Positions 1 through 54,899 of a stretch of DNA of 54,899 bases are shown here, piece by piece (positions within the stretch are counted from its first letter, which is position 1; each line of letters begins with the position of its first letter). Under the pieces are notes generated by a model, which worked only from the letters and a program-made list of their open reading frames with translations, ran no database searches and was not told where the DNA came from. Position numbers and translations under genes: made by a program. Origin of the DNA: Bacteroidales bacterium (GTDB lineage Bacteria > Bacteroidota > Bacteroidia > Bacteroidales > UBA1715); the NCBI GenBank assembly GCA_027858745.1, contig JAQICB010000144.1:1-54899 (forward strand), in the 5' to 3' direction.

Positions 1-19
1 GTGAAATATTCAACGCAAA

Positions 20-106
20 ATAGGCTGAAAGCCTATACTAATTCAGCCCAACGGCAACGCCTTGGGTAAGATATACGTTCATAATCACAAACGCCCTGAT
101 AGGGGC
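20..106. repeat. Cluster of three short palindromes (REP-like)
   Basis: Three hairpins lie close together: 20-36 (7-bp perfect stem ATAGGCT/AGCCTAT, GAA loop), 47-66 (CCCAA and GGC pairing with GCC and TTGGG, one bulged C, loop AAC) and 93-106 (GCCCT/AGGGGC, loop GAT, one unpaired G). The pattern resembles the short palindromic elements that accompany REP-associated tyrosine transposases in Bacteroidota, but no transposase is visible. From 107 to 356 I see no gene. A short open frame at 62-316 runs through the hairpins and does not look like a protein. Confidence 0.6.
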
Positions 107-356
107 AACATAAAAAAAACTATTTCAAAATCGCTTAACTTAATGGCATTGAACGCGAGACACCTGCTTAATAATCTGCGTAATTCACTAAATAGGGAAC
201 TGGTCTGTGGTGAAAAAGATATCAGATATGGGATGTCAGTTTTTTTCCTTATGTCTTCCTACATCTCTTTGCGTTTTTGCCAGAGAAAAAACACATATGA
301 ATTCACAATAATATGAAATATCTCTCCAAAAAATGCTCAATTCTTTTTCTATTTTT

Positions 357-364
357 TATCTTTG
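357..364 (+). promoter_or_regulatory. Bacteroidota -7 promoter element of dapF
   Basis: TATCTTTG matches the Bacteroidota consensus TAnnTTTG. It ends 21 bases before the ATG at 386, so transcription would begin around 370. This argues against the in-frame TTG at 362, which lies inside the element. No clear -33 TTG is seen. Confidence 0.55.
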
Positions 365-385
365 AAAGAAATAATCTCACATTCT

Positions 386-1255
386 ATGAAACATAACTCT
401 TTTGTAAAATCGCACGGTTTGGGCAATGATTATATTGTGCTTGATGCTGAAACACTCAATTTTGAACTCAGTGATGAACGTATACAACGCATTTGCGATG
501 TGCATTTTGGAATAGGATCGGATGGTATTTTACTGAAAGTTCCTTCTGATATTGCCGATTTTGGTTTGCGTATTTATAATACCGATGCGTCTCTTGCTGA
601 GAATTGTGGTAACGGATTACGAATTTTCAGTAAATTTTTGGTCGATTACGGTTATACCGATTCGTCTACCTTTACGGTTGATATTTTAGGACGATTGATT
701 CATTGTGAAATTCTGGAAAAACAAAACGGACGTGTATCTATTGTTCGGGTAGAAATGGGTGTCGCAAGTTTTGTGAGTTCTGAAATCCCTATAGATTTTC
801 CGCATGAGGAATGTGTACAGGAAACTCTCACAATTGCCGATAAGGAATTTAATGTGACCTGTGTGTCGGTCGGTAATCCGCACTGTGTAGTATTGCAAGA
901 TATTTTACATGTTGATGAATTGCTGCAATATGCTCCTCTCATACAACAGCAGCCTATGTTTATAAATGGAGTAAACGTGCAATTTGCGAAAGTTTTGTCC
1001 GATTCGGAGGTCGAGATTCGTATATATGAACGAGGAGTGGGGTATACGCTCGCATCGGGGAGCTCTTCCTGTGCGGTAGCCTGTGCAATGATAAAAAATA
1101 ATCTCGTGCAGCGGGATGTTACCATTACCATGCCCGGTGGTCAATTACAAATTTCTGTTGATGCCGATTGGAATATTGTGATGACCGGCTCGGTTCGTGA
1201 AATTGCCTCCGGAGTATTGTCAGATGAAATGATTAATAACCTGAGTTCGATATAA
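386..1255 (+). CDS. dapF: Diaminopimelate epimerase
   Basis: Converts LL-2,6-diaminopimelate to the meso form, the last shared step of lysine and peptidoglycan precursor synthesis in the cytoplasm. The N-terminal HGLGNDY signature and the ENCGNGLRIF motif, which carries the first catalytic cysteine, are clear. The second half has GNPHCVV and the region SGSSSCAVACA with the second catalytic cysteine. Length from ATG 386 is 289 residues, usual for DapF. An upstream in-frame TTG at 362 falls within the promoter element, and the ATG places the GLGND motif at the usual distance from the N-terminus. The gene stands alone and converges with pckA. Confidence 0.95.
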   Translation: MKHNSFVKSHGLGNDYIVLDAETLNFELSDERIQRICDVHFGIGSDGILLKVPSDIADFGLRIYNTDASLAENCGNGLRIFSKFLVDYGYTDSSTFTVDILGRLIHCEILEKQNGRVSIVRVEMGVASFVSSEIPIDFPHEECVQETLTIADKEFNVTCVSVGNPHCVVLQDILHVDELLQYAPLIQQQPMFINGVNVQFAKVLSDSEVEIRIYERGVGYTLASGSSSCAVACAMIKNNLVQRDVTITMPGGQLQISVDADWNIVMTGSVREIASGVLSDEMINNLSSI

Positions 1256-1369
1256 TTTTTTAGATTCAGAACGCTTATAAATAGCTCGCTATTATTCAAT
1301 AATTTGCCTGTGATAAACAGCTTTTTATATCAACCGAGGACAAAGGACGAGCTCAGCGAAGCTAATCTA

Positions 1370-1395
1370 AACTCGAAAAATTACGTCGAACTCAG
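1370..1395 (+). repeat. Dispersed 26-bp repeat, copy A
   Basis: This 26-base stretch is identical to 37865-37890. Similarity continues more loosely downstream (TAGTTA and ATATC blocks). The ends CTCG and CGAACTCAG form an imperfect inverted repeat. It lies in the 297-base gap between the convergent genes dapF and pckA, which otherwise holds only the terminator at 1494-1532. Confidence 0.7.
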
Positions 1396-1493
1396 GTTTA
1401 TAAATAGTTAGATATCAGGTATTCATTTTGTATTACGGTGTTTATTGCGTAATGTAATCCATTATAAGCATGTATAATGCGATACTACAAGGC

Positions 1494-1532
1494 AAAAAAA
1501 AAGGTTGTCTGAAACAACAGACAACCTTTTTT
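1494..1532. terminator. Bidirectional intrinsic terminator between dapF and pckA
   Basis: A 13-bp perfect stem (1499-1511 pairing with 1518-1530) has a six-base AAACAA loop. It is flanked by an A-run on the left and a T-run on the right, so it gives a U-tail in both directions. It sits 20 bases past the pckA stop codon on the minus strand and can also stop transcripts from dapF. Confidence 0.9.
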
Positions 1533-1552
1533 ATATGAACAAAGAATTTATA

Positions 1553-3346
1553 TTATAAAGCAGCTTCTAATTTTGCTAACTCATCTTTCAATTCTTGTGG
1601 AAGATTTTTGAATCGATCGTAGTGTTCTTTAATTAACACAACTTCATCTTTCCAAAGTTTCTTATCAACTTTAAGAAGTTCTTTCATGTCTTCTTCCGAT
1701 AAGTCTAATCCTTTGATGTCGATATCGTCAGCTGTTGGTACAAAACCGATAGGAGTTTCCACAACATTTGCGTTATTGTTACATCTATCGAATACCCATT
1801 TAAGAACACGAGAGTTTTCACCGAAACCTGGCCAGATAAATTTGCCATTGTCATCTTTACGGAACCAGTTTACGTTGAATATACGTGGTAATTTAGACTG
1901 ATCCGGCGCATTTTTTCCGATTTTAATCCAGTGAGCGAAGTACTCAGCCATGTCATAACCACAGAAAGGTAACATTGCAAATGGGTCACGACGAACACCT
2001 GCTTTAAGACCAATAGCAGCCGCAGTAACTTCAGAACCAACAATTGATCCCATGAATGTACCGTGACTCCAGTCGCGTGCTTCATATACAAGAGGTACAG
2101 TAGAAGGGCGACGTCCACCGAATAAGAATGCAGAAATTGGTACACCTGCAGGATTTTCCCATTCAGAGTCAATAACCGGACATTGGCTTGCCGGTGCAGT
2201 AAAACGAGCATTTGGGTGAGCAATTTGAACATCGCTATCTGATGTGTATTTCTCGTTTTTCCATGTTGTTGATCCATCAGGACAATCAACACCGATACCG
2301 GGCCACCATATATCTCCGTCAGGAGTTAAACCAGTGTTTGTAAAGATACTGTTTGCTTTTAATGAAAGCATTGCATTTGGATTCGTTTTCATAGAAGTTT
2401 CCGGAGCAACACCAAAGAATCCGGCTTCCGGATTAATTGCATATAATTGTCCGTCATCACCAAACTTCATCCATGCGATGTCATCACCAACTGTTTTTAC
2501 TTTCCATCCCGGAATAGTTGGAATAAGCATTGCTAAGTTAGTTTTACCACATGCAGATGGGAGTGCACCTGCTATATATTTTGTTTCGCCTTCAGGATTT
2601 GTAAGACCTAAAATAAGCATGTGTTCAGCTAACCATCCTTCTTCTTTTGCCATATATGATGCAATACGAAGAGCTAAACATTTTTTACCTAATAATGCAT
2701 TACCTCCGTAACCTGAACCGAATGACCAGATTTCGCCTGTTTCAGGAAAGTGAGTAATATATTTTTCTTCAATTGGAGCACATGGCCACGCAACATCTTC
2801 TTGTCCTTCTGCTAAAGGAGCACCTACCGAGTGTACACATGGGTTGAATTCTCCACTTTCTCCTAATACGTCAAGAACAGTTTTTCCCATACGGGTCATA
2901 ATTCTCATATTGGCAACAACGTAAGCTGAATCTGTTAATTCAACACCGATTTTTGCAATATCAGAACCAAGAGGTCCCATGCTAAATGGAATTACATATA
3001 ATGTGCGTCCTTTCATACATCCTTTGTATTTGTCACGAAGGATTTGTTTCATTTCTTTGGGGTCGTACCAGTTATTTGTTGGTCCCGCATCTTCTTCTTT
3101 TTCTGTACAGATGTATGTTCTGTTCTCTACACGAGCAACATCACTAGGGTCTGATTGAAAATAAAACGAGTTTGGACGTTTTTCCTCGTTTAATTTTACA
3201 GCTGTTCCTGCTGCGACCATCATGTCGTTGAGGCGGTCGTTTTCTTCTTCAGAACCATCACACCAATACACAGAATCGGGTTGGCATAATTCTGCCCATT
3301 CGTTTACCCAATCGATGAGTTTTTGATTGTTAGTTAAATTTGTCAT
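1553..3346 (-). CDS. pckA: Phosphoenolpyruvate carboxykinase (GTP type)
   Basis: Interconverts oxaloacetate and PEP with GTP/GDP. In anaerobic Bacteroidota this enzyme often runs in the PEP-carboxylating direction toward succinate. The GTP-family P-loop [13 protein letters not shown] lies at residues 261-273 with the hyper-reactive Cys266. TVGDDIAWM (285-293) supplies metal ligands, and [14 protein letters not shown] (209-222) is the conserved Lys/Arg region. Length is 597 residues, in the range for GTP-PEPCK (about 600) and longer than the usual ATP type (about 530). It is monocistronic, with its own promoter about 75 bases upstream and a strong terminator. Confidence 0.95.
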
Positions 3347-3420
3347 TGTTAAAAAATGTTAGTTAATAATTCGTAATTCAATAATCTATTTTCTTGAATT
3401 TTGCACATAATTTTGCAATT

Positions 3421-3450
3421 CAAAAATATATGAAATTCCCGTGATTTCAA
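3421..3450 (-). promoter_or_regulatory. Promoter of pckA (-33 TTG and -7 TATTTTTG)
   Basis: On the minus strand TATTTTTG (3428-3421) matches TAnnTTTG. A TTG (3450-3448) lies 19 bases upstream of it, the expected -33/-7 spacing. The predicted start near 3414 gives a leader of about 70 bases. The remainder of 3347-3644 shows no gene. Confidence 0.65.
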
Positions 3451-3644
3451 AACGCTATTTAGCTTGAAACCTCATTGTTGAATATTCTAATGTAAAAGTG
3501 AGTTACATCTCATTTTTAGTAAAACACTGTTAATGAGATTTATTGTTTTGTACACTTGCGTTGAGATATTATTTAATCTCCATAAAATCATAAAAATACA
3601 TGCCTGATATCATTTATTTTTGAAAGGTGAAAAACAGCTCTTTT

Positions 3645-5840
3645 TTACAAAAATAACATCTCACGATATTTTGGTAATGGCCATAATTCGTTATCAATAA
3701 TAGTTTCTAATGTGTCTATATGTTTTCTAATTTCTTCGAGATATGGTTTTATATTTTGTGCATATAATAATGCCTGTTTTTTTATTACCGGATTTTTGTT
3801 TGCTTTGGCACGTTCGAGGCGCATTTTTTCTACTTTGTGTCGTATTGCTTCGGTGTGTTCCGAAATCTCTCGAATGTTCAGTAATTCGTTTGCTGCAAGT
3901 GTTTTGTAATCTTCGCCCATTATTTCACGCAAACCTTTTACGTTTTCAATAAGTCGTGTTTGATATTTTATTGCGGTCGGTATAATGTGATTAATAGCCA
4001 AATCGCCTAATACGCGACTTTCGATTTGTATTTCTTTTTTATACATTTCATTTCTAATTTCTACTCTCGATTCGAGTTCTTTTTCGGTCATTATATTCAA
4101 CTTTTCAAACATTTTTACTGTTTTTGGCTGAAGATATGCCTCAAGCGAAATAGGGGTAATATTTATATTTGTAAGTCCTCTTCGAATCGCTTCCGAAACC
4201 CATGAATCGCTATATCCGTCACCATCAAAACGTATTGATTTTGAGTAGGTAATAAGTTTTCGGAGTGTGCGGAGTATTGCTTCATCTTTTTTTACTCCTT
4301 TTGTTATGAGTGTATCAACTTTTTCTTTAAAAACAATAAGCTGATTTGCAACAGCAGTATTTAAGGCAATTAATGCAACCGAACAGTTTGCTCGTGAGCC
4401 TACAGCTCTAAATTCGAAACGATTTCCGGTAAATGCAAAGGGAGATGTTCGATTGCGGTCGGTACTGTCTAAAATAACTTCGGGTATTTTTCCGATATTG
4501 AGTTTGAGTTTCGTTTTTTCTTCGGGACTCATAATCTTGTCACTCACCTGCGATTCTATCTGGTCGAGCATGGTAGAAACTTCGGTTCCTAAAAATGCGG
4601 AAATAATAGCCGGTGGTGCTTCATTGGCTCCGAGTCTGTATTCGTTAGAATTGCTCATTATAGCTGCTCGCAGCAAGTCTTGATTGTCGTATACGGCAAC
4701 AAGTGTGTTTATTATATAGGTTAAAAACTGCATATTGGCTTTCGGATTTTTGCCGGGTTTTAAAAGATTTATGCCCGTATTTGTGCCAAGAGACCAATTG
4801 CTGTGTTTTCCGCTTCCGTTTATTCCCTTAAATGGTTTTTCGTGGAAGAGTACTTTGAAGTTATGGTACGATGCTATTCTTCGCATTACATCCATTAATA
4901 TTTGGTTATGATCGACTGCTAAATTACACTCTTCAAAAATTGCCGCACATTCAAATTGGTTGGGTGCAACTTCGTTATGACGAGCCTTAAGAGGTATACC
5001 CAATTTATATGCTTCTATCTCTAAATGTTTCATGAAATGAGAAACACGTTCGGGAATTGACGAAAAATAGTGGTCGTCTAATTGTTGGTCTTTGGGAGAT
5101 GCATGCCCCATAAGAGTTCGACCTGTTAGACATAAGTCAGGACGTGCGGTGTAGAGTAATTCGTCGATTAAAAAATATTCTTGTTCCCAACCCAAAAAAG
5201 CAGTTACTTTTTTTACATTTTTGTCGAAGTATTCGGAACACACATTTACCGCTGCTTTATCAATAGCTTGTAGCGATTTCAATAGTGCGGTTTTATGGTC
5301 TAATGATTCACCCGTGTATGAAATGAAAATGGTGGGGATGCATAATGTTTTATTAATTATAAATGCCGGCGATGATGGATCCCATGCCGTGTATCCTCGT
5401 GCTTCAAAGGTTTGTCTAATGCCTCCCGAAGGAAAAGATGATGCATCTGGTTCTGCTTGAGATAATTGTTCTCCGTTAAAGGATTCGAAAATTAAGTTTT
5501 CACCAATTTTTTCGAATTCTATGAAAGCATCGTGTTTTTCTGCCGTGCCGTCTGTGAGAGGGTTGAACCAGTGCGTGAAGTGTGTGCATCCGTTTTCTAT
5601 TGCCCACGATTTCATTCCCAAGGCAATGTGGTCTGCGATTTTTCTGTCTATTTTTCTACCGGAATCTATGCAGTCTAAAATATGTTTGTATGCATTTTGT
5701 GAGAGGTGTTTTTTCATTTTTGGTTTATCGAATACATTGCACGCAAAATAATCAGATGTTTTTGGTGCAGGTGGCTCCATAATTACTGAACTTCGTTCAA
5801 TAATTGTTCCTTTTAATGCTTCAAAGCGAAGTGTACTCAT
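3645..5840 (-). CDS. glnN: Type III glutamine synthetase
   Basis: ATP-dependent amidation of glutamate with ammonia in the cytoplasm. Length is 731 residues, typical of GSIII (about 700-730) and far longer than GSI (about 450-470). GSIII motifs visible in order are NPLTDGTAEKHDAF (93-106), KGINGSGKHSNWSLGTN (around 340), GANEAPPAIIS (about 400) and NRTSPFAFTGNRFEFRAVGS (about 460). It starts 18 bases after the DUF3109 stop, so the two are probably co-transcribed. GSIII is typical of Bacteroidota and some cyanobacteria and protists. The start is the ATG giving MSTLRFEAL, as in homologues. Confidence 0.95.
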   Translation of the reverse strand: MSTLRFEALKGTIIERSSVIMEPPAPKTSDYFACNVFDKPKMKKHLSQNAYKHILDCIDSGRKIDRKIADHIALGMKSWAIENGCTHFTHWFNPLTDGTAEKHDAFIEFEKIGENLIFESFNGEQLSQAEPDASSFPSGGIRQTFEARGYTAWDPSSPAFIINKTLCIPTIFISYTGESLDHKTALLKSLQAIDKAAVNVCSEYFDKNVKKVTAFLGWEQEYFLIDELLYTARPDLCLTGRTLMGHASPKDQQLDDHYFSSIPERVSHFMKHLEIEAYKLGIPLKARHNEVAPNQFECAAIFEECNLAVDHNQILMDVMRRIASYHNFKVLFHEKPFKGINGSGKHSNWSLGTNTGINLLKPGKNPKANMQFLTYIINTLVAVYDNQDLLRAAIMSNSNEYRLGANEAPPAIISAFLGTEVSTMLDQIESQVSDKIMSPEEKTKLKLNIGKIPEVILDSTDRNRTSPFAFTGNRFEFRAVGSRANCSVALIALNTAVANQLIVFKEKVDTLITKGVKKDEAILRTLRKLITYSKSIRFDGDGYSDSWVSEAIRRGLTNINITPISLEAYLQPKTVKMFEKLNIMTEKELESRVEIRNEMYKKEIQIESRVLGDLAINHIIPTAIKYQTRLIENVKGLREIMGEDYKTLAANELLNIREISEHTEAIRHKVEKMRLERAKANKNPVIKKQALLYAQNIKPYLEEIRKHIDTLETIIDNELWPLPKYREMLFL

Positions 5841-5858
5841 ATTAGTAAAATTTATGTG

Positions 5859-6434
5859 TTATTTAATTTGTTTCTGCCATTCTGTGGCAATCATTTCAAG
5901 TTGCGTGTACCAATTTCTGCCATATTTCCGTATTAGACTTTCTTTGAGGAATTGGTATATTTTTATATTTTCGGTGTTTCCTTTGCATACGGCATCTTTA
6001 CAAATGTGCCATGTGTCATAATTTAATGCTTCAAAATCGCGATATTTTTTGCTGCGAATAGGGTATAGGTGACATGATATGGGTTTTTGTAGTGTTGTTT
6101 TGCCGTCTTTCCATGCCAATTCTATTGCACAGGTAAGCACGCCATTGTTGTGGGTAACAAAAGCACATTCAGCATTTTCGACTAATGTGGTGACTTTTTC
6201 ACCTTCTTGGTCAATGTAAAAAACACCTTCTTTTTTTAACACTTTTTTATTTTTTTTTGGAACATATGCCAAAATGTTCTGAAGGTCTTTTTGGAGTATG
6301 GCAATTTCTTCTTCGTTTACGGGAGCACCCGAATCGCCCTCTATGCAGCATACACCTTTACATTTTGCATAATCACATACAAAATTCTTTTCAATAATAT
6401 CAAGACTTATCAGTGTGTTATCTATTTCAATCAT
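5859..6434 (-). CDS. DUF3109 family cysteine-rich protein
   Basis: A 191-residue cytoplasmic protein with no signal peptide. The cysteine cluster CDYAKCKGVCC lies near residues 19-29. Further cysteines occur in NAECAF, LTCAIELAW, SCHLYPIR, HICKDAVCKG, a spacing that suggests a bound metal or Fe-S cluster. This matches DUF3109, a family common in Bacteroidota with no established function and related in pattern to YkgJ-type zinc/iron chelating proteins. It lies between waaA and glnN on the same strand and is likely in one transcript with glnN. Product assignment rests on motif recall, and function is unknown. Confidence 0.8.
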   Translation of the reverse strand: MIEIDNTLISLDIIEKNFVCDYAKCKGVCCIEGDSGAPVNEEEIAILQKDLQNILAYVPKKNKKVLKKEGVFYIDQEGEKVTTLVENAECAFVTHNNGVLTCAIELAWKDGKTTLQKPISCHLYPIRSKKYRDFEALNYDTWHICKDAVCKGNTENIKIYQFLKESLIRKYGRNWYTQLEMIATEWQKQIK

Positions 6435-6472
6435 AGCTTATTATTTCTACCAAAAAATATGTTACTTAGAAA

Positions 6473-7759
6473 TTAATGAATATATTTTTTTACTTCTGTC
6501 ATAATAATATCAGTTGCTCCTTTATTTGAATACATAAAATCTTGTGCTCGTTTTCCTATTTTTTCTCGTTCTTCTTTATTGGTAATTAGGTCGCTCAGAT
6601 TTTTTTCGCAGTCTGTTTGGTTTGTTATCGGAAATCCCGATTTGAGCTTCTGTAATTGAACTGCCTCGTGCGAATTTATATATTTAGGACCAAATATCAC
6701 CGGCATACCAAAAACAGCGGGTTCTGCAACATTATGTACGCCGGAAGAAAATGCACCGCCAACATAAGCTATTGACGAGTCTTTGTATAATTTTGCCAAA
6801 AGTCCGATAGTGTTGACTATCACTATACGGCAACCACTTGTTAAATTTCTTTCTTGCAAATCGGTGTAACGTTCTGTTGCAATCGATCGATCGTGAAAAT
6901 AATTTTCAAGTGCACATATATGTGATTCGTGTAACTCATGCGGAACCAGTAAGAATTGAGTTTGTGAAAAATTTTTGTAGATAGACAGAAATGCCGGTAA
7001 AATATGTTTTTCGTCTGCCGGCCAAATGCTACCTGCAACAATGGTAATAGGTTCGGGATGTGTGAATATATTGACTGCGGGTTCTGTTGCTATTTTTTCT
7101 GCTTTTTCAATAATCTGTTCGTATCGAGCATCACCGGCAACAATTAGTTTCTCGGGATAAGGATATACCGAAAGAAATCGTTTTTTGTATTCTTCGGAAA
7201 CAGGAAAAATAGTGGTAATGTGTTTGTAAAAACAAGTATTAATACGAGCAGATATTCCCGTGTATCTTTTTGAATCTTCGGCTAATTCTGCTGATGTTAA
7301 CAGAACCGGAATTTCGAGGGTATGTGCTGCACACAATGCTGCCGGCCAAATGTCATATTTCGAAATAATCCATACAGACGGGTTTATTCTTTTAAGAAAA
7401 GACTTCATTATCCATATCATATCGAATGGCAGATACAATGAAATATCTACTTCGTTTTTACGAGCATGATGCATGCCGGAAGGGGAGTAGAAAAGAGCAA
7501 CAATATGGATGTTCGGATTTGTTTCTTTGATTTTTTTTATGATAGGAATTGATTGTTCCCATTCACCAACCGAAGAACTGTGAAAAAGAATTGTTTGTGT
7601 GTATATGCGGTTCAATAAAAATTTTTTAATTTTTTTACCTTGGGTAAATCTTCCGACAAAGCCTTCTCGTATTTTTTTGTTGAATAAACTCAGTATACCA
7701 AGGAGTGGAATGGCTAGGCAAAAATATAAAAAAGAATATAGATATATTAATAATTTCAT
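6473..7759 (-). CDS. waaA: 3-deoxy-D-manno-octulosonic acid transferase
   Basis: Transfers Kdo from CMP-Kdo to lipid A precursor at the inner membrane. An N-terminal hydrophobic anchor (LLIYLYSFLYFCLAIPLL) is followed by FHSSSVGEWEQ with the conserved catalytic glutamate of the GT30 family. The C-terminal nucleotide-binding part includes YVGGAFSSGVHNVAEPAVFGMPV. The chosen ATG at 7759 gives 428 residues and overlaps the stop of the upstream GT9 gene as ATGA. A longer frame upstream of this would run deep into that gene and lacks family similarity. It sits with glmS and a heptosyltransferase-like gene in an LPS-core block. Confidence 0.92.
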   Translation of the reverse strand: MKLLIYLYSFLYFCLAIPLLGILSLFNKKIREGFVGRFTQGKKIKKFLLNRIYTQTILFHSSSVGEWEQSIPIIKKIKETNPNIHIVALFYSPSGMHHARKNEVDISLYLPFDMIWIMKSFLKRINPSVWIISKYDIWPAALCAAHTLEIPVLLTSAELAEDSKRYTGISARINTCFYKHITTIFPVSEEYKKRFLSVYPYPEKLIVAGDARYEQIIEKAEKIATEPAVNIFTHPEPITIVAGSIWPADEKHILPAFLSIYKNFSQTQFLLVPHELHESHICALENYFHDRSIATERYTDLQERNLTSGCRIVIVNTIGLLAKLYKDSSIAYVGGAFSSGVHNVAEPAVFGMPVIFGPKYINSHEAVQLQKLKSGFPITNQTDCEKNLSDLITNKEEREKIGKRAQDFMYSNKGATDIIMTEVKKYIH

Positions 7760-8799
7760 AAAACGGGGGAATCTAGTATTGAACATAATTGCGAGTACAC
7801 AGAAGAAACAGATATTTTTTGTGTGCAATCGAAGGTTTCTTTCGGACAGGTATTCATGCCCATTTTTGTACATGGTCTGCATGCTAATTCAACCCGAGCA
7901 ACTTTACTTTTTGCTAATACAGGAAAATAGCCAAATTGTCGTACCGTTGGTCCGTAAATACCGACAACGGGAACTTTTAATGCTTCCGACATGTGAAGCA
8001 TTCCGGTATCGTTGGCAACTGTAGCTTGTGCTCGATTTAATAATGCAGCAGATTCTTTTAAATTAAATTGCCCGGCAACACTCAGAATTTTTTGGTTTAT
8101 TGTTGTGGCAATATAAGTACATGTTTCTTGTTCTTTGCTTCCGCCGAGAAGTACCACTTGCATGTTTTTCTGAGTAATTATTATTTGAGCCAATTCAAGA
8201 AATTTTTCTTTTTGCCATTCTTTATTGTAAAAACTTGCACCGGGACATAATACAACGAGAGGTTTGTGAGGTTTAATGCCATGGTCTTCCAAGTAATTGT
8301 CAACATGTTTTTGTGTTTCCGCCGGAATGGCGAGCCCTGTTTTTTTATCGTCATACACGACCCCTAATTTTTGTGCAGCATCAACAAAACGAAGATATAC
8401 CGGACGTACTATATTATATGCATCAATTTTGAAGCGAATCATCAGATAACGCTTGAAAGTATGTTTGTTAAACGTATATACTCGTCGTGCACCTATGGTG
8501 TTTCGAATAAATGCACTTCTCCAATTTTTGTGAATATCAAGCATTACATCATACTTCTTAGAAGCGAGTTTTGTGCGTAATGAGAGAAGTTCGGAAAAAC
8601 CACCGTCAGAATTAAATGTGTGTATCGTATCAATTTCCGGCATTAATTCGGTGATGTGCTTAAACTGTCGTTTTACCACAAAGTCAATTTTCGCATCAGG
8701 ATATGTTGAACGTAAACAACGAACCAAAGCCGATGTGAGAATGATATCTCCAATCGAACTTAAACGGAAAATGACTATGTTCGAAATGTTTTTTTTCAT
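7756..8799 (-). CDS. GT9 glycosyltransferase (heptosyltransferase-like)
   Basis: 347 residues of the ADP-heptose:LPS heptosyltransferase family (GT9), cytoplasmic face of the inner membrane. Family features are the N-terminal IVIFRLSSIGDIILTSALVRCLR, the central LCPGASFYNKEWQKEKF, and the C-terminal NDTGMLHMSEALKVPVVGIYGPT, which forms the donor site. It overlaps the glmS stop by one base and waaA by four, indicating translational coupling. rfaE2 at 15.3 kb supports ADP-heptose supply. I cannot say whether it acts as WaaF, WaaC or WaaQ, so no symbol is given. Confidence 0.85.
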   Translation of the reverse strand: MKKNISNIVIFRLSSIGDIILTSALVRCLRSTYPDAKIDFVVKRQFKHITELMPEIDTIHTFNSDGGFSELLSLRTKLASKKYDVMLDIHKNWRSAFIRNTIGARRVYTFNKHTFKRYLMIRFKIDAYNIVRPVYLRFVDAAQKLGVVYDDKKTGLAIPAETQKHVDNYLEDHGIKPHKPLVVLCPGASFYNKEWQKEKFLELAQIIITQKNMQVVLLGGSKEQETCTYIATTINQKILSVAGQFNLKESAALLNRAQATVANDTGMLHMSEALKVPVVGIYGPTVRQFGYFPVLAKSKVARVELACRPCTKMGMNTCPKETFDCTQKISVSSVYSQLCSILDSPVL

Positions 8800-10637
8800 T
8801 ATTCAACGGTTACCGATTTTGCCAAATTTCTTGGTTGGTCTACATTGCATCCTCGCATTACTGCTATATAGTATGAGAAAAGTTGAAGTGGAATTATGGT
8901 TGTTAAGGGCGCAAGCTCCGGGAGTGTTTCGGGAACCTCCAATACATGGTCCGCAAGTTTTGCAATTGTTGTATCTCCTTCGTTAACCACGGCAATAATT
9001 ATCCCTTTTCGTGCTTTCACTTCCTGAATATTACTCACAACTTTTTCGTATGAATGGTCTTTTGTTGCAATAATGACAACCGGCATGTTTTCGTCAATTA
9101 AAGCAATCGGACCGTGTTTCATTTCTGCAGCAGGATATCCTTCTGCATGAATGTATGATATTTCTTTTAATTTTAATGCTCCTTCTAATGCAACAGGAAA
9201 CAACACACCTCTTCCAAGATAAATACAATTGGTCGCATCTTTATAGAGTGATGCTACATGTTTGTATGTTTCGTTTTGTGATAAAAGTTGTGTTATTTTG
9301 TCCGGAATTTTATACAGCTCTTTTATAAGTGTCGTATATGTTTTCTCTGAAAGTTTTTTTCTTCGTTTTCCCAATAATAAAGATATCATGGTAAGAACGG
9401 TAACTTGTGCGCTGAAAGCTTTTGTTGATGCAACACCAATTTCAGGACCTGCGTGGGTGTATACTCCCGCTTCGGTTTCTCGGGTAAGGCTCGAGCCAAC
9501 AACATTGCAAATGCCAATAACTGTAGCGCCTAATTCTCGTGCCATTTTTACGGCGGCAATAGTATCTGCTGTTTCGCCACTTTGACTCACGGCAATTATG
9601 ACGTCATTTTTTGAAATAATCGGATTTCGATATCTGAATTCCGATGCATATTCCACTTCAACCGGAATGCGGGCAAATTCTTCAATTAAATATTCACCAA
9701 CGAGTCCGGCATGCCATGAGGTGCCACATGCAACAATGATAATTCGTTCTGCTTCATCTAATTTATCAAACACATTGTACAGTCCGCCAAGATATATTTC
9801 GGGAGGATTTTGTGATGCCCGTCCACGGAATGTATCATTTATAGATTTTGGCTGTTCGTAAATTTCTTTGAGCATAAAATGGTCGTACCCACCTTTTTCT
9901 ATTTCTTCAATATCAAGGTTTAATTCCTGAATCATTGGAATTAATGCATCATTGGTAATTGTTTTGAGTGATAACTCATTTTTGGTTACAACAGCTATTT
10001 CTTTATCGTTGAGGTAAATAATGCGGTTTGTGTGCTCAATAATCGGAGTCGCATCTGATGCAATAAAATATTCTTTTTCTCCCACACCAATTACGAGCGG
10101 ACTTCCGTTTCGAGCGGCAATTAATTGATTGGGTTCATCAATGCAAATAACCACCAGTCCGTATGCTCCAATTATTTTGGTGAGAGCCAATCGAACAGCA
10201 AGTTCAGCAGATACTTTGCCTTTTAAATAGATATATTCTATAGTGTTTGCTAAAATTTCAGTATCGGTTTCGCTTGTAAAAGAATATCCTCTGTCGCATA
10301 GTTTCTTTTGGAGTCGGGCATAGTTTTCAATAATGCCGTTGTGAATAACAATAAACTTCCCGTTCATCGACATATGCGGATGTGCATTTATATCATTTGG
10401 CAAACCATGTGTTGCCCATCTGGTATGACCAATACCAATATTTCCGGTAATTTTTTTTGTGGCGGTTTCTTTTTCTAATTCAGAAACTTTTCCTTGTTTT
10501 TTATATACCTGTGCCTTATTATTATCAATAAGAGCTATTCCTGCCGAATCATATCCTCTGTATTCTAATCGTTTAAGTCCGTTTATGAGAATTGGATACG
10601 CATCTTTGTTCCCAATATATCCTACAATTCCGCACAT
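8799..10637 (-). CDS. glmS: Glutamine-fructose-6-phosphate aminotransferase
   Basis: Makes glucosamine-6-phosphate from fructose-6-phosphate and glutamine, the first step toward UDP-GlcNAc for peptidoglycan and lipid A. 612 residues. MCGIVGYIG at the start leaves Cys2 as the N-terminal nucleophile of the glutaminase domain, with GHTRWATHG and HNGIIENY following. Two SIS domains begin near residue 290 (ACGTSWHAG, SQSGETADT, ALEGALKLKEISYIHAEGY). The C-terminus QPRNLAKSVTVE is the conserved end. It starts one base after the DUF4270 stop. I looked for a glmS ribozyme-like leader and see no room for one. Confidence 0.97.
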   Translation of the reverse strand: MCGIVGYIGNKDAYPILINGLKRLEYRGYDSAGIALIDNNKAQVYKKQGKVSELEKETATKKITGNIGIGHTRWATHGLPNDINAHPHMSMNGKFIVIHNGIIENYARLQKKLCDRGYSFTSETDTEILANTIEYIYLKGKVSAELAVRLALTKIIGAYGLVVICIDEPNQLIAARNGSPLVIGVGEKEYFIASDATPIIEHTNRIIYLNDKEIAVVTKNELSLKTITNDALIPMIQELNLDIEEIEKGGYDHFMLKEIYEQPKSINDTFRGRASQNPPEIYLGGLYNVFDKLDEAERIIIVACGTSWHAGLVGEYLIEEFARIPVEVEYASEFRYRNPIISKNDVIIAVSQSGETADTIAAVKMARELGATVIGICNVVGSSLTRETEAGVYTHAGPEIGVASTKAFSAQVTVLTMISLLLGKRRKKLSEKTYTTLIKELYKIPDKITQLLSQNETYKHVASLYKDATNCIYLGRGVLFPVALEGALKLKEISYIHAEGYPAAEMKHGPIALIDENMPVVIIATKDHSYEKVVSNIQEVKARKGIIIAVVNEGDTTIAKLADHVLEVPETLPELAPLTTIIPLQLFSYYIAVMRGCNVDQPRNLAKSVTVE

Positions 10638-10638
10638 G

Positions 10639-11925
10639 TTATTTTGTATAAGTAATTACTAATTTAATTTGATTTTCGTCTTTTTCGTCAATTACTACCC
10701 GGTTTCCGATAATATTATTGTCGGGAACAACAATTTCAAAATAATATGATGATGATGTTTTGGTAGTGTTTCGTAAATCGGTCATAAAAGAATGAAAATT
10801 AAACACATATTCGCTTGAATCGAAATCGACAGATAATGTTGCTAATACTAATTCTTGGGCTTCATTATATACTCGTAAATTGAGTATGGGTGGGTATGGG
10901 TATTCATCATTATCAATATTCTGAATAGGAAGGTGTAATTGTGCGGAATTTATTACCACACTTGAATCCTTCCACGTATCTAAATTATCAAAAGAAAGTT
11001 CCAATTTCAAACCAGCATGTCCTTGAATATAATGTAAGCCCGATTCTGAACCAATAGATTGCTCTACTTCATTTGAAAAATTATGCTGAAAAATATTCAA
11101 AGATTCAATATATACCGACTCTTCGGTCATATCATCACCTGTGTATGAAGTTGGTGAGGGGAGTAACGAAATTGTTTGTTGTGCCGTATCCGAATGGGTG
11201 TAGATGTGTATTTGTGGTGATGCGTAGCGAATAATTGCTGCATCGGCATAATCGCCGTATACATATAATCCTTTAAAGACACCCACAAGCAGAGAGTCTA
11301 CATAAGATTTAATTGTGTCCTTTTGGTAAATAGATTGTATTCTCGTATACAACTCTTCAGCATATTCTTGCGAAAATGTATACTTAAAACCTTTTTCTTT
11401 TGAAAATTGAGGGGTATATGTTTGTGTGCTAATTTCTGTACACGACTCAATTATTGAAGATGGAAGAATACCCTGTTCGTTATAGTTCGTGTAATCGCTT
11501 AGCTTGAGATCTTCTTGCAGTTCTGCAATATGAATTGTTTGTGCAGCCGATTCATTACCATAATAATAGCTGGTATCGTACATTACAAAACTGATAGAAT
11601 CTAAGGTGTATTCGTCGGATAATTCGTAATGAATAGAATCGAAATAGAACCTGTTTATAAAACCCGCTTTGTGACTGCCCGTTATGGGGTCGTTGTACGC
11701 ACCTACCATGTACGCAAATCGTTTGCTGCGAATGGTGCTGTCGTATGCTGTTTGAGCTACGCATTGTGTGGAACTGTCGGTGTGCACCGTGAGAAGCATG
11801 TTTTCTTCCAACACGTCAGTCCCAATGGTGTTTTTATCATCTGAACACGAACTATAAAAAAAAGGGATTATAATTATTAACCCCTTTATTATAAGTGATG
11901 ATTGCTTTACAAATAATGAATGCAT
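10639..11925 (-). CDS. DUF4270 lipoprotein
   Basis: A 428-residue exported lipoprotein. A hydrophobic N-terminal segment is followed by the lipobox-like FYSSC (Cys about residue 27) and DDKNTIGTDVLEEN, a start characteristic of DUF4270. The rest is rich in beta-type sequence and Asp/Ser/Tyr, suggesting a surface or periplasmic beta domain. It lies between a GT5-like gene and glmS, a neighbourhood I recall from other Bacteroidales, but the role is unknown. It probably shares the transcript that starts near 12.8 kb. Confidence 0.8.
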   Translation of the reverse strand: MHSLFVKQSSLIIKGLIIIIPFFYSSCSDDKNTIGTDVLEENMLLTVHTDSSTQCVAQTAYDSTIRSKRFAYMVGAYNDPITGSHKAGFINRFYFDSIHYELSDEYTLDSISFVMYDTSYYYGNESAAQTIHIAELQEDLKLSDYTNYNEQGILPSSIIESCTEISTQTYTPQFSKEKGFKYTFSQEYAEELYTRIQSIYQKDTIKSYVDSLLVGVFKGLYVYGDYADAAIIRYASPQIHIYTHSDTAQQTISLLPSPTSYTGDDMTEESVYIESLNIFQHNFSNEVEQSIGSESGLHYIQGHAGLKLELSFDNLDTWKDSSVVINSAQLHLPIQNIDNDEYPYPPILNLRVYNEAQELVLATLSVDFDSSEYVFNFHSFMTDLRNTTKTSSSYYFEIVVPDNNIIGNRVVIDEKDENQIKLVITYTK

Positions 11926-11976
11926 ATATTTTTTTTTCTTTAGTTATTATTGCAAAAATAATACGCAATAATGTAT

Positions 11977-12786
11977 TTAGCCTAATAAACTGTCGTAAAA
12001 TGCAGAATATTTTTCTGCATATTCTTCATTTCCTTGATACGGAAGAATTTCCTTATTATTGTCTTTGCAAAATTGCAATAATTCTTCGTTCACATTTTCC
12101 GATTCGCAGATAACAGCATCTGAATGATAAATTGCTAATTTCATGATTTGCATCCAGTTTGCTTTTTCGGAAATAAAGGAGATGTCTGAATCAGTAATTC
12201 CGTCAAAAAATACTTTAGACGTAAAGTTTTTCGAGAAAACAGACTTAAAATCAGAATCAAATAAAGAAAAAACTATTTTAGAATTTGCAAATAAAGGGTC
12301 TTCGTAGAATGTTTTTTTCAAGTATAATGGTAATAATGCCGCAAACCAACCTTCGCAATGAACAACATCGGGAGACCACCGTAGTTTTTTAACCGTTTCG
12401 AGCACCCCGCGAGCATAAAAAATCATGCGATCTTCATTATCTTCAAATTCCGACCCGTCATCGTTAGTAAACAATGCTTTTCGTTGAAAAAACTCCTCGT
12501 TATCAATAAAGTACACTTGAAGACGTGCAGCTTGAATCGACGCAACTTTTATAATAAGAGGATGGTCGGTATCGTCAATAATTAAATTCATTCCCGAAAG
12601 TCTAATTACCTCGTGTAATTGATTCCTTCGTTCATTAATCAAACCGTATTTTGGCATGAAACATCTAATTTCTTTGCCATTTTCTTGAATATATTGAGGT
12701 AGGTATCTACTTTTAACAGACATTTCTGTTTCTGGCAAGTATTTAGCCATTTCTTGAGCAACGTATAAAATTTTTGCTTTATCCAT
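11977..12786 (-). CDS. Glycogen/starch synthase N-terminal-like protein (GT5 half, degenerate)
   Basis: 269 residues resembling only the first Rossmann half of GT5 glycogen synthases: ILYVAQEMAKYLPE at the start, FMPKYGLINERR near 45, and PDVVHCEGWFAALLPLYLK around 145. True GlgA is about 480 residues and has a GT1 C-terminal half, absent here. The donor-binding KxGGL motif that should follow the first strand is missing (KYLPETEMS instead), and the usual HxHDW is HCEGW. Databases usually label such short Bacteroidota proteins glycogen synthase. From sequence, glycogen synthesis seems unlikely, and a structural or regulatory role is possible. It is first gene of the glmS transcript and divergent from panC. 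Confidence 0.7.
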   Translation of the reverse strand: MDKAKILYVAQEMAKYLPETEMSVKSRYLPQYIQENGKEIRCFMPKYGLINERRNQLHEVIRLSGMNLIIDDTDHPLIIKVASIQAARLQVYFIDNEEFFQRKALFTNDDGSEFEDNEDRMIFYARGVLETVKKLRWSPDVVHCEGWFAALLPLYLKKTFYEDPLFANSKIVFSLFDSDFKSVFSKNFTSKVFFDGITDSDISFISEKANWMQIMKLAIYHSDAVICESENVNEELLQFCKDNNKEILPYQGNEEYAEKYSAFYDSLLG

Positions 12787-12821
12787 GTGTTAAAAAATTA
12801 ACATAATATAAATTAACGATG

Positions 12822-12829
12822 CAAAGATA
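12822..12829 (-). promoter_or_regulatory. -7 promoter element for the GT5-like/DUF4270/glmS transcript
   Basis: TATCTTTG on the minus strand matches TAnnTTTG, about 36 bases upstream of the ATG at 12786. The nearest TTG upstream lies 26 bases away, wider than usual, so only the -7 element is well supported. Confidence 0.5.
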
Positions 12830-12952
12830 CAAAAAAAAATCTATTTTGTATTAATCAATCATAATCTAAAACACGAATACAGGAATTATTACTCATATTT
12901 TTTTTAGTAAAAACACTCTCTTTTATTTGCAATTGATTTTAAAAAAAAGTTA

Positions 12953-12960
12953 TAGTTTTG
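12953..12960 (+). promoter_or_regulatory. -7 promoter element of panC
   Basis: TAGTTTTG matches TAnnTTTG. A TTG at 12933-12935 lies 17 bases upstream. The predicted start leaves a leader of about 105 bases before panC, long for this organism. Confidence 0.5.
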
Positions 12961-12971
12961 TTTTTTTTATG

Positions 12972-13032
12972 TGAAACATCCATGAAAGTAATTACTAACA
13001 CACATTTTGGATGATTATCTATAGATGTTTCA
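12972..13032 (+). other. Inverted repeat in the panC leader
   Basis: TGAAACATC (12972-12980) is a perfect 9-base inverted match to GATGTTTCA (13024-13032), separated by 43 bases. The spacer itself contains the 10-base palindrome AGTAATTACT. The pair would close a stem-loop in the panC leader RNA. I do not recognise a known riboswitch. No U-run follows, so it is not a simple intrinsic terminator. Confidence 0.45.
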
Positions 13033-13072
13033 TTTGACTTTTAAAGTTAATTAAAGATTAACAGATAAAATA

Positions 13073-13921
13073 ATGAATGTTTTAAAAACATGTGAGGATT
13101 TACGCAAATATGTAGAAGCACATTCTGTTGCCGGCAATACAATTGGGTTTGTACCAACAATGGGGGCTTTACACAATGGACATTTATCCTTGCTTACTCG
13201 GTCCGTTAAGGAAAATGATGTGTCGATTGTGAGTGTGTTTGTGAATCCTATACAATTTAATAATAAAGAGGATTTGCGAATGTATCCGCGAACGCTTGAT
13301 AAAGATATTACTTTGTTAGAATCGGCCGGCTGCAATGCCGTTTTTGTGCCTGAGGTCGCAGAAATGTATCCTGAGGGTGAGATTGTTGCAGAAAAATATG
13401 ATTTCGGATCGCTCGAAACGGTTATGGAGGCTAAATTCCGACCGGGACATTTTAACGGGGTGGCTGTTGTGGTAAAACGATTGTTTGATATAGCAAAACC
13501 GACGCGAGCATATTTTGGCTTAAAAGATTTTCAACAATTGGCAATAATTAAATCCTTGGTCAATCAATATGATATTCCCGTAGAAATTGTATCCTGCGAA
13601 ATTGTACGAGAAGAAGACGGGCTTGCTATGAGCTCTCGAAATGTGCGCTTGAAAGCAGATGAGCGGAAACAGGCTGCACGCATATCTCATACTCTTTTTG
13701 ATGCAGTGCAATATGTCAATAAAAAATCTGTTGATGAGGTGAGAAAATTTGTAATTAATGCGATAAATTCCGTACCTTTACTTTCTGTTGAATATTTCGA
13801 TTTGGTCGATGCGGCAACTCTTCAGTCAATTGATAAATGGGATGATGCAGAGTCTGTTGTTGGTTGTATTGCAGTTAATGTAGGAGAAGTTCGTTTAATT
13901 GATGCCGTGTTGTTTTTATAA
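13073..13921 (+). CDS. panC: Pantothenate synthetase
   Basis: Joins pantoate and beta-alanine with ATP to give pantothenate, in the cytoplasm. 282 residues, the normal size. The ATP-binding PTMGALHNGHLSLL lies at residues 28-41, VFVNPIQFNNKEDLRMYPRT follows, and FRPGHFNGVAVVVKRLF and YFGLKDFQQL come mid-protein. The C-terminal MSSRN motif is present. It is followed ten bases later by panD, which supplies beta-alanine. ATG 13073 follows an AT-rich leader without a Shine-Dalgarno sequence. Confidence 0.97.
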   Translation: MNVLKTCEDLRKYVEAHSVAGNTIGFVPTMGALHNGHLSLLTRSVKENDVSIVSVFVNPIQFNNKEDLRMYPRTLDKDITLLESAGCNAVFVPEVAEMYPEGEIVAEKYDFGSLETVMEAKFRPGHFNGVAVVVKRLFDIAKPTRAYFGLKDFQQLAIIKSLVNQYDIPVEIVSCEIVREEDGLAMSSRNVRLKADERKQAARISHTLFDAVQYVNKKSVDEVRKFVINAINSVPLLSVEYFDLVDAATLQSIDKWDDAESVVGCIAVNVGEVRLIDAVLFL

Positions 13922-13931
13922 ATTGTGAGGT

Positions 13932-14282
13932 ATGGTAATAGAAGTAATGAAATCAAAAATACATAGAGTAACTGTAACCGAGGCTAATCTTGATTATATA
14001 GGAAGTATTACTCTCGATGAAGATTTAATGGATGCTGCAAATCTTATTGCTAATGAAAAAGTGCAGGTGTTAAATATTTCAAATGGTGAGAGAATAGAAA
14101 CGTATGTAATTAAAGGTGAACGAAAAAGTGGGGTCGTGTGTTTAAATGGTCCTGCTGCTCATAGGTTTCAGCCACATGATATTGTGATAGTTATATCGTA
14201 TGCTGCTATAGATTTTGAAGAGGCTAAAAGTTTTAAGCCACGTGTTATTTTTCCGGATACACAAACCAATAAACTTATATAG
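13932..14282 (+). CDS. panD: Aspartate 1-decarboxylase precursor
   Basis: Decarboxylates aspartate to beta-alanine for pantothenate. The 116-residue zymogen carries YIGSIT, where cleavage between Gly24 and Ser25 would create the pyruvoyl group. The position equals that in Escherichia coli, which supports the ATG at 13932 over the ATG at 13947. [17 protein letters not shown] and [15 protein letters not shown] complete the family pattern. It pairs with panC in one transcript. Confidence 0.95.
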
Positions 14283-14284
14283 TA

Positions 14285-15292
14285 TTGAAAAGTTCTGTTC
14301 AAAATGTCATTAAGTATATTCTCTTTTCCGCTCTCGGATTTGGAATACTCTATATGGCATTTAAAGGTGTAGATTTGAAGGAGCTGTGGCACGAAATGCT
14401 GTCGGTAAATCTATGGTGGGTTGTATTGTCTTTGTTTTTTGCCTTTTTAGGATACTTTTCTCGCGCAATGAGGTGGAAAATATTAATTAATCCTCTCGGT
14501 TATAATCCTTCTCTCAAACATACTTTTTTTTCTCTAATGCTTGGTTATTTTGTGAACCTTGCTCTCCCGCGTGCAGGTGAATTTGCCAGATGTGCCGCAT
14601 TGCAGCGTTCGGAGCATGTGCCTGTGGATAAATTGTTTGGTACAGTAATCATCGAACGAGTTATAGATTTATGTATGCTTATATTATTGGGTCTTGTGGT
14701 CTTGTGTATGAAAATCGATTTGTTCGAACCCTTTATTCAAAAGCATATTTTTACTGCATTTACCGATAAAATTACAGCTATACCTTTGTTGTACTTAATA
14801 GGTGCTGTGGTGGTAATTATAGGTTTTGTTATTCTATTACTCATTTCTCGTAATACTTTCAAAGTCTCACGGAAAATTATAAATTTTGCTAAAGGAATAA
14901 TTGATGGACTAAAGTCTATTTATATAATGAAAAATCGCAGTGCTTTTATATTTCATACCTTGTTTATTTGGTTTATGTATTGGGCAATGACCTATGTTGT
15001 GTTTTTTGCTGTAGATGCAACAGAAGGTCTCGATATGATTGATGGGTTATTTATTTTGATTGTTGGTGGATTGGGCATGTCGGCTCCGGTACAAAGTGGT
15101 ATGGGAGTGTTTCACTATATTGTTGCACAGGCACTTATAATATATGGGCTCGACTATTCCGAAGGTTTGTTGTATGCTACTGTTAGTCATGAGTCTCAAA
15201 TGATATTTGTGATTGGTATGGGGCTTCTATCAATGTGGGTCTTTTCTAAAATTAAAAAAACAAATGAAAAATCTTCTACAGATACAAAATAA
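14285..15292 (+). CDS. Flippase-like / lysylphosphatidylglycerol synthase TM-domain membrane protein
   Basis: 335 residues with about seven or eight membrane segments and the family pattern SRAMRWKILINPLGYNPSLKHTFFSLMLGYFVN followed by LPRAGEFARCAAL. This is the UPF0104/YbhN-AglD type domain also found at the N-terminus of MprF; the substrate is unknown and lipid movement or transfer is the usual guess. It begins with TTG at 14285, two bases after the panD stop, and no nearby in-frame ATG fits. Its 3' end overlaps rfaE2 by 29 bases. Confidence 0.8.
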   Translation: MKSSVQNVIKYILFSALGFGILYMAFKGVDLKELWHEMLSVNLWWVVLSLFFAFLGYFSRAMRWKILINPLGYNPSLKHTFFSLMLGYFVNLALPRAGEFARCAALQRSEHVPVDKLFGTVIIERVIDLCMLILLGLVVLCMKIDLFEPFIQKHIFTAFTDKITAIPLLYLIGAVVVIIGFVILLLISRNTFKVSRKIINFAKGIIDGLKSIYIMKNRSAFIFHTLFIWFMYWAMTYVVFFAVDATEGLDMIDGLFILIVGGLGMSAPVQSGMGVFHYIVAQALIIYGLDYSEGLLYATVSHESQMIFVIGMGLLSMWVFSKIKKTNEKSSTDTK

Positions 15293-15746
15293 AATAGTTT
15301 CTCGCAATGAAGCTGTCGAAATCGTGAAACGTTGGAAGGAACAAGGCGAAAAACTTGTGTTTACAAATGGCTGTTTCGATATTGTGCATAAAGGTCATGT
15401 TTTTTTTCTTGCAGAAGCTAAAGATTTTGGTACAAAACTCGTTGTTGGTCTCAATACCGATGCCTCCGTAAAACGCTTAAAAGGAGAGAGTCGCCCGGTT
15501 AAAGAAGAGGAGTCGCGTATGTATACTCTGGCAGCTTTTTCCTGTGTCGATTTAATAGTCTTGTTTGATGAAGAAACACCGTACAATTTAATTAATTCTC
15601 TTGTTCCCGATGTGTTGGTGAAGGGGAAAGATTATGAAATATCAGAAATTGTTGGTGCTGATGTCGTTTTAAAACATGGCGGAGTGGTGGAGACAATTGA
15701 TTTGCAAAAGGGTTTTTCCTCAACGGCTTACATTAAAAAAATGTAA
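15264..15746 (+). CDS. rfaE2: D-glycero-beta-D-manno-heptose 1-phosphate adenylyltransferase
   Basis: Activates heptose-1-phosphate with ATP to ADP-heptose for LPS core. The 160-residue protein is the C-terminal half of HldE as a separate gene. Signature FTNGCFDIVHKGHVFFL has the nucleotidyltransferase HxGH, and LNTDASVKRLKGESRPV and the C-terminal STAYIKKM are typical. I chose ATG 15264: the open frame continues to 15213, but only inside the preceding gene. The kinase half (RfaE1) is not in the window. Confidence 0.9.
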   Translation: MKNLLQIQNKIVSRNEAVEIVKRWKEQGEKLVFTNGCFDIVHKGHVFFLAEAKDFGTKLVVGLNTDASVKRLKGESRPVKEEESRMYTLAAFSCVDLIVLFDEETPYNLINSLVPDVLVKGKDYEISEIVGADVVLKHGGVVETIDLQKGFSSTAYIKKM

Positions 15747-15813
15747 ATAATTTTGTGTATTTTTCGTAGAGTTTTTATTTACTTTTAAAAAAAATAGTAT
15801 ATTTACCTCATAA

Positions 15814-16236
15814 ATGAAATGTATAAACATGATATTAAAAAAGATACTTTTTTTCGGGCTTGTTCTTCTCCTATTTACAAACTGTTCTAAACGAACAGAA
15901 AGTATGATTGTAGGAGTTTGGGAGGTTGAAGATGTTGGTCAATCTGCGTGGCAAATATATGATCAAGCAACATGGACTTTTTTTGATAACGGGAGATTAG
16001 AGATTTACTGTGACATTAATGCGGTACATGATGGTATTGATGTTGGTGAGTGGGAGGCATTTAACAGAAGTATTATTACACCATATATAGAAATTTCGGG
16101 TTATGCCGAAAAAAGTATGAATGGTAAATGGCGAGTTGAAAAACTTACTAAAAAAATACTTATTCTTAATCGTGTAGAGTATAATGACGGTGAAACTGCC
16201 GGTGCTTTTTTGCGTCGTGAATTTATAAAACGATAA
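15814..16236 (+). CDS. Small lipocalin-like lipoprotein
   Basis: 140 residues. A hydrophobic N-terminus ends in LLLFTNC, a lipobox, with the acylated Cys near residue 24. The mature part (IVGVWEVEDVG, ATWTFFDNGRLEIY, GEWEAFN) has the spacing of lipocalin-like domains of Bacteroidota that follow a GxW pattern. An alternative ATG at 15829 would shorten the signal peptide slightly and is equally plausible. It lies three bases before radA and may be co-transcribed with it. A near-match to the -7 element (TATATTTA) lies at 15798-15805. Function is unknown. Confidence 0.65.
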   Translation: MKCINMILKKILFFGLVLLLFTNCSKRTESMIVGVWEVEDVGQSAWQIYDQATWTFFDNGRLEIYCDINAVHDGIDVGEWEAFNRSIITPYIEISGYAEKSMNGKWRVEKLTKKILILNRVEYNDGETAGAFLRREFIKR

Positions 16237-16238
16237 AT

Positions 16239-17606
16239 GTGGCGAAATCTAAAACTGTGTATGTGTGTCAAAGTTGTGGTACACAATCGCCAAAATGGAT
16301 AGGTAAATGTAATTCGTGTGGTGAATGGAATACGTTTCAGGAAGAAATTATTTCGCATAAACAATCACAATCTTCATCTGTCTCTTCTTTATTGCCCAAA
16401 TCCAAACCAATAGTCCTGAGTGATGTTGCTTCTGAAAATTTTATTCGAATCAATACGGGTATTACAGAGCTTAATACAGTAATAGGCGGTGGACTGGTTC
16501 CCGGTTCTGTTATATTGCTCGGTGGAGAACCTGGGGTTGGTAAATCTACGTTGTTGTTGCAAGTTGCAGGTGCATTACAAAAAAAGGTTTTGTATGTTTC
16601 CGGTGAAGAAAGTCCTCAGCAAATTTTAATGCGTGCTCAACGACTTGAAATACAGGCAGAAAATTGTATTGTGTATAATGAAACATCGGTACTTGATATT
16701 GTCAGTCATGTGCGCGATATTAAACCTGATTTGTTAATTGTCGATTCTGTTCAAACACTGAAACATCCTGATATTGAGTCATCACCCGGAACGGTTTCTC
16801 AAATTCGTGAAACAAGTAATGTGTTAATTGAATTGGCAAAACAAACGCACATGCCACTTATTTTAATTGGTCATATTACTAAAGAAGGGTCTATTGCCGG
16901 ACCAAAAGTTTTGGAACATATGGTTGATGTCGTGCTGCAATTCGAAGGTGATATGCATAATGTGTATCGAGTATTGCGAAGCATTAAAAATCGTTTTGGT
17001 TCTACTTCTGAAATTGGCATTTTCGAAATGGTGCAAGCGGGATTACGTGAGGTGACCAATCCTTCGGAAATGTTACTGAATCGCAATCATGAACAATTAA
17101 GTGGCGTTGCTATTGCTGCTGTTATGGAGGGAATGCGACCACTTTTTGTGGAGGTGCAGGCTCTTGTTTCGACCGCCGCCTATGGCACTCCGCAGCGCAC
17201 CGTAAATGGATATGATAATAAACGAGTAAACATGTTGCTTGCTATTATTGAAAAACGATTGGGAATTAAAGTTTATACCAAAGATGTCTTTATTAATATT
17301 GCCGGTGGCATAAAAGTGCAGGATACTGCAACCGATTTGGCAATTATTGCCGCTATTTTATCTTCACTTTTTGATGTGTATATTCCCGGTACGGCATGTT
17401 TTTCGGGAGAAGTTGGCTTGACCGGAGAGGTGCGAACTGTTTCGCAAATTGAGAAGAGAGTTAAGGAGTCCGTAAAATTGGGGATGAAGCAGATGTATAT
17501 TCCGGTTTCTCGTGCTTCACTCGATTCTAATAATTGTCAAATAGTGCAATGTGCTCGTATCGACCATACTTTTAAAAAATTATTTCGAGAGGCTGAACAA
17601 AATTAA
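16239..17606 (+). CDS. radA: DNA repair protein RadA
   Basis: A RecA-like ATPase that speeds branch migration in recombinational repair. 455 residues. The N-terminal C4 zinc finger CQSCGTQSPKWIGKCNSCGEW is followed by Walker A GGEPGVGKST near residue 90, the RadA-specific KNRFG motif near 250 and a C-terminal Lon-protease-like domain (MLLAIIEKRLG, VFINIAGGIK, GEVGLTGEVR). The start is GTG at 16239, two bases after the preceding stop; the ATG at 16237 is out of frame. Confidence 0.95.
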   Translation: MAKSKTVYVCQSCGTQSPKWIGKCNSCGEWNTFQEEIISHKQSQSSSVSSLLPKSKPIVLSDVASENFIRINTGITELNTVIGGGLVPGSVILLGGEPGVGKSTLLLQVAGALQKKVLYVSGEESPQQILMRAQRLEIQAENCIVYNETSVLDIVSHVRDIKPDLLIVDSVQTLKHPDIESSPGTVSQIRETSNVLIELAKQTHMPLILIGHITKEGSIAGPKVLEHMVDVVLQFEGDMHNVYRVLRSIKNRFGSTSEIGIFEMVQAGLREVTNPSEMLLNRNHEQLSGVAIAAVMEGMRPLFVEVQALVSTAAYGTPQRTVNGYDNKRVNMLLAIIEKRLGIKVYTKDVFINIAGGIKVQDTATDLAIIAAILSSLFDVYIPGTACFSGEVGLTGEVRTVSQIEKRVKESVKLGMKQMYIPVSRASLDSNNCQIVQCARIDHTFKKLFREAEQN

Positions 17607-17677
17607 TATCTATTTTGAATACTTTTTCTTTTAAGTCCTGCGTTTGAATTGTAAGTGTCACATTAAAACTTACGGTC

Positions 17678-18361
17678 ATGGAAACAAAAAAATCCCCTCG
17701 CGTTAATCTCGAAAATCGTAAACGAATTTTTAGAGAAATAGGACTTATAATTGCCTTATTATCTGTGTTTATGTTGTTTGAATATAGCATTCATCCGAAA
17801 GATGTTATGGTGTCAACAGCAGATGCGTCATCATTTATGGAAGATTTAATGCCTCATACTGTTGCAGAAAAAGAGCCTCCCAAAGAAAAGATTACGAAAC
17901 CCTTGCCGGAGAAAAAAGTAATTGATCCGGTAATTACTGTAACCGACAAGAAAGAGCATGATCAGTCAGATATGCTTATTGATTATGGCTTACTTAATGG
18001 TCTCGATACCTTGTCGTTTGATAAAAAAGCAGATAAAAATGAATCTGCTTATAGATTTTCAGAGAAAAGACCCCAATTCCCGGGTGGTTATAAAGCTTTG
18101 ATGGAATTTGTAGATAAGAATACAAAATTGACTCCGGAATTATTGGAATTGGGAATAAGCGGGAGGGTTGTTGTTAAGTTTATAGTAGACAAAAGCGGTA
18201 AAGTTTTAAAACCTGTTATATTAGAAGCTCCAACAAAATTTCACGAAAAAAGTGTTTTAGAAATGATATCTCAAATGCCCGATTTTATACCCGGTGAACA
18301 GGGGGGTGAAAAAGTGTCGGTATATGTTAACTTGCCGGTTGAATTCGAAATTAAAAATTAA
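17678..18361 (+). CDS. Energy transducer TonB-like protein, copy 1
   Basis: 227 residues: a short cytoplasmic N-terminus, one membrane helix (IGLIIALLSVFMLFEY, about 22-37), a linker with Pro/Lys-rich KEPPKEKITKPLPEKK, and a C-terminal TonB-type domain starting at FPGGYKALMEF. It is clearly a duplicate of the next gene. This copy has lost the conserved tyrosine-proline motif at the start of the C-terminal domain (KLTPELLELG) and has a shorter proline-rich segment, so it may have specialised. It probably spans the periplasm to contact outer-membrane receptors, energised by ExbB/ExbD. Confidence 0.8.
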   Translation: METKKSPRVNLENRKRIFREIGLIIALLSVFMLFEYSIHPKDVMVSTADASSFMEDLMPHTVAEKEPPKEKITKPLPEKKVIDPVITVTDKKEHDQSDMLIDYGLLNGLDTLSFDKKADKNESAYRFSEKRPQFPGGYKALMEFVDKNTKLTPELLELGISGRVVVKFIVDKSGKVLKPVILEAPTKFHEKSVLEMISQMPDFIPGEQGGEKVSVYVNLPVEFEIKN

Positions 18362-18462
18362 ATTGTTTACAAAATCAAAATTTTAATAAAAGTTGTATGA
18401 TTTTACAAGCAATATTTATTATTTTAGCCGAAAGTTTGATTTTATTCAAATAATTTTGCTTT

Positions 18463-19146
18463 ATGGAAATTAAAAAGACAGAAAAAGCGAGTTTAGAATC
18501 GCGGAAAAGAATATTTACCGAAATAGGTTTTATAATTGCTTTATTAATTGTGTACGGTGCGTTTGAATATACAACACGGCCTAATGATATTAGTGAGTTG
18601 AGTGGAAACGCACTCGAGGTGCCCGATCAAGAGATGGCTGAGGTGACTCGTGAACCGGAACCGCCAAAACCCGAAATTAATGAGCCGGAACCTGAAACTC
18701 CCGAAGCTCCTGAAGTTGTGGAAACGGATGATGAAGACGAGGATCAGTCGGATGTCTTTAATCCACGCGAAGAACCTGCTCCCTTAGATGATTTCACCTT
18801 TGATGAACCCAAAGAAGAAAAAGAACAAATTTTCCAACGGGTCGAAAAAATGCCTTCATTTCCCGGTGGTGATGCTGCTCTTTTACGTTATATAAATTCA
18901 CATCTTGAGTATCCTAACGAGGCAATTGAAATGCAAATTCAAGGTATGGTTATGGTACAATTTATTGTCGATGAAAATGGAAATGCGGTAAAGCCGAAAA
19001 TTTTAAAAGGAGTTTCGACGCATCTTGATAAAGCAGCTTTGGATGTAATAAAAAAACTACCGAAATTTTCTCCTGGTGAACAAGCCGGGAAAAAGGTAAA
19101 GGTGTATTATAGAGTACCTATTCATTTTCAGTTACAAACCCGATAA
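18463..19146 (+). CDS. Energy transducer TonB-like protein, copy 2
   Basis: 227 residues. One membrane helix (IGFIIALLIVYGAFEY) precedes a Pro/Glu-rich periplasmic linker (PEPPKPEINEPEPETPEAPE). The TonB C-terminal domain is complete: FPGGDAALLRYINSHLEYPNEA, then GMVMVQFIVDENGNAVKPKIL, LDKAALDVIKKLPKFSPGEQ and VYYRVPIHFQL. N-terminus, DEDQSDVF segment and domain order align with copy 1, showing tandem duplication. A strong terminator follows. The exb genes expected to work with it lie at 33.7-36.2 kb. Confidence 0.88.
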   Translation: MEIKKTEKASLESRKRIFTEIGFIIALLIVYGAFEYTTRPNDISELSGNALEVPDQEMAEVTREPEPPKPEINEPEPETPEAPEVVETDDEDEDQSDVFNPREEPAPLDDFTFDEPKEEKEQIFQRVEKMPSFPGGDAALLRYINSHLEYPNEAIEMQIQGMVMVQFIVDENGNAVKPKILKGVSTHLDKAALDVIKKLPKFSPGEQAGKKVKVYYRVPIHFQLQTR

Positions 19147-19168
19147 TTGTATATAAACGAAATTATAT

Positions 19169-19198
19169 AAAGCAGAAATTTTTTTTCTGCTTTTTTTA
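19169..19198 (+). terminator. Intrinsic terminator after the tonB pair
   Basis: An 8-bp stem AGCAGAAA/TTTCTGCT (19171-19178 with 19184-19191) is followed by a T-run. It lies about 25 bases past the stop of the second tonB gene and separates it from frr. Confidence 0.88.
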
Positions 19199-19228
19199 TG
19201 TTTCGTATGTATGTACTAATTTTTATTG

Positions 19229-19236
19229 TATTTTTG
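19229..19236 (+). promoter_or_regulatory. -7 promoter element of frr
   Basis: TATTTTTG matches TAnnTTTG and lies 27 bases before the chosen ATG at 19264, downstream of the terminator. No clear -33 TTG at the expected spacing. Confidence 0.5.
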
Positions 19237-19263
19237 TAAAAATAGTAATATATAAAATTGTAT

Positions 19264-19827
19264 ATGGAAGACGAAGTTCAATTAATTTTGGAAGATACTC
19301 AGGAAAAAATGCAAGGTCCTTTAACAAAGCTGGACGCAGAATTGAGTAAAATTAGAGCAGGTAAAGCATCTCCTGCAATGTTAGATACCGTTAAAGTAGA
19401 TTATTACGGTTCCTTAACTCCAATCAGTCAAGTTGCAAATATTAACACTCCCGATCCGCGTACAATAGCTATTCAACCATGGGAAAAGAATATGTTTGGT
19501 CCGATTGAACGTGCCATTATGCAAGCAAATTTGGGTTTAACTCCGGTTAATGATGGTAATTTTATTCGTATTAACATCCCCATTCTTACTGAGGAACGTC
19601 GAAAAGATTTAGTGCGTCAGGTACGTCAAGAAGCTGAAAATGCAAAAGTAAGTGTTCGTACTATCAGACGTTCGGCTAATGATATGCTTAAAGATCTTCA
19701 AAAAAGCGGTCTTGCAGAAGATGTGGTGAAAGCAAATGAACTGGAAGTGCAAAAAATTATTGATGCATCAATAGAAAAAATAGATAAAAAAGTAGAGCTT
19801 AAGGAGCAAGATTTAATGACAATTTAG
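19264..19827 (+). CDS. frr: Ribosome recycling factor
   Basis: Splits post-termination ribosomes together with EF-G. 187 residues from ATG 19264; a TTG six bases earlier is in frame but unnecessary. Family hallmarks are LSKIRAGKASPAMLDTVKVDYYG, the TPDPRTIAIQPWEK segment, NDGNFIRINIPILTEERRKDLV and the long C-terminal helix. Its stop overlaps the priA stop by four bases in convergent orientation. Confidence 0.96.
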   Translation: MEDEVQLILEDTQEKMQGPLTKLDAELSKIRAGKASPAMLDTVKVDYYGSLTPISQVANINTPDPRTIAIQPWEKNMFGPIERAIMQANLGLTPVNDGNFIRINIPILTEERRKDLVRQVRQEAENAKVSVRTIRRSANDMLKDLQKSGLAEDVVKANELEVQKIIDASIEKIDKKVELKEQDLMTI

Positions 19828-22289
19828 TACGGATCTACGTCAAATTGAATTGTTGCCTTTTTATATTCAGGATGCTTTTTTATTGTTTCTCCAATCGAAT
19901 GTAATTTTTTTCGAATATCTTTATAAGGTATGCTTTTGTGTATTTTGAGTAAAATATGCATGGCATACATTTTTTGAATTTTTTGAATTGGGGGGAATTC
20001 AGGTCCTAAAATTTGCACATAGTCTTGTTCACTCAGCAGTTGTGCACAAAATTGCGCAGCAGATTCCGTTATTTCTTTATTAGTATGTTTTATATGTATC
20101 CGAACGAGTCGCGTAAAGGGCGGGTAATTGAATGCTTTTCTTTGGTGTAATTCTTTGATGATAAAACGCTTCGTATTGTTCGATAAAATATCTTGTATTA
20201 CCTCATGTTCCGGTGTAAATGTTTGAATGGCAACCATTCCGGTGTCTTTGCTTCTTCCGGCACGTCCGGCAACTTGCGTAAGAGTTTGAAATCCTTTTTC
20301 AAAAGCTCTAAAATCGGGCATATTCAGAAGATTGTCTGCATTTAAAATACCAACTAATCCAATATTGTCAAAATCCAATCCTTTGGTTACCATTTGAGTG
20401 CCAATTAAAATATCGGTTTCTCGATTTTCAAATGCATGTATAATTGTACTGTGTCCATTTTTTTTTCTCGTGGTGTCTAAATCCATGCGAGCAATAGAAT
20501 GGGTTGGGAATAGTTCTTGGAGTTCTTCTTCAATTTTTTCTGTTCCAAATCCTTTGAGTACGGTTTGATTGCTTCCGCATACCGTACATTGACTTGTATG
20601 TTGTATACTATATCCACAGTAATGGCAAACGAGTTGATGCGTTTCTTTATGATACGTCATGCTTACATCACAGTTTTTGCAATGAGGTATGTGTCCGCAG
20701 TCGGTGCAGGTAATAAAGGGAGAGTATCCTCGTCTGTTTTGAAACAATAGGATTTGTCTCTGTTCATTAAGATTTTTTTGCATCAGCGTAAGCAGTTCTT
20801 TACTGAAATGCTTATTCATTTGTTTTCGTTTGTATGCTTTTTTGAGGTCTATTATCGCTATTTCCGGAAATGAAAACGAATCATGTCTTTTCGTTAATTC
20901 AACTAAGCCATATTTTTTTTGCAAAATATTAAAGTAGGTTTCAGCACTTGGAGTTGCGGTTCCTAAGAGTACTTTTGCATTGTGAATAGAGGCAAGTACA
21001 ATTGCCGTATCTCGTGCATGATATCGTGGAGCAGGATCGAATTGTTTAAATGATTGCTCATGTTCTTCATCGATAATAACGGCTCCTAAATTTCTGAATG
21101 GTAGAAAAATGGATGAACGTACACCTAAAATAACCTGAAATTGTCTGTTTGAATCATCCAGTAAATCATTCCACAATTCAATTCGTTCGTTGTCATTTAG
21201 TTGAGAGTGGTATATGCCGACTTTGTTGCCAAAAGCATTTCGTAATCGATTAATAATTTGAGAGGTTAGGGCAATTTCAGGTAAGAGGTACAAAACTTGT
21301 TTGTTTTCGGCCAGAAGTTCTTGTATTAAGTTGATATATATTTCTGTTTTTCCACTTGCGGTAACTCCATGTAAAACACAAACGTTTTTTGTTTTGAATT
21401 CATTGTGAATTTTTCGCAAAGCTTCTTTTTGACTATTGTTCAGAGTTATATCGTATGATGTAGTAAGGGTCTTTTTTATGCGTGAAATAATTTGTGTCTC
21501 TTTTTGAATAATGTCTTTTTTCTCTAATTCTTTGAGTATAGTATATGAAACCGAAAAGGTTTGTGTTACCTCATGTTGAGGTAAAGCTGACGTTTTATGC
21601 TGAATGCAATATTCGATTAGTTCGTTAAAAAAGGCGAGTTGCTTCGGTGCAGAAGTTATTTTCTGTAGACAGCCTTCAATCCATTTCGGTGAATTGTAAT
21701 CTCCTTTGAGCGTAATTATGGTTTCAGTTTTTTCTTTAAATTTATGGGCATATGTTTCGCTACTGATAAGAACTTGTTTTGAGAGTAATTTGTGAACAGT
21801 GGAATGAATTGTTGTGGATTGCATTATTTTTGAAATCTCCAATAAAGTTAGAGACACATTATCATTAATAATAGAAATTATTGTTTGTTCGAATTGCGAA
21901 AGTTCTGTAAAATTGGAAATTTCGGTATTTACATACAGCATTGTTTCACTTTCTAGTTTCAGTCCCGATGGCAAAGCAGCTTTCATAACTTCACCCGGAG
22001 AACAGAGATAATAATTCGAAATCCATCTCCATAAATCAAGTTGTTCTTTTCGAATGGTTGGTGAGGAATCAAGAAGCGAATTTATGGGTTTAAGGGTATA
22101 TAATGTTGGTTTTTGTGAATGTAAAGATGACACGATGCCCGTATAGAGTTTTTTTTTACCAAAGGGAACAATCACTCTCATTCCCGGAGAAACCATATGT
22201 GAGAATATCGGCGGAATCTCGTATGTAAATGTATCACCTACTGCAAATGGTAATAAAACTTCCGCATACAGAGGATTGGGAATAGGCAT
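19824..22289 (-). CDS. priA: Primosomal protein N' (replication restart helicase)
   Basis: Reloads the replisome at stalled forks. 821 residues. Walker A GVTASGKTEIY, DEEH box in IIDEEHEQSFKQ, and GTATPSAETYF belong to helicase domain 1. A zinc-binding insert of eight cysteines (CTDCGHIPHCKNC then CHYCGYSIQHTSQCTVC) follows, then motif V/VI (GTQMVTKGLDFDN, QVAGRAGRS). N-terminal 3'-DNA-binding domain precedes. It lies at the end of the minus block recQ-hydrolase-priA. Confidence 0.95.
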   Translation of the reverse strand: MPIPNPLYAEVLLPFAVGDTFTYEIPPIFSHMVSPGMRVIVPFGKKKLYTGIVSSLHSQKPTLYTLKPINSLLDSSPTIRKEQLDLWRWISNYYLCSPGEVMKAALPSGLKLESETMLYVNTEISNFTELSQFEQTIISIINDNVSLTLLEISKIMQSTTIHSTVHKLLSKQVLISSETYAHKFKEKTETIITLKGDYNSPKWIEGCLQKITSAPKQLAFFNELIEYCIQHKTSALPQHEVTQTFSVSYTILKELEKKDIIQKETQIISRIKKTLTTSYDITLNNSQKEALRKIHNEFKTKNVCVLHGVTASGKTEIYINLIQELLAENKQVLYLLPEIALTSQIINRLRNAFGNKVGIYHSQLNDNERIELWNDLLDDSNRQFQVILGVRSSIFLPFRNLGAVIIDEEHEQSFKQFDPAPRYHARDTAIVLASIHNAKVLLGTATPSAETYFNILQKKYGLVELTKRHDSFSFPEIAIIDLKKAYKRKQMNKHFSKELLTLMQKNLNEQRQILLFQNRRGYSPFITCTDCGHIPHCKNCDVSMTYHKETHQLVCHYCGYSIQHTSQCTVCGSNQTVLKGFGTEKIEEELQELFPTHSIARMDLDTTRKKNGHSTIIHAFENRETDILIGTQMVTKGLDFDNIGLVGILNADNLLNMPDFRAFEKGFQTLTQVAGRAGRSKDTGMVAIQTFTPEHEVIQDILSNNTKRFIIKELHQRKAFNYPPFTRLVRIHIKHTNKEITESAAQFCAQLLSEQDYVQILGPEFPPIQKIQKMYAMHILLKIHKSIPYKDIRKKLHSIGETIKKHPEYKKATIQFDVDPY

Positions 22290-22294
22290 AGAGT

Positions 22295-22717
22295 TTACGA
22301 AAAAAGACGTTTAAAGAAAGATTTTTTTGCTTTGTTTTGTTCGCCGAAAATAGAATTCATATCAGAATGTAATGGATTGTCGCTATTTAAAATTTTCCAA
22401 ACTTCAGACCATTCAACGAATCCTCTTAAATTTCTGTCGTCAATAAAGAGTTCGCAATCGATTTTTCGACTCATTTCATGTTCATCAAACACTTCTTCCG
22501 GATAATTTTTATTGACCGCATAAAATTCTACGCCATTTTTTGCACAAAATTCTACCGCTTCGTCTAATTCTTTTCCCCAGCGATATGTCCACAAAATCAG
22601 TAAATGACCTTGTTTTTGTAATTCACGGAGCGTTTCAAAAGCAAAAAGTTTTACATCCCCAATTTGCGGGTATCTATGTTCAACAATTGTTCCGTCAAAA
22701 TCAACAGCAATTCTCAT
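22295..22717 (-). CDS. HAD-like hydrolase (BT0820-type)
   Basis: 140 residues from the ATG at 22717. The N-terminal IAVDFDGTIVEHRYP is the HAD motif I with both aspartates, LLILWTYRWGKELDEAV follows, and the late CELFIDDRNLRGF supplies the acidic motif. It is small, with no obvious cap domain. The open frame extends to 22816, but that would overlap recQ by 65 bases and add no family similarity. Likely a phosphatase of unknown substrate, lying in one minus-strand transcript between recQ and priA (6 bases to priA). Confidence 0.78.
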   Translation of the reverse strand: MRIAVDFDGTIVEHRYPQIGDVKLFAFETLRELQKQGHLLILWTYRWGKELDEAVEFCAKNGVEFYAVNKNYPEEVFDEHEMSRKIDCELFIDDRNLRGFVEWSEVWKILNSDNPLHSDMNSIFGEQNKAKKSFFKRLFS

Positions 22718-22751
22718 TCTATATGGTTTTTTTGAAATTTTTGAAGTAATG

Positions 22752-24932
22752 TTAGTTTCCCATTTCAGAGATAAATTTAATGCGTACCAATCGAACCTCT
22801 TCTTCGGAATAGTCATCCTCTTCCAGTTCAGTTATCGCATCTTCAATAGAGTCGCTTTCGGTTTCTCTAAAATACTCGTAAATGTCCTCTATTTGGTCGG
22901 TTTCCATTACGGAGTTAATGTGATAATCGATATTTATTCGGGTACCGGAATTTACAATTCGGTCAATTTCTTTGAGTAAATCAATGAGTGATATATTTTT
23001 TGATTCCGCAAGTGTGTCAAGAGAAAGTTTACGGTCGATACTTTGAATGATTTGAACTTTATTGATTGATTTTTTTGCAACCGATTTAACGACCATATCT
23101 TGTGGGCGTTCAATATTATTATCGGTAACATATTTTGCAATTAAATCGACAAATTCTTGACCGTATTTTTGTGCTTTGCCTTTTCCCACGCCAATAATAT
23201 GAGTGAGTTCTTCCAATTGTGTCGGGTATTGCACCGCCATATCTTCGATAGATGTATCTTGAAATACCACAAAAGGAGGAACAGAATGCTTGAGGGCAAT
23301 TTTTTTACGAAGCTCTTTTAATTGCGAAATAAGGACCGGATCCATGGAGCTGGTTCCTTGTCCACTTTGCAACTCCACATCATCATCTTCGAAATCATGG
23401 TCTTGCGTAATAAGGAATGAATACGGCTGTTTTAAAAAATCATGTCCTTTTTCAGTTAATTTAAGAAGACCATAATTTTCAATTTCTTTGTCAATAAGTC
23501 TGGCAATTAACATTTGGCGAAGAATTGCGTTCCATGTTTTGGGCTCATGATCTTTACCACAGCCAAACAATTCTATTTTATCGTGCTGATATGTTTTAAT
23601 TTCAGAACTTGCTTTTCCAAACAAAACTTGCGATACATGTCCGGCTTTAAACCGTTCTCGAACTTCCAAAATAACTTTAAGAGCAAGAACAATCAAATCC
23701 TTTCCTTCAAATTGAGCTTTCGGATTTAAGCAGTTATCACAGTTTCCGCAGTCTTTTGTCAAAATTTCTCCAAAATAGTGTAATAATTGCCGAACACGAC
23801 AGATGCTCGATTCTGCATATGATGATGTTTCCAAAAGTAATTGTTTCCCGATTTCTTGTTCCGCTATCGGTTTACCTTGCATAAATTTCTCTAACTTAGA
23901 AATATCTTTGTACGAATAAAAAACAATACATTTCCCTTCTCCTCCGTCTCTTCCGGCACGACCGGTTTCTTGGTAATACCCTTCAAGACTTTTAGGAATA
24001 TTGTAGTGAATAACAAAGCGAACATCCGGTTTGTCTATACCCATACCAAAGGCTATGGTTGCCACTATCACATCTACCTCTTCCATCAAAAACATATCTT
24101 GATTCTGTGAACGTGTGTGTGCATCTAAACCGGCATGGTATGGTAAGGCTTTAATGCCGTTAACAGAAAGAACTTCAGCCAATTCCTCTACTTTTTTCCG
24201 GCTCAAACAATATATAATTCCAGATTTTCCTGAATTTTCCCTAATAAAGCGAATGATTTGTTTTTGTGCATTTACTTTCGGTCGTACCTCATAATATAAA
24301 TTCGGACGGCGGAATGATGATTTGTATACAATGGCATCAAGCATACCCAAATTTTTTTGAATATCGTGCTGAACTTTTGGAGTTGCTGTTGCTGTAAGAG
24401 CAATAATAGGTGCTCTTCCTATCGATTCCACAATTGGTTTTATGCGTCTGTATTCCGGTCTGAAATCATGTCCCCATTCCGAAATACAATGAGCCTCATC
24501 AATTGCAAAAAACGAAATGGTAATTGATTTGAAAAAAGCAATATTTTCTTCTTTTGTTAATGATTCCGGTGCTACATACAACATTCTTGTTCGTCCGCTC
24601 CGCACATCTTCTTTAACTTGAGTTATTTCACTTTTGTTGAGTGATGAATTTAAAAAATGTGCAATACTGTTATCTGTACTAAATCCACGCATTGCATCAA
24701 CTTGGTTTTTCATGAGGGCAATGAGCGGTGAAATAATAATAGCCGTTCCTTCAAGTATAAATGAGGGTAATTGATAACATAAAGATTTTCCGCCTCCTGT
24801 AGGCATTAACACAAATGTGTCGTTCCCTGCAAGCAAGTTTAAAATAACATCTTTTTGATTTCCTTTAAATGAATCAAATCCGAAGTTTTGTTTTAAATGT
24901 ACTAATAAATCTTCCTCTGTGTAAGCTGACAT
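22752..24932 (-). CDS. recQ: ATP-dependent DNA helicase RecQ
   Basis: 726 residues. PTGGGKSLCYQLP (Walker A), DEAHCISEWGHDFRPEY (DEAH and aromatic-rich loop), and FGMGIDKPDVRFVIHYNIPKSLEGYYQETGRAGRDG (motifs V-VI) form the helicase. The zinc-binding subdomain (CRVRQLLHYFG, DCGNCDNC) and winged-helix follow, then an HRDC domain around 540-600 (PPFVVFQDTSIEDMAVQYP). A C-terminal tail after the HRDC ends in an acidic stretch, as in other Bacteroidota RecQ. It unwinds DNA during recombination repair. Confidence 0.94.
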   Translation of the reverse strand: MSAYTEEDLLVHLKQNFGFDSFKGNQKDVILNLLAGNDTFVLMPTGGGKSLCYQLPSFILEGTAIIISPLIALMKNQVDAMRGFSTDNSIAHFLNSSLNKSEITQVKEDVRSGRTRMLYVAPESLTKEENIAFFKSITISFFAIDEAHCISEWGHDFRPEYRRIKPIVESIGRAPIIALTATATPKVQHDIQKNLGMLDAIVYKSSFRRPNLYYEVRPKVNAQKQIIRFIRENSGKSGIIYCLSRKKVEELAEVLSVNGIKALPYHAGLDAHTRSQNQDMFLMEEVDVIVATIAFGMGIDKPDVRFVIHYNIPKSLEGYYQETGRAGRDGGEGKCIVFYSYKDISKLEKFMQGKPIAEQEIGKQLLLETSSYAESSICRVRQLLHYFGEILTKDCGNCDNCLNPKAQFEGKDLIVLALKVILEVRERFKAGHVSQVLFGKASSEIKTYQHDKIELFGCGKDHEPKTWNAILRQMLIARLIDKEIENYGLLKLTEKGHDFLKQPYSFLITQDHDFEDDDVELQSGQGTSSMDPVLISQLKELRKKIALKHSVPPFVVFQDTSIEDMAVQYPTQLEELTHIIGVGKGKAQKYGQEFVDLIAKYVTDNNIERPQDMVVKSVAKKSINKVQIIQSIDRKLSLDTLAESKNISLIDLLKEIDRIVNSGTRINIDYHINSVMETDQIEDIYEYFRETESDSIEDAITELEEDDYSEEEVRLVRIKFISEMGN

Positions 24933-25016
24933 TGATTTTTTTGTTTGTTAAAATTGATACTTTATCTTTTGCTATAAAATTGATGATTTTTATATTCAAA
25001 AACAAAGAATAATAAA

Positions 25017-25024
25017 TACTTTTG
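25017..25024 (+). promoter_or_regulatory. -7 promoter element of the kdsD operon
   Basis: TACTTTTG matches TAnnTTTG and lies about 54 bases before the TTG start at 25079. The rest of the recQ-kdsD divergent gap (146 bases) shows no other element I can support. Confidence 0.5.
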
Positions 25025-25078
25025 TAAAAATAAATTTACAGATAATTTTTTATAATAAAAACAATAAAAAACATTATT

Positions 25079-26047
25079 TTGAAAGATTTTGTTGATATAA
25101 TTTCAAATGCAAAGAAAACTATCCTTTCCGAGGCTGAATCTATCTCATTATTAGTCGATTATATTGATGATAGTTTTGCGAAAATCGTTAATCTTATTTT
25201 GCAATCGAAGGGGCGGATTGTCGTCACCGGAATAGGCAAAAGTGCTCACATTGCAACGAAAATTGTTGCAACATTAAATTCTACCGGAACGCCTGCTGTT
25301 TTTATGCACGCTACAGAGGCAATTCATGGCGATTTGGGAATGATACAGACTGATGATATTGTTTTGTGTTTGTCTCGAAGTGGCAATACCGCCGAAATAA
25401 AAGTTCTGGTGCCATTGCTCAAGCGAGGTGGCAATGTCTTAATTGCTATGGTTTCCGAGAAAGATTCATATTTGGCTCAGCATTCTGATTATATAATTCA
25501 CTCGTATGTCGAACGTGAGGCGTGTCCGTATAATCTTGCGCCAACCACCAGTACTACAGCTCAGTTAGTTTTGGGTGATGCGCTGGCAATGGCTTTGTTG
25601 CAGCAACGGAAATTTTCGCCCGAAGATTTTGCAAAATTTCATCCGGGTGGCTCATTGGGGAAACGAATGTATCTTCATGTGTCTGATTTAATGGATGAAT
25701 CTAAAAAACCTCAGGTTTTACCAAATCAATCAATTTCTGAGGTTATTATGGAAATTTCTTCAAAACGTTTGGGGGCAACGGCTGTTATTTCTGACACACA
25801 AACCCTATTGGGCGTAATAACTGATGGTGACTTACGTCGTATGCTCGAAAAAACTTCTGATGTTTCAAATTTGAGGGCGGCAGATATTATGACAAAAAAT
25901 CCAAAATGCATTGGTTCCGATGAATTAGCAATTGAAGCTTTTAATAGTATGGAAGAAAATAATATTACGCAAATGGTTGTTGCCGAAGGTGAAACATATT
26001 TGGGAATGATACATTTACATGATTTAATAAAAGAAGGTATTGTATAA
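25079..26047 (+). CDS. kdsD: Arabinose-5-phosphate isomerase (KpsF/KdsD type)
   Basis: Converts ribulose-5-phosphate to arabinose-5-phosphate, first step to Kdo. 322 residues: an SIS domain (GRIVVTGIGKSAHIATKIVATLNSTGTPAVFMHATEAIHGDLG, then SRSGNTAEIK) and two CBS domains (DLMDE onward to about residue 322). FHPGGSLGKR, typical of the family, links them. The start is TTG at 25079, and no ATG fits upstream or shortly downstream. First gene of a plus-strand operon, overlapping the next gene by one base. Confidence 0.9.
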   Translation: MKDFVDIISNAKKTILSEAESISLLVDYIDDSFAKIVNLILQSKGRIVVTGIGKSAHIATKIVATLNSTGTPAVFMHATEAIHGDLGMIQTDDIVLCLSRSGNTAEIKVLVPLLKRGGNVLIAMVSEKDSYLAQHSDYIIHSYVEREACPYNLAPTTSTTAQLVLGDALAMALLQQRKFSPEDFAKFHPGGSLGKRMYLHVSDLMDESKKPQVLPNQSISEVIMEISSKRLGATAVISDTQTLLGVITDGDLRRMLEKTSDVSNLRAADIMTKNPKCIGSDELAIEAFNSMEENNITQMVVAEGETYLGMIHLHDLIKEGIV

Positions 26048-27288
26048 TGAATACTGCGCATGTTGAAATAATGTCGCCTGTTGGTTCGTGTGAATCTCTT
26101 GCTGCTGCAATTAATGCAGGTGCAAGTTCGGTATATTTCGGTCTCGAAATGTTGAATATGCGTGCACGTTCGTCTCAGAATTTTACGCTCAGTGATTTAT
26201 CTGAAATCGTTTCTATCTGTCGTAAACATTCGGTAAAAACCTATGTTACGGTCAATACTCTGTTGTATGATTCCGATTTGGAGATATTGCATACGCTTAT
26301 GCGTGCGGTAAAAGAACATGATGTTTCGGCGGTAATTGTTTCAGATATTGCAGCAATTCAAGTTGCTCGAAAATATGGGGTGGAAGTGCATATTTCGACG
26401 CAGTTAAATATTTCTAATATTGAAGCAGTACGGTTTTACGCACAATTTGCCGATGTTATGGTGTTGGCTCGTGAATTACATTTGAATCAGGTAAAAGCTA
26501 TTTACGATGCAATTGTACAAGAAAATATTACCGGACCTTCGGGCAAGCCTGTGCAGCTGGAAATGTTTGTGCACGGTGCTTTGTGTATGTCTATTTCGGG
26601 AAAATGTTATTTGAGTTTGCACGAACAAAATGCTTCGGCAAATCGTGGTGCCTGTATGCAAACATGCAGAAAAGGGTATATTGTAACCGAAAAAGAAAGT
26701 GGTGATGAATTGGAGGTTGATAACGAGTACATAATGTCTCCTAAAGATTTGTGTACTATCGGTTTTGTTGATGAATTATTAGATGCCGGGGTGTCTATTT
26801 TTAAAATTGAAGGCAGAGCTCGATCTCCCGAGTATGTTAAAATCGTTACACAATGCTATAGAGAAGCTGTTGAGTCATATGGTAATAATGACTATACCGA
26901 AGAAAAAATTGCCGAATGGCGAGAAAAACTTTCCAAAGTTTTTAATAGAGGTTTTTGGAACGGGTATTATCTTGGTCAGCGTTTAGGTGAATGGAGCAAA
27001 CAGTATGGGAGCAGCTCTACCACTTACAAAATGAAGTTGGGCATATGTACCAATTTTTTTACGAAGCTTGATGTTGCCGAATTCACAATGCAATCCGGTG
27101 AACTGTCGGTTGATGATACTATATATATAATAGGAAAGACAACCGGTGTGGTAGAAATGACCGTGCCGGAAATACGTGTGGAATTACAAGCGGTTGAGAC
27201 TACCAAAAAAGGGGAGGTATGCTCTATAAAAATGCCCGAATTGGTGAGGAGAGGAGACATCTTGTATAAAGTGGTATCAAAAGAATAG
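26047..27288 (+). CDS. U32 family peptidase / tRNA hydroxylation protein-like
   Basis: 413 residues with the U32 signature EMFVHGALCMSISGKCYLS around 175 and the cysteines of NRGACMQTCRKGY shortly after; these four cysteines fit an Fe-S cluster. N-terminal VEIMSPVGSCESLAAAINAGASSVYFG is the typical TIM-barrel start. Related proteins include YegQ (TrhP), required for tRNA U34 hydroxylation, and RlhA for 23S rRNA. Which RNA this one serves cannot be decided. ATG at 26047 overlaps the kdsD TAA by one base, so translation is coupled. Confidence 0.85.
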   Translation: MNTAHVEIMSPVGSCESLAAAINAGASSVYFGLEMLNMRARSSQNFTLSDLSEIVSICRKHSVKTYVTVNTLLYDSDLEILHTLMRAVKEHDVSAVIVSDIAAIQVARKYGVEVHISTQLNISNIEAVRFYAQFADVMVLARELHLNQVKAIYDAIVQENITGPSGKPVQLEMFVHGALCMSISGKCYLSLHEQNASANRGACMQTCRKGYIVTEKESGDELEVDNEYIMSPKDLCTIGFVDELLDAGVSIFKIEGRARSPEYVKIVTQCYREAVESYGNNDYTEEKIAEWREKLSKVFNRGFWNGYYLGQRLGEWSKQYGSSSTTYKMKLGICTNFFTKLDVAEFTMQSGELSVDDTIYIIGKTTGVVEMTVPEIRVELQAVETTKKGEVCSIKMPELVRRGDILYKVVSKE

Positions 27289-27292
27289 TTAT

Positions 27293-28552
27293 ATGTCAAA
27301 AAAAATAATCCATACTCTTGTCTTTGCAACAGGAATTGTGTTGCCATTTATACTTATTATTTTGTATCCCGATTTGTACAATAAGTACGATTTTTCTGTC
27401 ATGAAAAGTTGGGCAAACTTTAGTGCTTCAATTTTTGATGTATATCTTACAACATGCCGCTGCGAATATCCCGCTCTTGGACTGATGCTGTCAACAATTC
27501 CAATTAAAATTGTAGGTGGTGATCCTGTTTTTTTTCGGCTCTATCTTGCTCTCTACGATGTGGCAATAATCATTGTGTTTTATTATTTACTCAGAGCTCT
27601 ATCTGTTAAGAATCCTTTGTTGTGGGCCGGACTTCTCGGTATAGTTCCATCTTCATGGGCGGGAACGTCATTGTGGGGGCAAATAGATAATATTGGTCAA
27701 TTGTTTGTTCTTGCTGCTTTTTTTATGGTGTATTTAATTTTTACCTATAAAAAAATAACATTAAAATATTATCTATACTGTATTATTGCTGGCGTGTTCG
27801 CTAGTTGTATGCTTATGACAAAGCAATTGTTGGTGTTTCCTTTTGCGGCATTGTCGGTTGTGGTATCAATAGTTATACTCATTCGTGACGATAGTGTGAA
27901 ACAAAAAATAGTGGCTTTTTTGTCTTTGTTTGTAGGTTTATTTGTGTCCGTTTTGTGTGTTGACGCTCTTTTTGAATTTGATGCACATTTTATCTCTCAT
28001 TTGCATCGAATTCTCGATGTGTATGGTTCGGAACGGCATTTACACGAAATTTCTGCAAATGGTTTTAACATCTGGATGTCACTTGGCTCTGATTTTGTTG
28101 ATGCAAGGCAAGCTTTTTGGCAGAATGTGACTCCTAAAACAGGAGGTTTTGTATTGTTTGCTGTATATAGTATAAGTATAGCTGCCTTTACTACATATAA
28201 ACTTTTTGTGCATAAAGTACACTTTTCAAAAACACATATGTTTGCCTGTTTGCTTTGCTTTTTTGCATTGTTCAATCTTGCATTTAATGTTTTGCTAACC
28301 GGTACGCATGAGCGGTATTTGTTATATTTTTATCCTTATATTATTCTTGCAAGTTTATTGTTGAAGCATAACGCAACTTTGTACATTTCACTTGGAATGG
28401 CAATTGTGTATGGCGTTTTTGTGCTCATCATATTAAATAGAGATTATGAATTAATCATTCATTATATTACCGGAGCTCTGCATCTCGCTTTTTTTGTGTA
28501 TCTTACGGTTTTGTTGTTTATGCAATTAAGTTTTTCAAAACATGCAAAATAG
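27293..28552 (+). CDS. GT-C-like multi-span glycosyltransferase
   Basis: 419 residues with about ten hydrophobic segments. The first periplasmic loop holds YDFSVMKSWANFSASIFDVY and CRCEYPALGLMLSTIP. The C-terminal third has THERYLLYFYPYIILASLLL, a pattern seen in GT-C mannosyl- and glucosyltransferases that use lipid-linked sugars. Family placement is by overall resemblance, and a Wzy-type polymerase is a possible alternative. It starts four bases after the U32 gene and overlaps the next gene by 11 bases. Confidence 0.6.
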   Translation: MSKKIIHTLVFATGIVLPFILIILYPDLYNKYDFSVMKSWANFSASIFDVYLTTCRCEYPALGLMLSTIPIKIVGGDPVFFRLYLALYDVAIIIVFYYLLRALSVKNPLLWAGLLGIVPSSWAGTSLWGQIDNIGQLFVLAAFFMVYLIFTYKKITLKYYLYCIIAGVFASCMLMTKQLLVFPFAALSVVVSIVILIRDDSVKQKIVAFLSLFVGLFVSVLCVDALFEFDAHFISHLHRILDVYGSERHLHEISANGFNIWMSLGSDFVDARQAFWQNVTPKTGGFVLFAVYSISIAAFTTYKLFVHKVHFSKTHMFACLLCFFALFNLAFNVLLTGTHERYLLYFYPYIILASLLLKHNATLYISLGMAIVYGVFVLIILNRDYELIIHYITGALHLAFFVYLTVLLFMQLSFSKHAK

Positions 28553-29705
28553 TTCGAAAAAATCGAAACATGTATTGTTTTTTTCATCGTGGTATCCAAC
28601 ACGTATCAATCCGACAAATGGCGATTTTGTTGTTCGTCACGGTGAGGCTGTTTCATTATTTTGTAAAGCTGCGGTGCTCCATGTTGCCTATGATACACAG
28701 ATGTCGCAACGAAAAGAAATTCTCTCCAACACGTCCCAATCATTGTCCGAATATATTTATTATTTTCGACTACCGTTTCTGTTGAAGTTTTTGAAACCAA
28801 TTTACTTTTTATTGCTCTATCGGCAAGCTTTTCGTTCATATGTGAAAAAACAAGGAAAACCTGACATTGTGCACCTTCATGTTATGTTTCCTCTTGTTAT
28901 TATTGCATTTTTGTGTAAACTTTTTTATGGAATTCCATACTGTATTACCGAGCACTGGACCGGTTATTTGCCCACAGCACCTAAACCTATTGGGAGATTA
29001 AAAAAATGGTATATTCAATTTTTTTCGCGATATAATTCCAGTGTTATGCCTGTGAGTGAGGATTTGCAAAAAGCTCTTCAAAATTATGGGGTGCGAGGTC
29101 AATATACAGTTGTACAAAATGTAGTTGATACGTCACTTTTTCACCCTTCACAGACCAAAGATTATGCAAAAATTCGCATAATACATATTTCACATTTAAA
29201 AGATGAACATAAAAATATTTCCGGAATGGTACGTGTGTTCAAAAAAGTGTGTGAAACAAATTCTCAACTTGTGCTGCAAATAGTATCTGAAAATCCCCCT
29301 TTATATGTGAAAGAGTATGTGGAAGAATTGGGTATTCAAACCAAGGTTGAATTCTTGGGGTATAAAAACCGCCATGATTTAGCTCAGGTTCTTCGTGAGG
29401 CTTCGTATTTACTTCTTTTTAGTAATTATGAGAATTTCCCCTGTGTTATTGTTGAAGCGCTTGCAAGTGGAATACCTGTTGTGAGTTCTGATGTGGGCGG
29501 TATTTCCGAACATATTTCATCGGAAAATGGAATTCTTGTTGAGTCCGGAAACGAAACAGAATTGCAAGTTGCTATTGACCACATGAATGTGCAAGCTGCT
29601 TTGTATGATGCGAATGCTCTCCATTCATATGCAGTAGAGCATTTTAGTTATGAGACGGTTGGAGCACAGATAGAGCATGTTTATGAACTAATGACTGTGA
29701 AATGA
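28542..29705 (+). CDS. Glycosyltransferase family 4
   Basis: 387 residues, cytoplasmic GT-B fold. It starts with a HVLFFSSWYPTRINPTNGDFVVRHGEAV stretch seen in GT4 enzymes of polysaccharide clusters. The GT1-type donor domain has the conserved EALASGIPVVSSDVGGISE with the catalytic-region glutamates, preceded by VEFLGYKNRHDLAQVL. It sits between a GT-C-like protein and a Wzx-like flippase, so it probably builds a glycan repeat unit. Donor sugar and acceptor cannot be read from sequence. Confidence 0.85.
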   Translation: MQNSSKKSKHVLFFSSWYPTRINPTNGDFVVRHGEAVSLFCKAAVLHVAYDTQMSQRKEILSNTSQSLSEYIYYFRLPFLLKFLKPIYFLLLYRQAFRSYVKKQGKPDIVHLHVMFPLVIIAFLCKLFYGIPYCITEHWTGYLPTAPKPIGRLKKWYIQFFSRYNSSVMPVSEDLQKALQNYGVRGQYTVVQNVVDTSLFHPSQTKDYAKIRIIHISHLKDEHKNISGMVRVFKKVCETNSQLVLQIVSENPPLYVKEYVEELGIQTKVEFLGYKNRHDLAQVLREASYLLLFSNYENFPCVIVEALASGIPVVSSDVGGISEHISSENGILVESGNETELQVAIDHMNVQAALYDANALHSYAVEHFSYETVGAQIEHVYELMTVK

Positions 29706-30979
29706 TTAAAAATATTACAAATACATTTTTTGTGCGAATACTGTATGCTGTCATAACGCTTCTTGTTGCAGTTATTATTTCCCGTTATTTAGGAGCAGAA
29801 GTGAAAGGTCAGCAGGGGTTGATATTAACAACAATTTCTTTATTGCATATTATAATGTGTTTGGTTGGTTCGGGAGCTATTGTGTATTTGATTCCCCGGC
29901 TTGCATATACACAATTATGTGTGGCTTCGTATGTCTGGATTATTGCAATGAGTGTGTTTTTTTATGTGGTTTCCCCATTAATTACGGCTCTTCCTCAGGG
30001 GGTTGCCGGGCATATTACTATTTTAACAGCCTTGTTGAGTCTTTCCAATTTTCATGTGAGTGTACTCGTTGCCCGGGAGAAAATAATTCTTGCCAATATT
30101 TTGGTGATAATTCAAATAGGCATTCAAATAATCACCTTGAGTATTGCAGTTTTTTTACTGAACATTGTGTCGGTTCAATCATATATTTACTCCTTATATA
30201 TAGCCTATGTTGTTTCCTATGTGTGTGCATTAATTATTTCACACAAACATGTTTTATTTGATTTTTCTCAACTTACCTGGAGCAATTTGTTGGAAGGAGG
30301 ACGAAAACTATTGCGATATGGTTTTTTTAACCAACTAGATGTGTTTGCACAAGTTTTAAGTTTTCGTTTTAGTTATTACATTTTAGCATTGTATGCCAGC
30401 GAAAAAGAGGTGGGAGTGTATTCTATAGCGGTTTCTATTGCTGAGTCAATTTGGTTAATTTCTCGCAGTATTAGCATGGTTCACTTTGCACGTGTTTCTA
30501 ATACCGAAGATTTTCAGGCAAATAGTTTATCAACCCTTGTTTTTATTAAAATCTCAACTATTCTTACGTTTTTTGCCATTGGGCTTGTATTGATTTTACC
30601 GGCAGATTTGTTCGTATTTATTTTTGGTAAAGAATTTTTTGCAGTCAAAACTATTTTATGGTACATCGCACCGGGAATATTGTTTTTTAGTGCATCATTT
30701 ATGATTAGCAGTTTGTTTTCGGGAATAGGCAAACAGCATATTAATAGTATTGCCAGTATAGTAGGGTTTGCGGTTACTCTTACCGGTGCGTATATGTTAA
30801 TTCCCCATTATGGATATATTGGAGCTGCTATAACAGCTACTTTTTCGTATAGTGCAACAGCAATAGTGAAAGTTATTTATTTTCAGAAAAAAACAGGTTA
30901 CACGCTTCGTTCGTATATTCCGTCAAAACACGATGTTGAGTCTTTTAAACGAATGGTGTATGAGAGATTGCATTCTTAG
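29702..30979 (+). CDS. Wzx-type polysaccharide flippase
   Basis: 425 residues with 12-14 hydrophobic segments. The N-terminal IKNITNTFFVRILYAVITLLVAVIISRYLGAEVKGQQGL is the pattern of oligosaccharide flippases of the MOP superfamily, with later repeat of the motif around EVGVYSIAVSIAES. It probably moves undecaprenol-linked glycans across the inner membrane. The start overlaps the GT4 stop by four bases (ATGA), and the stop overlaps that of the next, convergent gene by four bases. Confidence 0.8.
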   Translation: MIKNITNTFFVRILYAVITLLVAVIISRYLGAEVKGQQGLILTTISLLHIIMCLVGSGAIVYLIPRLAYTQLCVASYVWIIAMSVFFYVVSPLITALPQGVAGHITILTALLSLSNFHVSVLVAREKIILANILVIIQIGIQIITLSIAVFLLNIVSVQSYIYSLYIAYVVSYVCALIISHKHVLFDFSQLTWSNLLEGGRKLLRYGFFNQLDVFAQVLSFRFSYYILALYASEKEVGVYSIAVSIAESIWLISRSISMVHFARVSNTEDFQANSLSTLVFIKISTILTFFAIGLVLILPADLFVFIFGKEFFAVKTILWYIAPGILFFSASFMISSLFSGIGKQHINSIASIVGFAVTLTGAYMLIPHYGYIGAAITATFSYSATAIVKVIYFQKKTGYTLRSYIPSKHDVESFKRMVYERLHS

Positions 30980-32403
30980 TTCTTTCTCTTAGTTCGAAGC
31001 ATTATATTATAATGTGTGCCGGTGTAAGTGGTTTTTGCTTGATAAAAAATATAATCAATGCTATCTGTTTGAATATACTCAAAGTTTGCCCCAAGATGTT
31101 CGTTTTCATACACGTTTCCATAATCGTTTGTGAATATCGGATTGTTTTTATGTGGGGTAAATGTTATGCCACCATCAGTTGAAATAAATCCGCCTAACTG
31201 GGTATCATCAACATTCCCCGATTTATCTAAATACATTCGTCGTGTTATATAATGATGCCACGGACCCATTTTAAATTTTTTTGCACCGGCGAGTATTATG
31301 TATATGGTATCGTGAGATATTTTAATATAACATGGTTCTGTGGTTTTCGGGGAGCTTCGCCATCCGCTTGTGTGTATTGAAATAGGATTGTGTGGCGATT
31401 GTTCCCATGTTACTAAATCTTCTGAGCTTGCTATTCCAATTGATTCTTCAGATTTTGAGTTTTGTCCGTCGTACACCATTAGATACCCTGATTTATAAGG
31501 GCTTATTTTTGCATAAAAACACGCCTTTTCGTTCCACGTGCCGGAGACACCCGGAGAAACAACAGGATTTTTCTGTATTTTCCATGGATCGAGTAAAGAT
31601 TGGTCCGAAACAGCATATCCGATATGACGGTTTCCAAGACTATCATACCCATCTAAAAATAAATACCACTTATTATTATATCTTACAACATCACTTGTAA
31701 ATGGAGTTTGAGCATGTTTGTTTGATTTATCTCTGCCAGCCCACCAAACATTTTTAAAATCGGATGCTTGTAAAATCGGGTTACCATTATTGGCTGCTTC
31801 CCAATCAATTAAATTATCAGACATTGCAGCATATATTTGTATTCTATTCGTATCACATTCATTTGCTATAAGTATCCATTTTTGTAATAAACTATCATAT
31901 GCAATAGAAGAAAAATGTATGCTGTTTCCTGCAAATTCCGGCCAAATGTCGGGTGAAATAATGGGAGCAATCGAATGTTTCGTGTATCCAGATGGGTGTT
32001 TATTCCAAAAAACTACCCTTTGGGCAGTTTTCGGGAATCCGTTACCACGTAATAATTTTCCAAGAATTATTCGGTTGTTTTCAATGGATTTTATTTCACG
32101 AAGGTTTTCTACACCAGCATCATAAAGAGGTTTTTCTGTTCCCCAACCAATATACCATTGAGAAGAGATTGATGGGGTAATATAAAAATTCGGAGGTAAT
32201 ACTACTGTTATGATTGAATCAGCGATGTTACTTTCGTGAATTCGAAAGTAGGTGCCTTCAGTCGTATTATCTTGTTCGTAGTTAACAATCATGCACGCTT
32301 CATGGAGGAAAAACGGAAAATATGTTGTTTCTACCGTTTGTTTGCAGGATATGTGTATACTTATAAGTAGAGACCAAATAAATACATTTTTTGTGTTAAG
32401 CAT
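30976..32403 (-). CDS. Five-bladed beta-propeller glycosidase-like lipoprotein
   Basis: 475 residues. A short signal ending in SIHISC (Cys20) suggests a lipoprotein. The body shows repeated blade-like segments (NKWYLFLDGYDSLGNRHIGYAVSDQSLLDPWK, GYLMVYDGQNSKSEESIGIASSEDLVTWEQ, FISTDGGITFTPHKNNP) that recall GH43/GH32/GH130-type propellers. Acidic residues after blade starts are present, but catalytic residues cannot be assigned. It converges on the Wzx gene with stops overlapping, so it may act on the glycan made by that cluster or be unrelated. Confidence 0.6.
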   Translation of the reverse strand: MLNTKNVFIWSLLISIHISCKQTVETTYFPFFLHEACMIVNYEQDNTTEGTYFRIHESNIADSIITVVLPPNFYITPSISSQWYIGWGTEKPLYDAGVENLREIKSIENNRIILGKLLRGNGFPKTAQRVVFWNKHPSGYTKHSIAPIISPDIWPEFAGNSIHFSSIAYDSLLQKWILIANECDTNRIQIYAAMSDNLIDWEAANNGNPILQASDFKNVWWAGRDKSNKHAQTPFTSDVVRYNNKWYLFLDGYDSLGNRHIGYAVSDQSLLDPWKIQKNPVVSPGVSGTWNEKACFYAKISPYKSGYLMVYDGQNSKSEESIGIASSEDLVTWEQSPHNPISIHTSGWRSSPKTTEPCYIKISHDTIYIILAGAKKFKMGPWHHYITRRMYLDKSGNVDDTQLGGFISTDGGITFTPHKNNPIFTNDYGNVYENEHLGANFEYIQTDSIDYIFYQAKTTYTGTHYNIMLRTKRKN

Positions 32404-32488
32404 AGTTTAGGAACAATAATTATTTATATTCAAAAATATACATTTCCAAGTGATTATAAGTCATTATATTTATATAATGAACAATTAG

Positions 32489-32519
32489 TTGTTTCATTTT
32501 ATTAAAATAAATATATTTG
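32489..32519 (+). promoter_or_regulatory. Promoter (-33 TTG, -7 TATATTTG)
   Basis: TATATTTG at 32512-32519 matches TAnnTTTG, and a TTG at 32489-32491 lies 20 bases upstream. Predicted start is near 32526, giving a very short leader that begins with the Shine-Dalgarno region. The in-frame TTG at 32489 is thus promoter, not a start codon. Confidence 0.65.
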
Positions 32520-32526
32520 CAAAAAA

Positions 32527-32535
32527 AAAGGAGGA
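32527..32535 (+). promoter_or_regulatory. Strong Shine-Dalgarno sequence
   Basis: AAAGGAGGA sits seven bases before ATG 32543, a full anti-SD match. Such sites are rare in Bacteroidota, and I see no comparable one before the other genes I examined here. It decides the start at 32543 over ATG 32537. Confidence 0.65.
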
Positions 32536-32542
32536 GATGAAT

Positions 32543-32950
32543 ATGAGTATCTATAAAATGTACCCTAAAGATAAATTTGCCGTTGTAACATTCAAAACAG
32601 GAGATTTACACATAGATGAAATTGTGCGAATAAACAAAGCATACAAAGAAGATAAAGATTATAGCAACATACATTTTTTAGTTATGGTCTTTTTTGACTG
32701 TAATCTAATTTTTAATGAAAAAGATTTAGAAGATTTAGCAAAAGAATATTCAACTAATGTGCAACTAAATAATCACATTCGTAGCGTGTTTTTAGTAGAC
32801 GGTCCGAAAACAACTGCATTTGCACACCTTATTTCCACTCATACTCCCGAACAATCATTTTACTGTTCAACCTATGAAAAAGCATATGAGTTTTTATGTC
32901 CGGGTATTCCCTTTTCAGACTTTGTCGATAAAATAAAAGCGACAGGATAA
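32543..32950 (+). CDS. Conserved-looking hypothetical protein, possible SpoIIAA/STAS-like fold
   Basis: 135 residues, no signal or membrane segment. The first half (FAVVTFKTGDLHIDEIVRINKAYKEDKDYSNIHFLVMVFFDCNL) alternates beta and alpha in the way of STAS/SpoIIAA-like domains, and VQLNNHIRSVFLVDGPKTTAFAHLI continues that pattern, ending in YEKAYEFL, where such domains have their last helix. The family assignment is tentative. Its strong promoter and Shine-Dalgarno sequence suggest high expression. It converges on the YkgJ-type gene with five bases between. Confidence 0.55.
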   Translation: MSIYKMYPKDKFAVVTFKTGDLHIDEIVRINKAYKEDKDYSNIHFLVMVFFDCNLIFNEKDLEDLAKEYSTNVQLNNHIRSVFLVDGPKTTAFAHLISTHTPEQSFYCSTYEKAYEFLCPGIPFSDFVDKIKATG

Positions 32951-32955
32951 GTATT

Positions 32956-33438
32956 TTAAAGTTGAAGGTTTTTGAACACCTGATAAACAATCGGACACAC
33001 GTCAATATTTTTCGCATGAATCAGTAATATCTGATATGCCCGACGTCTGTCTGTATGTGGATATTCTTTGCATGCTCTGGGGCGTGACGTGTAGACGCTG
33101 CAATAATTGTCATCCATCAAAAAAGAGCAAGGCTGAGAGGTAAATACATAATCATTATCAGAATCGAGTGTGAAATATGCATCAATTATATGCGAAGGTT
33201 TTGTTTTAAGATGTTTTGCTAGTCGCTCAATATCTGAATATGATACTGCCGGGCTAATAGATTTACAGCACTGAGCACAATCCAGACAATCTATTTTTTC
33301 AGAGTAATAATCATGTAAAATGTGTAGTTTTGTGTCAAGATTTTTTGGTGGTTTTTTGCGAATACGAGCAATATCATGTTTTATTGTTTTAATGTCTGTC
33401 GCAGAACGAGAAAAAAAGTTTTGTAAGTACGAATTCAT
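32956..33438 (-). CDS. YkgJ family cysteine-cluster protein
   Basis: 160 residues from ATG 33438 (a start at 33471 would add a hydrophobic leader not expected for the family). Motif CLDCAQCCKSISPAVSYSDIERLA near the middle is followed by PCSFLMDDNYCSVYTSRPRACKEYPHTD, the YkgJ/UPF0153 pattern that binds zinc or iron. Function is unknown; members are suspected chelators or Fe-S proteins. It lies alone, oriented away from the tRNA-Ser gene. Cysteine pattern is of the same general type as the DUF3109 protein at 5.9 kb. Confidence 0.8.
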   Translation of the reverse strand: MNSYLQNFFSRSATDIKTIKHDIARIRKKPPKNLDTKLHILHDYYSEKIDCLDCAQCCKSISPAVSYSDIERLAKHLKTKPSHIIDAYFTLDSDNDYVFTSQPCSFLMDDNYCSVYTSRPRACKEYPHTDRRRAYQILLIHAKNIDVCPIVYQVFKNLQL

Positions 33439-33521
33439 AGAGAAAAAGAGATAAAATGAAATAAAATTCAAATTTAATGCAAATTTTTCTGTTCAAAATT
33501 TTCTCATCCAGTATTTTTATT

Positions 33522-33529
33522 TATTTTTG
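33522..33529 (+). promoter_or_regulatory. -7 promoter element of tRNA-Ser
   Basis: TATTTTTG matches TAnnTTTG and ends ten bases before the tRNA 5' end, the right distance for a transcript starting just before the mature tRNA. Confidence 0.6.
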
Positions 33530-33539
33530 ACATCGGAAG

Positions 33540-33629
33540 GGAGAGGTGGCCGAGTGGTTGAAGGCGCACGCCTGGAAAGTGTGTATACTGTGTGAAACGG
33601 TATCGAGGGTTCGAATCCCTCTCTCTCCG
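33540..33629 (+). tRNA. tRNA-Ser (anticodon GGA)
   Basis: A class II tRNA of 90 bases. The acceptor stem GGAGAGG pairs with TCTCTCC, with one G-T. D-arm GCCGAGTGGTTGAAGGC, anticodon loop CTGGAAA with GGA, a long variable arm and T-arm GAGGG-TTCGAAT-CCCTC are all visible. Discriminator is G33629, and CCA is not encoded. exbB follows 66 bases later without an obvious promoter of its own. Confidence 0.96.
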
Positions 33630-33695
33630 CACAAAGTAGTATTGTAGTAATAATAAATAATATAGTAAATCGAATTTTAATTTAATAGCATTGTT

Positions 33696-34523
33696 ATGAA
33701 AAAGTTATTTGCAGTTTTAATGGTTGTTGGATGTTTTTCAATGAACCTTTTTTCTCAACCAACAGAAGGTCAGGCCGATACTGCGGCGGTAGGTGATAGT
33801 GTGACGCAGGAAGATGCGCTTGCACAAGCTGATACACTTCAAACTGAAGTTGAAGTTGTTGATGATTCTGAAGAAGTTGTTGTAGAGAAAGGATTACATC
33901 AAGTAATTAAAGAAAAGTTTATTGAAGGTGGTGCCGGATTTATGGCTATTGTTGTTATCTGTCTTATTTTTGGATTGGCAATCGCAATTGAACGTATTAT
34001 CTACTTAAACCTTGCAACAACTAATACTGAAAAATTATTGGGTAAAGTTGAAGAAGCACTTGAAAATGGTGGTAAAGAAGCAGCTTTAGAAGTATGTCGT
34101 AATACTCCCGGTCCGGTTGCAAGTATCTTTTATCAAGGTATTAGTCGTGTAGACGAAGGTGTAGACGTGGTTGAAAAATCAGTTGTATCATATGGTAGTG
34201 TGCAAATGGGATTACTCGAAAAAGGGCTTACATGGTTGTCATTATTTATTGCACTTGCTCCTATGTTAGGTTTCATGGGTACAGTAATTGGTATGATTGA
34301 CGCATTTGACTCTATCGCTATTGCCGGTGATATTTCGCCAAACCTTGTGGCAGGAGGTATTAAAATAGCACTTATTACAACAGTTACCGGTCTTATTGTA
34401 GCAATGATTCTTCAAGTATTTTATAATTATTTACTGTCAAAAGTTGATAGTTTAACTTCTGATATGGAAGATGCTTCAATTTCTCTTGTTGATATTGTTG
34501 TTAAGTATAACGCAAAAAAATAA
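33696..34523 (+). CDS. exbB: ExbB/TolQ/MotA family proton channel protein
   Basis: 275 residues. A cleavable-looking signal (MKKLFAVLMVVGCFSMNLFSQ) and an acidic, Asp/Glu/Val-rich periplasmic extension of about 50 residues precede the core, common in Bacteroidota ExbB. Core helices are FMAIVVICLIFGLAIAIERIIYL (about 88-110), TWLSLFIALAPMLGFMGTVIGMIDAF (about 180-205) and IKIALITTVTGLIVAMILQVFYNYLLS. With ExbD it uses the proton gradient to energise TonB. First of a four-gene operon ended by a strong terminator. Confidence 0.92.
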   Translation: MKKLFAVLMVVGCFSMNLFSQPTEGQADTAAVGDSVTQEDALAQADTLQTEVEVVDDSEEVVVEKGLHQVIKEKFIEGGAGFMAIVVICLIFGLAIAIERIIYLNLATTNTEKLLGKVEEALENGGKEAALEVCRNTPGPVASIFYQGISRVDEGVDVVEKSVVSYGSVQMGLLEKGLTWLSLFIALAPMLGFMGTVIGMIDAFDSIAIAGDISPNLVAGGIKIALITTVTGLIVAMILQVFYNYLLSKVDSLTSDMEDASISLVDIVVKYNAKK

Positions 34524-34528
34524 TCATA

Positions 34529-35149
34529 ATGGATTTTAATAGAATTTTTAAAATAGTTTCAATTTCTTTATTTGCTATTGCAGCTCTCGGTATCTTTGTA
34601 TACATAGGGTATGCATCATCTAAAGATTGTTTGGGATGCTCTCTTCCAAAATGCGAAGGTGTTACTGAATCTGGTGAGGTTTATTTAAAAGCTGCCGATG
34701 AATGTGCTCGTCCGTATGCTGAAATACAAGAAGAGCAAGAACAAATAGAACAAATGAATGCCGCTATGGGATTGAGTAACGAAGGTGTTACTACCGATTG
34801 TTCGCAAGAATGTCTTTCGTATGCAGGTAATTTTATGACATTTGCTATTGTATTTGTTTTTATTGCTGGGATTTTAACTTTATTGTTTGCGGGATATAAT
34901 CTCGTTGTTAATCCTAAAAAAATCAAAGGTGTTTTGTTTGCCATTGTTGGTCTCGGAATAGCGGTGTTGATTTCATATGTGTTAGCATCTGATACTATTC
35001 CAAATATTATTGGATATGATGGGGTGATTTCACAGACTGAAGCAAAATGGGTTGAAACAACACTGTACATGTTATATATATTATTATCTGTTGCGGTACT
35101 TGGTATACTTGCATCCGGTGTTTCAAAAATTGTAAAAAATCGTAAATAA
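34529..35149 (+). CDS. Cysteine-rich four-helix membrane protein in the exb operon
   Basis: 206 residues; no family recognised. Four membrane helices at about 8-28, 101-124, 133-153 and 177-196. The first loop (about 30-100) is expected to face the periplasm and has six cysteines (34, 37, 42, 59, 91, 95), including CLGC, which lacks a heme-binding His. Helical acidic/Gln-rich stretch EIQEEQEQIEQM lies in the same loop. It sits five bases after exbB and 37 before exbD. An accessory subunit of the ExbB-ExbD complex is the natural inference from position only. Confidence 0.7.
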   Translation: MDFNRIFKIVSISLFAIAALGIFVYIGYASSKDCLGCSLPKCEGVTESGEVYLKAADECARPYAEIQEEQEQIEQMNAAMGLSNEGVTTDCSQECLSYAGNFMTFAIVFVFIAGILTLLFAGYNLVVNPKKIKGVLFAIVGLGIAVLISYVLASDTIPNIIGYDGVISQTEAKWVETTLYMLYILLSVAVLGILASGVSKIVKNRK

Positions 35150-35186
35150 TTGATATTTTTTATAATATCATTTTAATGTATGTATT

Positions 35187-35774
35187 ATGGCTCGAAGATT
35201 AGTTCCTGAAATAAATTCATCGTCAATGGCCGATATAGCTTTTATGCTGTTGATATTCTTCTTGGTAGCTACGACTATGGAAACGGATAAGGGTTTGTCT
35301 CGAACGTTACCTCCCTATGTTCCGCCTGAAGAACAAGAAGAAATTAAGGTTATTGAGAAGAATTTATTTGTTGTTTTTCTTAATAAAAATGACAATTTAA
35401 TGATAGAAAAAAAACCGGCTCATATTAATGAATTACGTGAGCGATGTGTTGATTTTTTAATGCACATGAATAATAATTCTGAAGATAATACTTATCCTGG
35501 TTATGAAACTCAAGATATTTCCATGCTTGGAGGAGGACAACAGCGTGTAACAAAAGCTATTGTGAGTATTCAAAATGATAGAGGATCTTCGTATGATAAT
35601 TATATTGAAGTGCAAAATGAGGTGGTCGCTGCATACAATATTGTACGTGATACATATGCTCGTAAGTTTTTTAATAAAAAATTCGATGATCTTAATGAGG
35701 ATGAGTATAATGCTATTAAGGAACTTATTCCTCAAAAGATTTCTGAAGCTGAACCAAAAAATATTGGAGGTTAA
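35187..35774 (+). CDS. exbD: ExbD/TolR family protein, copy 1
   Basis: 195 residues. Short N-terminus (PEINSSSMADIAFMLLIFFLVATTM) has the single membrane helix and the conserved Asp that carries protons (SMADIAF, D about 15). The periplasmic domain is longer than in classical ExbD (about 140), with a loop around 90-120 rich in Asn/Asp/Gly and Gln. The C-terminal VQNEVVAAYNIVRDTYARKFF is typical of Bacteroidota copies in this operon position. It is followed five bases later by a second exbD. Confidence 0.88.
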   Translation: MARRLVPEINSSSMADIAFMLLIFFLVATTMETDKGLSRTLPPYVPPEEQEEIKVIEKNLFVVFLNKNDNLMIEKKPAHINELRERCVDFLMHMNNNSEDNTYPGYETQDISMLGGGQQRVTKAIVSIQNDRGSSYDNYIEVQNEVVAAYNIVRDTYARKFFNKKFDDLNEDEYNAIKELIPQKISEAEPKNIGG

Positions 35775-35779
35775 TAATT

Positions 35780-36247
35780 ATGGCAAAAATTCGTAAAGAC
35801 GGGAAAAAGACCCCACCACCTATTTCAACAGCATCGTTACCGGATATTGTTTTCATGCTTTTATTCTTTTTTATGGTTTCTACTACCATGCGTGAAAGTT
35901 CTCTTATGGTAAAAAAACCTATGTTACCGCAGGCTACTGAAATTACAAAATTGGAGAAAAAATCTTTGGTAAGTAATATTTATGTAGCTCCTCCAACAAA
36001 AGAATATGAGTCTATTTATGGAACTCAACCGGTAATTCAATTAAATGATGCTATTGAGGAGGTTTCTTCTATTCCTCAGTTTATTCAAAAAGAGCGTGAA
36101 GCTCGTAATCCAAACGAACGTCCTTTGATGTCTGTCTCGCTTAAAGCTGACTCTGACACGAAAATGGGGATTATTTCTGATGTGAAAATGGAATTACGAA
36201 GAATTAATTCGTTAAAATTAAATTATGCTGCTCGTGAAAAACAGTAA
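35780..36247 (+). CDS. exbD: ExbD/TolR family protein, copy 2
   Basis: 155 residues. KTPPPISTASLPDIVFMLLFFFMVSTTMRESS has the conserved Asp of the proton path just before the membrane helix. The periplasmic part is compact and ends in ISDVKMELRRINSLKLNYAAR, resembling the TolR-type C-terminus. The pair of exbD genes in one operon may form a hetero-oligomer in the ExbB pentamer or serve different TonBs. Followed by a strong terminator. Confidence 0.88.
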   Translation: MAKIRKDGKKTPPPISTASLPDIVFMLLFFFMVSTTMRESSLMVKKPMLPQATEITKLEKKSLVSNIYVAPPTKEYESIYGTQPVIQLNDAIEEVSSIPQFIQKEREARNPNERPLMSVSLKADSDTKMGIISDVKMELRRINSLKLNYAAREKQ

Positions 36248-36268
36248 ATAACAATTGTAATATATATA

Positions 36269-36304
36269 AAAGCCGATAAATTTAATTTATCGGCTTTTTT
36301 TTTA
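36269..36304 (+). terminator. Intrinsic terminator of the exb operon
   Basis: An AAAGCCGATAAA/TTTATCGGCTTT stem (12 bp) with a six-base loop is followed by a T-run of about nine. It ends the exbB-exbD operon, and its A-rich left side could also act on the opposite strand. Confidence 0.92.
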
Positions 36305-36417
36305 CTCCTAAATTCGAGTAGATGTAATATATTAACTTGATGTTACATTTTCGTTACATTTTAACTGCTGCCGGTTTGTAATTTGCAGGGTGTATTTTTA
36401 TTGTTGTAACTCACATA

Positions 36418-37797
36418 TTATGTCCCCCGTTCAATCACAGAAATGCGTTTCCATGCTCCGCCTTTGAATCGGAAATAAAACATAAAGGAAAAACATAAAA
36501 AGAACACGACTATAATACCCCATGCATTAACCGGTCCTATATCAAATACAAATAATGAAAGATATAATGCAGGTACAAAAAGCCAGTGCAAAATCATTGA
36601 AGCCCACATGGTCCATATAGTATCTCCGGCACCGCGAAGTGCTCCCACAAATGCAACTAATATTGATTCTGCTAAGACATAAATTGCGGCGAGTTGCAGC
36701 ATAGTCATTGCTATCGGTCGTGATTGCACAAATACAGGGTCTTCTCCAATCGGACGGAACACGTCGACAAGAATACCGGGAATGGCAACAAACATAATAG
36801 CGACGACTAAGGAAAAAAAGAATCCTAATTTTACACCGGAATATGCGGAGCGTTCGGCTACATAATACTTATTTGCCCCAATATATCTGCCGACTAAACT
36901 GGTTACGCCTACTTCTATGCCGGTAAGGGGAACAAAGGTTACCATATCCCAGTTAAACATTATAGAAGCTGCGGTTGCGGTTACTTCATTGTATGAATGA
37001 AAAATGGAAACAAGAATAGAAAATGCAACAAGATTTCCAAAAAATTCTACTCCGGCGGGAGAACCGTATCGAAAGAGTGTTTTGGTAATCTGTGCATGAA
37101 AGCGAAATGCTTTGTGTACCATAAACTGCTTTGCATTGTCGTTTCTGAAAAAATAGTAGAGTAACACGACTAAGCCACAGAGTGCAGAAAATAGTGTGCC
37201 ATATGCTGCTCCTTCTATGCCGAGAGCTGGGAAACCTAATTTTCCGAATATAAGTATATAGTTTACCACCACGTTTACGCTGAGTGTAACCAATGCGGAA
37301 ATCATGACAATTTGTGTACGTCCTACTCCTGAAAAATAACAACTTATGGTATGGCGGAATAATGAAATAATTGACCCAAATGCCAAAATCTTCAAATATT
37401 GTTTTTGTAAAAGTAATTGTGATTCTGATACTACAGTTGATGAAAAGAACCAAAACACCAGCGGAATACATGCAAGAATAATTGGGTATGCAAGTGTGGA
37501 AATCCCGAGTGCCTGAACCGTGACACGCGGACAATTTTCATAATTTTTTGACCCGAAATATTGTGCTATAAGCGCGGTTGAAAAACCAATAAGCCCGAAA
37601 AAGAAAGTAATGAGCATAAAAGATGTTATTCCCCCGGCTGTTGCAGCATTCATATTGTCGGCACCTAAACGGGAAAGGAACACTCTGTCGGTAAACACCA
37701 TGAGAGTTTCACTCGATTGAGAAATTACAATCGGTAAGGCAAGCGTAAATAATTCACGTACGCCTCCCATTTTTGTTCGTTTCAGTATTGCCTTCAT
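36418..37797 (-). CDS. MATE family efflux transporter
   Basis: 459 residues with about twelve membrane helices. N-terminal VRELFTLALPIVISQSSETLMVFTDRVFLSRLGADNMNAATAGG is the MATE/NorM start. The halves repeat the helix pattern, with a second LFRYGSPAGVEFFGNLVAFSI near 220-240. Probable Na+- or H+-coupled exporter of organic compounds, substrate unknown. It converges on the exb operon and is preceded upstream by a dispersed repeat copy. Confidence 0.85.
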   Translation of the reverse strand: MKAILKRTKMGGVRELFTLALPIVISQSSETLMVFTDRVFLSRLGADNMNAATAGGITSFMLITFFFGLIGFSTALIAQYFGSKNYENCPRVTVQALGISTLAYPIILACIPLVFWFFSSTVVSESQLLLQKQYLKILAFGSIISLFRHTISCYFSGVGRTQIVMISALVTLSVNVVVNYILIFGKLGFPALGIEGAAYGTLFSALCGLVVLLYYFFRNDNAKQFMVHKAFRFHAQITKTLFRYGSPAGVEFFGNLVAFSILVSIFHSYNEVTATAASIMFNWDMVTFVPLTGIEVGVTSLVGRYIGANKYYVAERSAYSGVKLGFFFSLVVAIMFVAIPGILVDVFRPIGEDPVFVQSRPIAMTMLQLAAIYVLAESILVAFVGALRGAGDTIWTMWASMILHWLFVPALYLSLFVFDIGPVNAWGIIVVFFLCFSFMFYFRFKGGAWKRISVIERGT

Positions 37798-37864
37798 CTT
37801 CTATATTTAAAAGGCAAATATATTTGAATATGCAATATAATAGATGTTTTTTTGTATCAATCTG

Positions 37865-37890
37865 AACTCGAAAAATTACGTCGAACTCAG
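37865..37890 (+). repeat. Dispersed 26-bp repeat, copy B
   Basis: Identical over 26 bases to 1370-1395, in the 175-base gap between the MATE gene start and the MerR gene end. With flanking TCTG the ends read CTGAACTCG and CGAACTCAG, an imperfect inverted repeat around AAAAATTACGT. Confidence 0.7.
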
Positions 37891-37972
37891 CTTATTAAAT
37901 AATAGTTAATATCTGAGATGTTCTTGGTGAAAAAATGAAAAAAATCTTTGAATTTTTTGCCTTATGCCTTAC

Positions 37973-38308
37973 CTATAAATGTTCCTGAATATTCTGAAGT
38001 TTACTTTTGATGCGGGTCAGTTTTTCAATTATTTCGACCGATTTAAGGGTGCCTTCTTTATTGTCTGCAAGTTTTTTTTGTGCACCTTTTAGGGTAAGTC
38101 CTTGCTCTTTCACCAGATGATGAATTATTTGGAAGTTTTTTATATCGTCGGGTGTAAATAAGCGGTTGCCCTTTGCATTTTTTTTTGGTTTAATGATTGC
38201 AAATTCTTTTTCCCAAAAACGGATTAAAGAGGTGTTAACTTCAAACATGTCGGCAACTTCACCAATAGTGAAAAATAATTTTGATGGTGGTAATTCTATA
38301 TGCTTCAT
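37973..38308 (-). CDS. MerR family transcriptional regulator
   Basis: 111 residues. N-terminal winged-helix FTIGEVADMFEVNTSLIRFWEKEFAIIKPKKNAKGNRLFTPDDI is the MerR DNA-binding domain, with a following coiled-coil region (LVKEQGLTLKGAQKKL, then a C-terminal helix). There is no effector domain, so it resembles the short MerR proteins of Bacteroidota with unknown signals. It lies 38 bases downstream of mutS2 and could be transcribed with it. Confidence 0.85.
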   Translation of the reverse strand: MKHIELPPSKLFFTIGEVADMFEVNTSLIRFWEKEFAIIKPKKNAKGNRLFTPDDIKNFQIIHHLVKEQGLTLKGAQKKLADNKEGTLKSVEIIEKLTRIKSKLQNIQEHL

Positions 38309-38346
38309 ATTTTTATTTATTTTTTGTATGGTAAAAATACACTATT

Positions 38347-40746
38347 TTAGTCTAAATACACAATAGTAATTCCATCGCCCCCCATATCTAAGGGAGCATC
38401 TTCAAAACGGCTAATAAAATTGAGCCCTGAGAGATAATTGCGAATAAGCTCGCGAAGAATACCATACCCTTTTCCGTGCAATATTTCGAGTCGTCCGATT
38501 CTCATTGTATATCCGGTTTCAATGAATTTTTCAACCGCATGCAAAGCATCGTCGCCACGAATGCCGCGAATGTCAATTTTTGGTGAAAAATCGCGATGAC
38601 GTTTTTGAATGTCAGCTGAAATGTTCAGACTGGTTTTTTTTCTGGTCTGAGGTTTTTCTTTCGAGAGTGCTAATTTTGAAAGGGGCAGGTGCGAAATCAT
38701 CCCACCAAAAGAAACTGATGCGTTTTTGCTGCTCATTTCGAGAATTTCGCCAATCATTGTTTGTCCTTGTATGGTAACAAAGTCTCCCGTTTTTAGTGAG
38801 GCTGCTTGTGCTTGTTTTGCTGCCGGCTTGTGTGCTTGCACTTTGCGTGCTTTTCCCAAAACGGTATTGAGCGTTTCTTTTTGCTGTTCGTGAAGTTGTG
38901 TGCGGAGTTCTTTAGTTGGTGCTTTATCCGCATTGTGTTCCTTAATACTACGTATTGTTCGTTCAATATCTTTATTGCTATGTGCAATAATTTCTTCGAG
39001 TTCTTTTTGTGCTTTTTTTACAATATCGTTTTTTGATTCAGACAGTTTTGCGAGTTTTTGTGTATAATCTTCTTGTTTTTTGTGCAGTTCTATTCGTTGC
39101 TGTTTGAGTTTTTCTTTTTGGCGGAATAGATATTGTTTTTCTTCTTCTATTTTTTTGAGATTTTTTTCAAAATCAACATGTTTGGTGCCTATTTTCTGTT
39201 TTGCTTCATCTATTATTATTTGGGGAATACCAATTGTTTCTGCTATTTCAAATGCAAATGAACTCCCAGGACTACCCATACGCAATTTGTATAAGGGTTT
39301 CATGTTTTCGGAGTCAAATAGCATTGCACCGTTTATAACAGTCGGATGATTTTTTGAAACTAATTTGAGATTTGTATAATGTGTTGTTATTACGCCATAT
39401 AACTGTTGTGAAACGAATGTTTCTAAAACGCTTTCCGCAATAGCACCTCCCAATGCAGGTTCGGTTCCAGTTCCAAATTCATCAATACAGCATAATGTTG
39501 TGTCATTTGCGTGGTCAATAAAAAATTTCATATTATGCAAATGGGAACTGTAGGTGCTTAAGTCGTTTTCTATAGATTGTTCATCTCCAATATCAACAAA
39601 AATTTGAGAAAATATGCCTATTTTACTATGTGATTCGCAGGGTATAGGTAAGCCGCATTGGAGCATGTATTGGAGTAAAATAACTGTTTTCATGCACACG
39701 GATTTCCCTCCGGCATTTGGTCCTGATATCATGATGATATGCTGTGAGTCGTCAAGGAGTATTCGGAGTGGAATGACTGGTTTGCCACTTTGTGCGTGCG
39801 ATACAATCAATCCCGGATGTCGTGCACCGTAGAGGTCGATTATTGGTTCTTTGTGAAGTTGTGGCATTATACACGAAAGTTGTTCGCCCAATTTTGCTTT
39901 GGCTGTTACTGCGTCAATAAAGCCTAGTAATTTGTATGCATGTTGAATATCGTGAATATACGGGCGGATTTCTGTGGCAACATCTTGTAAAATATGAATA
40001 ATCTCTCTTTTTTCTTCGAATTGCACATTGGCAATATTATTTTGTATTGAAAGAGCTTCTGTAGGTTCTACAAAAGAGGTCTTTCCTGTTGTTGACTCGT
40101 CGTGAATAATTCCACTTAGTTTTCGTTTGTATGTGCTGATAACCGGAATTACTAAACGGTTGTTTCGTATAGAAATCTCTGTTCCCGATTCACACCATCC
40201 TTCGGAGAGAGTTTTGCGAAGAATGTGTTGCATTGTTTTGTTCAGATTTTTTTTGAGCGAAAGTAATGACGAGCGAATGTCTCGCAGTTTCGAACTTGCG
40301 GAATCTTTTATGCCACCCTGCGGAGAAAGTATTGCTGTGCATGTGGGTATTATAGTTTCCGGGATATAAATATCCTGAGCGTGGCGATATATATATGGAA
40401 ATGTTTCTCGGTGTTTTCCAAAAAATGAGAGTATCTGTTTTATTTCTTGTAATGAAGATGCAAGTGTTGATAATTCTTCGGGCTGAATGAATGTTCCCTC
40501 AGTTTTGAGGTGTTCCAATAGAGTTGAAATATGAGAAAATGATGGAGTCGGGAACGAGTCATGTTCGCTTAGTATTTCCATCATTTCATGACATTCATGT
40601 AAAGATTCGGAAATGGTAGTATAATCACATGAAAAACCCATATCTGAAATATGGGTTTTGCCAAGTTCACTTACGCAAGAGCGTTCTAATAAATTTCGTA
40701 TTGTGTCAAATCCGATTTTGGATTCGATATTTTTAGGATAATTCAC
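38347..40746 (-). CDS. mutS2: Endonuclease MutS2
   Basis: 799 residues. MutS core and clamp, then the ATPase: ISGPNAGGKSVCMKT (Walker A) near 337 and CCIDEFGTGTEPALGGAIAE (Walker B). A long coiled coil follows (FEKNLKKIEEEKQYLFRQKEKLKQQ), then a KOW-like stretch (LKTGDFVTIQGQTMIGEILEM) and the Smr nuclease domain with DIRGIRGDDAL and HGKGYGILRELIR. The Smr motif is DIRG rather than LDLH, as in other MutS2. It probably suppresses recombination or rescues collided ribosomes. Separated by six bases from the OmpA-like gene. Confidence 0.93.
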   Translation of the reverse strand: MNYPKNIESKIGFDTIRNLLERSCVSELGKTHISDMGFSCDYTTISESLHECHEMMEILSEHDSFPTPSFSHISTLLEHLKTEGTFIQPEELSTLASSLQEIKQILSFFGKHRETFPYIYRHAQDIYIPETIIPTCTAILSPQGGIKDSASSKLRDIRSSLLSLKKNLNKTMQHILRKTLSEGWCESGTEISIRNNRLVIPVISTYKRKLSGIIHDESTTGKTSFVEPTEALSIQNNIANVQFEEKREIIHILQDVATEIRPYIHDIQHAYKLLGFIDAVTAKAKLGEQLSCIMPQLHKEPIIDLYGARHPGLIVSHAQSGKPVIPLRILLDDSQHIIMISGPNAGGKSVCMKTVILLQYMLQCGLPIPCESHSKIGIFSQIFVDIGDEQSIENDLSTYSSHLHNMKFFIDHANDTTLCCIDEFGTGTEPALGGAIAESVLETFVSQQLYGVITTHYTNLKLVSKNHPTVINGAMLFDSENMKPLYKLRMGSPGSSFAFEIAETIGIPQIIIDEAKQKIGTKHVDFEKNLKKIEEEKQYLFRQKEKLKQQRIELHKKQEDYTQKLAKLSESKNDIVKKAQKELEEIIAHSNKDIERTIRSIKEHNADKAPTKELRTQLHEQQKETLNTVLGKARKVQAHKPAAKQAQAASLKTGDFVTIQGQTMIGEILEMSSKNASVSFGGMISHLPLSKLALSKEKPQTRKKTSLNISADIQKRHRDFSPKIDIRGIRGDDALHAVEKFIETGYTMRIGRLEILHGKGYGILRELIRNYLSGLNFISRFEDAPLDMGGDGITIVYLD

Positions 40747-40752
40747 AAAAAA

Positions 40753-41436
40753 TTATTCGTGTAAAATTTTTACTTCTGTTCGTCTGTTTTGTTGCCGTCC
40801 CTCCGCAGTGCTGTTTGATGCGATAGGTTGAGTTTGTCCGTATCCTACGGCAATTACGCGTATTGCTTGTACTCCTTTTGAAACCAAATAGCGTTTCACA
40901 CTTTCTGCACGAGCTTCCGATAATTTTTGGTTAGAGACTTCTGAACCAACATTGTCGGTATGTCCCGCAAGTTGAATAACCATAGTTCTTTTTCGTTTCA
41001 TCAGTTCGGCTAAATCATTTAAAGATGCATATGATTCTTTACGTATTGTAGCTTTTCCTGTGTCGAAATACAAATTGTTGAGCGTATAGGTTTTAGGCAA
41101 TTCATAGGTAATTGTGTAGGTGCCGGTTGTTGGTCCGGGATTGCTTGGTACCGTGAAAATGTTGTTGGTATTATCCATTTCAAATCCCATTACCAATACC
41201 GTATAGCTGTCGCCTTCGGGAAGCAAAATTTGGAATGTTCCGTCCGGTTTCGAAACGCCGGTATATTCTTTTCCGCTCGCTTTACTTTTAAATGCAACTT
41301 TGTCACCAATCGATGGCATGCCTTTAAAGTTTTTAACGTGTACGGTAATCAACGCCATGTCGTCAGTCGGTTGCAGATTTTGACTGAATGCAAAGATGCT
41401 GCTAAAAAGAATAACAAAAGTTAGTATGTGTTTCAT
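40753..41436 (-). CDS. OmpA-like outer-membrane or periplasmic protein
   Basis: 227 residues. Signal peptide MKHILTFVILFSSIFAFSQ; then a beta-sandwich carboxypeptidase-regulatory-like domain (TVHVKNFKGMP, GVSKPDGTFQILLPEGDSYTVLV); then the OmpA/MotB peptidoglycan-binding domain from about 115, with LYFDTGKATIRKES, GHTDNVGSEVSNQKLSEARAESVKRYL and a final NRRTEVKI. No beta-barrel domain. It probably anchors an envelope complex to peptidoglycan. It precedes mutS2 in the same transcript direction. Confidence 0.85.
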   Translation of the reverse strand: MKHILTFVILFSSIFAFSQNLQPTDDMALITVHVKNFKGMPSIGDKVAFKSKASGKEYTGVSKPDGTFQILLPEGDSYTVLVMGFEMDNTNNIFTVPSNPGPTTGTYTITYELPKTYTLNNLYFDTGKATIRKESYASLNDLAELMKRKRTMVIQLAGHTDNVGSEVSNQKLSEARAESVKRYLVSKGVQAIRVIAVGYGQTQPIASNSTAEGRQQNRRTEVKILHE

Positions 41437-41506
41437 CGGATTATTTTTTTACAAGTTTATATAATATTGCAATATACAAAAAAAATTAGATAGAACTGCG
41501 GATATA

Positions 41507-42766
41507 TTATGTTTTGTGCGGTTTCTTTTTAGCCGCAGGAAAAAGAACATTATTTAAAATAAGTCTATAACCGGGAGAATTTTTATGATTATCTAAATTT
41601 GTTTTTGGGTCGCCAACATAGTGACGGTAGTCTTCGGGGTCATGTCCGCCGTAAAAAGCCCATGTGCCTTTCCCGAATGTGCCGTGAATATACCGAACCT
41701 CATTATGAGCTTTGTTTTCCCCCATAATTGTTACGGTTGGTTTTATTAAATCTTTATTGTATGCTGTTGATTGTCCCATAAAACCACGCACTACAGATGT
41801 GTGATTTTGACACAGCATTGTTGGAATGGGATCCCATTTAGCCGAAAATTCAAAAAGCGTAAAAAAATCTTCTTCATCTTTCACCTTTCTGAATTGGGTA
41901 ACGTCGATATTAGAAAATTCATATTCGTTTGGATTCATGATAAGTGTAAAGTCGGTAAATGCCAATGTTTGAGAGTAATCTAATTCTTGTTGAGCATTAG
42001 GTGAAGGCGGGTCGCCGTCGAACATTACGTGGCAAATGTCAGTGTTTTGAGCAGCAAGTGCAATGTCGAACGAGTCGGTTCCCGAACACATTGCAAATAA
42101 AAAACCACCGTTTCGAATGTATTCTTGAATTGTTTTTGCAACATGTAGTTTGAGTTGCGATACTTTTTGGAAGCCGAATCGGTGTGCTTTCGCTTCTTCT
42201 TCTTTTACCTGATTGATGTACCAAGGAGCGTTTCGGTAGCTTGCGTAGAATTTTCCGTATTGCCCGGTAAAATCTTCATGATGTAAGTGCAGCCAATCAT
42301 ATTTTGAGAGTTCACCGGCAATTACTTCTGCGTCGTAAATGTTATCGTAGGGGATTTCTGCATAGGTAAGTGCAAGTGTTACTGCATCGTCCCAGGGGAG
42401 ATTGTCTTTTGGAGCATATACCGCAATTTTGGGTACTTTCACCAATTTTACAACATCCATATTTACATCATTTCCGGAAATTTCGGTAAGAATAGCTTGT
42501 ACCTTAACTTCAGGAAGTATTTCGTAACTCACACCTCTGATGTCACATTCTTGCTTAATGCGTTCGTTATAATCGAATAAAAAACTCCCGCCTCTGTAGT
42601 TCAACAACCAATTTGCATCAGTGTCGTTTTGTAATACCCAAAATGTGATACCGTATGCTTTCAGGTGATTGTTTTGTTCCGAATCCATGGGAACGAGAAT
42701 TCCCAGCGCGAATCCTGTTTGGCTGATAATGAATAAGCTAATGAGTAAATAGAGTTTGTGTATCAT
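41507..42766 (-). CDS. Periplasmic protein with amidotransferase-like fold
   Basis: 419 residues. N-terminal signal KLYLLISLFIISQTGFA, cleaved near 20. A nucleophile-elbow-like GGFLFAMCSGTDS (Cys227) and the late GKGTWAFYGGHDPEDYRHY resemble class I glutamine amidotransferase or ThuA-like folds. Similar Bacteroidota proteins are commonly labelled asparagine synthetase B, which I think is misleading: no N-terminal Cys2 nucleophile and no synthetase ATP motif. The enzymatic role is unknown. It starts 12 bases after dnaB ends and is likely co-transcribed with it. Confidence 0.55.
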   Translation of the reverse strand: MIHKLYLLISLFIISQTGFALGILVPMDSEQNNHLKAYGITFWVLQNDTDANWLLNYRGGSFLFDYNERIKQECDIRGVSYEILPEVKVQAILTEISGNDVNMDVVKLVKVPKIAVYAPKDNLPWDDAVTLALTYAEIPYDNIYDAEVIAGELSKYDWLHLHHEDFTGQYGKFYASYRNAPWYINQVKEEEAKAHRFGFQKVSQLKLHVAKTIQEYIRNGGFLFAMCSGTDSFDIALAAQNTDICHVMFDGDPPSPNAQQELDYSQTLAFTDFTLIMNPNEYEFSNIDVTQFRKVKDEEDFFTLFEFSAKWDPIPTMLCQNHTSVVRGFMGQSTAYNKDLIKPTVTIMGENKAHNEVRYIHGTFGKGTWAFYGGHDPEDYRHYVGDPKTNLDNHKNSPGYRLILNNVLFPAAKKKPHKT

Positions 42767-42778
42767 GTTCGTTTCTTT

Positions 42779-44311
42779 TTAAAAATCCGGTTTATCTGGT
42801 TTAAACGAAGAATTTGGATCCATATTTTCGAAGACATTATCATTTGCATTCATTTTCGATTTAAAAACCTGAGTTTTATATTCAAAGTCAGAATTTTCAT
42901 CGGGTAAATCTTCAAGTTGGTTGAAGAAGTTTCGATCGGTGAATTTTGTTTGCTCCGGAATAAATTCAAGATTAACTGTAGACGTGGCACCATGCCGGTT
43001 TTTTGCAATAATTACTTCAGCCAAACCTACAGTAGAGTTGCCCTCTTCGTCAACGGTAATGCCGTAATATTCAGGTCGATGGATAAATAACACTAAATCG
43101 GCATCCTGTTCAATTGCTCCCGATTCACGTAAATCCGATAGTTGTGGTCGTTTGTTTCCGGTTCGTGTTTCAACGGAGCGGTTAAGCTGAGAAAGTGCGA
43201 TGACAGGAATTTCTAACTCCATAGCAACGGCTTTTATTTGGCGTGAAATTAAACTAACCTCTTGCTCTCTACTCGAAGCCGATTGTGTTGTCATAAGTTG
43301 CAGGTAATCGATAAATACACAACGAACACCATATTTATCAACTAATCTGCGACATTTTGCCCGAAATTCGAAAACCGAAAGAGCCGGAGTATCGTCAAGG
43401 TAAATAGGAGCATTCGATAGTTTTTGAGTTTTTTCGTAAATATTTGTCCAATCAGATTCTGATAATTTACCGTTTTTTAATTTATCGTGTGTGATGGCTG
43501 TTTCACTTACAATAAGACGGTTAACTAGCTGCACACTATTCATCTCCAAAGAAAACATGGCAACCGGTAAATTGTAGTCTACCGCCATGTTTCGGAGCAT
43601 TGATAATACAAGTGCTGTTTTACCCATAGCCGGACGAGCCGCAAGAACAATCATATTGTTGCTTTGCCATCCTGAGGTAATTTTGTCTAAATCTGTAAAT
43701 CCGGTAGGTTCTCCACTGTAACTGTTTTCATTTTCCTGAGCTTTATGAATTAAATCAAAAGCTTTGTCCATGAGTTGACTAATAGGTGCGGCAGCCTTTT
43801 TCACGTTACCTTCACCAACTTTAAAAACCTCACTTTCTGAAAAGTCAATTAATTCCGATACATCGAGGGTCGCATCAAAAGCTTTTTCTTGAATTTCGGA
43901 CGCAACGCGAATAAGCTCACGTTGTATGAATTTCTCAGCTATAAGTTTCGCATGATGATCAATATGAGCGGCAGATGATATTTTTTGTGTGAGTTGGGCA
44001 ATAAAAAATGCTCCGCCTACTTCTTCTAATGTATCATTCTTTTTGAGTTGCTCAACAACTGTTTGAATATTTACCGGCGCTTGATCTTTTCCTAATTTGA
44101 AAATCGCTTCGTAAATAAGTTGATGTTTACGAACATAAAATGACTGTGGCAATATGGTGTCGATAATGCTCACAACCACATCATCTTCCAACATTAACTG
44201 ACCAAGAACCGTTTCTTCTAAATCAACTGAATGTGGGGGCATTTTACCGAAATCAGTTTCGGAATTTACTTGTTTTTTTGGTTTTGTTCTATTTGTTTCT
44301 TGTTTTGCCAT
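42779..44311 (-). CDS. dnaB: Replicative DNA helicase DnaB
   Basis: 510 residues. N-terminal DnaB domain (PPHSVDLEETVLGQLMLEDD), linker helix, then the RecA-like motor: AARPAMGKTALVLSM (Walker A), VFIDYLQLM (Walker B), and SLISRQIKAVAMELEIPVIALSQLNR, typical of the family. LRESGAIEQDADLVLFIHRPEYYG closes the core. No intein is inserted. An Asp/Asn-rich tail (about 50 residues) follows. It has its own promoter; a 45-base leader is predicted. Confidence 0.96.
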   Translation of the reverse strand: MAKQETNRTKPKKQVNSETDFGKMPPHSVDLEETVLGQLMLEDDVVVSIIDTILPQSFYVRKHQLIYEAIFKLGKDQAPVNIQTVVEQLKKNDTLEEVGGAFFIAQLTQKISSAAHIDHHAKLIAEKFIQRELIRVASEIQEKAFDATLDVSELIDFSESEVFKVGEGNVKKAAAPISQLMDKAFDLIHKAQENENSYSGEPTGFTDLDKITSGWQSNNMIVLAARPAMGKTALVLSMLRNMAVDYNLPVAMFSLEMNSVQLVNRLIVSETAITHDKLKNGKLSESDWTNIYEKTQKLSNAPIYLDDTPALSVFEFRAKCRRLVDKYGVRCVFIDYLQLMTTQSASSREQEVSLISRQIKAVAMELEIPVIALSQLNRSVETRTGNKRPQLSDLRESGAIEQDADLVLFIHRPEYYGITVDEEGNSTVGLAEVIIAKNRHGATSTVNLEFIPEQTKFTDRNFFNQLEDLPDENSDFEYKTQVFKSKMNANDNVFENMDPNSSFKPDKPDF

Positions 44312-44362
44312 GTATCAATTTTTGAGCGAAGATATCTATGAGATTATTCTCTTTTTGTCTTA

Positions 44363-44392
44363 CAAAAATACACAAGAAATTGAGAGCATCAA
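44363..44392 (-). promoter_or_regulatory. Promoter of dnaB (-33 TTG and -7 TATTTTTG)
   Basis: On the minus strand TATTTTTG (44370-44363) matches TAnnTTTG, and TTG (44392-44390) lies 19 bases upstream. The predicted start near 44356 fits a 45-base leader. The remainder to 44545 shows nothing else I can support. Confidence 0.65.
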
Positions 44393-44545
44393 TAAATAAA
44401 TGTTAACAGTTTATTGTTGGGAATATGTTTATAAAAAAAAGTTTTCACCATTTCCTTCTTTAGTTCTTGCAATAGAATTGCTTACTGTATGATTTATACA
44501 ATATAGAAGGACGTAAAATAAAAACTGTAAGATCTTTTTTGTGTG

Positions 44546-45313
44546 TTACCACTCTTTTATAACAGGTCTTTTTTTCATATCGTAAACCATGTTAGAAAAG
44601 TTTATTGTAAACCATTCTTTAAACATTTTGTATGAACGTTTTTTTGGCCAATTTTTTTTGGTAGTGTGCCAATCTTCTAACTCAATTGTAAAGAATGTAT
44701 CAAATTGTTTTTGTAACCATTTTTCACAATCATCAACATCTTCATCAATAAGATACATGTTTGACTTATTTCTTTCTTCTGAATCAGAATAATAAGGAGA
44801 AAAGGTTCGAGCCCATTCCCAGAATGGTTTTCGGGGGGTCAATACAATGGCATTTCTGTTAATGAAACCTTCATTAAATTGTAAATCATCAAGGTCTTCA
44901 TCAAAGTCTTCGTTTTCCACAAAATCCCTTACAAAATCTTCTATATCTGTGGTAATTACCGCAAGTTCAAATCCCCCGTCTTTTTTTTCTAATGTGAAGT
45001 CATTTATTAATCGGGTAAATTCTGCAAATTCTTTATGTTTTAAATCAACTATTTTTTTTAGAAGTGTTTTTTCATTTTTAGTGTACTCACTTAGTCCAAA
45101 TAAATCCATTCTTCCTTCTTCCGGCAACAAATGATCCAAACATGCTATATTCCATGCACTTAAGATGAGATTGATTCTTTCTGATTCATCTTTCTTTTTC
45201 GGGAATTCGTTACCAAATGCTCCCTTCAAATGAGCAATCATATCCGCATATTTCTTGTCGTCATTTTCAATGATGGGTTTTCCTGAGAATAAATCGATTT
45301 TGTTATTTTTCAT
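44546..45313 (-). CDS. Acidic hypothetical protein
   Basis: 255 residues, no signal peptide or membrane segment, so probably cytoplasmic. Strongly acidic region FVRDFVENEDFDEDLDDLQFNEGFINRN near residue 125-150, with lysine-rich ends (PKKKDESER; KKRSYKMFKEWF). Trp-rich stretches (FWEWARTFSPYYSD, LEDWHTTKKNWPKKR) recur. I recognise no family. It begins 90 bases downstream of the CAP/T9SS gene stop codon and has no clear promoter of its own. Confidence 0.6.
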   Translation of the reverse strand: MKNNKIDLFSGKPIIENDDKKYADMIAHLKGAFGNEFPKKKDESERINLILSAWNIACLDHLLPEEGRMDLFGLSEYTKNEKTLLKKIVDLKHKEFAEFTRLINDFTLEKKDGGFELAVITTDIEDFVRDFVENEDFDEDLDDLQFNEGFINRNAIVLTPRKPFWEWARTFSPYYSDSEERNKSNMYLIDEDVDDCEKWLQKQFDTFFTIELEDWHTTKKNWPKKRSYKMFKEWFTINFSNMVYDMKKRPVIKEW

Positions 45314-45366
45314 GTCAGTACATTAAAATGATTTTTTCAAAAATGGAAATTTTTTTACAAAATAAC

Positions 45367-45395
45367 CACCCTCGAAAATATTTTTTTAGAGGGTG
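45367..45395 (-). terminator. Possible weak hairpin after the CAP/T9SS gene
   Basis: CACCCTC pairs with GAGGGTG around a 15-base AT-rich loop (45367-45373 with 45389-45395). It lies about 50 bases past the CAP gene stop on the minus strand, but no clean U-run follows. It may end that transcript or be a stabilising hairpin. Confidence 0.35.
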
Positions 45396-45441
45396 TTGTG
45401 TCAAAGATGTGTATGAAAAGTAATAATTGTTTCAATGTAAT

Positions 45442-46437
45442 TTATTGTAGAACTATTTTGTGGTACTCATAATGATTGGAAAAGCCTATCTTAATAAGAT
45501 ATACTCCGGCTTTTAATTCCCGAAGTGATAGTGTATTTGTGTTCTCTGCACTAGTTAAGATGCTTCCACAGAGAGAAAAAACAGAAATTTCGGAAATATC
45601 CTGTGTGCTGTTCACATAAAGAGTTTTATCGCGTATTTCAGGAAATGAGTTGTTTTCTGTATTAATTTTAGTCTCAATAATAATAGGTTCAGGATATTCC
45701 CAATTTGATTTTGGGTCTACTATGTTGAAGACACTGAGTGCGGAGTAATCATATGTGGTTCCTTTGTATGAGTAGTTTGTGCCAAGCACAAAACCGGTGC
45801 CTAATAAACCTTCTTTTCCGCTTTCGCCCGAGTCGTCAATAAATGATTCGGTAAAAAATGCACGACGATGTCCCCAACTGGCAATTGAATCTTCGTATAT
45901 GAGCCAAAATATCATACGTTCAAGTGTGTGGGTTGGTGGGGTTGAATAGCCACTATGAAAGTTGTACCCAATATTTTCAGCATATGCATACATGCAAGTA
46001 TCAATTTTTTCATTTGTTTCTAATCGGATTTTAGGATTCAGTCCGTCAGCGTAATGCCCCGTTGTGTCATTTTGAAACAAGAAATCTGCATAGTTTTGAG
46101 TAACAGTTATTACTTCCTGAGCAGTGTCTTCAAAAGGAATGAGTCCACGGGCAATGCGTTCTTGATTAATTAACCAAAGAGCTTGTGCATTTGTAGACAT
46201 TGATGTCCATATGGCATCTTCCAGAAAAGTTATAGACGGTATATTTGTACCTAATAAGGAATTTTCTTCGCTTCGGGCAGTATTGAAACCGGATTCAATA
46301 TCATGCGTTGTTGCTGTTCCCGAACCAATATCCCCCCCGGTCCATTCAAGATTTTGAGGTAAGTCAGTGTATTGGGCGTAACCGACATATGAACTTATAC
46401 AAAAAGCCAAAACCGAAAATAAGAAGCGCGTTTTCAT
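45442..46437 (-). CDS. CAP-domain secreted protein with T9SS sorting domain
   Basis: 331 residues. Signal peptide ending near VGYA. A CAP/SCP-like domain lies about 75-230: HYADGLNPKIR, AENIGYNFHSG and WGHRRAFF hold the His/Glu residues of the CAP cavity. The C-terminus (about 255-331) is a type IX secretion sorting domain: ISEISVFSLCGSILTSAENTNTLSLRELKAGVYLIKI then YHKIVLQ. It is therefore exported across the outer membrane by T9SS and perhaps attached to A-LPS. No T9SS genes are in this window. Function of the CAP part is unknown. Confidence 0.85.
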   Translation of the reverse strand: MKTRFLFSVLAFCISSYVGYAQYTDLPQNLEWTGGDIGSGTATTHDIESGFNTARSEENSLLGTNIPSITFLEDAIWTSMSTNAQALWLINQERIARGLIPFEDTAQEVITVTQNYADFLFQNDTTGHYADGLNPKIRLETNEKIDTCMYAYAENIGYNFHSGYSTPPTHTLERMIFWLIYEDSIASWGHRRAFFTESFIDDSGESGKEGLLGTGFVLGTNYSYKGTTYDYSALSVFNIVDPKSNWEYPEPIIIETKINTENNSFPEIRDKTLYVNSTQDISEISVFSLCGSILTSAENTNTLSLRELKAGVYLIKIGFSNHYEYHKIVLQ

Positions 46438-46474
46438 TGTCGTATAGTATTAGTTATTAATTAATTACTTATCA

Positions 46475-47800
46475 TTATTTCATATGCATAGCTTGACCGG
46501 TTGACTCTAATACATTCCACCAAAACTCTTCCTCTATGTCGATTTTTTTTCGTTTTTGCGTTGCCGTTGGTATTGGCACAAGGGTGAAATATGAATTCCA
46601 ATACCCTACTAAAAAGTCGGTTCGTCCTGCCATTGCTGCATGAACAGCTTTGTGCGTTAGTTGAGCACAAAATTTACTATCATTTGCATTTGCCGGAATA
46701 CTTCTGATAATATAACTTGGGTCTATATATTTCACACTGATTTGCATGTTTTTTTGAGAAAAATAATTTTTAATTTTATTTTTTAAAAATATACCAATAT
46801 CATTGTGAATAGTATTTCCGGAGGCATCTTTAATTTCTTTTTCATTTTTGAATAAATATTGTCCCGTACCTTCTGCAACCACAACTACTGCATGTTTCTT
46901 TTTGCGCAATCGATTTTCAAGGTGATTCAAAAATCCATTTTTTGTTGTCGGATTATCTAAACAAAAATCCATTTCGGGAATGAGTACAAAATTAACATCA
47001 GGAACGGCGAGAGCAGCGTTTGCTGCTATAAATCCGGAATCTCTACCCATTAGTTTTATGAGTGCAACACCATTTTGTGCTCCTTTTGCCTCGTTGTGCG
47101 CATGGAGAATAATTTCTTGAGCTTCAGCAAATGCAGATTCAAATCCAAATGATTTTTCAATAAAGTTTATATCATTATCTATTGTTTTTGGTACCCCCAC
47201 AATACTTATTTTTAAGCCTCTTTTTTCTATTTCTTCGTGAATAGCATGAGCTCCTCTCAAGGTGCCATCGCCTCCTACACAAAATAAAATATTAATATAG
47301 TGTCGCTCAAGTGTGTCGACTATGGTGCTTGCCGGTTGTTCCCCTCGCGATGAGCCCAGCATTGAGCCACCGGTTTTGTGTATGTCATCTACAATATCCG
47401 GATTTAACTCTATAAAGGGTAATTGATTCTCCGGATTCAGACCGGCATATCCGTACTGCACACCAAGTATTTTGGTTACCCCGTAGCGTTTCCATAATTG
47501 GGTTACTAATCCGCGAATAACATTGTTGAGGCCCGGACATAATCCGCCGCAGGTAACTATTGCTGCTTTTGTTTTTGCCGGTTCAAAATATAATAATTCT
47601 TTGGGACCGGGGCGTTCAAATGAGAGCGGGGTATCATTGTTTTCGAAGTCTTTTTGAACTTTTTGTAAGGATGTAGAGTACAAAATTCGTTCTTCGTCTC
47701 GTATGTAATCAAATATACCGTCTCCCTCAATTTTTGAAAGAATTAGCGGGCTGGCAACAGTACATTTTCCTAATGTTCTTATGGTAAAGTCTTGAGTCAT
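46475..47800 (-). CDS. pfkA: 6-phosphofructokinase, ATP-type of the PFK-X clade
   Basis: 441 residues, longer than bacterial PfkA (about 320) and like the PFK-X clade of plants, trypanosomes and Bacteroidota. TCGGLCPGLNNVIRG near 85-100, then VGGDGTLRGAHAI, where GGDGT predicts ATP rather than pyrophosphate as donor, PKTIDNDINF in the active site and MGRDSGFIAANAAL. Catalyses fructose-6-phosphate to fructose-1,6-bisphosphate. PKTIDND (lysine) is shared with PPi-enzymes, so the donor prediction is not absolute. Its ATG overlaps the upstream GT4 stop by four bases. Confidence 0.85.
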   Translation of the reverse strand: MTQDFTIRTLGKCTVASPLILSKIEGDGIFDYIRDEERILYSTSLQKVQKDFENNDTPLSFERPGPKELLYFEPAKTKAAIVTCGGLCPGLNNVIRGLVTQLWKRYGVTKILGVQYGYAGLNPENQLPFIELNPDIVDDIHKTGGSMLGSSRGEQPASTIVDTLERHYINILFCVGGDGTLRGAHAIHEEIEKRGLKISIVGVPKTIDNDINFIEKSFGFESAFAEAQEIILHAHNEAKGAQNGVALIKLMGRDSGFIAANAALAVPDVNFVLIPEMDFCLDNPTTKNGFLNHLENRLRKKKHAVVVVAEGTGQYLFKNEKEIKDASGNTIHNDIGIFLKNKIKNYFSQKNMQISVKYIDPSYIIRSIPANANDSKFCAQLTHKAVHAAMAGRTDFLVGYWNSYFTLVPIPTATQKRKKIDIEEEFWWNVLESTGQAMHMK

Positions 47801-48918
47801 ATTTTTAGATTATTAAATATTGTTTTACAAAAATATTCCCAACTGAACATATGTTTTCGTTCTTGTATGTTGGATATAAATTTAGTTTCTTTTTTTTCGG
47901 TAAAGAAATCATCTAAAGCTTCTGCAATTTCTTTTGGGTCTTTTTCGCACACATATCCGACTTTATTGTGCGGAACAATTTCTGAAAGTCCGCCGACATT
48001 TGTGACTAACATTGGTTTTTCAAAATGATACGCAATTTGTGTTATACCGCTTTGCGTCGCAGTATGATATGTTTGAGCTACAATATCTGCTGCCGAAAAA
48101 TAGAGCCGTACATTTTTTTCAGGAATAAATGAGTTATGAATAATTACCTGTTCTTCTAAAGTATGCTGCTGAATAATATCATGATATTTTTGTTCTGAAT
48201 CGTAGAATTCACCGGCAATAATTAGTTTTACATTTTTTGAGTGCATCTGGGCAAGTGATTCTAATAGCAAATCGAGTCCTTTATATGCACGAATTAATCC
48301 GAAAAATAATATATATGAGGTGTTTGCATTTAATCCTAATGTTTTGCACGCAGCATCTTTTTCTATTTTTTTTCCGAAATTGTCGTAAAGTGGGTGAGGG
48401 GTCACCGTAATTTTCAGCTTGGGAGCAGCATTCTGAATGTCTTGAGCAACAGTTTGAGACATAGCAACAGCTGAGGTGCATTGTTGAATGAAAAATGAGT
48501 TTAATAATTTTTCTCCCGGTTTTGGTTCGTGTGATACAAAATTGTGACAAATTCCTACTATATGACTGCGTGTTTTTTTACCAATATGCTTTGCAATCAT
48601 GCCCAGTGCCGGAGCAAAAAATGGCATCCAGTAGTGAATGAACACAATGTCCGGTTTTTCTTTTTTTATGTATTGTGCTGTATGAATCCACGAAAATGGA
48701 TTAATTGAGTTGATAAAACGATGAATTGGAATTGTGTGTGATTGTTCTTTTTCGGCATATTGTGTTTTTCCCGGAAACAAAATGTTTGGATATTGAAGGG
48801 AATAGCTGACAATAGAAACCGAATGTCCTAAAGAAAGTAATTCCCGAGCAAAGCGTTCGTTGAAATCTGCTATGCCACCACGGAGAGGATATGCCGGTCC
48901 GATTGAAATAATATTCAC
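47797..48918 (-). CDS. Glycosyltransferase family 4
   Basis: 373 residues, GT-B fold. N-terminal IISIGPAYPLRGGIADFNERFARELLSLGHSVSIVSYSLQ is the start of many Bacteroidota GT4 enzymes. The donor domain has YILFFGLIRAYKGLDLLLESL and HFEKPMLVTNVGGLSEIVPHNKVGYV. Acts in the cytoplasm on an envelope glycan; donor and acceptor are not readable. It lies 4 bases after the GT2 gene stop and overlaps the pfkA start by four bases. Confidence 0.85.
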   Translation of the reverse strand: MNIISIGPAYPLRGGIADFNERFARELLSLGHSVSIVSYSLQYPNILFPGKTQYAEKEQSHTIPIHRFINSINPFSWIHTAQYIKKEKPDIVFIHYWMPFFAPALGMIAKHIGKKTRSHIVGICHNFVSHEPKPGEKLLNSFFIQQCTSAVAMSQTVAQDIQNAAPKLKITVTPHPLYDNFGKKIEKDAACKTLGLNANTSYILFFGLIRAYKGLDLLLESLAQMHSKNVKLIIAGEFYDSEQKYHDIIQQHTLEEQVIIHNSFIPEKNVRLYFSAADIVAQTYHTATQSGITQIAYHFEKPMLVTNVGGLSEIVPHNKVGYVCEKDPKEIAEALDDFFTEKKETKFISNIQERKHMFSWEYFCKTIFNNLKI

Positions 48919-48922
48919 TTTT

Positions 48923-49864
48923 TTATATATTTATTGTTTCATCACAATTATATGTATTGCGTTCAGATGACGAACGAGAAATAAGCTCAGCTAAAAAACC
49001 GGTAAGGAATAATTGTGTTCCGAAAATAAAACAAATTACTCCCAGAAAGAATAATGGTCGCTGAGTCATATTGTATTGTTCTTCAATAATTTTTGCATAT
49101 GACAAATATATAAGAATGATAAAACCGATTGAGAAACTAACAAGACCAATTGAACCAAAAAGGTGCATGGGACGTTTGCTGAATTTTGAAATAAAAATTA
49201 CCGATAATAAATCTAAAGGTCCGCGAATAAAACGTTCTATGCCGAATTTTGTTTTTCCGTATTTCCGTTCTTGATGATGCACGACCTTTTCTCCAATTTT
49301 TTTAAAACCTGCCCATCGAGCAAGAACAGGGATGTAGCGGTGCATGTCACCATACACTTCTATGTTTTTCACAACTTTATTTTTGTATGCTTTCAGTCCA
49401 CAGTTAAAATCATGCAATTTAATACCGCTCATGCACCTAACCGTTAAATTATAAAATTTGCTCGGAATATTTTTTGTCAAAATCGGGTCGTGTCTTTTTT
49501 TCTTCCACCCCGAAACCAAATCATATCCGCCCTCTGTTATCATGTTGTAGAGTTCCGGAATTTCTTCGGGACTGTCTTGCAAATCGGCATCCATGGTAAT
49601 GATAACATCACCTTGAACAACTTCAAATCCTTTTTGGAGACCGGCAGCTTTTCCGTAATTTCGTTGAAATTTTATTCCTTTAACGTCAGTATCTTCTGTG
49701 CATAATTTTTGAATAATAGTCCACGAAGAGTCAGTACTACCATCGTCAATCAAAATTAATTCATAACTAAGATTGTGTAGGTGCAACACTTTTTTAATCC
49801 ATGTTGTGAGTTCAACAATAGATTCTTCTTCGTTAAATAGCGGAATAACTACTGATATTTGCAT
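48923..49864 (-). CDS. Glycosyltransferase family 2 with C-terminal membrane segments
   Basis: 313 residues, DPM1/GtrB-like. The catalytic domain starts VVIPLFNEEESIVELTTWI, has LIDDGSTDSS, then MDADLQDSPEEIPEL as the DxD donor site, and ARWAGFKKIGEKVVHHQERKYGKTKFG. Two membrane helices at about 231-252 and 269-292 hold it to the inner membrane. Probably adds a sugar to undecaprenyl phosphate or a related lipid. First gene of the GT2-GT4-pfkA transcript with its own promoter. Confidence 0.88.
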   Translation of the reverse strand: MQISVVIPLFNEEESIVELTTWIKKVLHLHNLSYELILIDDGSTDSSWTIIQKLCTEDTDVKGIKFQRNYGKAAGLQKGFEVVQGDVIITMDADLQDSPEEIPELYNMITEGGYDLVSGWKKKRHDPILTKNIPSKFYNLTVRCMSGIKLHDFNCGLKAYKNKVVKNIEVYGDMHRYIPVLARWAGFKKIGEKVVHHQERKYGKTKFGIERFIRGPLDLLSVIFISKFSKRPMHLFGSIGLVSFSIGFIILIYLSYAKIIEEQYNMTQRPLFFLGVICFIFGTQLFLTGFLAELISRSSSERNTYNCDETINI

Positions 49865-49881
49865 TTTTTTTCTTTATATAA

Positions 49882-49912
49882 CAAAAGTATGTGTTTTTGC
49901 TCGTATTGACAA
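49882..49912 (-). promoter_or_regulatory. Promoter of the GT2-GT4-pfkA operon
   Basis: On the minus strand TACTTTTG (49889-49882) matches TAnnTTTG, with TTG (49912-49910) 20 bases upstream. The predicted start is within about 15 bases of ATG 49864, so the leader is very short. Confidence 0.6.
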
Positions 49913-49993
49913 GCCAAATGAAATAGAAAATAATAATAATGATTTTTTTTTTCGAAAATAATCAATGTTTTTAGGATTCTGTAAAAAATAATG

Positions 49994-50001
49994 TATTTTT
50001 G
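49994..50001 (+). promoter_or_regulatory. -7 promoter element of the SRP RNA gene
   Basis: TATTTTTG matches TAnnTTTG and ends four bases before the RNA 5' stem, the right distance for transcription to start at the mature 5' end. Confidence 0.65.
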
Positions 50002-50004
50002 CAG

Positions 50005-50105
50005 AAGGGTAAGTCTTACACGACCAGCTCCTGTCAAACTCCCCCAGGTCAGGAACGAAGCAAGGGTAGACGGTTGTAGCGGTGCGATGTAAGTAGCTTA
50101 CCCTT
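50005..50105 (+). ncRNA. ffs: Signal recognition particle RNA (small bacterial type)
   Basis: About 100 bases. The apical domain, including GGTCAGGAACGAAGCAAGGG around 50048-50066, carries the GNAR-type tetraloop region and the symmetric-loop AGCA/CAGG features conserved in SRP RNA. Ends AAGGGTAAG (50005-50013) and CTTACCCTT (50097-50105) pair perfectly. A T-run after the 3' end terminates transcription. It binds Ffh and targets nascent membrane proteins. Confidence 0.95.
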
Positions 50106-50133
50106 TTTTTGTGAAATTTTTTACGCAGATTAG

Positions 50134-50754
50134 ATGGCAGAATTTGTAAAATTATATAATGAGAATCCAAATGAACGTATTGTTAGTCAGGTTGTTGAGC
50201 TTTTAAAACGTGGCGGAGTTATTATTTATCCAACTGATACTGTATATGGTTTAGGTTGTGATATTACAAATCAAAAAGCAGTCGAACGAATTGCCCGCAT
50301 TAAAGGAGTTCGTCTCGAAAAATCGAATTTTTCATTTATTTGTTATGATTTAAGTCATTTGTCAGATTTTACTAAAAATATTGACAATCAGACGTATAAA
50401 ATAATGAAGCGGAATACTCCGGGACCTTTCACCTTTATTTTACGTGCAAATTCTAATGTTCCTAAATTATTTAAATCTAAAAAGAAAACGGTTGGTATTC
50501 GTATTCCCGATAATAATATTTGTCGCGAAATTGTACGGGTCTTAGGAAATCCAATTCTTACTACATCGGTAAAAAATGAAGATGATATTATTGAATATAC
50601 TACCGACCCCGAATTGCTGAAAGAAGAATACGATAATCTTGTTGATATGGTTATTGATGGTGGTTTTGGAAATAATGTAGCCTCAACCGTGGTCGATTGT
50701 TCGGAACAAGAATATGAAATACTACGTCAAGGAATCGGAGAATTGGAATTGTAA
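50134..50754 (+). CDS. L-threonylcarbamoyladenylate synthase (Sua5/YciO/YrdC family)
   Basis: 206 residues. GGVIIYPTDTVYGLGCDITNQKAVERIARIKGV is the N-terminal nucleotide-binding signature. FSFICYDLSHLSDFTKN, NTPGPFTFILRAN and KKTVGIRIPDN follow. It makes threonylcarbamoyl-AMP for tRNA t6A if it is of the TsaC type; YciO-type paralogues are also this size, and the distinction cannot be made here. It starts 29 bases after the SRP RNA 3' end, with no promoter of its own visible. Confidence 0.85.
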   Translation: MAEFVKLYNENPNERIVSQVVELLKRGGVIIYPTDTVYGLGCDITNQKAVERIARIKGVRLEKSNFSFICYDLSHLSDFTKNIDNQTYKIMKRNTPGPFTFILRANSNVPKLFKSKKKTVGIRIPDNNICREIVRVLGNPILTTSVKNEDDIIEYTTDPELLKEEYDNLVDMVIDGGFGNNVASTVVDCSEQEYEILRQGIGELEL

Positions 50755-50893
50755 TTAGTGTTCGTCTCTAAAGTTCAATTTTTGCGTTGCTGTTCAAAAT
50801 ATAAATCCTCGAATACATTTGTATACTGTGATTTATCTTTTTCACGTGCCTAGAACTTTATAAAACAAATACTCACACTTTATAGACAAGACA

Positions 50894-51403
50894 CTACTTA
50901 CAATATGTTTCAATTGAAATACAATCTGCATTAAAAAAATCTAAAAAATCATCTCTGTCTGTGCTGTACAGATTCGGAATTTCTTCCGACAATTTCTTCT
51001 GAGAATATAAATGACACAATGATTTTTTCATATCCTTGAAACTATAAACTGAGTCCTGATAGTGTGGTTTTGTCTTTATAGGGAACAAAAATACAATTTC
51101 TGAATCGCGGCGGACAATTAAAAATGTGTCGGTTTCTAAGAGAAATGTGATATTGTTGTGTGTGTACCTATCGTAGGTGTAGTCGAGAATCAAAAGGGTA
51201 TCTTGGTGATAAAACATACCGGTTTCATCAAATGGAATATTGTCTTCTTGACTTGAGATATGACGAAATGTGGAGTCACTATTCAGTGTTATAAAATAAT
51301 CTGCTAATGCGACTTCACGTTTAAATGTAACTGATGTCTTCTTTTCACATGATGATAGTATGAGGAATAAAAAACTCAGTATTATAAAATAATTGTGTTT
51401 CAT
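50894..51403 (-). CDS. Small lipoprotein, function unknown
   Basis: 169 residues from ATG 51403; an upstream TTG at 51421 would overlap the candidate promoter TATTTTTG (51418-51411). Signal ends in LILSSC, a lipobox with the acylated Cys near 19. The mature part alternates charged and aromatic residues (YFITLNSDSTFRHIS, ETGMFYHQDTLLILDYTYD), consistent with a small beta domain. No family recognised. It converges on Sua5 and diverges from the next lipoprotein. Confidence 0.65.
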   Translation of the reverse strand: MKHNYFIILSFLFLILSSCEKKTSVTFKREVALADYFITLNSDSTFRHISSQEDNIPFDETGMFYHQDTLLILDYTYDRYTHNNITFLLETDTFLIVRRDSEIVFLFPIKTKPHYQDSVYSFKDMKKSLCHLYSQKKLSEEIPNLYSTDRDDFLDFFNADCISIETYCK

Positions 51404-51454
51404 AGATTTACAAAAATACAAAAAAAACCGATATACGTGGGGATATATTGGTTA

Positions 51455-51468
51455 AAACCTGAGTTCGA
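51455..51468 (-). repeat. Partial inverted copy of the dispersed repeat
   Basis: AAACCTGAGTTCGA is the exact reverse complement of 1386-1399 in repeat copy A, including the GTTT that follows the 26-base core there. It lies in the divergent gap between the two lipoprotein genes. Confidence 0.4.
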
Positions 51469-51597
51469 TTGTGTTTCTTGTTTAGGTTTTTTTTTGATAA
51501 AAACAATGTTTGTGCAATTTTTGTAGTAATTTTACTTTTTGAATATCGATTATGTTTCTGTAAAATATTGATTGATAATTAATTTTAAAAATAATTG

Positions 51598-52386
51598 ATG
51601 ATGAAAAAAATTGTTGTATTACTTGTGCTTGCTGTTTTTGTTATAACCGCCTGCAAAAAAGTTGAAGATTCTTCAAATAACGTAACAAACTACTCATATT
51701 ATTATTTTGAGTATAATAATGGTTTTAACAGAATTGTTAAACGCAATCAAAACTCCCAATTGCTTGAGAGAGTTGAGGTTGATACCGTTAATATTGAGCT
51801 TATTCTCGTTACCGTATACGATTATTATGGAGTTACCGAAAAACATTATGTAAGCTTGAATGAAGAAGGTTTGGCTATATCTCAAATTGATTCGGTAGTC
51901 GACGATGAATATATTATTGCTGAATATACTTATACGTACAATGCTGATAATTATCTCATTAATACGCTTGTTTCCGGAACAATATATTCCGATGAATATG
52001 AAACGGTTTCACAATCTATTGATGCTTCAATTGAGTGTGTTGTACAAGATGGTAATGTCGTGGAAGAGGTGCATGAAAAAACTTTTTCGGGAAGCGACAT
52101 GGAACCATTTACCGAAAAAGAAATATATGAATATACTTTTTCCAATCACGAAAATCAATATGGTTTGCAAGGATTTATGCAACCTTTTTATGGAGAGTAT
52201 AATACACATTTAATTATGACTGCCGACTATTCGTATTTTCTTAATGATTCTTTGCAGTCAGGGGGAACATATACGTATTCGTACAAACAAACTGAAGATT
52301 TTGTGAATCAGGTGAAAATAAAATATGCACCTGACGATGAAAGTTTTATTTATACCGATCATTATACCTATTCAGAATTAAAATAA
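51598..52386 (+). CDS. Lipoprotein of unknown function
   Basis: 262 residues from ATG 51598 (51601 is equally possible). Signal peptide MMKKIVVLLVLAVFVITAC with lipobox; mature protein starts CKKVEDSSNN. The remainder consists of repeated short beta-type segments rich in Tyr and Thr (YTYTYNADNYLINTLVSGTIYSDEYE, GTYTYSYKQTEDFVNQVKIKY), which resembles DUF4595/RHS-like repeat lipoproteins of Bacteroidota, tentatively. It lies four bases before the purine nucleoside phosphorylase gene, yet a functional link is unclear. Confidence 0.65.
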   Translation: MMKKIVVLLVLAVFVITACKKVEDSSNNVTNYSYYYFEYNNGFNRIVKRNQNSQLLERVEVDTVNIELILVTVYDYYGVTEKHYVSLNEEGLAISQIDSVVDDEYIIAEYTYTYNADNYLINTLVSGTIYSDEYETVSQSIDASIECVVQDGNVVEEVHEKTFSGSDMEPFTEKEIYEYTFSNHENQYGLQGFMQPFYGEYNTHLIMTADYSYFLNDSLQSGGTYTYSYKQTEDFVNQVKIKYAPDDESFIYTDHYTYSELK

Positions 52387-52390
52387 TAAT

Positions 52391-53230
52391 ATGACAGATT
52401 TTTCAGAGATTTCTCTTATGCATGCATTGGATGAATCTTGTGCGTATATACAACTATTTATCAAAGATACACCACGTGTTGGTATTATTTTAGGAAGTGG
52501 TTTATCTTCTTTATCTGATGTTATTGATAATATTGTTCGAATTCCATATGCTGATATTCCTCATTTCTCACAATCCACCGTTGAAGGACATCCGGGAAAT
52601 TTATTGTGTGGAACTATAGCAGGTGTTTCGGTACTTGTAATGCAAGGTCGGTTTCATTATTACGAAGGATATTCCATGAACGAAGTTGTGTATCCGGTGC
52701 GTGTGATGAAAAAACTCGGACTCGAATATTTATTTGTATCGAACGCTTGTGGTGGTTTGAATCCGAATTACCGAACCGGAGATCTTATGATTATTACCGA
52801 TCATATTAATGCGTTTCCTGAACATCCTTTGCGAGGAAAAAATATTGATAAGTTTGGTGAACGCTTTCCTGATATGAGTGAAACGTATAATCAGGAGTTG
52901 ATTGGAAAAGCTCGTGCAATTGCCGAAAAATATACTATTCCGGTGCACGTCGGTGTGTATGTTGGAAGTAGTGGTCCTACTTTGGAAACGCCGGCAGAAT
53001 ACCGGATGTTTCGTTTGTTGGGAGCCGATGTTACGGGTATGTCTACTGTGCCCGAAGTTATTGTTGCACATCATGCCGGCATTAAAGTGTTTGGCATGTC
53101 TGTGGTTACGAATGAAAGTAAAGATGCTGAACAAGGACTGATAACTAGCCATGCAGATGTACAGAAAAATGCTGAGCTTTCCGGACCTCGTGTGCAAAAA
53201 ATTATGTGTGAATTAATTAAAGAATTATAA
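52391..53230 (+). CDS. Purine-nucleoside phosphorylase (PNP I type)
   Basis: 279 residues, trimeric PNP family. GIILGSGLSSLSDVIDNIVRIPYADIPHFSQSTVEGHPG near the start, MQGRFHYYEGYSM, then VSNACGGLNPNYRTGDLMIITDHIN and the late MSTVPEVIVAHHAGIKVFGMSVVTNES with the Asn that recognises 6-oxopurines. Splits inosine/guanosine with phosphate to base and ribose-1-phosphate. It shares a transcript with the neighbouring lipoprotein and GT25 genes. Confidence 0.94.
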   Translation: MTDFSEISLMHALDESCAYIQLFIKDTPRVGIILGSGLSSLSDVIDNIVRIPYADIPHFSQSTVEGHPGNLLCGTIAGVSVLVMQGRFHYYEGYSMNEVVYPVRVMKKLGLEYLFVSNACGGLNPNYRTGDLMIITDHINAFPEHPLRGKNIDKFGERFPDMSETYNQELIGKARAIAEKYTIPVHVGVYVGSSGPTLETPAEYRMFRLLGADVTGMSTVPEVIVAHHAGIKVFGMSVVTNESKDAEQGLITSHADVQKNAELSGPRVQKIMCELIKEL

Positions 53231-53986
53231 ATGTTACAAGAATTAGGAATTGAAGGGGTGTATGTTATTCATGCCAAAACAGGGTATGAATTGCAGGAAG
53301 AACGAATTCAAAGATTGTTTGGGAAACATAATATAGATTTTGAGTTTGTTACGAATGGCGATGTAAGTGTTTTTGATACTTTAGATATTCACAAGTATGT
53401 AACAGAAAGTTTGTTGACTCGCGTTCGAAAAGGTACAGTTTCATGTACATTAAACCATATTTTTGCTCTCCAACGTATTGTTGATAATAAAAATAAGTAT
53501 GCTCTTATTTTTGAAAATGATCCTTTTTTTATTGGTGATTTTCATGCGAAAATTACACGGGTAATGGCAGAAGCTCAAACGCTTCAACCCGGTTTTATGA
53601 TTTCTTTGGAAAACACAACTCTGAAATACCCTTCATACCGAACAGCGAAACGGGGCAGGTATTTGTATCCTACATATGGAGGAAGGTGTGCCGGAGCTTA
53701 TTTGATAGATTTGTTAGGAGCTCAAAAAGCTGTTGAAAGTCTTCAAACAGAACGATGTAATCATGTTGTTGATTGGTGGCACAATCGTCTCGTGGAGAGA
53801 GGGGTGGTGAGAATGTATTGGGCTCATCCGGTTCTTATCGAACAGGGCTCACACAATGGTTTGCTCTGCTCTTCTATTTCTTCAAAAGAGAAAAGTTTTG
53901 CTCGTCGCATGAGTTGGAATTTACAAAAGTTCTACAAAAGCGTCTTCCGACGATTGTTTGCTCAACCGCTCATTATTAAAGATTGA
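53231..53986 (+). CDS. Glycosyltransferase family 25
   Basis: 251 residues starting immediately after the PNP stop. IEGVYVIHAKTGYELQEERIQRLFGKHNIDFEFV is the GT25/LOS-type start; SCTLNHIFALQRIVDNKNKYALIFENDPFF is the donor region. The usual EDD is END, with the first Asp replaced by Asn, which may alter metal binding. GGRCAGAYLIDLLGAQKAV and VDWWHNRLVERG follow. Likely adds galactose or a similar sugar to a lipooligosaccharide; the acceptor is unknown. Converges on the methyltransferase gene. Confidence 0.75.
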   Translation: MLQELGIEGVYVIHAKTGYELQEERIQRLFGKHNIDFEFVTNGDVSVFDTLDIHKYVTESLLTRVRKGTVSCTLNHIFALQRIVDNKNKYALIFENDPFFIGDFHAKITRVMAEAQTLQPGFMISLENTTLKYPSYRTAKRGRYLYPTYGGRCAGAYLIDLLGAQKAVESLQTERCNHVVDWWHNRLVERGVVRMYWAHPVLIEQGSHNGLLCSSISSKEKSFARRMSWNLQKFYKSVFRRLFAQPLIIKD

Positions 53987-54045
53987 AAATAACCGGATTT
54001 TTCTTTTTATTTCTTCAATAAGTCTCATTCGAATAAGATTCAGAA

Positions 54046-54074
54046 CTTTAAAAAATCACGTTGAAATTAGCTTG
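54046..54074 (+). repeat. Diverged copy of the dispersed repeat
   Basis: The run GAACTTTAAAAAATCACG then TTGAAATTAGCTTGTTAAT aligns with copy B (GAACTCGAAAAATTACG, TCGAACTCAGCTTATTAAAT) with several mismatches and small gaps. It fills the end of the gap between the convergent GT25 and FkbM genes. Confidence 0.35.
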
Positions 54075-54899
54075 TTAATCGTGATTTAGCAGAGCATGAA
54101 TGTTGGAGTATTCGGGTTTATTGAGAATTGCAATTGCGTTGCCTTTATACTTTTTGTATATAAATTGATGTTTCGAAAGTAACGATGCGGTTTGTTCTGC
54201 TTCCTCTTCTGAAAAATGGAAATGCTCAAAAATAATACACGAAGGAATTAATTGAGCACTTAAGAACATGTTGAGAATATGATAATCAAACCCCTCGGTG
54301 TCTATCATTAAAAGGTCAATATGTTCAATATTGTATTTTGAAATAATTGTGGACGGATTGATAACCGCAACATTTTCGGTAGTGATATATTCTTCTTGTG
54401 TTGCCGGTAGGGGGATACCATATTTTTTTGCACGTCGGTCAATACTTCCGTCTCTTACCATTTTTATGAGATTGTCTTTGTCGAAAGTTGCTAAACCTGT
54501 AGCCCATCTGTCGTCACAAAAACTTATTTTGTAGAGTGGCATGTTCCCCTTTTCGTATCCCACCGCTGCATTAATAGTATAAATGCGTTTGTTTTGTTTG
54601 TGTAGAGGATATAAATATCGTTCGTATGTATATTTTTGAGGTTCTACGAGTACGCCTTGCCAATTGTCCCGTATAATGAATTTACAAATAGGGTCATTAT
54701 TAAATCCATCATTAGCACCAACCTGAACAACAGTCAGATTGGATGTTTGTTTCGAGAATACATCTATTATTTTATCAATACTTTGTGATTTTGGGCGGTA
54801 TATGTTTTTGTATATGAGTTTAACCCAACTTGAAAATTTTTGTCTGCAATTCGGAATAATAAAAAAAAACCGAATGTGTATGCATCTGTATGTGAGGGA
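54075..54899 (-). CDS. FkbM family methyltransferase (5' end beyond window)
   Basis: The frame is open from the stop at 54075 to the right edge, 274 residues, with no Met codon upstream of residue position 54563, so the start lies past 54899. Reading on the minus strand, VVQVGANDGFNNDP (about 54730-54690) is the SAM-binding motif I; GVLVEPQ carries the motif II acid, and IDLLMIDTEGFDYHIL the motif III/IV region. A C-terminal IIFEHFHFSEEEAEQTASLL helix completes it. FkbM enzymes O-methylate sugars or polyketides; next to glycosyltransferases it may methylate a glycan. Confidence 0.85.
   Translation of the reverse strand, partial: SLTYRCIHIRFFFIIPNCRQKFSSWVKLIYKNIYRPKSQSIDKIIDVFSKQTSNLTVVQVGANDGFNNDPICKFIIRDNWQGVLVEPQKYTYERYLYPLHKQNKRIYTINAAVGYEKGNMPLYKISFCDDRWATGLATFDKDNLIKMVRDGSIDRRAKKYGIPLPATQEEYITTENVAVINPSTIISKYNIEHIDLLMIDTEGFDYHILNMFLSAQLIPSCIIFEHFHFSEEEAEQTASLLSKHQFIYKKYKGNAIAILNKPEYSNIHALLNHD

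What the first reader, a model, noticed from the sequence alone, without database searches (positions are those of the whole stretch)
34529..35149. Six-cysteine membrane protein inside the exbB-exbD operon
A four-helix protein with no family I can name sits between exbB and two exbD genes with 5- and 37-base gaps. Six cysteines cluster in the predicted periplasmic loop, fitting disulfides or a metal site. It could be a further subunit of the proton-driven motor.
Basis: partly seen in the sequence, partly recalled or inferred. Interest (0 to 1): 0.5.

Follow-up and report, generated by a model that had tools for sequence, protein, structure and literature searches.

The report
Unnamed membrane partner of ExbBD motors
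This is a small, unnamed inner-membrane protein encoded inside one type of proton-driven motor operon in many Bacteroidota, and in this bacterium's family it carries an extra loop with six conserved cysteines; it is probably an undescribed part of that motor, which could be tested directly.

Summary
Window 34529-35149 encodes a 206-residue, four-helix protein ("X") between exbB and two exbD genes, with six cysteines in a predicted periplasmic loop. X has no convincing Pfam or NCBIfam match and no significant solved-structure match.

X is not local to this genome. In a sample of 80 genomes of the class, 36 carry this ExbB type, and all 36 have X between exbB and exbD1 (one copy split over two frames). 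X is missing from the other exbBD arrangements: in 14 of 14 fetched exbB-exbD-exbD loci the exbB-exbD gap is at most 101 nt. More distant Bacteroidota have a ~90-residue, three-helix relative at the same place (15 of 19 readable loci) or nothing (4 of 19).

The cysteines are a later addition. All six are invariant in 11 of 11 family members, but 136 of 146 other X proteins have none in that region. The widely conserved part is the helical core.

Best reading: a dedicated membrane partner of a heteromeric ExbB/ExbD1/ExbD2 motor, with a disulfide-braced loop in this family. Physical contact is inferred, not shown. ExbD1 gained one periplasmic cysteine in the same lineage, so a redox-control reading stays open but weak.

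The parts
33696..34523 (+). exbB, 275 aa, the ring subunit of the motor ('type II' in this report)
   Evidence: PF01618 E 1.5e-27; three Thr columns conserved in 156 of 156 aligned ExbB
34529..35149 (+). gene X, 206 aa, four-helix membrane protein; the finding
   Evidence: same place in 36 of 36 type II operons of a class sample
34616..34822 (+). X residues 30-98: periplasmic loop with Cys 34, 37, 42, 59, 91, 95 (family-specific insertion)
   Evidence: invariant in 11 of 11 family members; insertion columns relative to the other X proteins; 136 of 146 others have no Cys there
34817..35146 (+). X residues 97-206: conserved three-helix core
   Evidence: modelled alone at mean pLDDT 92.9; profile matches the ~90-aa three-helix relatives of other classes
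35187..35774 (+). exbD1, 195 aa, axle subunit
   Evidence: PF02472 E 3.3e-18; transmembrane Asp in 156 of 156
35445..35447 (+). codon of ExbD1 Cys87, a periplasmic cysteine gained in the same lineage as the loop of X
   Evidence: C in 10 of 10 family loci, 1 of 146 others
35780..36247 (+). exbD2, 155 aa, second axle subunit
   Evidence: PF02472 E 1.6e-10; transmembrane Asp in 156 of 156
36268..36298 (.). terminator-like hairpin (14-bp stem, T run on both strands) between exbD2 and a convergent gene
   Evidence: the count of such sites in the region (2, one per strand) is not above its shuffles (mean 1.3, sd 1.4)
17678..19146 (+). two tandem TonB_C proteins (17678-18361, 18463-19146), possible force transducers for this or the other motor; link not shown
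   Evidence: PF03544; the only two TonB_C matches in the genome

Best explanation
X is a dedicated integral-membrane partner of one lineage of Bacteroidota ExbBD motors (ExbB + ExbD1 + ExbD2, 'type II'). Shown: X sits between exbB and exbD1 in this operon type, is nearly always there, and is absent from the other exbBD operon types looked at. Shown: the motor parts look canonical, with the transmembrane Asp in both ExbDs and conserved Thr in ExbB, while X has no conserved charged residue in its helices. Inferred: X does not carry protons itself. It packs against the ExbB ring in the membrane and is made together with it, so that it stabilises or tunes the ring around an ExbD1/ExbD2 axle. Inferred: in the window's family the six cysteines form three disulfides that brace a ~70-residue periplasmic cap grafted onto X. 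The motor most likely energises outer-membrane work, as ExbBD motors do, with a TonB encoded elsewhere.
For: Class sample of 80 genomes: 36 have type II ExbB (E 4.5e-89 or better, next hit 1.1e-45), and X lies between exbB and exbD1 in 36 of 36 (32 loci; L001, L027, L028, L049; L190 split over two frames). Phylum sample of 296: the 29 same-class genomes with ExbD2 all have X (28 by search; G198 as locus L036). X sits on the exbB strand at a median gap of 10 nt in 157 of 157 loci with a called X. Type III operons (exbB-exbD-exbD) have no room for X in 14 of 14, and exbD follows exbB within about 7 nt in 4 of 5 type I loci (read; in L205 no ExbD was called). X is single copy in 116 of 116 genomes with a match at E 1e-6 (295 searched). 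Purifying selection in close pairs. Conserved motor residues. X-ExbB covariation beyond within-clade shuffles (z 4.6, 0 of 60) is like that of the known ExbB-ExbD pairs (z 4.0 and 2.3).
Against: No physical evidence of binding. Residue pairs behind the covariation are scattered across compartments, so they do not look like contacts, and no non-interacting protein was available as a negative control. The core is poorly conserved (43% mean column identity against 61-64% for ExbB and ExbD2). 4 of 19 readable loci of other classes have the motor genes without X, so X is not always needed. No X-ExbB or X-ExbD fusion was found. No disulfide test was possible.
Confidence: 0.5

Rival explanations
1. 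X is an assembly or sorting factor: it helps ExbB assemble or makes sure that ExbD1 and ExbD2 pair as a heterodimer, and then leaves.
For: Gene order exbB-X-exbD1-exbD2 puts X where it would be made between ring and axle parts; fast sequence change and loss in one clade fit a helper better than a core part.
Against: Type III operons also hold two exbDs but no X, so two ExbDs alone do not need such a factor.
Confidence: 0.22
2. Redox-controlled motor: in the window's family the CxxC / CxxxC cysteines of X exchange disulfides with ExbD1 Cys87 and so lock or release the axle according to the redox state of the periplasm.
For: All six X cysteines invariant in 11 of 11; ExbD1 Cys87 in 10 of 10 family loci and 1 of 146 others.
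Against: One lineage, so in effect one event. Of 14 family-fixed rare residues in ExbB, ExbD1 and ExbD2 only this one is Cys, which chance could give. The one other carrier of the ExbD1 Cys (L172) has an X without cysteines. Most X proteins work without the loop.
Confidence: 0.07
3. The loop of X is a metal (Zn, Cu or Fe) site that senses or delivers metal to the motor.
For: Six invariant cysteines with CxxC and CxxxC spacing.
Against: No conserved His in the invariant set; an even number of cysteines in a periplasmic loop fits disulfides as well; no metal-binding family match.
Confidence: 0.08
4. X is a passenger: an independent small membrane protein co-transcribed with the motor but not part of it.
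For: Some relatives lack X (4 of 19 loci); no interaction data.
Against: 36 of 36 in the class sample, single copy, tied to one of three ExbB types, and none of the 44 type II-less genomes is among the 116 X-positive genomes (whether all 44 were in that sample is not shown).
Confidence: 0.1
5. X stands in for TonB as the part that passes force to the outer membrane, since this operon has no tonB.
For: The type III operons carry tonB (TonB_C in 3 of 3 scanned) and no X, the type II operons carry X; the two types are nearly mutually exclusive.
Against: X has no TonB_C match, and neither the ~70-residue loop nor the loop-less X of other families can span the periplasm. Two tonB genes lie elsewhere in the window.
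Confidence: 0.03

Closest known systems
ExbB-ExbD-TonB motor (E. coli type; reviewed in PMC9389320, passages seen)
   Same: exbB and exbD genes, transmembrane Asp and conserved Thr residues.
   Different: Two different exbD genes, no tonB in the operon, and an extra four-helix protein X.
TonB2 operon exbB-exbD-exbD-tonB of Riemerella anatipestifer (PMC4446302, passages seen)
   Same: One exbB of about 30 kDa and two exbD genes. The type III loci here have the same order, followed by TonB_C and a PBP-like protein.
   Different: No X between exbB and exbD in the type III loci, tonB in the operon, and a distinct ExbB (E 1e-29 to 1e-21 against the window's profile). That the type III loci are the Riemerella type is judged by gene order and size only.
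Vibrio vulnificus TonB2 system with TtpB2, TtpC2, TtpD2 (PMC6957404, abstract and passages seen)
   Same: A precedent for extra proteins, encoded in the operon, that an ExbBD-TonB system cannot work without.
   Different: TtpB2 is given as 255 aa with a leucine zipper and TtpD2 as 425 aa with TPR motifs; X is a four-helix membrane protein. Not compared by sequence here.
Myxococcus AglR-AglQ/AglS (PMC9389320, passage seen)
   Same: One ring protein with two MotB/ExbD-like proteins.
   Different: No X-like protein mentioned in the passage seen; not compared here.
GldL-GldM of Bacteroidota (PMC9389320, passage seen)
   Same: A Bacteroidota 5:2 proton motor.
   Different: Different ring and axle proteins; no sequence comparison was made here.

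Membership tests
ExbB/ExbD-type proton motor (the operon) | ExbB-family ring protein with conserved membrane Thr residues | tested here: met
   PF01618 E 1.5e-27; three Thr columns at 100% in 156 loci
ExbB/ExbD-type proton motor (the operon) | ExbD-family axle protein with transmembrane Asp | tested here: met
   PF02472 for both exbD genes; Asp in 156 of 156 for each
ExbB/ExbD-type proton motor (the operon) | pentamer:dimer assembly driven by the proton gradient | not testable with these tools
   needs purification or structure of the complex
X as an ExbB/TolQ/MotA paralogue | match to PF01618 or to an ExbB profile | tested here: not met
   no PF01618 match for X; profile comparison with ExbB gives probability 0.5%
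X as an ExbD/TolR protein | PF02472 match, single helix with Asp | tested here: not met
   four helices, no PF02472 match, profile comparison with ExbD1 0.3%
X as a TonB/TolA protein | PF03544 C-terminal domain after one helix | tested here: not met
   no match; four helices
X as a member of a named Pfam or NCBIfam family | match over the family's curated cut-off | tested here: not met
   window X: best PF17313 13.1 bits against cut-off 25, NF041775 12 against 400. Relatives: scattered weak matches, best DUF7937 1.3e-4 (24 of 121 members at E 0.1 or better) and MdoC 1.8e-6 (2 of 121); cut-offs are not shown in those tallies
X as a known fold | significant match to a solved structure | tested here: inconclusive
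   Foldseek best E 3.6 (whole) and 2.5 (core); VIA-align best Z 6.4 and 6.7, no better than common helix packing
TonB2-type (type III) exbB-exbD-exbD-tonB operon | tonB directly after the second exbD, nothing between exbB and exbD | tested here: not met
   the window operon has X after exbB and ends after exbD2, followed by a convergent gene
Vibrio Ttp proteins | sequence relation to TtpB, TtpC or TtpD | not tested
   no sequence comparison run; sizes and motifs from PMC6957404 differ

The most novel reading that the evidence does not exclude
A widespread class of Bacteroidota proton motors has four kinds of subunit: an ExbB ring, an ExbD1/ExbD2 mixed axle and X, an undescribed ring-associated regulator. 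In the window's family X has become a redox gate that can lock the axle by disulfide exchange between its CxxC/CxxxC loop and ExbD1 Cys87.
Probability: 0.07. Interest if true: 0.8.

Novelty: new variant of a known kind. Interest (0 to 1): 0.48.

Why it matters
ExbBD motors are treated as two-protein machines plus TonB. If X is a fixed part of the type II motor, then a common motor of Bacteroidota has an undescribed component, and textbook models built on E. coli miss it. The near exclusion between the X-bearing and the tonB-bearing exbB-exbD-exbD operons (4 genomes with both of 80) suggests two alternative solutions to one task, which can be tested by deletion and swapping. The family-specific six-cysteine loop gives an easy biochemical handle: thiol trapping.

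Tried and rejected
X as a degenerate ExbB: rejected; profile comparison with ExbB gives 0.5% probability.

Cysteines as the conserved heart of the protein: rejected beyond the window's family.

Fold recognition: no significant Foldseek match for the whole model or for the core modelled alone; VIA-align rows (best Z 6.4 and 6.7) are no better than common helix packing. This shows neither a new fold nor an old one. PDB sequence search: best E 0.12.

Residue covariation to find an interface: the overall X-ExbB signal is present (z 4.6), but the top pairs are scattered across compartments and there is no negative control, so it is inconclusive. D1-X (z 1.8) and D2-X (z 2.4) are weaker. With coarser clades all six protein pairs, X included, rise to z 7.3-17.5, which shows how strongly ancestry drives this measure.

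Natural fusions of X with motor genes: none in the loci examined; open frames with X are at most 212 codons in 116 genomes.

Downstream genes as a clue to function: 52 of 63 eligible downstream genes scanned; no common neighbour. OMP_b-brl_2 was commonest (7 of 52), and TonB is not among the 25 families shown of 67. Upstream genes were listed but not scanned.

A self-against-reversed control of the X profile gave 45%, so that profile is partly reverse-symmetric; the 96.3% match to the three-helix relatives is judged against the reversed-relative controls (0.7% and 0.5%).

first gave 35 type III genomes from an incomplete list; one search replaces it with 38. labels X types by length only, and its label for L075 is wrong: the reading frame was called too long, and the gene is an ~86-aa three-helix type.

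Rows left out: L016 and L018 (matches in ~360-aa proteins outside the operon) and L003 (contig ends before exbD2) from the tree and covariation; L069, L071 and L074 (operon not readable) and L087, L110 and L132 (no ExbB on the stretch) from gene-order counts; L080 (duplicate protein); L190 (split X) from covariation.

Literature: ten searches of the open-access library listed no paper that I could see describing X; most subscription papers are not in that library, and only the listings and the passages named here were seen. The paper most likely to bear on Bacteroides TonB systems (PMC10662123) is not held.

Full report
WHAT IS THERE. The window holds an operon of four genes on the + strand: exbB (33696-34523), X (34529-35149), exbD1 (35187-35774) and exbD2 (35780-36247), with gaps of 5, 37 and 5 nt. 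A tRNA-Ser lies upstream (33540-33630), and a terminator-like hairpin separates exbD2 from a convergent gene (36268-36298; the number of such sites in the region is not above its shuffles). The exbB and exbD genes match PF01618 and PF02472. X is 206 aa with four helices, predicted with good confidence (mean pLDDT 88.4, 121-sequence alignment), and six cysteines between helices 1 and 2. The charge pattern puts both ends of X in the cytoplasm and the cysteine loop in the periplasm (read from the sequence).

X IS CONSERVED IN THIS OPERON TYPE. In the window's family X is in 11 of 14 genomes, and the 3 without X (one genus; one genome is 79% complete, one 6% contaminated) have no ExbD2 match either. 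In a phylum sample of 296 genomes, 125 have an ExbD2 relative. In the window's class that is 29 genomes, and X is found in 29 of 29: 28 by direct search, and the last, G198, when its locus L036 was read. Four further hits lie in frames of 837-908 codons and are taken as chance. The other 96 ExbD2 genomes belong to other classes; 22 of the 96 were fetched and 19 could be read. 15 of these have a ~90-residue three-helix protein at the same place and 4 have nothing there. The profile of 14 of these short proteins matches the X profile over their whole length (hhalign 96.3%, E 1.8e-9), against 0.5-0.7% for the two reversed controls. The X profile against its own reverse gives 45%, a warning about low-complexity helices.

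A CLEANER TEST STARTING FROM EXBB. An ExbB profile run on 80 genomes of the class gives three groups. Type II (the window's) is in 36 genomes at E 4.5e-89 or better; the next match is 1.1e-45. X lies between exbB and exbD1 in 36 of 36: 32 loci, and L001, L027, L028 and L049. In one (L190) X is split over two frames, which looks like a sequencing error or a broken gene. Type III (E above 1e-30, frame of at least 265 codons) is in 38 genomes. 14 of the 38 were fetched; in 14 of 14 the exbB-exbD gap is -7 to 101 nt, so there is no X. In the 3 loci scanned a TonB_C protein follows, and in the 2 scanned for the next gene a PBP-like protein. That order is the one reported for the Riemerella TonB2 operon (PMC4446302, passages seen). 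It also recalls the exbB-exbD-tonB-ABC transporter-TPR cluster reported as conserved in five Bacteroidetes (PMC4026382, passages), and probably BT2664-68 of B. thetaiotaomicron (PMC10434189, table passage; gene order inferred). Type I is the ordinary exbB-exbD pair; in 4 of the 5 such loci, exbD starts within about 7 nt of the end of exbB, and in L205 no ExbD was called. The window's genome has one type I pair (contig 146) and one type II operon.

TYPES II AND III RARELY MEET. Of 80 genomes, 4 have both, 32 only II, 34 only III and 10 neither (Fisher p 1.7e-9). Counted by family (57 families): 5, 21, 23 and 8 (p 5e-5). Ancestry is only partly removed by this, but the pattern suggests two alternative versions of one function. 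Type III carries its own tonB. The window's operon carries none; two tandem tonB genes lie 15 kb away (17678-19146) and are the only TonB_C matches in the genome. Which motor they serve is unknown.

A WIDER COUNT. An X profile of 121 sequences finds X in 116 of 295 genomes of the class at E 1e-6, one copy each and never in a frame longer than 212 codons, so there are no fusions. All 36 type II genomes are among the 116; none of the other 44 is, though the output does not show that all 44 were in that sample. Among the best 80 of 578 named public genome matches to ExbD2 (a search biased towards this operon type), 77 have both ExbB and ExbD2 on the stretch, and X was found in 77 of 77. They include Odoribacter, Sunxiuqinia, Sanguibacteroides, Alistipes, Draconibacterium, Labilibaculum and Anaerophaga.

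THE CYSTEINES ARE A SINGLE LATER ADDITION. In the window's family all six cysteines are invariant (11 of 11). Of the 36 invariant positions of X, 17 fall in the 68-residue loop, 6 of them cysteines. Of 146 X proteins outside the family, 136 have no cysteine in the corresponding region, 7 have one and 3 have two. The six-cysteine proteins form one clade (10 leaves, support 1.0) within the Bacteroidales part of the tree; its exact sister is unresolved (0.233). Loops of other X proteins vary in length and some are long without cysteines (L015 and L076). So the cap was grafted once onto an old core.

A COINCIDENT CYSTEINE IN EXBD1. ExbD1 has one cysteine in its periplasmic part (window C87) in 10 of 10 family loci and in 1 of 146 others; that one (L172) has an X without cysteines. 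Of 14 family-fixed residues that are rare elsewhere in ExbB, ExbD1 and ExbD2, this is the only cysteine. That is suggestive, but it is one event in one lineage and could be chance.

MECHANISM. Shown: both ExbD proteins keep the transmembrane Asp in 156 of 156 loci, ExbB keeps three Thr columns in 156 of 156, and X has no charged column conserved at 70% or more. Inferred: proton flow is through ExbB/ExbD as usual, and X is not a conductor. Shown: X is co-encoded, single copy, under purifying selection (dN/dS 0.03, 0.08 and 0.11 in three close pairs; 0.54 in a distant pair with dS 1.04) and tied to one ExbB type. Inferred: it binds the ExbB ring or helps to build it. Covariation of X with ExbB exceeds within-clade shuffles about as much as ExbB-ExbD does (z 4.6 against 4.0 and 2.3), but the residue pairs are not contact-like and no negative control was available, so I count this as inconclusive. 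Inferred: the six cysteines make three disulfides; the alternatives are a metal site and a redox switch.

KNOWN OR NOT. X has no convincing Pfam or NCBIfam match. The window protein's best hits are far under the cut-offs, and relatives give scattered weak hits. There is no significant structure match. Extra operon-encoded proteins that an ExbBD-TonB system cannot do without are known from Vibrio (TtpB2, TtpC2, TtpD2; PMC6957404, passages), and one ring with two axle-type proteins is known from Myxococcus AglRQS (PMC9389320, passage). X is unlike either in kind, though no sequence comparison with them was made. Ten literature searches listed no description of X that I could see. I file it as a new variant of a known kind: an ExbBD-type motor operon with an undescribed, conserved membrane protein.

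VERDICT. The cysteines, which drew attention, are the lineage-specific part; the core is the wider puzzle. Interest 0.48.

Noticed in passing
window 17678-18361 and 18463-19146: Two tandem tonB genes (PF03544), 101 nt apart, the only TonB_C matches in the genome.
   Followed up: partly
L191-L203, L208: Operons exbB-exbD-exbD, with TonB and a PBP-like protein next in those scanned, are nearly mutually exclusive with the X operon across 80 genomes of the class.
   Followed up: partly
L170 and L179: Tandem duplication of exbD genes: exbB-X-exbD1-exbD2-exbD1 (L170) and exbB-X-exbD1-exbD2-exbD1-exbD2 (L179).
   Followed up: no
window 35445-35447 (ExbD1 Cys87): A lone periplasmic cysteine in ExbD1 gained in the same lineage as the six-cysteine loop of X.
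   Followed up: partly
L059, L062, L067, L073: Four loci of other classes with exbB directly followed by exbD1 and no X; they form one clade (support 0.964).
   Followed up: partly
L096, L106, L111: MAG records titled Neomarinimicrobiota, Chlorobiota and Sphingomonadales carry the X operon and fall among Bacteroidota loci in the tree: mislabelled bins or transfer.
   Followed up: no
L190: X split over two overlapping frames in G386: sequencing error or broken gene.
   Followed up: no
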